The notes beneath the pieces were generated by a model. It saw only the letters and a program-made list of their open reading frames with translations, was not told where the DNA came from and ran no database searches. Shown here one piece after another: positions 1 through 64,000 of a stretch of DNA of 64,000 nt. How positions within the stretch are numbered: the first letter of the stretch is position 1; each line of letters begins with the position of its first letter. The DNA lies in contig OX387604.1 in the NCBI GenBank assembly GCA_947568835.1, positions 13,173,076 to 13,237,075 on the forward strand, given 5' to 3'. This DNA comes from Protonemura montana (lineage: Eukaryota; Arthropoda; Insecta; Plecoptera; Nemouridae). The position numbers were made by a program, and so were the translations under genes.

Positions 1-410
1 TCGGCTGGAAAGTTCGTTTTAAAGTTGGCGGCACCCAGGCGCATGCTGATCTGGTCTGTTGTCCCTCTTAAGTACAGAAAGAAGGGCTAGCTCCCCTTCT
101 TAGTTGGGTTTCACTTTTTATCTCAGATTCCAAGCTCTTTGGAAGTCACAGTTGGTGTGCCCATTGGCCAAGAGAAGGGTCTTGAGGCTCCGGGCTTCAG
201 CGTTCAAGTGGACCGCGTCGGAGATGGCCTTCGTCCGGTATGCCAGTGAGCTGGCGATCAAGCAAAGCTGCGCGGGATGGTAGTGCGATGTTGCGTTCAG
301 GTAGCGGTAAGTGTGCGTTGGCTTCCAATAAACCGAGTGACAGAGTGTGTCATCCAGTTTCTTCGTCACGAGGCAGGCCAGGAACGGGAGTTTGTTATAA
401 CCCTATTACA
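1..410 (-). mobile_element. Penelope-like retroelement fragment, broken
   Basis: Minus-strand translation gives the region that follows the reverse transcriptase in Penelope-like elements. It has a LPFLxxLV block near 375-395, then VYWKPTHTYRYLNATSHYHP (family form VYRKPTHTxRYL), and after a stop and frame change a block like LPYxxGTTDxIxxxL near 25-80. The core palm motifs and the GIY-YIG nuclease are not visible; the element runs into the left edge of the window, so the nuclease part may lie outside. At least one stop and one frameshift separate the blocks, so it is dead. The stretch at 415-636 on the same strand does not match the expected upstream RT sequence, so the element seems cut on that side. 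Family assignment is by motif recall, fairly sure. Confidence 0.7.
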
Positions 411-1319
411 TGTATCAACAGGCGACTTTCCATTCTAGATCTCCATCTTGGAAGGCATACAATCCATTCGTGTACCTGCGTTTTTCGTCCATAATTTTGC
501 GAATGGTTTCCACATTATCACACAGCTGTGCAAGTATTAGGCTCGAGTCACCGACCTGCATGCAATGCGTCATGTTAGTCTGTGTGCTCGTCACATGCAT
601 GGGAATAGTTTGCCGGTTGCAGCCACAACATCTCAACCGGTTTTAGTCCAAAAGCTTTAAATGCACTGCAGTCAGTTCAACGTTTCCAGATTGCATATTT
701 TGAATCAGTTTGTTATGCGTCAAAATTCCTTGCTCTGGAACTAGACTAGTGGAAATAATGTATATACCAGTCGGGGCCTAGATTAGTCTATGCACTTCAC
801 ATTTAAATAAATTTTAAATAAATAGTTAAATGGCTGTGTCAGAATTTTGTTAGCTCAGAGAAGAGTCAAACTGCTTAGAGAAGAGTATGGATCATTATCA
901 ACTTTTATTTGTACTTGCTATTAAAGAATATTTTGTTGCGAAAGCCAATCGAGCCCGTTGGTCCCAAGCCATTTGAAAAGTTTTTGGCGAAGATATATAT
1001 TTTATTATGAACCTAAAGGAACCTGCTAAGCCTCGAGTCTGAACATTTTAAGTGATGAATCCATCAAAGAATTTTGCATACTGCTTCGGTTTGTGATCAT
1101 TTGTATACTTAGTTAAAGCAGAGTTATGTATTATTAAATTAATTAATAAATAAAATAAATTAGCATTACACTAACATCGCAGTCAATTGTGTTGGATTTA
1201 AATCCACGATAGAAATATATATTTTAATTCTTCCCATATTTTCTTACCAGATAATGTTGTACCTATTATGACTATTGACATTTCATTAAAATCTGACAAC
1301 ATGGACCAATAGTGTATGA

Positions 1320-1690
1320 GCGTAGTGAGCAACGTCTTCAATTTCACTTAACCCAAAATCACTTTTGTGTATTTTTGTTTTGTTAATTTTTCACATTTTT
1401 GTTCGCGCTCTAGCGACCAAACGCCTGGTCTGATTTGAACCAAATTTACAGAGCACATTTTTGTATTCTCAACTTTGTTATCTACTAAGAAAAATCTGTC
1501 AAATAGTTTTGTAAAAAAATGTACAAAATGTTTCAGATTTTGTAAACAATTTTTGGAGTTGTACTGCTTAAGTATTCAATATTTGTTCACCAAACTTTGC
1601 AAAGATGTGAAATAAATGGAATTAAGTAGATCCGAAATGTGTTTGAGCTCGTTTGTGTTAATTTTGTTTATTCTGTTAATTTCAGACTTC
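1320..1690 (+). repeat. Dispersed repeat, copy 1 (partner at 44300-44660)
   Basis: This stretch shares many blocks, in the same order and orientation, with 44300-44660. Examples are TCTTCAATTTCACT, a block ending CAGAGCACATTTTTGT, CAGATTTTGTA, and a CACCAAACT block followed by GAGAAATA- or GTGAAATA-like sequence. The copies differ by many substitutions and small indels, so the family is old. No coding capacity or terminal repeats were seen. It could be part of a larger transposon or a LINE 3' UTR. Confidence 0.65.
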
Positions 1691-3334
1691 ATTTTGTGAA
1701 TTATGGCTATTTTGCTTGGATCTTTACAAATGAGATCATCCCAAAATATTGCCACTCTCACCTTACAACGCAACTCAAATTGCGTTCGTAGAGCCCTTTT
1801 GTAATAGAAAGCTTGGTAATGGGAATAAATAAGAATGATAACCGAGACAGCTATCTACAACATCTTTGCCTACATCACAGCACTGACAGGCCAATTTTAC
1901 AGAACTCGCATTGAACATGGCTGAAATCGCCCGACATTCCAATTTCTGGTGACATAACTCATTCAATGGAAACTCACAGAGATGCAAGTCCTGGAAAGCA
2001 CTTTTACGTCAATAACGAGCGTCTAGTGTGCCATGCTTGATGAACGATCATTTCCAAACATAACTTCTGACAATATAAACTCATGATGATATTTGATGTC
2101 ACATTTTTGTGCTCTCCATGTGCTTCTTTGCCGCTTTTTCATCTCCCGATTCTTCCGACATCGGGCTCCACTCGTTTGTTTTTAGAAGCACTCAGGAGAG
2201 AGCTAAAGGCTAATAATTAAAAGCAACCCATAACATACTCAACGCTATAACCTTTATACTAAGATTGCTACTATTACTAAAGATTCCTAAAGATTGCTAC
2301 TACTATTCTATATTCCCTATTTCTATATTCTATTACATTATATAATATTAATTTTTTTAGTATTTCATCATATTATTATTGCTCAACACTTGTAACAACA
2401 CTTCTTAGTCACTATTTAGCCACCCTGGAGGCCTACATTATATACTTGTATCTGCTCCCAAGTTGTAAAATAAATAAAATTAAAAATATATAAAATTAAA
2501 ATTAAAGTCGAAGCAAGTTCATTTGACAAAGTGTCTTCGGTAGATGCGACAGTAGAAAATGAAGCAATTAGCAAAGCAGAAAGCAATCATTGCTCAAATA
2601 AGTCACCCTTGGAAGTCAACCCAGCAAATAATAGAGTGCTCCGAAAAAGGGACAACTGTTCTTAATTTATTTTTAATTGTTTTTTCTTTTTCAGTTTCCT
2701 TTACAATAAATATCTCCAGAGCAGTTTCGTTTTTCTTCTGTTTTCGAGAGAACGTGTGCACTGACTCCAGTGCCAAGGCCTGCAAAATGGGCAATGTACG
2801 CTTGTTAAAATCCAGCAGGTATGATATGGTTAGAAAGGATAAACAGAAAATTTGGACACACTGGATAGGAAACGTTACATTCATCGCCTTATACAAGCAT
2901 TTAGCACGGCATGCTTGAAACTTTGCTTCAATCCATCATTTAAAACATGTAAATCCAATCAACTGAAAATAGAATAGCATTAATTTGGTTTAATCCTAAT
3001 AGTACAGCATATATTCTAAAATGTGTGATTTTGTCACTCTGTCTTCAGCCTTAAGAGAAACTGGCATGGTAGATCGGCTTTAGCACTCGACCAATTGTGA
3101 AGGTTAGGTTAAGGAATACAAGTTTAAGAGTAATAATTAAATATTTACTTAATTGGGAACCTCTGCAGGGTTAGTGGCTGTCTGTACATCCAATCGCTTT
3201 CACAAAATCACCCGAGATTTTTTTGTAGCTTTCTTTCTTCATGATTTAAATAATTGGACGAAAATTACACATTTTCAAACAAAACTTAACTTGTGCAAAG
3301 CAACACCGAACCCCAAGTTGCATAACAAAGCAAC

Positions 3335-3475
3335 ATTTAATATTTATTTATTTATTTATTTATTTAAGTTTCTCTTACAATTGTACAGTTATGTAATGGT
3401 GGTAAGGTAATATAATATAATGGTTATAATAGAATAATAATAATAATAATAATAATAAATGATATTATATAATGC
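3335..3475. repeat. ATTT and AAT microsatellites, possible retroelement tail
   Basis: A (TTTA)n run at about 3338-3365 is followed within 70 bases by an (AAT)n run at about 3428-3460. Read on the minus strand these are A-rich tails, and the sequence above them (3480-3600) could be a decayed LINE 3' end, but no protein motif is convincing. Confidence 0.4.
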
Positions 3476-4246
3476 TAAGAATGGTAATTATAATAATGAT
3501 TTAATGCTATTAATGTAGTTATAAGGGACATTGGACATTTTGGTAGCTGCTTTTAAATTTTTTGGCAGAAATTTCTTTAGCTTTGGTCCATACCATAAGC
3601 ATCACCGATAGACTTCGTAGTGGTTGGAAATATTTCAATCAATCACAAAAATCTCAATCACAGATTGCTCGGAAATACTAAACTTGCAGGGAAAATTAAG
3701 GCAGAGGAAACATGGGCACGGAATATTGCCGCCCGAATTTAAATTCCTTGTAAGTTATGCATTCTATCGGCTGTACATGCAGTCACTTGGTCTAAATGTC
3801 AGCTGACCGTACATGCTGTACGTCAAAGACCTATAAGATGCACTTGCTGTCTGTCGGCTGAATCAAAGATACTAGTTTAACCATAGAATAAGACCAACAT
3901 AATATAAGACATATAATTTTATATGTAAAACTCCTTCCATAGACGTTATCCTACGAGTTGAGAATTACTTTCTATTCGGCTAAATTTGCTCAAATTTGCA
4001 TCAGCTGGTCAGCTGCACATGTCATCAACTGAAAAAGCGATCACATTAATTTCCCAACAGTTGACTCTACTGGGCAAGACGTCAAAAGACAAGACAAGAC
4101 GACGGGTTCTGTCAAATTACCGACCAGGTCGTACGTTTTCTATGCAATTTTATTTGTTTCATTACTGTATACACTCCTCTGAAGATAATATATAGAAATT
4201 TCGATTTGAATTGCATAATTCTTTTACAGTGTGTTTTGATCGGAGA

Positions 4247-11109
<6,863 letters not shown>

Positions 11110-11944
11110 TTTTGAAGTGAACGACAATTTTCAAATGTTTTCAACTTGCTGAGCAGTGAGCTGACATCATTAAATGTGCACCTGAATCTCATTCCCATGG
11201 GAAGTATTGGTTTGAAACCATTCAACCGTTATTCAACATGCCACACCCGCTAGAAAATTTTAATTTATTACTGAGCTGTTTGATAGACAGTTAAGCTGTA
11301 CAGTGTTCAATGACCAAAGAAATACATTATTGTGCAAGTTATGACACTGATTTATTTGAAATAGCTCAAGATTTTTGTTTGGAAAAATCCTTGTCATGAA
11401 ATAATTATAGATCTGTCCAGTACTTAGAGCTACCAAAAAAAGAAATTAAACATACATTCACAGGACTCTAAGACAACCCAGGCTTTAAGGCTGAAAAAAA
11501 TACACCGGGTTCGTTAGTGCTAAACCACTTCCTCCAGTCGTATACACTTTTTGTTTTGTACAAAACAGGTTCTGAACACGAACATTTTTGCACCAAATGT
11601 GGTCAATATAAAGATTTTGGTGGCATGTGTCAACAAAGATAACTTAATTTCCTTTTCCCTTTATCTAACATAAAAACTCCATATAAGTCCAACAAGTCCA
11701 TAAGTTTTGACCATATTATGATGTGATAGGAAACACGTAGGTATTTCTTTCTTGGTTATTATTTTGAAAACTTCCGCCAACAAATTTTTACTATAGCAAA
11801 TGCGCATGCGGGTAAAATTGTAATATGTTGTTTTGTTATTGCTCCGCTCGTTGTCAAAATGTTGCTGAGCTTTTAATTATCAAAGAGTCGTAGATTTCTG
11901 GTCGTAGTGGGCTTCGTAGCTGTCATTGCTCAAATAGATAGAAA
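11110..11944. other. RUNDC1 - RNase T2 intergenic region
   Basis: This 835-bp spacer contains the RUNDC1 3' UTR and the RNase T2 promoter and 5' UTR. No coding sequence, repeat or distinctive element was seen. Confidence 0.5.
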
Positions 11945-14900
11945 ATGATAATTATTTTTCAGTGTTTTTTGATATTCGGATATCTGATTGCTGCAAACTC
12001 TAAAAATGTTGACAGGTGACTTTATTCCCTTTAAATATTCTCCGCAACTAAACACTTTTCTCCTTTTGCGATGATAAGGGAAAGCTGGCAAAGCTAACCT
12101 TAATTTCAACCATTGCAATCACGTAACCATCTTTTTAACATGGGTTACTACTTTTAAGCAACGCTCCACAACGTGCTGATAAATTAAATATTTCTTCAGG
12201 GGGCATCGTGCGTTATTAAGACCACTTGAAATTTTGTTTCTAGTTTAGTATCAACAACTCATCCCTTCGATGTCCTGATCTTCACCCAACACTGGCCGAT
12301 CACAGTTTGCCTGGCATGGAAAGAGCTGGAGCCAGACCACACTTGCGTCTTACCTACCCTCAAAGATATATGGACCGTCCATGGTATTTGGTATGTGATT
12401 CTATCAAGTTTGTTTATTACTTTGTGTATGGTTATGTTAGGTTCGATGTTGATTCGAAATCAATAAAGAATTGTTCAATTCTGTTAACACCACGAAGTAG
12501 GATGCGTTTAAGCCTGGTGCTAATGGAAGGAAGGCGCTTGTGGAAGGTTGCACCGTTTGAGCACCGCTCTGCCTGCTTGCACCAAGTTTCAACAGACCTT
12601 TTCAACATGCATGCACTAGTAGTTCTTAGCAATGCACTCAGACTTCGAGGTTGACTGATTTTAGATCACAGCAAATTAATTTCATGGACTATTTAATGCA
12701 GATAATACATGTTAATAGTTAAAATATCATCATAATAGCATAGCAACATTATTATAACTGCTACAATGTATCACGTCTACTGTCTACAATATGAACTATG
12801 GACTGTTAAACTAGCTGCCTCTGCGAGTTGCAAACGAGCACGTAGCGCATGTATGTTATTAAGATGATGTTCGAACTCAGCATCGTGCGCAGAGCAGTTT
12901 ACTGCTACTACTAGCGCTTGTACGTTCCAACCAAACACTAGTTAGTTGCAAGCTTCATTCTTTTCTTAAGCGCTATGCTTTAATCTAAACCCATCCTTGT
13001 TTAATGGCCATAGACCATAGAATTTGAAATATTGGTTAGACAGAAGCTGATTGCTTTTAGGAACCTGCTCGCTTGCTGCGGTTGGCTTAGCGTGTAACGC
13101 TTATATTTATTTGTATTTGTATTTATTATTATTATCCCGTTGACTAGAACATTATACAGAGTATGGGTATCGTCAGATTGTTAATGCTAATTTGCTAATA
13201 CTAACGTTGAATAATGCTATAAAATGCTATTGTACATAATGATAAGTAATAGATGTTCAATGATAATAAAATAATAATGTGAGGGCTTGGTGGAGGGATG
13301 GAGGCTATTAGGAGGTATCTTGATTGAGGTATTCTGAGAGGGTAGTAGCTAGCGACAAAACTGGCGCCAAATTTGAATGGCTTGAATTCCAGCTGGCAAT
13401 ATGTAGGGAAACCACGGCTGGGCATCTAACCAACATAAGCGTTACCCATTCTCCATGTGGTTTTGTCACAACTACAGGTGACATGCTCGCAGTCGCCCAC
13501 AAGTGATTGGCTTCTACGTAATCTATATTTCAATTTCTATAAAGGAACATATGAAGTGTGCAATATGCTGTGGTGAGCAAAGTGTGTCTTGTGAATGATT
13601 GATTAATTACTTGCTGTACTTTTTGGCTGCCAGCTTTGTTCAGTGTATGGAAATTGTTCAACAAAACAACTTCTCAGGCAGTTCTTTGCACATTACTATA
13701 TGGCCTTTCAACTGCTTTATTTACTACCTACTATGCAGTGTAACTTACTAACTTTCTACTGGAAAACTTGCTATGTAGCATTACACATTTATTGCTGATG
13801 GTCATGATGGTCATGATTATTGGTTATTCCCATTATCTTTTTTGGGAAGCCAAAGCCTCCAAAGCCTTTTAAGTCTGATCAGGAGAGGCTTGGAGTCTGT
13901 AAGGAACTATTTAAGGAAACTATTATACCATTGAATAGAGGAGTACTGAGGAAACTATAGAGAGATTCAAACATGCTAACAAGATTAAAGGCATCAATCC
14001 TCCTTTTGGCAAATTTTTACACCTGACATATTCACGGGTTTCTCCCATTTTCAATCAGGCATGTGTCCACGACCAAGTCTTCGAAACTGCATAGCCGGAG
14101 TCTCCCACACTCATAATGCTATGCGACCTTGATCTCAGTTACTTTACATTTCAGACATTACTTGTGACATTATTTGTCGAGACCAAGTACACATAGAATA
14201 GCCAAACCAGCCAAGCCCTTAGTTGTTTTTATATTACTTTTTCTAGGTAAAAACTTTTTTCATCAGCATCTAAGACATATTTCTGATTGACAGGCCTACA
14301 AAATTGGGAACAATTGGCCCACAATTTTGCAACAACACCTGGCCATTTGACCCAAAACAACTAGCTGCTATCGAACCTCAACTGGAACAGTATTGGGGCA
14401 ACGTGCATTCTGGCAGTCGCTATGCGCTTTGGCAACACGAGTGGGCGAAACATGGCACATGTGCTGCCCAGCTAACAGCGCTCAACTCTGAAGTAGACTA
14501 CTTTGGTCAGGGTCTCAAGTGGATTTCTCAGTACAACATGGACACGGTGTTGAAGAAGGCTGGAATCCTTCCTGGATCAGAACATGATGCTCTCCAACTG
14601 AGCAATGCAGTGCACACGGTCCTTGGCATGGATGCTGCAATTGAATGCCTCACTGACAGAGTATGTTAACTAAAATTGGATTAAATTTGGTTGATTTCAT
14701 TATGGTTGTAGTCCAATAAAATTGTCTGCAAAGGTTTTGGGTTGGTTCCCCAGGAATTTCGGTTCCATGGAACCGTAATTCTGTAGTGTTCCAAATAGTT
14801 TCAATTTTTTACATATGCACAAGAAAAAAGATAAGTAATTATTAAATGAAGTGTTATTTTAAATATGCTGATAACATTAGTTTTGGATGTAGACAAGATA

Positions 14901-16143
14901 TTGTCGCTAATTTTTTTCTTTGCCTTTTTACTAAATTACAGTATCACTGGAAGATCATGTCTGTACTTACCTAAAAACACTATCATTATAATGCAAACCT
15001 TGACAAACCTGAATGTTCGCAAAACATTAGAAAATTATTTCGATCAATGTTGACCCAAAACACAAACTACACAGTAAATATTTATTGTGATTGTGGACTA
15101 CTTCTACTGTAAAATCTAATCCAAATTATGTTTTACTGTTAACTGTATCAGCAGAGTGCTTAAAGTTAATCCCCGATTTGCTTATATGATTTTATATAGT
15201 GCCAAGTATCAATTAAAAGCCCCATTTATTGACAATTTTCTGTTAGATGCCAACTGCTTGTCTGACCTCATCCTAGGAAGACATAACTGCAGTGACAGCT
15301 TGCGCTTGGCCGGTTCCTTGGTACTCCGACGGTCTGTTAGGTCTTGGGTCTAAACTTAATGGTAGTCTTGCAATTCATCTTGCACTGTATGTCTCTTGTA
15401 TACACCTTGGCAAGTAGCCTCTCTGCCAAGCGCATGCTGCCATTAAGTCAGGATCCCTGGAATAGTGTCATGCAAGCAGCGTGACGGTAAACAGAAAATG
15501 TGTGATATTGGGTTCCACATTTCTAACATTCTTCTCCATAACATGTCATTGATTGGTCTTCCTGACACTATACATCAGGAAGAAAAATCCTTCAAAAATC
15601 CTTCAGCATGACTGGGTTTTTTTTTTAGTGTTGGTGCTGAAAGATAATGATAGGAACTTAAAATTTTGGAACTAAATGGAATGGAAACCAAACTTTTTTC
15701 TAAAGTTTTTTTTTTTCATTTCAGGTTCCCGTTCTAATTTGTCCCACTTTTAAGTTCTGACTCAAGTTACAGTTCCCAATTCAATACCTGCTGCATAAGC
15801 ATTACGCCGTTTACATTCTTGACATTGTAGCAGAGAATTCAAATTTAATTTAATTCTGTAATTTCTTTATTAATTTCAGAAAACGGGAATTGTGTACTTG
15901 TTCGAGATAAGAATATGCTTCAACAAAGAGCTGGAGCTGACTGATTGTGATGGCATCAAGACGATCATCAACGAAACATCCATAATTACCAACTGTCCTC
16001 CTGGTAAATCTATTGTTTATCCGGGAAAAGTACCGCAGACAAGACAAGCTCCAATGCCGGACATCAATCCTCCTGTGCCAAAAATGCGTTGGCTTCTGGA
16101 CGTTTTGTATGGCATAAAGTTGATCCAGTGGCTGACCTTGTAA
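11945..16143 (+). CDS. RNASET2: Secreted/lysosomal ribonuclease T2
   Basis: Acid RNase that cleaves single-stranded RNA through a 2',3'-cyclic phosphate, acting in lysosomes or outside the cell. Exons 11945-12015, 12244-12390, 14294-14660 and 15880-16143 give 282 residues. The N-terminus (MIIIFQCFLIFGYLIAA) is a signal peptide. Active-site motif CAS I is FTQHWP and CAS II is HEWAKHGTC, so both catalytic histidines, the Glu and the Lys are present. Also visible are the conserved CVLPTLKDIWTVHGIWP and GPQFCNNTWPFD blocks and a late ICFNKELELTDC block, with Cys spacing as in animal T2 enzymes. N-glycosylation sequons include NNT, and NET near the C-terminus. The C-terminal ~45 residues after the NCPPG block are unlike the family and may be lineage-specific. 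Intron 2 (12391-14293) contains repeat remnants. Confidence 0.93.
12391..14293 (+). other. RNase T2 intron 2 with repeat remnants
   Basis: This 1.9-kb intron holds a stretch at about 13106-13330 that, read on the minus strand, ends in AAT- and AAATAC-rich sequence like a retroelement 3' tail. An open segment at 12432-12632 (minus) could be a decayed ORF but matches nothing I recognise. No other feature was seen. Confidence 0.4.
14661..15879 (+). other. RNase T2 intron 3
   Basis: This 1.2-kb AT-rich intron shows no gene, RNA or clear repeat. Short open frames at 14865-15353 are low-complexity and have no family resemblance. Confidence 0.4.
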
Positions 16144-16885
16144 CAGTACGACCTACCTGCATGAAGAGGGTCCTGATGGGATTCTGATATGTTTTTCATA
16201 TTCAAACAGGTTGTATTTACCTGTATAAATGAACGTGTGTGTAAAGATTGTACAAAAACATGAATATACATATTATTTTCAATTTAATGAATGATTTTCA
16301 CTTGTCCTTATTCTCTAAATCTATAGTTTTAATGCAATAATCTGTGTATGCTACCCTGCTGCATCTGAAACAAACCACACTTTATAAAGAAATTACAACC
16401 AACGTCCTGAATATCATGACATGAACATACAAGCACTAATAATAATAATAGTGTTTATTAACAGTATACATTTAAAGACAATGTTATGTTTCGTCATGTA
16501 AATTTACAGGTAAATTACAGTCTAGATAAATTTCCTGTGGAATTTGGAGTTATGGACTTGTAGCTTGTATTTTCGTTCAGGTTCGGACACCTTCAAAATC
16601 TTGGGTAGACTTGTTCAAGACCAGCCATTGGCTCGCTGCTTTCTAGACGTCATTCTAGGCGCGACTTGTGTTATGGTTGGAGGTGGTTGGTGTAGAGTGG
16701 TGTAGAGCAAGATCGGTTCGTGGGAAGTTAGCCTCAGCCTTCGCCTTCAAAAGCTCGGAATTGCTCGGAATTGCTTAACAGACTATGTGAACGTACCGCA
16801 GTAAAAAAAGTGTGTACAAAAGGAACAGCACATAAATATTCCACTCTTAATAACACATGAAAGCAAATAGAAACTACATTGCATT
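16144..16885. other. Spacer between RNase T2 and the tandem array
   Basis: This holds the probable RNase T2 3' UTR, an AAT microsatellite at about 16438-16450 that could be the tail of a minus-strand retroelement, and unremarkable sequence up to the first, diverged array unit. Confidence 0.4.
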
Positions 16886-17758
16886 TTTCACAGATAATAG
16901 AACACGTGATGCGCTATCGATCCGTGATGGTCTAAATTTTTGGCCCAGCCCTGGACAAAAAAAGGCTAACTTTTTCAAAATTTTTGTTATCATTTATTTG
17001 CGAGAAAATGAAGGGGGGGTACTCCCTTGAAAATGTTACAGATGATAGAGTACGTGATGGGCTTTCGATCTGTGATGGTCTTAATTTTTGGCCCAGCCCT
17101 GGACAAAAACAGGCTAACTTTTTCAAAATTTTTGTTATCATTTATTTGCGAGAAAATGAAGGGGGGGTACTCCCTTGAAATTTTCACAGATGATAGAGTA
17201 CGTGATGAGCTTTTGATCTGTGATGGTCTCAATTTTTGGCCCAGCCCTGGACAAAAAAAGGCTAACTTTTTCAAAATTGTTGTTATCATTTATTTGCGAG
17301 AAAATGAAGGGGGGGTACTCCCTTGAAATTTTCACAGATGATAGAGTACGTGATGAGCTTTTGATCTGTGATGGTCTAAATATTTGGCCCAGCCCTGGAC
17401 AAAAAAAGGCTAACTTTTTCAAAATTGTTGTTATCATTTATTTGCGAGAAAATGAAGATGAAGGGGGGGTACTCCCTTGAAATTTTCACAGATGATAGAG
17501 TACGTGATGGGCTTTCGATCTGTGATGGTCTCTATTTTTGGCCCAGCCCTGGACAAAAAAAGGCTAACTTTTTCAAAATTTTTGTTATCATTTATTTGTG
17601 AGAAAATAAAGGGGGGGTACTCCCTTGAAATTTTCACAGATGATAGAGTACGTGATGGGCGTTCGATCCGTGATGGTCTGAATTTTTGGCCCAGCCCTGG
17701 ACAAAAAAAGGCTAACTTTTTCAAAATTTTTGTTATCATTTATTTGCGAGAAAATGAA

Positions 17759-17967
17759 GGGGGGGTACTCCCTTGAAATTTTCACAGATGATAGAGTACG
17801 TGATAGGCTTTCGATCCGTGAAGGTCTAAATTTTTGGCCCAGCCCTGGGCAGAAATGAGAATAAGCCTACAAAACTCATAAGCGCTAGCCTTCAAAAATA
17901 CGTGATGTACTGAACGAGACAGGCTAACAATAAAAAAATTTGGTTTTCATTTATTTGCGCGAAAATG
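17759..17967 (+). repeat. Long variant unit 1 of the tandem array
   Basis: This unit starts as a normal one with the AGGCTTTCGATCCGTGAAGG subtype. From CCCTGGGCAGAAATGAG it carries about 110 bases not found in normal units (including CATAAGCGCTAGCCTTC and a second ACGTGATGTACTGAAC), then rejoins at a CATTTATTTGCG end. It is nearly identical to the units at 18857 and 20256. Confidence 0.9.
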
Positions 17968-18856
17968 AAGGGGGGATACTCCCTTGAAATTTTCACAGAT
18001 GATAGAGTACGTGATGGGCTTTCGATCTGTGATGGTCTAAATTTTTGGCCCAGCCCTGGACAAAAAAAGGCTAACTTTTTCAAAATTTTTGTTATCATTT
18101 ATTTGCGAGAAAATGAAGGGGGTAACTCCCTTGAAATTTTCACAGATGATAGAGTACGTGATGAGCTTTTGATCTGTGATGGTCTCAATTTTTGGCCCAG
18201 CCCTGGACAAAAAAAGGCTAACTTTTTCAAAATTGTTGTTATCATTTATTTGCGAGAAAATGAAGGGGGGGTACTCCCTTGAAATTTTCACAGATGATAG
18301 AGTACGTGATGAGCTTTTGATCTGTGATGGTCTCAATTTTTGGCCCACCCCTGGACAAAAAAAGGCTAACTTTTTCAAAATTGTTGTTATCATTTATTTG
18401 CGAAAAAATGAAGGGGGGGTACTCCCTTGAAATTTTCACAGATGATAGAGTACGTGATGGGCTTTCGATCTGTGATGGTCTAAATTTTTGGCCCAGCCCT
18501 GGACAAAAAATGGCAAACTTTTTCAAAATTGTTGTTATCATTTATTTGCGAGAAAATGAAGGGGGGGTACTCCCTTGAAATTTGCACAGATGATAGAGTA
18601 CGTGATGAGCTTTTGATCTGTGATGGTCTCAATTTTTGGCCCAGCCCTGGACAAAAAAAGGCTAACTTTTTCAAAATTGTTGTTATCATTTATTTGCGAG
18701 AAAATGAAGGGGAGGTACTCCCTTGAAATTTTCACAGATGATAGAGTACGTGATGGGCTTTCGATCTGTGATGGTCTGAATTTTTGGCCCAGCCCTGGAC
18801 AAAAAAAGGCTAACTTTTTCAAAATTTTTGTTATCATTTATTTGCGAGAAAATGAA

Positions 18857-19069
18857 GGGGGGGTACTCCCTTGAAATTTTCACAGATGATAGAGTACGTG
18901 ATAGGCTTTCGATCCGTGAAGGTCTAAACTTTTGGCCCAGCCCTGGGCAGAAATGAGAATAAGCCTACAAAACTCATAAGCGCTAGCCTTCAAAAATACG
19001 TGATGTACTGAACGAGACAGGCTAACAATAAAAAAATTTGGTTTTCATTTATTTGCGCGAAAATGAAGG
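18857..19069 (+). repeat. Long variant unit 2 of the tandem array
   Basis: Second copy of the longer unit, with the same subtype lead-in and the same extra segment. It lies about 1.1 kb after the first variant, with six normal units between them. Confidence 0.9.
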
Positions 19070-20255
19070 GGGGGTTACTCCCTTGAAATTTTCACAGATG
19101 ATAGAGTACGTGATGGGCTTTTGATCTATGATGGTCTCAATTTTTGGCCCAGCCCTGGACAAAAAAAGGCTAACTTTTTCAAAATTGTTGTTATCATTTA
19201 TTTGCGAGAAAATGAAGGGGGGGTACTCCCTTGAAATTTTCACAGATGATAGAGTACGTGATGAGCTTTTGATCTGTGATGGTCTCAATTTTTGGCCCAG
19301 CCCTGGACAAAAAAAGGCTAACTTTTTCAAAATTGTTGTTATCATTTATTTGCGCGAAAATGAAGGGGGGGTACTCCCTTGAAATTTTCACAGATGATAG
19401 AGTACGTGATGGGCTTTCGATCTGTGATGGTCTAAATTTTTGGCCCAGCCCTGGACAAAAAAAGGCTAACTTTTTCAAAATTTTTGTTATCATTCATTTG
19501 CGAGAAAATGTAGGGGGGGTACTTCCTTGAAATTTTCACAGATGATAGAGTACGTGATGAGCTTTTGATCTGTGATGGTCTCAATTTTTAGCCCAGCCCT
19601 GGACAAAAATAGGCAAACTTTTTCAAAATTGTTGTTATCATTTATTTGCGAGAAAATGAAGGGGGGGTACTCCCTTGAAATTTTCACAGATGATAGAGTA
19701 CGTGATGAGCTTTTGATCTGTGATGGTCTAAATTTTTGGCCCAGCCCTGGACAAAAAAAGGCTAACTTTGTCAAAATTTTTGTTATCATTTATTTGCGAG
19801 AAAATGAAGGGGGGGTACTCCCTTGAAATTTTCACAGATGATAGAGTACGTGATGGGCTTTTGATCTGTGATGGTCTAAATTTTTGGCCCAGCCCTGGAC
19901 AAAAAAAGGCTAACTTTTTCAAAATTGTTGTTATCATTTATTTGCGAGAAAATGAAGGGGGGGTACTCCCTTGAAATTTTCACAGATGATAGAGTACGTG
20001 ATGGGCTTTCGATCTGTGATGGTCTAAATTTTTGGCCCAGCCCTGGACAAAAAATGGCAAACTTTTTCAAAATTGTTGTTATCATTTATTTGCGAGAAAA
20101 TGAAGGGGGGGGGTACTCCCTTGAAATTTGCACAGATGATAGAGTACGTGATGAGCTTTTGATCTGTGATGGTCTCAATTTTTGGCCCAGCCCTGGACAA
20201 AAAAAGGCTAACTTTTTCAAAATTTTTGTTATCATTTATTTGCGAGAAAATGAAG

Positions 20256-20465
20256 GGGGGGTACTCCCTTGAAATTTTCACAGATGATAGAGTACGTGAT
20301 AGGCTTTCGATCCGTGAAGGTCTAAACTTTTGGCCCAGCCCTGGGCAGAAATGAGAATAAGCCTACAAAACTCATAAGCGCTAGCCTTCAAAAATACGTG
20401 ATGTACTGAACGAGACAGGCTAACAATAAAAAAATTTGGTTTTTATTTATTTGCGAGAAAATGAA
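20256..20465 (+). repeat. Long variant unit 3 of the tandem array
   Basis: Third copy of the longer unit, about 1.4 kb after the second with eight normal units between them. Two ordinary units and a cut one follow before the array ends. Confidence 0.9.
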
Positions 20466-20787
20466 GGGGGGGTACTCCCTTGAAATTTTTACAGATGATA
20501 GAGTACGTGATGGGCTTTCGATCTGTGATGGTCTAAATTTTTGGCCTAGCCCTGGACAAAAAAAGGCTAACTTTTTCAAAATTTTTGTTATCATTTATTT
20601 GCGAGAAAATGAAGGGGGGGTACTCCCTTGAAATTTTCACAGATGATAGAGTACGTGATGGGCTTTCGATCTGTGATGGTCTTAATTTTTGGCCCAGCCC
20701 TGGACAAAAAAAGGCTAACTTTTTCAAAATTTTTGTTATCATTTATTTGCGAGAAAATAAAGGGGGGGTACTCCCTTGAAATTTTCT

Positions 20788-20914
20788 CGTTTTCTCGTTG
20801 CGCTATGTTGAGTTGGTGCCTTTAGATGGCGTTTTAGATTTTGCGAGCTAAGTATCCACTATTGCAAGATCGTTACTCTTTTGTTGGAGCGGCAAACAAG
20901 TTTGGTTCTTTGCT
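20788..20914 (+). promoter_or_regulatory. Short ZDHHC23 upstream region next to the array
   Basis: Only about 127 bases separate the last array base from the ZDHHC23 ATG, so the promoter and 5' UTR must lie in this stretch, within the array, or on an upstream exon. No TATA box is obvious. The last unit breaks inside its TTGAAATTTTC block and is followed by TCGTTTTCTCGTTGCG. Confidence 0.4.
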
Positions 20915-23737
20915 ATGACCGGCAGCGAGAGTTTTGTTAATGCGAAATCAGCCAACAGTTTGTGTTGTTTCGAGTTCTTCAACAATAAACAGGAAAAAAG
21001 CCATATATTAGCATGCTGTTGCAATTGTGAAGACTTGGATGCTGCTGCTGACAGGTGAGTCTTACAACACTGTCATAACCTCACACTCTGAATTCTTAAA
21101 TTTATGTGCTTTCATTTTAGAGATTTTATTCTTTAGAGACCACTCAAAATTATGTTGATTCTAGGCTGTTGGTATGCGAGAAAGTTCCATTATCACGGCT
21201 GTCGGGGCTAGCGAGCACTTTGCAGGATCGGCTTCGAATACCATGGCGTGGTGGAGCAAAACAAATATCTATTGACTCGGCTCTACCTATAATTATCTTA
21301 CCAATTTGTGCATACATAGCAGCCCAAAGCCTCCTTAGCACTGTGATAGTTTTTACTATTACTGCTATTGCTTTTTACTATGCACACCAAATTATTTTGT
21401 CACATCTTCCTAAAACTAAATTTTTTGTTGTTTGGACTGTCACCTCAGTAGTATTATTACTTTTTGTTCTGGAAATGAATGTTGTTCCTCTACTTGAAAT
21501 TTTACCTGAAGAAAACTTTGTACTAGTAGGATTAGTATTGTCTGCAATTTGGTGTGCTCATAAAACCCGAATTAAAGCCATTTCTAACCACGTAACTCGC
21601 ACTGGCTCCCCTGAAACTGCCACCGAGGTAGCCTGTGCCGTATGTCACAAGCGAATTCCACCTAGGACATATCACTGCCACATTTGCCAGGCCTGTGTAC
21701 TTAAGCGAGATCACCACAATGTATGGTCAGTACCTTGAAATATGATAAATAAGTCCAGTAAAACTGCCAAATATCAATGTTTTAAAAATATGTTTGTAAT
21801 CTGGTTTTTTTCAGGCTCGACTGTTGTGTTGGTGACAAAAATCTTCTCCTGTATATTCTGGCATTATTGTTCAGTTTTGGGGCTCTCACATATGGAGCAA
21901 TTTTGACACTGACATCGGTATGCCACCCATTCTTCTTTCTAAATGCAGTCCTACTACCTGATGACTGCAGCGATGTCTACCATGACTTAGAGTATGTATT
22001 CAAGACTCTCTTTGTTCCTAGACATGCCAGCAAGACTAGGTTCTATGATTTATAAGAAGGGTTCATTAAATAATTAGTTCTTCAATGTGTTTGCTGGGAA
22101 ATTTTGGTTTCTCTCAAGTTCGTACCCAAGTGTAAAGAGTAGGTTTACTCCTGGACTCATAAAACGGTCCCGTCTAAAAATTTCAAACTCTCGAGTTCGT
22201 TAGAAGGAATTGAGATGAGAGTTGTAGTGCACATGACATGTCACCGGGGGCGTGCTGTCAGGGCATGCAGCCATGTAACGCATGCAACGCATGCCCACTT
22301 GCGCACTACCTATTTTTATTATTGTACTCTCAAAATGTCAAGCCGGTTCACAAATTTTGTTGTTTCAAAACACCAAGTAGTGTTTTAGTTTTTTATAGCA
22401 AATATTTTCGCTTTTTCATTTTTGCGTGACGTCACTTGGCGATGTTCACCCAACTAAGCATCGCCAATTGACGTATTTTCTGACGGAAACATAGCGCTTT
22501 CAGCACAGGCAGGAAGGAGGAGGATTCGTATTGCGTACTGGCGTTGAGAGGCTCAGGATTGCTAAGCCCTGAGCAGCTTAGCTGCCCGCGCTCACGTGCC
22601 CTCGAAAATGTTTGGTAACAGTAGTAAAAATCATGATACCAGCATAAAAATTTGTATGAGATTTCCATCTCATCTTACTCGCCTTAAATACGTAGATTTG
22701 AAGATCAAGAAAACCCCCAATCCTTCCTGTATTGCCTCTTTATGAGACACACTTCTGTGTCTCTACTTTTCCAATAGAAAGAAAAATAATAGTTTTTGTA
22801 TCACCTCCCAATCAACCCAAGTCCCAATTTGTTTTTATGGTAATTCTTTCAATTAGTCGGAGATAACATAAACAGGAAATAGGTTTGTTACATATGGTGA
22901 TTACTTTAGAACAATGGGAAAGATCAACTAAGTTTGACAAATTTCTACAGCCAAACAAAGAGCCCAGGTACCACAAGGCCAATGCAGATTTGCTACCATT
23001 GTGACATATAATTATGCACTTATGAACATAATGATATTCACTGTGAATTTAAGGGATATGGTGAGACAAGAACCCACTGACAGGGCAACTGGTTTGTCAT
23101 TTAAAGAAGCACGTGGCATGCCATGTGCTCGATAGGTACTTACCTCTCTTCCCAATACTGTCTAATGATTCATCTAACTAATGCTAGGGACTTAAACTTT
23201 TTGAGTGGATGGTTTTCTGAGTCCAGGAGTGTACATTGTTGGTAAACAATTTTTGGTCAAGACTGAACAATTTAAAATGAGCCCTTGGTTGTTTCTTCTT
23301 CTTTTTATGTTTTCATTGCCTGCAAAGGAACCATTGGCTTGAAAGTCTGGATAATTTGGTGGAAAAATATGAACAAAAGGAATTGCAATCTTGGCAAGAC
23401 AAAGCCCACAATGTCATGTCATGGAGTTATATGTGATTTATTTGTGATTTATAGTTTTATGATGATAAAAAAAATTTGAACATTAACATTGTTTCTTGCT
23501 TGTAGAATCGCATTGTGCTTTGTGGGTGCCATCTACTGCCTGCTGCTGTCAGCTGTACTTCTTATTCAACTGATTCATCAGTGCTGGACTATTTCTCTGG
23601 GAATCACTGGTCAGGAATGGCGCGGGCTGCCTGCTTCCGAAAAACGGGTGCTCGGCGTTACTTCTTTGCGGCCTCACAGCCGCGGAGTTCCTCGCAATTG
23701 GGCAGCATTTCTGTGTCCTGTTCTGCATCAAAATTGA
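20915..23737 (+). CDS. ZDHHC23: ZDHHC23-type palmitoyltransferase with DHHN in place of DHHC
   Basis: Multi-pass membrane protein of the DHHC S-acyltransferase family, which forms a Cys-acyl intermediate and passes the fatty acid to substrate cysteines. Exons 20915-21054, 21165-21725, 21815-21991 and 23506-23737 give 369 residues. ZDHHC23 traits are the N-terminal LCCFE...LACCCNCEDLD block, DRLRIPWRGGAK, paired hydrophobic helices before and after the cysteine-rich domain, and the arrangement of that domain. The domain reads CAVC, HCHIC, CVLKRDHHNVW, then CCVGDKN after the splice, so the zinc-binding Cys and His are intact but the catalytic Cys of DHHC is Asn (codon AAT at about 21718). A Cys codon (TGT or TGC) differs from AAT by at least two bases, so one base-call error cannot explain it. 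The protein is probably inactive as an acyltransferase unless another cysteine substitutes. The C-terminus is short. Confidence 0.9.
21992..23505 (+). other. ZDHHC23 intron 3
   Basis: This 1.5-kb intron separates the exon ending in HDL and a split Glu codon from the last exon. It has a small cluster of GCATG repeats near 22260-22300. No mobile element or embedded gene was recognised. Confidence 0.4.
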
Positions 23738-26700
23738 TTGAAGAATGCTATGTTTGCATAATGTGAACTATGTGATGGTAACTACGTTCTTAAATTGTGA
23801 TTGCTATTAATTAATTGTGATGTCAGAACAGCATAGTTTTCATATTAAGAAATCTCAATATTTGCATCACAATATGTTTATGTTTCTTCGTTATTAGAAA
23901 ATTACAGTATTTGTATAATGTGCACAGTTTATCTAGATCCATATCTATAAAAACTAAATTTTTATATAAATGGTTTCCACCTGTTTTTCAAAGCATTGAA
24001 AGTGTAGGTACACTGGTATTAAGCACTAAAGAGTTTTCATTGGAACAATTTTTGGCAGACATTTATATTTCGAAAAGCAACAGGTTTCAATTTCAGTCTC
24101 TGATATTTACACTGTAGTTATATTGGTACTCTTAACTCAGCCAAATTGCTGACAAAGTTATGACATGAAGCCTAAAGTTTGTTAAAATTAGGGTATGTTT
24201 GCACAAATTCAGAGTCCTTGAATAATTCAGATTTAAATAATGCTAAATAGTGCACACTAGTCTCTGCAATTTAGTCTCCTAGCCAAATATGTCCAAAGAC
24301 TGAACAAATATAGGTAGAAGGTGAACTACTATATTATTGTATCTTTTGCTGTATGGCTTGGGTGGAAGAAGAGTTGAAAACTGTTTCTGAACTAATAAAG
24401 TATTAATTTATTTGTACATGCGTTGTGTTTTGAAAATTAGGCTTTTTAGAGCATTCTTCGATGGCAGATAGGGAAGGGAAGGGGTCCTAAACACTTAATT
24501 ATGGGTCTTAGACAGGTATAAGTAAATGAAGGCCACTTGCAAATCAAGACAGTTAACCCGATAATAGTCGCGCCTCCGTTTGTGACGTTAGTAGTTCCGG
24601 CCAAACGTTTCGACCGCATCATCTAAAATTTGCAAATAACCACAGGGTGACGTTTTTACTGCAAACAAAGGGGAGCTAATCATTGATGTAAAGCATACAA
24701 GGTGACAAATGATCTAATTTTATTTTTTTATGTTTATTTAGGTCTAGATTCTGATGAAGGAACACAGATCACAGTTCTCTTTAGGTGCTATGTTTTGTTG
24801 CAAGTTACCTTTTGATTATAAAAGTTATTTTTTTATTACACAAGTTTAATTTTGACTATACAAGTATTCTTTTGATTACACAATTGAACTTTTGGTAAGA
24901 TCACGCACTATCGTCTCGTTCTACTTCTTGGGTACTCTGCAAATTAAGTGGGTGCATTGGATACAAATGGTAGTAGTTTTTCTGTTGTTTTGTAAGAGCA
25001 GAAAGCAGTTGTATTATGCCACCACTGTATATTGAAGAATGGTCAAAGCACTTCGATAATAAACACGACTCAAAATAATCACTCAGATAATATGTTTTGC
25101 TGGCCTTAGAAGTCGCGTAGCGGTCAAAAAGACTAGGAAACCAAACAAACCATCTTATCCTAATGCAATTCTGCAGAAAACTAAATCGGGTATTGCTCGG
25201 TAGGTATGTCAAGCCAGACAGCTTGAGTATGCACAATTTACAAATACCAACTGTTAAAAGAAGAACCCGGTTTAAAAGACGGCGTCACGACTTCTCTCGC
25301 GTTAAAATTGCTCGGATACATTCCTAGGGACTCGTGTTTACTTTAGAATGAAACATTTTGGAATTGCATTATACGAAAAGGTCTTCACACCACCATTGAA
25401 AGAAACATGGCCTCCCTCTCCCCCACCACAAGTTTTTTAGTCTGCTGTAATTTTGAATCGAGGTATTATTTGGTTATTTTTCACTCAGTTGAGCTTACTA
25501 AGGACCATATAGAAATGTTAAAAATATCATTGCTATCAGTTTGGATTGGTCGTAGAACCATTGCGTGGGGTTTATTTTGAGGCCCTGGCGAGAAGAAGTT
25601 AAGGGCCTTTGCCTGGCTATATAAATCGGCAGTATCTTATCATTTTGGATCCTGTTTTAAAATGGTTGCATTTTACTGGAACGATGTTATCTTTTCTGAT
25701 TTTGATTAATATTTTCTTACACAATAGTTCACTAGAGGGCCCCGGTGCTGTTTAAGTTTGGAGGCGCTCGGTACGGGAATTAAGACCGGTTTTCTGGACC
25801 AGTTCGCCTCTAGCCTCCTTAGACCTTATGAAACGATGCACGTAATTACATTATCATCACAATCACCTTAAAATGTTTGTAATATTATTCACGTGATTAA
25901 TGCTAAAGGTAAAAAGTCGACAACAAAATATCACTCAATAAAGCACTGAAATGGAATATAAGCAATTTCGAGCTCTATTCAAAACTACATTTTTTTTTTT
26001 ATGTCTAAAGTCTAAATTATAATCTGATGAGCACTGCACTGGACTGCTGTAATGGAACAATATTTTGGAAGTCCCTCAACTGGCAATTGGATCTTCGCCA
26101 ACCTGCCGACCTGCCGGTAAATTTCTTTGTGACACTTGGGTCGGTTGAACCATGTCATTTCTTGACATCATATGTACTTCAAAGAAAATGCAGACTAATA
26201 ATTGTGGCAGATCTTGTTTCTTGGGCCTGCCTGCATTTTTTTTTACTAATTTGAAAAAAATTGCAAACGTTTACTGACAATCATTTTGTCAATTAATTTT
26301 TAGCCGACATGAGTTCAAGCATTTTAAATGGCTTCTAAATAATAAATAAATATCCTCCTCCTCGGCTCTGTAGTAAAACAATTTTGTGGGGATTGCAGTA
26401 CACACGTCTAAAACTTCTGCCAACGTAGATTAATAGTCATCTAGCTGGAAAATTACACCTCTAGTGTACTGTTTTAAAATGTCATAAAGTAGTCATAGTC
26501 ATAAAGTATGACTAGGCCATCACTGCTATTAAACTCCAAGGAACTATCTAATATAATATTTGAAATTGAAAGATTACTCGGTACCTCACTTTAAAATGGG
26601 TTTTTAAAAGTTGCACCGTTACAAAGCTATTGGCTGTCCGAATCGAACGTTTCGCCTATGAGCCAATAGAACGTGTTCTTTAAATCAGCTCGATTTGAAT

Positions 26701-27596
26701 TTAAAAATCTATCTTAGAGCACGATTCATGTGCGGTTGCCCACAAATATAATAATGGTTTTTTGTTAGAACTGATAAGTAGTTTTATAGGTAAGTACATA
26801 CTTTGGCAGTGAAACAGTGTTGTTATTTGATGCTGTATCATTTTATTCTGTAAATCCCACCCTCTACCTAAGGAAAATAGCAGTTCAACCCTACACATGA
26901 TAGGTACGAACTTCCGCGATGTGTTAGAGCGGTGCACGGTGCCTATATTTAGGAGACAAGTAAGGATGTTGACTCGTGGTTACGCCGATTTAGATTTTTC
27001 GGCAGTGTGCCATCCAGCGAGAAGTTTTTGTATGGCTCAGTAGCTGGCAAACTTTTTCTGATTATCGTTAATCGGTGAATTACGCATCTACTGTACATAA
27101 GATAATGCATAGCTTGCAATTTTTTTCGTGCCTAAATCTGTTTATTTTCTTGCAACAATGAACGCAGGGCGTTTCTTCCGACGTGTTTAATATTTTATTC
27201 TTTTTGTAAGAAGCAATTACCAGGTAATAATTTGCCATTGATTGTGAAGTGGTATGTCACATTTTATAATATTATTACTATACCATCCCAACAAACAATG
27301 TAAAACCACTTGCAGCAAAGTGAGAAAATATTAATTGACACCCAAACATACAATCGAGTTCACATCAAAGTTATAATACATCACACATCAGTAACTAGGC
27401 ATGAGGAATGTGTTTGAAAATGAAATCACGTGGTAATATAAAGAATCAATTACTTAGCCTACATATTTAACATATAGCCCAGCAACGTGACACGTCTTGG
27501 CTTGAGCGATCAATATCGCGCGAGCCTGGTTGGTAGTGGTTCTCTCACGTCAATCAAGACGGTGATTAGAGTTTAGCAATTAGTCACTATACAACC
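23738..27596. other. Gene-free region between ZDHHC23 and the SLC1 gene
   Basis: This is 3.9 kb of AT-rich sequence with no recognised gene. The longest open frame (24901-25236, minus, 111 codons) resembles no family I know and lacks supporting context. A short T-rich stretch at about 24790-24895 repeats the theme TTTTGATTAyACAA three or four times. A possible promoter for the SLC1 gene lies just upstream of 27597, where CpG-containing sequence (ATCGCGCGAG) occurs. Confidence 0.45.
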
Positions 27597-30500
27597 ATGG
27601 ATATTATGCAGTGCTATTGCCTTTTCCAGCGTCGTCCGTTAACCAACATGCCTATGTCGTGGGCTCCTGTGAAAGAGTGGATCAGCCAAAACATGCTGCT
27701 GATGGCCACTATTGGTGGGGTCATCGTTGGCGCGATTGCCGGTGAGTAATCCGATTGGCTCTGGTAAAATTATACTCCCAACCAATGGATTACTGTTAGG
27801 ATTATTAAATTGTTGCAGGTGTATCTTGCAAATCGTGGCACCCTAATGCTGAAGTCATCATGTTGGTGCTATATCCTGGCGAACTATTTATGAGACTTCT
27901 TCGTCTCATGATGCTTCCACTGATAGTAGCTAGCTTGGTATCAGGTATGTTTCAATAAACAACGTCGAAACACGGTCCTCATACCTCGCCGCCGCCGCCC
28001 GCCTTCTTCAATAATTCGTGAAAAATTACAAAGTTGACGTTCATCGTCAATATGCTTTTTTGACATAAAAGACATTCATGTCAGGGATTTTGCGTGTTTT
28101 TGGACTCTTCAACCTTCTATAGTTTAAATGAAACCTTCAACCTTTTCAACCTCTATCAGGTTTCAACTTTCTGTAATCTCGAAAAAAGCGCATCGACGAC
28201 GAATGACACATTTGTGTTGAGGAGGGTAAGCTGTTAAGAAGCCCTTGCCTAAGACCTCTGACCCTGCCATGACTCGAAGAAAATGAGAGTATTTAATTGA
28301 CTGGGGTTTAGTTTGTGAAACAATTTCTGGGTGATGTAATGCAAATTAAATGAACAATACAAAGTTGAACCAAGTTCTGATATGGTAGCACCCAGAAATT
28401 ATTAAAAATAATAATAATAATCTCTGTTGTCCCCTTTGCTAAATCCCCTTCAGACCCACATTTTATAAGTGAGAATGATTTTATATGTTCACATCATTCT
28501 ACCAGATGATTGGTTATTTTTATAGGCTGCGCTCGACTCAACGCTAGACTGAACGGAAAGATCGCTGCTCGAACACTGGCATATTTTCTAGCAACATCTT
28601 TTTTAAATGCAGCTTTAGGAACAACAATAGCTGTCCTAATGCGCCCCGGTCGAGTCACTAGGCCTAGTCTAAGTGCCTATGATGCTCGTATTGGTGATAA
28701 CAGGCCAAGGTTCTTAGATGCAGTGTTGGATCTCGGAAGGTAGGACTCAAAAGATTATTTAAAGAGTGCCCATTGTTTTTCTCAACGAAGATGCAGGTAG
28801 CCCTGTTAACGCTGCTAAGCATCCTTCAATCAAACACTTACTATCATTTTGTCCTGTCTTTGCAGAAATATCTTTACTGACAATTTAGTCAAAGCTGCAT
28901 TCCAGCAGGTAATCTTGGTTTGTTGGTAGAGCAGAGGCTTTTCAAGAACTGATGGTTCTGGGAGTGATTGGGCACATTTTACGTTTTAGGCACATACAGT
29001 GTACGTTCCCGTAGCTGGCCAGGTATCGAATGAAGCTAATACTACTTGGAATGGTGAGATTGAGACTGTGCGGTCCTTGCAATATAGGTAGGTACCTGTT
29101 TTCAGGAAAAACTATGGTCTAATAAATGAACAGTTTTTGTACAGTTACACAGTTTTTTCAAAATGTATTTTATTTTAGGTATTTTCTGCTCTTTCAAAAT
29201 ATTTAAAAAAGAACCATTTCTAGTTTTCCAGAGGCATAAGTTTTATGATCATTTTTTTTTTAAATTAATTTTTATACATTAAAAAAGCAAAACAGTAAGT
29301 GCAAAACTGAAATATTTTTTAAGTCACATTTGTCATTTCGTTATTTTAGAGATGGTACAAACACTCTTGGCATTATATTTTTTTGTCTCGTGTTTGGAAC
29401 GATTTTGGGAGGCGCTGGCGCTAAGGGCAGAGTCTTGGTTGAATTCTTTACAGCGATGGACCATGTAGTCATGCGAATGGTTGGTGGTTTGATGTGGTAA
29501 GTGTTTTTTTTTTTTAATCTCATATTATAAATCACATAGTGATATGTGATCACATCTGTGATAGTAAATCACATATCAATCACAACTATAGTTGACATGT
29601 GAGGATATGCTATGCTGAATAGTGACTTTGTGGAGAAGTCTTGACAACATGTGAAATAGAAGTTTGCAAATTTAGATTAATGTAGTCTCTAAATTCCTGA
29701 GACTTTGTTGGGATAAATTGTGCCGAAAGGCTGGATACTTCTAATGGAAAAAGGAAAATGAATTATTTGTGGGGCCTTCTGCGTACATCAATGCTTGTCT
29801 TGATAAATTCTGTAGTTACTCTACTTTGTTCTGTATAACACTTTTTATTTTCTAGGCTTACCCCAGTTGGTGTTGCGAGCGTGGTATGCGGGAAGATTCT
29901 TTCTGTGGAAGAACTGACCCAAGTGATTCAACAGTTGAGCTGGTTTGTGATCACTGTGACACTGGGAGTGCTGTTCTACCAGTTACTTATTTTACAAGCA
30001 ATCTACTTTATCTTTATTCGTCGCAACCCTTACACATACTATTGGAGATTAATAGAAGCCACCGTAACTGCTTTTGCTACAGCATCCACGTAAGTTCCCA
30101 TCCTGAAATTTAAAACATCTTTAAATCGACAAAACTATCTTGTTAAAACTATCATTTGTCTGCGTTACAGAGCTGCAACCCTTCCCGTGAGCTTCCGCTG
30201 CTTGGACAACAAGCTTCGAATCGACCCCAGAATCTCTCGCTTTGTGCTCCCAGTAGGTTGCAACATCAACATGGATGGAACCGCTTTATTTGTCGCAGCA
30301 GCCTGTGTGTTTGTGGCTCAGATGAGTGATATTTCTCTGTCCTTGGGTCAGCTTTTGACTGTTTGGTGAGCATTTCGTTACAATCCTAAAATCATTTAAA
30401 TGCAAGTGGGATCTCGGAAGTATGCACCCTAACATATCATCTTTCTCGTTTCTTAGCCTAGTGTCGACAGCAGCAAGTTTCTCGTCTGCTAGTGTACCTA

Positions 30501-31804
30501 GTGCTGCTTTGGTGCTTATCTTCATGGTGCTTGGTACAGTGGATGTACCTACCCGTGATGTTTCGTTGTTGTTTGCTGTTGACTGGCTTGTGTAAGTTGC
30601 TGGCAGGATCATTTCTTGTATATTTTATATTTTTAAATATGTTAGAATTTTCCCAGCAATGATTTGAACAGTTTGACATCGTAATATTGTTTCAGAGATC
30701 GTATACGCACTACAAACAATATGCTTGGTGATTGTTATGCTGCAGCGATAATCCAACATCTGTCACGAGAGCAGCTCATTGCTGCAGATTCCGACATATT
30801 AAAGGTATTACTGTACTACCATAATGCTAATGTTAAAACTTCTTTGAGAAAATGGCCCCCAAATTGCTACTTTACAGACAAAAGTGGAGGGTACTTATAG
30901 ATGAAGCCACCGTTATTTCGAGTGTTAAGAAATTTAATTTAGGTTTTTCTCGCAGATTACCTAATTTTGAGACTGGTTTACGCACAATAATCTTTATTAT
31001 ACTAAACTTATCGATAGTTATTCATGTTTCGATAATTTGAGTTGTAATTGCGTAACTGTAGTTTGGTAAAAGGGGCGGCCGCAAGCGCCATCGTATATCA
31101 TCCTCTGTTCCCCAGTTTTGCCTACTCGTTTACTAACAAGAAAGCATAAAATTAATGCTGCCTCTCTTCCTATACCTACACACTTAAGGGTCCTTCTAAT
31201 GACCAGAATATTTTGAGTTCTTTATGCAGAGACAATCGGTCGCTTCAACGCAGGGAAAAACTATGCTCTGCAGTGGCACAAAAATCCTACTAATAATTCT
31301 GAGATTGAACAGTTAATATTTCATTTTCTTTGTTACATACTTCAGTTAAATTTTTCAGGCATGGCTGGCCAACCTCATAACAAGCCTTTATAAAAAATGT
31401 CTGAAACTTACTTGTTTTACAATTTTACCGTTTCTGTCTTAGTATACTTGTGTAATAGTAATACTAAAACTTTACATGCTCAGACTTTACAAAGACTTCA
31501 TTTGTCTTCCCCCCCCCCCCCATTTCTGCCATTCAAGCACTCGTAAATATTTCTTAATATATAATTAGGGTGAGGATTAACGGTATCATATTCAGAACTA
31601 AGTACTTAGTTTAAATTTTTCGAATTTGAGCCTTGGTGATTTCATGATGATGTAGATATTATGACAAGTTTTCACATTCTGCAGGGTTCAGCTAATGGCT
31701 ACGTGCTTCCAATGACTTTGGACGATGTCATTGTCGAGTTGCCAGAAAACGACTCCGTCTTTGTCGACCTTCCAGCTAGAAATGGCTCCATTAGAAAGAT
31801 GTAA
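27597..31804 (+). CDS. SLC1-family excitatory amino acid transporter-like protein, divergent
   Basis: Sodium-coupled plasma-membrane carrier of the EAAT/ASCT family. Exons 27597-27741, 27819-27944, 28526-28739, 28866-28908, 28990-29087, 29350-29496, 29856-30089, 30171-30365, 30457-30591, 30696-30804 and 31685-31804 give 521 residues, a normal length. Family blocks are [54 protein letters not shown] and [16 protein letters not shown]. In TM8 the Asp, the Arg that binds the acidic side chain, the Asn and the last Asp of the motif are kept, which points to glutamate or aspartate rather than neutral amino acids. Oddities: TM7 has ALFVA where EAATs have ALYEA; hairpin 1 has ASTA for SSSS; hairpin 2 has [11 protein letters not shown] where the family has SIGAAGxPxAG, losing all its conserved glycines. 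No stop or frameshift was seen. NTT in the large TM3-TM4 loop (exon 5) is a glycosylation sequon. Confidence 0.92.
30805..31684 (+). other. SLC1 intron 10 containing a MITE copy and a C-tract
   Basis: This intron holds a foldback-MITE family copy at about 30855-31110 and a pure run of about 12 C at about 31510. No embedded gene was seen. Confidence 0.5.
30855..31110 (+). mobile_element. MITE family copy in SLC1 intron 10
   Basis: It matches the foldback element at 61940-62397 through a TTAC(a/c)GACAAAA-like edge, GATGAAGCCACCGTTATT (partner GTGGAGCCACTATCGTCT), TTTCTCGCAGATTACC (partner TTTCTCGTAGGTTAACTC) and TTTTGAGACT. Its right end (CGCCATCGTATATCATCCTC) matches 44265-44290. It is diverged, with no intact terminal repeats. 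Confidence 0.6.
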
Positions 31805-33508
31805 CTCTGCAAAGCATATTCGTGTTAAGTTGGAGCTATTAGAGACATTTCAATGAGTCATTACTCATCAGAGAGAAAAGTGTCGACATTGGATCAGTTA
31901 GTGAAGATCATAGCTGCAAACATAGCAGCAAAAATAATAATAAATAAAAAAATATGAGGCCAATATGCTGAAATGTATTTCATATTTGTGCACATGAAGA
32001 CTGAATATGGACCTTGACTTGGATTTTAGAGCTATGGTTTCAAAATGTTTTATTATATTTTACAGGTTATTCACGTAAAAGAAATTAAGTGTCAACTTAA
32101 ATACTAACATCAGAGACATATTGTGATAAGCCCTAATATGTCCGTGAAAATCATGGATTTGGATTATGGATGACATGGGTTTTTATTTGTCATTATCTTA
32201 TTACTGATTTGATGGAGGTTTTTAGTGGATGTTGGACTAGTGGACTAGTGGATGTTGGTATGTGATTTATGGTGTTGCTTCTTTGGTTTCAAGAGTTCGT
32301 CGGTCCTAACAGGGGCTTTGGTTCTTCTATTGTTGGTTTAAAGATAAAATTTGCAATATTGCATTATTTGTTTTATTTAGAACCTGAAATGTAAATTTGT
32401 TGTTATTTTGGTATTCTTGTGGGTATTTGCCTTGCAGACAACCAATTTTCAAGGACCTCAAAATCAAAGGCGTGTTAAACGTATTTAGTATGATACTGTA
32501 CCACAAAAGATAAATAGTCTTCCGCAAAAACAAGATAATACCATTATTAACACTAAATCCCAAAACTGGGTATTTGATCTCCTTTGTGAAATGAGAAAAT
32601 TTGTAGTTGTTTTGTATTTAAAAAATATATCTTTTGGCAATGTAATGATTGCAGCATGGTTTCAGGGGGTTATCGGGGTGTTTAAAATTTGGTAAAATGT
32701 TTGAGCTTCCCCGCTAACTAGGAACCCACACTGATAAGAGAAATAGCAAACAGTTTTTGCAACGTAATGGGTCTGGTGTGTATTTTGAATAACCAGGTGC
32801 CTAATGACCCATCTCAAAATATATGTATCGGTAGCTTTAGTATCCGTAGAAACAGTTTTTAACTTTTGCAAAACGTAAAAAAGTTAAACCCGCAAGAGAA
32901 TTAATAATAAAAAAGTGTGAAGCTCAATAATCGTTGAGAGCGCTGAGTTTGCAATAAGGTACAACTGGTACAACCCAAAATAACATAAAATATTTCGATG
33001 AACTGATGGCTTTACTATTTTGTACATTACAATGCCGCAAGTCTTGATATTGGTAAATGGACGAACTCTTTGGAATAAAAATATTTCTTGAATATTTGGA
33101 AATCTTTTGAAAATAAATTTTCCTTTCCATTGTTAAAAAAGTATTTACATCGGCCCGTTTTGAATAGCACCAAAGTAGCAGTTCAAGAACTACCGTGCAT
33201 TAATCATTTCAATGATTGCATTAATCTTAGCTGTACGTACCTCTATCATTGCGCTTGAATTCCCCACAAATTCTTCGAATATATTTTTTTTCACTGTTGG
33301 TACATGGTACACCCAGCGGTTGGCGCTGATGGTGGGCCGTGTGCAATGGAGGTTGAGCGACGCGATTTTAATTTGTTTACATCGGATTGTTTTTTGTTGT
33401 TATCTGCATTATCAATTTTAAAGTAAAACTACTGATGAGCGGTGATGTCTCTGTTACACGCCAACGCGCAAGCTGCTACGACCAAGTGATGGTATCTCAC
33501 AATTCAAT
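31805..33508. other. SLC1 - KAT7 intergenic region
   Basis: This 1.7 kb holds the SLC1 3' UTR, AT-rich sequence and the KAT7 promoter and 5' UTR. Short open frames (32327-32563, 32662-32871, 32924-33130, all minus) have no family resemblance. Confidence 0.45.
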
Positions 33509-49064
<15,556 letters not shown>

Positions 49065-51432
49065 CCCATTGCCCACCACCACCACAGTGAAACCGACGAC
49101 CCCAGCCATAGCACTTGGCTTAGCCCAGCCTCAGCGTAGACAACTTACATTTATGAGCGTCATCTTTTTAATCTTATAACTATTATCCTAGAACTTTATC
49201 CTAAAACTTTTATCCTTTAACTTTTATAATATCAATTATTTCACAACTTTTATTTACTCAGCCCTTTTAAATGTTTTTACGGATTTGTGTGCGTTTAATT
49301 GGAGTTGTCGAGAGGATGTTTTTCTTCTACTTGACGATATCCAAGAAGGCATGGAAGCGCTGTGAATCCGTTTTCTTGTAAACTTTGGTCGTCCCAGTCC
49401 GTTGGACCTTCCTGACTGTCCAAAATTTATGAAACTATATCGATGATTACCCTCGTACCAAGTACTAGTCATAAAAACAAGATTGTTTCCCCAAGAACCT
49501 CCAAGATTGTTTCCCCAAGAACCTCCAAGATTGTATGTGTGTATATCAAGCCACCATGCGTAACACTCTGAAAAATAATTTATACATAAATGCAATTGTA
49601 TTATTCTATAAAAAAAACAGCATGCACATAAGTCATATGGTATATTCACAGGTTACAAATTGAAAGTAAATAAATACATTATTTACAATAAAATTACTCC
49701 GTATTACTCAATCTTGAAGATTTGTGCCCAGACATCAATTGCACTCTAACAGGTGCCGGGTTTCAGTTTCACCAGAGCACCTGATGAAGTACAATGAACA
49801 TGAGGCACAAGCCCGCCAGCTCCCACTCGAGACCTGAGACACAGTACACGCAGGACCTTTCTTCCTGACATCCTTCGTCGGCCACAAAGTCCCAGACCCT
49901 ATTGGAGAGACGACATCACCCTCCGCTCCGCGCGCTACTTCAGGTACCTGACTGGTTCATCACAGCCACTGGCCTCTGAAGAGCGCGCGGAGCAGTGGGT
50001 CCTTGCTGATGTTGCCACTGCTTGTGGCTGTCGCTCAAGTTCGCTCGAGCTACAGCTGCCAGACTGTTGCTGGCCCACCTGTGTAATGCTCACTCGGTGC
50101 ACCACGCAGTGCCACGGCGAGTGTGTGACGCATGCAGAGACGGAATCCTACCACGGTTAGATTTACCACTGCAATGCAGTTTGGGGCCAATGATCGTGCA
50201 AGAAAGCGCGTTGTCTAAATGATCGAGCGAAAGTTAGTCTAGACCAGTCTAGACGGTCTGCAGTCGGGGGCAGAGGGAGACCGCTCGGAGAGAAAGAGAG
50301 ACAGAGAGTCAACTTGAAGGTTTCCGGTAGGGTTAGCTGATGACCTGCTTGCATCCACCAGTCTCTTTGTTCCAAATCACACGAATTTAAAAAATGTTCG
50401 TGTATTTCAAAAAATTCCGCATTAATTATTCTCCATGATGTCACTTATGTGCGGATTCTATCTTTGATTGACTTACTGCGAACTCTGCAGAACTTCTCGT
50501 CTCGTCTTCGGTGTCGCAGTCGCATGGTCGGCCCCAGCCGAGCTTATCGAGAGAGAAGAGAGCAACCCCAGAATCACCTCCCCCCGCCGGTTGCCGCAAA
50601 GGTCTGACCCGTCTGTCTGAGCGATACCGACAGCCGAGCCAGCTGGGCCAGATGTGTTCGGTATGATTCGGTTCGGTTCGTTTCGTCTCGTTCTTCTGTC
50701 TGTCTGCACCGGTCTGCACTTTCCGTCTGGTGACTGCGGGGTTAACCACCCCGAGCGGGGGAGAATCTATCGTAGGGTGCTATGGCGCATGATTCTCGTT
50801 TTATCGGTCGGGCCGCGCCGTTCATTCATAGCTCGTAGAATGAGCACGTTCGAACGTTCGTTACCTATAGAACTCACCTTGTCCCGATCATACAAGATTT
50901 AAATGTCCTAGTGCAATATATTGGGAGCTGTTTTTGTTGCAATGAGCTTGAGTTTGTTAGAAACACCATTTTATCCCTTATTCAGTTCCTAAAAAATAAA
51001 ATAAAAATAAGAAGCCCGAAAAGGGCTCGTTGTCTCTGTAAAACTGGCTATGCCCAGGTTACGGTTTTTCAATTTGAATTAACCGCACAAAATTATGTTG
51101 GTGCAACTGAATCCTCAACAAATTATCGATGTGAGTTTGGAAACACTGGGAAACAGTAATGGCCGTAACTTCCATGCTGCGCCTTTACGTTCGTAGGTTT
51201 CTCGGTTATTTTGGAACAAATTTTTGAAATATTAGACTCGGATAGAAAGTAAAAAAAAAGAAATCTTACGAATCAACGAGGGTTCCGCATTGTCACCCAT
51301 CATTGCTCGTTCTTAACTCGTGTGACTAATTGGATTAGATATTTCATTAACCATAAAAGCCGAATTAGGGGTTTTTAATCATTAAAAAGAAAACTACATT
51401 ATATTTAAGCTCTAGTTGGAAATTTTAGAAAG
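49065..51432. other. KAT7 - LRPPRC intergenic region
   Basis: This 2.4-kb spacer holds the KAT7 3' UTR, a tandem duplication of a 24-base unit beginning AGATTGTTTCCCCAAGAACC at about 49480-49535, and a GC-rich stretch (about 49740-50800) with many CpG. Open frames at 50163-50749 on the minus strand have no family resemblance and repetitive codon content. The LRPPRC promoter lies at the right end. Confidence 0.5.
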
Positions 51433-54400
51433 ATGTCTCTTTTGCGAACAGCGAAGTTTTGCCGGAATTTTCCAAATTTTGTTCGTTACAGTGCTGCACA
51501 TGTAGTGCGTGCTCATCTCTTCACAACTACAAATACTCGAAGGTAAGTACTTTATTGGGACTTTAAGGTTTGTCAGTAACTTATGTCCATATAACCAGAT
51601 AGTCCATCACTCCTTCGACTACTCACAGACGTGCAGCAAACTTAACCTACCCACTCTCTCACAGTGTAGGGAGCTGACCGACCTCACATATCTACACAAC
51701 TTCTCAACAACAATATCGACACCCATAGACTGCTATCTAAAATCTGCTTCGCAAGACCGTCCAGGCAAACTCGTAATTACCATCCTTTCAGGCCGCCAAA
51801 GAGTGGGATTGATATCCACAAGCACACCCGGGTGCATCAAAAGACTAATGACTACCAACAATAGAATTACAGCTACCTGTCCTGACATCGACATCCTTTC
51901 GGACTCCTTCATGACTTACAAATCCTGACGTAAACTCCAAGATTAAACAGCTGCTCATTAAAACTTGTAAATGTATCATTTACCAACTGCATTATCTTGT
52001 GTTACCTCTTAATTTTAGCTTACGTTTGTAAATAATGTTTTTAATTGTTCATGTTTATATATACCATGTCCAATATCACACTTGTTGACTTGCCTCCATT
52101 GTTGATTAATAAACAATAATTATAATAATGTGTAATTGTATTAAATCTTGAGAATGTCACATATCTGCTCTTGCAGAGTAATGGTGATGCCAGCATCTCA
52201 GCCAACAACCAACTCTTCTGGCTCCGATCTAGAGAAAACTCTCCGAAGATTGGACCAGGATGTACGCAGATCAGGTCGCATCTCTCAGCGTGAGCTTGAA
52301 GAAGCCCTTTCTGAGCTAAAATTAACAAGTATGTGCCTTGAATTGAAATTAAGGATGACCAAGAGTATAGTAGGTACAAAGAACATTTTGACCTAAGATT
52401 GCCAAAATATAATTTGATTACAGGTTCAGCTACCAGTTCTCAATCGCTGCTGATGATTCGCTGCTGTGGTAGTTTAGTGCCAGAAGAACCACCAGATGTG
52501 CGATCAAAGCTGGTTGAGGAAATATGGAGTACATTGTCAAAGCTGGGTAAGATAATTAATTCAAGTGCTAGGTTCCTGCCTTGGTCACCAGAAAACACAA
52601 TTTAATGGTTCTTTATGAAGGGTAGGTCAGTTTCAAAGGATATCTGATATTCAAGTTTTTATTTTGTTTTTCAAGGTGTTAAAATGGATATAAGTCACTA
52701 TAATGCACTTCTTCGAGTCTATTTGGAAAACGAGTACAAATTCTCTCCAACTCAGTTTCTCGCTCGACTATCTGCCGAAAAAATTGAACCAAACCGAGTG
52801 ACATACCAACGCCTCCTAGCACGCCATTGCCAACAAGCCGACATGGATGGAGCAGCTCACATCTTGCAGCAAATGAGGGATAACCACTGGCCCATCAACG
52901 AGGCGGTGTTTCACGCACTCATAACTGGGCATTGCCGAGCAGGAGACACAGCGAGCGCTAATGCCATTCTTGATGTCATGGCGCAAGCAGGGCTAGAACC
53001 CAGCACCGAAACGTACACAGTTTTGCTTTGCGGATATGCTCAACTAGGTGACATAGCTGGCCTGGAAAAAATATTGGAAGATTGCAAATCCAAAGATGTT
53101 TTCCTTGCCGATCGAGACTTTCTGGAGCTTGTTTACACACTGGCAGTGAACAAGCAAATAGAGCATGTGAATAAAATTCTAAATCTCATGCCCCGTTCCA
53201 TGGGCTACAATGTAGATGCCACTAACATGATTCTACGACTCGTGACTGCTGGGCATGCAGGCGTAGCTGAACAAATATTAGGCACAATGCCGAGATCTAC
53301 GCAGCCTGATGGAAGGTCTAGTCCTGTGGGAGCGTTTTTTCTACGTCATTTAGTGCAAACTTCGCAGCCTTCAGAAGTCATTCTCGAGACATGTAAACGA
53401 ATGGAGGAGTCTGGTTTAAATGACAGGGCACTGTTAATAGCAACGGAGCGCAGCCTTCAGCTTGGCAGAGTTGACCAAGCATTCACGTTTCTTAAGGCCC
53501 TCAAAGAGCGCGGCCTACCTTTGCGACAACACTACGTTTGGCCATTACTAACCCAGTTAAAGAGTGTTCCGACTGTTTTACAACGTTCCGTTTCGGAGCT
53601 AGGACTGTTGCCAGGAGCAGAGACCTTGAGAGACCACGTGATTCCGCAAATGGCCGATGACGATATAATAGGAGGGCTTTGCACTGTAGGAGTCTCTCCA
53701 GGCTCGGCTTGTTCAGCTTTGGTCCTTCACCAAGTCTCTAAAGATCAGCTGAGAGAGGCTGCACAAACTGGTCAGTGTTATGCCTGCCAACAAAATTACT
53801 AATGTGAAGAAGCTAAATTGTGTTGTGTATTGCAATCTCCGCTATTTTCTCTTCAGCATCTCGGCACCGAGCTATACACAATCCGGTGCTGTTACGACGC
53901 TCCATGTCGAATGCTTACTGTCGCACCAGAGATGCAGCTTCTTACGTTGCATTATTGCGACATTTGCATCGAACAGATCAGCAGCCTGCTGAGTTGGTGG
54001 GAGGCTTTTTGGTCGATGTTGCCTACACAGCTCGTAATGATAGACAAGTTTTGATGGTCACACTGCTTAAAGCTGTGGTTGAAGAGGGATTAAGTATAAG
54101 TACCTCTATGGCTGTACGTTTGGAAGAAAGACTTGGCCAAGATATGACAGCAGAAATCTCTTTGCTTGTCACTCAGCTAACAGCTGGGGACTTGGTCCCA
54201 GTTGTTAGTACGTCACAATCTGCACAACCGGTAAGATCATTTCTCTACAGTAGATTATCTTTCTGTCAAATAACATCTTGGCTTTCTTATGTATATTCTA
54301 TTATCTATGATTGTCGAAAATGTGTGGTTGTCTGTGGAGATCACAGAAGAGACATTTTTAAGGCAAGCCCCCAAAAATTCTATTTTGTATTTTGACAAGT

Positions 54401-57400
54401 GGCCATGTGGAGTTTAACTAGTCCAACAGTGCCGACCGAGTACAATTTTATACTTTAAAAATGAAGTAGATGTGAAACTTTTTGCCTTGGCCAGGCCTCA
54501 AAAAAGGTTAGATTTTAGAGGATTAAGTTCAGGTAAAAACTGTTTTAAAGTAGCTAGTGAAATCTCAAGCTTGTTGTGGACACCTTTGTGGCTGGTGTGG
54601 TCTGTAGACCGGGTCTGAAATGAGTTTCTTACAACAGCTTCAGGATCTGGCTGGCCTGGAACGAGCTAGAATTGCATTAGAAGGTAAAGGAGAACCGAGC
54701 ACAGCCATCAAGAAGCGTCTTTTGTCTGCTTACTGCCGCCGCAGAGAATTCAGCAAAGCTGAAGAAATAAAACTTAGCTTGGAAAAAGAGAATGTTACAT
54801 TCTCACCTGGCATGCTCGCCCAGCTTATTGAAATGTACTCTAGTAACGATCAGCTGGACTCTGCATTAAAATACAAGTCTGAACTGAACCGAACTGAACC
54901 TAGTTTTCGATTGGACCAATCAAAGATTGTCAAGTTGGCTGGGCTTATGATCAAAGAGGGTCATTTTGAAGGTAGGTGTTAATAGTTTTGCTTACCCACC
55001 ATTGTCCTCAATTCCTGATTCAAGTCTTTCTGTTGACCTCCATTTGCTACAGGAGTTATATGTGATTGTGTGGGTCTTCTTTCTAGATGGAATAAATTTG
55101 TTGCAATCTGAAGCACACCCAGAAGCGCCAGCCGAACAGTCGTTTACATACACAACAAACTGCTGGCGAATTCTGAATGGTCTAGCCGAACTTGGAAAAT
55201 TAGACGAATTGAAGCGAGTGTTCAGTGTACTCACAGAGAATAACTACATAATAGTCACTAACATTTTATTAGGACCTCTAGTGAAAGTGCATATTATCCG
55301 GTAAGATATTTGGGGCACGCTATTTTATTCCGTCCATTTCTCTTTTTCAACTCTTGAAAATTTCAACTCTATTTGATATCTCTGAAAGTTTATCTTATTT
55401 TTTAATTAAAATTTACCTTTCCAGTGAGGATTTACCAGCAGCAATGACTGAATTGGAACGATGTGTTCAGATGTATCGTGTTACTCCGTGGAAGAATGAG
55501 TTAACGTGTAAGCTGATTGCGGCAGAAAATGCTGAAGCTCTGCAGAAGCTGACAGATCTGAGCACGGCTGTTCACGGAGAAGTAAACAGCTTGTACGATC
55601 TGGTCTTTGGCTTCATTGAGTGTGGGCGATTACGACAGGCAAAGAAGATTCTGGAAGTGAGTTGCAATATATTTATATATCGGAATTCCTGGGAGACTCA
55701 AATACACATTGCAGATTTAACTGAATTTCGTTACATTTCAAACATATGGTAATATGTACCAAAATACCTCTCAATGACTCTTCTGAAGTTGAAAGCTATA
55801 TCTCATGTTAACTGTGTTGACAGATGCTGTATCATTAGAACTGAATCATTATGTTGATTTTGGCTTTGTGATTGGCTATATGTCTATGTTTCTTTTACGT
55901 ATGTTTCAAGAAAACTTATAGTGATCATTATATCTTAAAAGCTCACCACTGACCTTTTAAAATCTAGAGTTCCCATTATATTCACCATTGTTATAATCTC
56001 CAAGTATCTGCACCATTAGTAGAATTCATTTTGTAATATACTGAATATGTCTGCAGACTCCCGGTTTGGGCAGCAGGCCCCAGAGGATTACTTCAGCATG
56101 CCGGCGCTATCAGCAAGAGGGCCTAGTCGCACCGTTAGAAGGTCTTATTTCCGTCACGAAGAATCTGCCGCACGTCGTCGATCGTGCCGAGATCTATGCA
56201 CACTTACTGGATTCTTATAGTAAGCTGGATACTGTCTTCCCATCACAATTTCTCATTGAAGCTGTTGAGACCTCTAGCATTATTTGAATGGCATAAAATC
56301 AATGATTTCATGGGAACTGTTATCCACTTATAGGCAAAACAAATGACGTAGAGAAGGCAGTCGGACTCTGGACTCAAATGCAAGAAGAAGATGTTGTTAT
56401 ATCAGAACAGTTTTTAAGAGATCTGGCTAGCCTGATGGAGCGAAATGGCCAGAAAGCCTCCTTTGCTGTTCCGTTACAAAGTACCACGCAAACTAATCAA
56501 CCGGAAGCGTTTCGTGAAAAGCCGAGGCAAGCCAGGCAGCCGAAGGAAGTCAAACAAAGATTGGAACTTTCTGTTCTTCGGCGAGCTGTCCAGGAGGGTG
56601 ACCTTCAAGCTGCTACAGATGCTAAAAAAAGGTAAAACTAACACCATTGTTAGATAGAGTGCCTCAAGTTAGTCAAATTAAGCAAATTTTATAATGCTAA
56701 AAAGTAGATAGTTTTAACTAGCACATACAATATATTACGTTTACAAGCGATTACTAACAGTTTAAAATTTGAGGGGCTGACAGGGTTGGCGTAATACAAA
56801 AATCAAAATTTATTATATTTTGTGTCTGCACCACCTTGGACTCGAACTCAATATTGTCACGATTTAATTACAATTGAACTAGTAAGGTGGCTTCCATGAA
56901 AACAAGGTTTTGTTATCTTGTTGCCCACTGTCTCATTTGAAAAAATTGCAAAACTTGCCAAACCTTCTTGGTGATTCTTATATGTTGACTAGTATGGCTA
57001 CCCGGCGTCGCTCGGACTTAGATATTTGTATTAAAACTAATGTTAAGTTAAACTATTAATGTTTAACATAAATATATCAAATTATCTAACACACAAAATG
57101 TACTTAATGACAATATAGTTTTTTTGAGGACCTGGCGGTAGACAATATTTTTTGTTTCGCCTTTGCTATCTGCCACGATGTACAAATTAGATGGCTCCGT
57201 TGCTGTTGCTTCTCTCCTTGTCAGTTTCACCCATATTTCATGATCTCTTCCGTTTTGACACGGTTCTAAAAGGAGGAAACTATTTAGGCGATCAATATTT
57301 TGTTCCAAATTTGATGCAAGACAGATTATCAACTGTTCCCAGTTTTGAAGTGTTCGATCCTTTTCTAAGATAAGTTTTAAACCACTGCTTTCAAAGTTCG

Positions 57401-59212
57401 TTGGCATGACGATTCGATTGGCATATTTCCTTGAAATTCATTGCTATGGATACAATCCAAAAATCAAATCAATCAATCGCAACAATCCGAAAGTGCAATT
57501 ACAAACGTAAAAACATACAGACTCCATTTCCGTGTTATATAGAAGATACATTGGTATTTAAAATCTTTCAACCTTTTGTGGAACACAGGTCTGTCAGAAT
57601 TCCAATAATAACCATCTAGTCTACATATTTTATTGCAGTTCAGAGAGTAAGGGTGAGAAGCCATCTGCCACAGACTTGTCTCTTCTTTTGGAATTGATGG
57701 TCCGAGAAGGAAAACTGAAAGACGGAGTAAACCTTGTGACTGAAATGCTGCAAAAGGAAGTTACTCCTGTGAGCAGGGTGTTCCGATATCTGCTCACTAG
57801 ACTCGCCAATGAGGGGGATGTTGCTAACGTAGAGACACTGGGAGCTCTCCTGTCTGCTGTACGTATATTTAGATATCTGTTGTGCAAAGATACAATGAAA
57901 CAAAACTATCATAATTTATTACACATCATCAGTACATACTACCTCCAGTATTTCATACTATCATCATAGCGTGAGCGTAGGTTGCTCATTTAAATATTGA
58001 ACAAATTTAAATTGTAATGTAAAAAGAGGAAATACACAACTTCCTACATGTTGAATGCTGGTGTGGCAATGAAATAACATCATTGTTGTTACTTTGTGAC
58101 ATCTTGCATTACCCGTTTCACATGTTTGTTACTCTTGCTGTCCACCCTTTGGATTGTTGCTTTTTATTTTTGCTTCCTTTCTTCTCCAAGTTATATTTCC
58201 AGCTATTTGGCACCCTAGCACATTCATTCATAAGATATTACCTTATTTACAGTAGAAAGAATGTCCTTTATTTTCTCATGGTTGAACATCTTTTCTTATT
58301 AGGAGGACAAGAAAAAACTCGCATTCGACAACAGGCTTTGCCTAGCGCACACTTCAGCAGGAAAAGGTAGTGAACTGCTAAAAAAACTCAAGCAAGAAAT
58401 TGACAATGCTGCCACAGGCGAAGTAAAACTCCTCGGCGAGAAGTTTCCCAAAGGTGGTTGCCTTGCTTTGCTCCAGCGGAATCCTGAGTTGGTACCACAG
58501 ATGGAGGAGTTGGCTCGCACATACGCCGTTCACGGAGAAATCTCCCCGATCAACGTGCTGTGGATGCATCTGTTTGTTGCTGGGAAAGACTCTGAGGCTG
58601 GTCAGATATGGTGCGAGTTCCTCGCTCGTTCTCCACATGTAATGTTCCAACACGTTGCGCAAACATGCCGACGAACGGCCGATTCTGAGCTTGCAACTCG
58701 ACTTGTAAATCAGCTCAAAGGTTCATCTTTATCACCCGCTGGCCTAGGAAATGCTTACAGCTGTTTACTAGATGTACTAGGTAGGTCTGAAATCAAACTT
58801 TGCATTTGGTTGCAATAATGCAGCACTGTTTTGATGTAGTGTTCAAATTAATCAACGCAGTATTATAACAATATGAACAATTATCTCGTTCTAGTTGCTC
58901 GTGGGGAGCTTGAATTGGGAACAACAACTGTCGAAGATGCCCTTAAAGATATTCCATTAGAAAATTTGAACTCGAACACTCTAACCAGTCTAAAAGATGC
59001 ACTTGAAGCAGATGGAAAAATATTTAAACATGCCATACCCATCAAGGTCAGTGACCATGCATCATTGGTTTGTGGCATATTGCTGGTTAATTTGCAAACA
59101 ATTATTGTCTCTGAAATATCTACAAAATTTCTCATTTCAGATGGCTAGAACTGGAAGCGACAGTGATAGCAGCAGCAGTAGCAGCAGCGACGATGAAAAA
59201 CCAAGAAAATAA
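51433..59212 (+). CDS. LRPPRC: Leucine-rich PPR motif protein, mitochondrial
   Basis: Mitochondrial RNA-binding protein that, with SLIRP, stabilises and supports polyadenylation of mitochondrial mRNAs. Exons: 51433-51542, 52177-52328, 52424-52546, 52676-53770, 53857-54230, 54638-54971, 55087-55300, 55425-55656, 56057-56219, 56334-56631, 57639-57858, 58303-58780, 58895-59046, 59141-59212, giving 1338 residues, close to the human length. Exon 1 encodes an Arg-rich, acid-free presequence (MSLLRTAKFCRNFPNFVRYS). PPR-type helical repeats are clearest in exon 4: ISHYNALLRVYLEN, NRVTYQRLLARHCQ, NEAVFHALITGHCR, STETYTVLLCGYAQ. More divergent repeats follow to about residue 1280. The C-terminus is an acidic Ser run (GSDSDSSSSSSSDDEKPRK), a likely CK2 target. 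Intron 1 holds a possible LINE 3' end. Neighbour AGK is also mitochondrial but on the other strand. Confidence 0.93.
51600..52140 (+). mobile_element. Possible CR1-like LINE 3' end in LRPPRC intron 1
   Basis: The plus strand reads KLNLPTLSQCRELTDLTYLH, which resembles the LPLSYRREIADLxxxYK block downstream of the RT palm in CR1-like elements, followed by about 70 open codons to a stop at 51928. AT-rich 3' sequence then leads to an AATAATTATAATAATG tail at about 52115-52130. No exact family could be confirmed. It is sense to LRPPRC and lies wholly within intron 1. Confidence 0.4.
56632..57638 (+). other. LRPPRC intron 10
   Basis: This 1-kb AT-rich intron contains a short GC-richer motif, CTACCCGGCGTCGCTCGGAC, near 57000, which looks like part of a dispersed repeat. 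A 114-codon open frame on the minus strand (57063-57407) matches nothing I recognise. Confidence 0.35.
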
Positions 59213-59672
59213 ATTACAGACCCATAGCAACGTCTGATCTTACTACAGCATAGCTTTGCAGTTATTTCCTATTAGACAAAGATTATTATGTGTCCAAAGG
59301 AGGATAATTCCCTTTCTAGAGTAAGCACTTTTATTCTACGAAGAGTTGTGGTGTCATTGTTATATGATGTTTAATGCCATATACTAAAGAGTTGCTGAAA
59401 GGTAACATTCACTTTCTGTTCATTTTATGTTTTCTGTGCTAAGTTAGCATGAGTTTGTAGTAAAATAGTAATGTCGTCATTAGAAAGTGGTTCACGATTC
59501 TGTAGTAGCACAAAACATATTCACTTCCTGTGGCATTATTGTTACACGAATGGGTTTCAGTGCATAGTCTTCCATATCAATCGAAATCCACCGCTCCTGA
59601 TCTTGTTCCTGATCCTAATGGAGAAAACGGTGAGTGGTAAAACCAAAATGATGTGAAACAAATTTTTAGATT
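59213..59672. other. Convergent 3' region of LRPPRC and AGK
   Basis: LRPPRC and AGK end tail to tail here, 460 bases apart. The AGK stop is followed at once, on its strand, by CAATAAAATC, which contains AATAAA. Nothing else was recognised. Confidence 0.6.
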
Positions 59673-61109
59673 TTATTGTTTTGACAATATTCTATTGAGC
59701 CAGTCACATACCTTCTTCTCCTTGATCACTGGCCATATTTCTACTTCTCTTGCCTCAAGGAAGCCTTTGACAATTTCTTCTTTCTGGTAAATCCTCTTCC
59801 AGCTTTCCCGTAAAAAGTCCCCATAGCTCATTTCTGATGGTCCAATGGAGATTTCAATACATGACCGTTGTCCATTAGTTAGTGAGAGGTCAACCGTGTT
59901 TATTTTCTCTTGGTGCTGCTTGCCACACTCTGTATTCTGAATTGAGGAGTAGTCGGTAACTGGGCTGTTATTCAGCCGAGGAATGAAAGCCTGCCACCAA
60001 CGTCCTCCTTCATTCCTCACTTTTTGGTAGCAGTTGGAACATCCATTGCAAGGAAGTATGTAGCTCATTTTGGCTGTACATTCCCATGAAACCATGTCTG
60101 ATCCACGCAGTCCTGTGAAAACGTGTGCTGCAATAGCGCGAAACTTCCCCCAGTACCAGTACTTATCCTGTCTAGCAGTGGCGTCTCTAAATGCACCCCA
60201 ATGCACCCCTCCGAGGCAATAGACTGGTCGTGCTGGAGTGCCTCCCTCCAGTTCCATCTACAAGCAAAAGATGTACTGCTTTAGTGTCAAATTCAAAATA
60301 TGTCTAAGTTGTAACAGTATGTTCATTGTAAGAAAGGATACTTGCATCAAGAACTTGTACTTTGATGACGTCGACAGGTTTTTTTACTTCTCTAATGATT
60401 GCCATGGTAGCAACTGCTAGCAGTCCAACACGGCTGGTTTGTTTTGGAAATAGAGTGTGAGCGACAGTATTTGTTCGGCCAAGGGGTAGAACTCCAATTG
60501 GATAACGACTCTTATTGTCGTCCTTCCTGAGTAAACCAGTGACAGCCTCTGATAATGACCCATCTCCACCTGCTACCACAATTGCATCAGACGCCTCTTC
60601 AAATGTTTCGAGGAAAGTCCGCATCTGTCCTTCGTGCTCAGTGTGAATTACGTTAACCATGAGACCAGCCAAATTGAGAAGCGGAGCACAGTAACTTTCG
60701 AACTCGGCTTTTGCCTTCCTATAAAAGGAAACATACATCTTCAAAATATACGAATACAAGATAAGAATCCAAGAGCCAAGCGTTACGATTTTTAAATACC
60801 GTCTGTTTGCTGCTGGATTTAGCAGTACTGTGATTTGCCTTGGCTTCACACCTCCCGGTAAAGGCATACATCCAATAGCATTCGCTTCTTCACACAATGT
60901 TCTCATTAACTCCGATTCTCTAGAAAATTGGTGAGAGACCACAATGCAGTTGTTAGGTTATGGTGCATGTTCTTAATAAACCAACCCTTAACCGTGCAAT
61001 AAACTTACTCGTATTTAGATTGTATATATAAAATTCCGTAGGATACAGCTGCCAAGCCAACTGCGCTCTTCTTCCAATTGTTTCTTAACGTTCTTACGAT
61101 CCTAGCCAT
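59673..61109 (-). CDS. AGK: Acylglycerol kinase, mitochondrial
   Basis: Lipid kinase that makes phosphatidic and lysophosphatidic acid in mitochondria; the vertebrate protein is also a TIM22 translocase subunit. Exons in transcript order: 61109-61009, 60919-60800, 60718-60346, 60257-59673, giving 392 residues (human is about 30 longer). The N-terminus MARIVRTLRNNWKKSAVG with a following hydrophobic stretch matches the family's membrane anchor. The diacylglycerol kinase core has VLLNPAANRRKAKAEFE, VVAGGDGSLSEAVTGLLR (GGDGT is usual; Ser is a mild change) and YPIGVLPLGRTNTVAHTLF. Later blocks are GVHWGAFRDA and KYWYWGKFRAIAAHVF. The C-terminal REVEIWPVIKEKKVCDW aligns with the human end. Intron 3 appears to be GC-AG (GAT|GCAAGT), since no in-frame GT donor fits. 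It is head-to-head with TANGO1. Confidence 0.94.
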
Positions 61110-61304
61110 TTTACAGCGGAGCGGGACCCACAATTTGAAATCGTTGGATTATCCTCCAATCACCACGCAACTAGTAGCTCTGCTATTGCTCTGCTAGTAG
61201 CTAGTGGATGACGTATGTCATATGTGTTTGATAACCAGTAGTGACCAGTAGGCTGCCAACAGCAGGACGAGTTTACCTTTAATTAAATGGTCCTAGAATA
61301 AACG
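61110..61304. promoter_or_regulatory. AGK/TANGO1 bidirectional promoter region
   Basis: Only 195 bases lie between the two divergent start codons, so both 5' UTRs and both core promoters must fit here or overlap the other gene's first exon. No TATA box is clear on either side, as is common for housekeeping bidirectional promoters. Confidence 0.6.
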
Positions 61305-64000
61305 ATGAAGACGAAGCATATTTTCAACTGCATAGTCGGATTTGTGCTTTTATTTGGTTGCGAGGGAAATATTTCCGACCAGAGATTATGTGGCGATCCT
61401 ACCTGCAGCGGTAAGTAGTACAGGCTAGGTTATGCATGTTAACAATAACAACTCTTACGAGTCACCCTCTTCCCTTAAAATAAATAGAGATTTGATTGCT
61501 AGAATAAAGTATATCTAAATTTTAAATTTTGTCTTGGTCTAACTAATTAACATCGTGCATTCTCCATTACTTTATAGAACCAGTGTCCTATGCAACGACT
61601 TTGCTGAAATACTCGAGTGACGATATACGAATTTTATCATTTCCTGCAAATGCGAAGGTAAAAGTATTTAGCAAATCTGCTGGAACCAGAATGGACTTGT
61701 GGGGCATAGAGGTTAGTTCGTATTCATTTCAATTATTTTATGAATTTAGACTCAATTTTCATTAGCATAGAACAAAGATGAGGTTCATGTAATTGTGTGC
61801 TTCGGTAAAGATCTGTTTTGTTTGGGCAACTTTCCTTAAATAAAGTCACAGAGTCAGTCGCTGAATAGTGAGTTTTGAAAGTGCATGTGTCTATAATGAA
61901 CATGGCCATAATGGAAAGGCTCAACTTGTACGTTCGCTCCAGGGGCGTGCTACCGTTGAGTGTAGGTTATAGGTAGAGAAACAACGTCAATGTTACAGTC
62001 TCTGCGTGAAGATGGCCGTTAAATGACTACCTTACCGAAAAAAATGCAGCATACCGGAACATCACGTTAAGTGGAGCCACTATCGTCTGAATTTTAATTT
62101 AGATATTTCTCGTAGGTTAACTCGCTTTTGAGACTTATCATGCTCAAAAAATCTCCATCAATGTTTGCCTCAACGATTGATATACAATTATCAATATTAA
62201 AAAGCGAGTAACCTACGATAAATATCGAAATTAAATTTCATACGACAGTGGCTCCACTTAACGTGACGTTCCGGTACTCTGCATTTTTGTCGGTAAGGTA
62301 GTCATTTAACGGCTTGCTTCACGCAGAGACTGTAACATTGACGTTGTTTCTCTACCTATACCCTATACTCAACGGTGCTACACTGGCTATGCCACTGCTT
62401 TTAAAGTTAAATATGTCATTGTATTTGGAGTATGGTAAATATTCTATATTTATTCCTATGTATTTGGTCAAAGAAGTTTCCAGGCTCAAATTCTGTACCT
62501 TAATGTTGGTTGATGAGTCGAGCAAGGTTAACATTGGTGATCAGATCTTGCTTAATTTCACTTGCTAGCAGAAAGTTTTGGCCCAGTTTCATCCTTTAGT
62601 CAGAAGCTGATCAAAACTGTATTTTTTTCTATGACTATTTGGTCAAATGATTTTTGATATTTTTAATGAAATATGTTCTTGATAGTTACCTAATAGTATT
62701 CTTTTTTATTTTACAGATAAACGGTCGTAGAGGATATGCTCCGAAAGGGTTTTTGAGAGAAAGTAGAATACTAAAGAGCAAGTTAGACCATTTGGTTTTA
62801 ACTGAAACTGAAGATGAATATGACACTACAGAGGAGACACAGGGGAGCCAGGAGACGCAGGTTGTAGATGGAACTACATTCTTCCTTGACCAGAGTGCAT
62901 CTAGTGCAGATCAGACCAACTCTCTTAGTGTGTCTGAACCAGTATCTGAGCTGACTGCTCAAGCAACTGCTTCCGAACCGTCGACATCATCAAGACAAGA
63001 AGAGACTGTTATGCCTAGCTTAGTGGAGTCGCAACCACTTATTCACTCTACTGACGTTCCTATTTTACCGGATCCTTCATTAAGTACCCAAGTGCATATT
63101 TCTTCTCAAACAGAGAATTCTTCTGAACTTAAGTCGGAGCCAATTCCTGTTGACCCCACATTGGTAACTTCAGACACTGGCTTTGGAGCAGATGAACATC
63201 CCATGCCCTCTGTTTCAAGTTCAAGTTTTGTAGATCCTCCATCAATACATTCACAATCGGATCCTACTGAGCCAATGTTAGTTCATATAGAGGTCCCTGT
63301 CGTACCAATTACTACCGATCGTGTGGACACTCCTTCGGCACCTCCAGAACCTACCCTAACAGAACCTGAATTACCCATTCCTACGGTTGTTCCTATTCTT
63401 GATCCTCCACCTGCCAATGTGGAGGCGGCTGAAAGCTCTCACGAAGACGAAGAAGACGACGATGAAGAGGATGATGATGATTATTTCGAAGACGAAAAAG
63501 AAGAAGAGAATGCAAAAGGAATATATCAGTATATATCAAGCTTTTTACCTGGAGAAGGAAATTCAATACAAGAAGAAATAACAGGAGACAATAAAGAAGA
63601 TGAAAACAGCAAACACAGTGATTTTTCAGAAGAAGTAGTCAGCAAAGATGCTGTTACACCTGAAGTTTTTGTAGCGATGGAAAAAGAAAGTCCGATAATT
63701 TCTGATATCCATTACTTAGAAACAGAAAATATTCCGGATATTAAACATTCTCCAGTTGTGCTAGACCCCTCTTCACAATATTCTGACTATCCAATTAATG
63801 CTGAAATGTCATCAAAATCATTTGATTCTTCAGTGTTGGTAATAACTTCATCATCACCTACTGACGTTGCCAAGTTGGTAGATACGTCAGAAAATACTGG
63901 TTCTTTTGTATCAGAAGAACCCTATTCAGAAACGATTAATCCTTCGGTTTTAGTTGAGTCAGCTTCAGAAACAATAAAGAATGATAACTGGGAGACAGAT
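61305..64000 (+). CDS. MIA3: TANGO1 (MIA3) N-terminal part, cut by window edge
   Basis: ER-exit-site receptor that loads bulky cargo such as collagen into COPII carriers. Exons 61305-61410, 61578-61711 and 62717 to beyond 64000, still open at the edge (508 residues visible). Residues 1-21 (MKTKHIFNCIVGFVLLFGCEG) are a signal peptide. Residues 25-100 are the lumenal MIA-type SH3-like domain: RLCGDPTC (first disulphide pair), VSYATTLLKYSSDDIRILSF, a LWGIEINGRRGYAPKGFL end. The second cysteine pair of vertebrate MIA is not seen in this part. From about residue 110 the chain is a long disordered Ser/Thr/Pro/Glu-rich lumenal stretch with an acidic run (HEDEEDDDEEDDDDYFEDE) near residue 330. The transmembrane, coiled-coil and proline-rich parts must lie further right. 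Intron 2 contains a foldback MITE. Confidence 0.88.
61940..62397 (+). mobile_element. Foldback MITE, hAT-like ends, in TANGO1 intron 2
   Basis: About 458 bases whose two halves are near-perfect inverted repeats: the left arm (about 61940-62140) pairs with the right arm (about 62195-62397). Matching blocks include GTTATAGGTAGAGAAACAAC with its complement, AATGTTACAGTCTCTGCGTG, AAATGACTACCTTACCG, ACGTTAAGTGGAGCCACT and GTAGGTTA(a)CTCGCTTTT. The ends read CAGGGGCGTGC at the left and, reversed, CAGTGGCATAGCC at the right, the CAGxGGC start common in hAT elements. No clear 8-base target duplication was found and no transposase is encoded. Diverged relatives are at 30855, 43605 and 45230. Confidence 0.85.

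Follow-up and report, generated by a model that had tools for sequence, protein, structure and literature searches.

We found that a gene of the plecopteran Protonemura montana encodes a DHHC-family protein in which the catalytic Cys of the motif is replaced by Asn. The gene lies in a stretch of 64,000 nucleotides that was analysed as a whole and is called the window here. Judged from its sequence, the product is probably a pseudoenzyme. As a fuller explanation, we tentatively favour a ZDHHC23-type DHHC pseudoenzyme that works as Drosophila GABPI does, as a Golgi partner of a β-1,4-GalNAc transferase.

Structure of the gene

The DHHC-domain gene has four exons on the forward strand (20915-23737), separated by GT-AG introns, and encodes 369 amino acids with no internal stop. 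Its features are as follows.

20915..21054, + strand: coding exon 1, cytosolic Cys-rich N-terminus (from the gene model; resembles the N-terminus of the human ZDHHC23 reference sequence described below)
21165..21725, + strand: coding exon 2, encoding the initial membrane segments and the larger part of the cysteine-rich domain, as far as DHHN and bases one and two of the Trp codon
21634..21827, + strand: cysteine-rich domain, bounded by its outermost zinc-ligand positions and split by the intron 21726-21814 (from alignment to DHHC20, whose presumed ligands give the labels)
21718..21720, + strand: codon AAT (Asn232) at the position of the catalytic Cys codon (read directly from the sequence)
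21815..21991, + strand: coding exon 3, remainder of the cysteine-rich domain and the next membrane segment
23506..23737, + strand: coding exon 4, which carries the final membrane segment, a C-terminal tail (TGQE, NWAAF) and the stop codon
24394..24399, + strand: AATAAA, a possible poly(A) signal, the sole AATAAA or ATTAAA in a scan of 23738-24700

Exon 2 ends at 21725 (TG/gtcagt) and exon 3 starts at 21815 (cag/G), which restores the Trp codon in frame. Splicing around the Asn codon was considered and rejected; four other GT dinucleotides lie within 21690-21740 (at 21695, 21697, 21721 and 21730), and by eye none of them is a better donor. A hydropathy scan of the 369-residue product showed several merged hydrophobic stretches and gave no definite count of membrane passes.

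The DHHN motif and the cysteine-rich domain

The motif is encoded by GAT CAC CAC followed by AAT (21718-21720) and therefore reads Asp-His-His-Asn, with Asn232 in place of Cys. This confirmed an earlier note on this DNA, which had described a DHHN signature; the codon is in frame and the gene is a real one. It had also been pointed out that AAT is at least two bases away from a Cys codon, and this holds for both TGT and TGC. RNA editing was considered as a source of Cys and was rejected by reasoning, since A-to-I changes on AAT would give Ser, Asp or Gly codons and never Cys.

The product matched the Pfam DHHC family with 75.6 bits over residues 201-331 (curated cut-off 28.7, E 5e-21) and human DHHC20 from the PDB with an E of 2.5e-11. 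Although DHHC20 (6bml, 7khm) belongs to another subfamily, the two proteins align without a gap across the zinc-ligand positions of the cysteine-rich domain. All eight of these positions are kept (C204, C207, H217, C218, C221, C224, H231 and C238), labelled according to the DHHC20 residues that we take to bind zinc. The same alignment places Asp229, His230 and Trp234 at conserved positions, whereas Asn232 falls at Cys156, the nucleophile of DHHC20. With these eight positions kept and the Trp codon rebuilt in frame, the cysteine-rich domain is complete and properly spliced, as the earlier note had claimed. This suggests that two zinc sites are retained in the product. That Cys is the nucleophile of the family and that its two zinc ions are structural agrees with the available portions of the literature.

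In the C-terminal part we found TGQE at 327 and NWAAF at 357, which we read as the conserved TTxE and C-terminal motifs. By homology the predicted protein belongs to the DHHC palmitoyltransferase family, but it does not carry the catalytic Cys of the enzymes. In the segment LDCCVG an extra Cys, C237 (21822-21824), immediately precedes the final zinc-ligand position; DHHC20 carries Asn at the site of this extra Cys.

Probable placement in the ZDHHC23 subfamily

The reference for this comparison was a human ZDHHC23 sequence written out without a database record. Against it the window protein scored 150 bits over its whole length, with 122 identities in 407 columns (30%). Residues 1-200 alone scored 97 bits, while 60 shuffles gave at most 21. 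Identity was 27/65 in the N-terminus, 32/95 in the first membrane part, 7/20 in the linker, 21/43 in the cysteine-rich domain, 25/78 in the later membrane part and 10/35 in the tail, so that the cysteine-rich domain is the segment most like the reference. The assignment to the ZDHHC23 type is therefore borne out, relative to this unverified reference sequence, by similarity that extends along the full length and beyond the shared domain, N-terminus included. The two proteins differ in that the human one has DHHC and the window one DHHN.

Human ZDHHC23 is listed among the enzymes with shown activity in Table 1 of PMC5359973. In the available part of PMC5364179, however, DHHC23 is said to be present in mice and to have no human homologue. 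We take this conflict to be a matter of naming.

DHHC genes elsewhere in the genome

We searched the genome (258,480,905 bases, 34 contigs) with the window protein and obtained 12 matches, which were four stretches of the window gene itself and eight other DHHC loci. The eight loci were at most 39% identical to the window protein, or 40-56% identical over only 36-43 residues. A second, Cys-bearing ZDHHC23 copy, which the earlier note had proposed to look for, was not among these 12 matches; one copy was found.

A Pfam DHHC search of the genome gave 15 matches in 12 genes. Because the window gene itself was absent from its matches this search is not exhaustive, and the 12 other DHHC genes are a lower bound. 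The fourth residue of the motif is Cys in all 12 of them, and by eye they resemble other fly DHHC groups. A scan of the genome with the motif as a pattern gave 92 forward and 110 reverse matches, against 53 and 57 with the pattern written backwards, which was too near chance to be used. A pattern search for relatives in other collections gave 23 matches in genome contigs and two in viral contigs, none of them a relative.

Neutral decay of the reading frame

We applied a neutral K80 model (kappa 2) to the frame of the window gene, with point changes only and no double-base mutation. At divergences of 0.05, 0.1 and 0.2 the chance of TGT becoming AAT was 2.8e-4, 9.9e-4 and 3.2e-3, and the chance that the remaining 368 codons stayed free of stops was 0.14, 0.025 and 0.0014. 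Adding indels at an assumed rate lowered the neutral chance of a still-open frame further. A codon changed twice by point mutation in a frame with no stop elsewhere is improbable, which makes unconstrained decay a poor fit. The open frame and the two-base change, taken together, support the view already put forward that this is not a young pseudogene.

A precedent in Drosophila GABPI

Natural DHHC proteins that lack the motif Cys are little described, and GABPI is the sole case met in the portions of the literature available. Such proteins can be missed, because the family survey in PMC5359973 discarded hits without a DHHC motif. Drosophila GABPI has Ser in place of the motif Cys and is described as likely inactive (PMC4192757). 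It is a six-pass protein without palmitoyltransferase activity, is required by a fly β-1,4-GalNAc transferase, and needs two short luminal domains (PMC6258472). It has been sited at the Golgi under the name CG17257 (PMC5364179). GABPI has also been called non-enzymatic, and in the same paper it is counted within the S-palmitoylome of fly cells (PMC9374236), which means either that it carries an acyl group itself or that it was caught for another reason.

GABPI, the pilot of beta4GalNAcTB, is like the window protein in being an insect DHHC-family protein without the motif Cys, but it has Ser where the window protein has Asn, and the likeness is one of description and not of sequence. GABPI is our candidate for the ZDHHC23-group protein of flies, given that the 12 other DHHC genes here look by eye like other fly groups. 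In our view the window gene probably encodes this insect's pseudoenzyme of the ZDHHC23/GABPI type, the GABPI link coming from general background and elimination and not from an alignment. Against placing GABPI in the ZDHHC23 group stands PMC6258472, which denies that GABPI has mammalian homologues. No statement of a GABPI-ZDHHC23 link was found in the available text of PMC4321029 or PMC9374236, and DHHC23 was absent from that of PMC4192757. Searches of the literature gave no insect ZDHHC23 pseudoenzyme among the matches listed and, for DHHN with palmitoyl, only Hedgehog-related titles among the matches listed. The DHHN gene is less surprising than it had looked, as an inactive DHHC protein is already described in insects, perhaps from the same gene; the earlier note had mentioned neither the insect origin of the DNA nor this protein.

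Candidate glycosyltransferase partners

A search of the genome with PF02709 gave seven matches. Two of these, L055 and L056, are β4GalT-like and carry Leu in place of the Tyr that precedes FGG in B4GALT1; the alignment to B4GALT1 covered L055. We assume that Leu before FGG in both corresponds to GalNAc transfer. Flies have two GalNAc-type β4-transferases. By this assumed meaning of the residue, two genes for GalNAc-type β4-transferases are probably present in the genome.

Discussion

Our preferred explanation is that the window gene encodes a GABPI-like pseudoenzyme. The cysteine-rich domain would still fold around two zinc ions. The usual two-step palmitoyl transfer would be blocked because Asn232 cannot accept an acyl group, and from this we infer a loss of activity. 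The most likely GABPI-like role would be that of a multi-pass Golgi protein enabling a β-1,4-N-acetylgalactosaminyltransferase in glycolipid synthesis, with site and partner presumed from GABPI, and such a task would need no Cys. The codon may have passed from TGT (Cys) through AGT (Ser, as in GABPI) to AAT (Asn). Some residual catalysis is conceivable in view of the retained Asp-His pair, Trp, TGQE and NWAAF. The earlier note had suggested a pseudoenzyme, and this stands as the best reading, given the lost acyl-accepting Cys and the precedent of GABPI; the loss of activity itself is a prediction. Its other suggestion, the use of another residue, was not positively supported by anything found here.

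The sequence features that speak for lost catalysis would also fit a pseudoenzyme with a different partner and a task outside glycosylation, as a scaffold, as a substrate presenter or as a subunit dimerised with an active DHHC enzyme. We regard this as possible but lean against it. Mammalian ZDHHC23, also called NIDD, binds neuronal NO synthase, which counts in its favour, as does the suggestion that GABPI presents substrates, made in view of its broad range of interactors (PMC9374236). However, nothing found here points to any particular partner. It is improbable, in our view, that the protein is an active enzyme without this Cys, whether through direct attack of the substrate thiol on acyl-CoA or through acylation of a different Cys, for instance C237. 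Yeast Swf1 and Pfa4 with Arg in place of the motif Cys lose only part of their activity (review PMC8107437), and like the window protein they have a DHHC fold without the Cys; unlike it, they are laboratory mutants from other subfamilies that retain part of their activity. The kept Asp, His, Trp and TGQE, and the position of C237 five residues beyond Asn232, would also suit an active enzyme. Yet C237 adjoins a zinc ligand and its reactivity is a supposition, and the Ser-bearing GABPI is reported to be inactive (PMC6258472; as likely so in PMC4192757).

That the gene is a recent pseudogene or is not expressed, with Asn as an early loss, seems quite improbable to us. The 148-bp repeat array, whose end lies 128 bases short of the ATG, could have interrupted the promoter, and a single double-base mutation, which lies outside our model, would make the change cheap. 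Against this stand the 369 open codons, the canonical splice sites, the kept zinc-ligand positions and the neutral model, which at a divergence of 0.1 gives 9.9e-4 for the codon change and 0.025 for a frame free of stops elsewhere. An error of sequencing or assembly at two adjacent bases is highly improbable, given that it would consist of two substitutions that leave the frame unchanged, at a site with no long homopolymer and in an assembly with chromosome-sized contigs.

A DHHN protein that keeps the rest of the active site is a second natural test of what the fold does without acyl transfer. If orthology with GABPI is true, the insect GABPI story would be joined to the ZDHHC23 group and the loss of the Cys would be dated. 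A broader proposal, which we consider speculative and unlikely, is that the insect ZDHHC23 lineage as a whole dropped catalysis (Ser in GABPI, Asn in this group) and became dedicated to partnering a Golgi glycosyltransferase, with the zinc sites, the Asp-His pair and the acyl-cavity Trp kept for regulatory binding of acyl-CoA or lipid without transfer.

Surroundings of the gene

Upstream of the gene, a tandem repeat with a 148-bp period occupies four blocks (16885-20786), and a 357-base piece of it gave at least 285 scored matches over the genome. The genome gave 130 matches to the cuticle family PF00379 and 129 to the odorant-receptor family PF02949, a combination that points to an insect; neither family had a match in the control genomes, which are no test of this reading. 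Several other frames in the window were assigned tentatively by eye. On the forward strand these are an RNase T2-like frame (14304-14669), two frames like a MYST-type histone acetyltransferase (34555-36003 and 41432-41854) and an LRPPRC-like PPR protein frame (52684-54982). On the reverse strand there are an acylglycerol kinase-like frame (60304-60942) and frames like pieces of a LINE reverse transcriptase and endonuclease (36032-37690), which adjoin the frame at 34555-36003.
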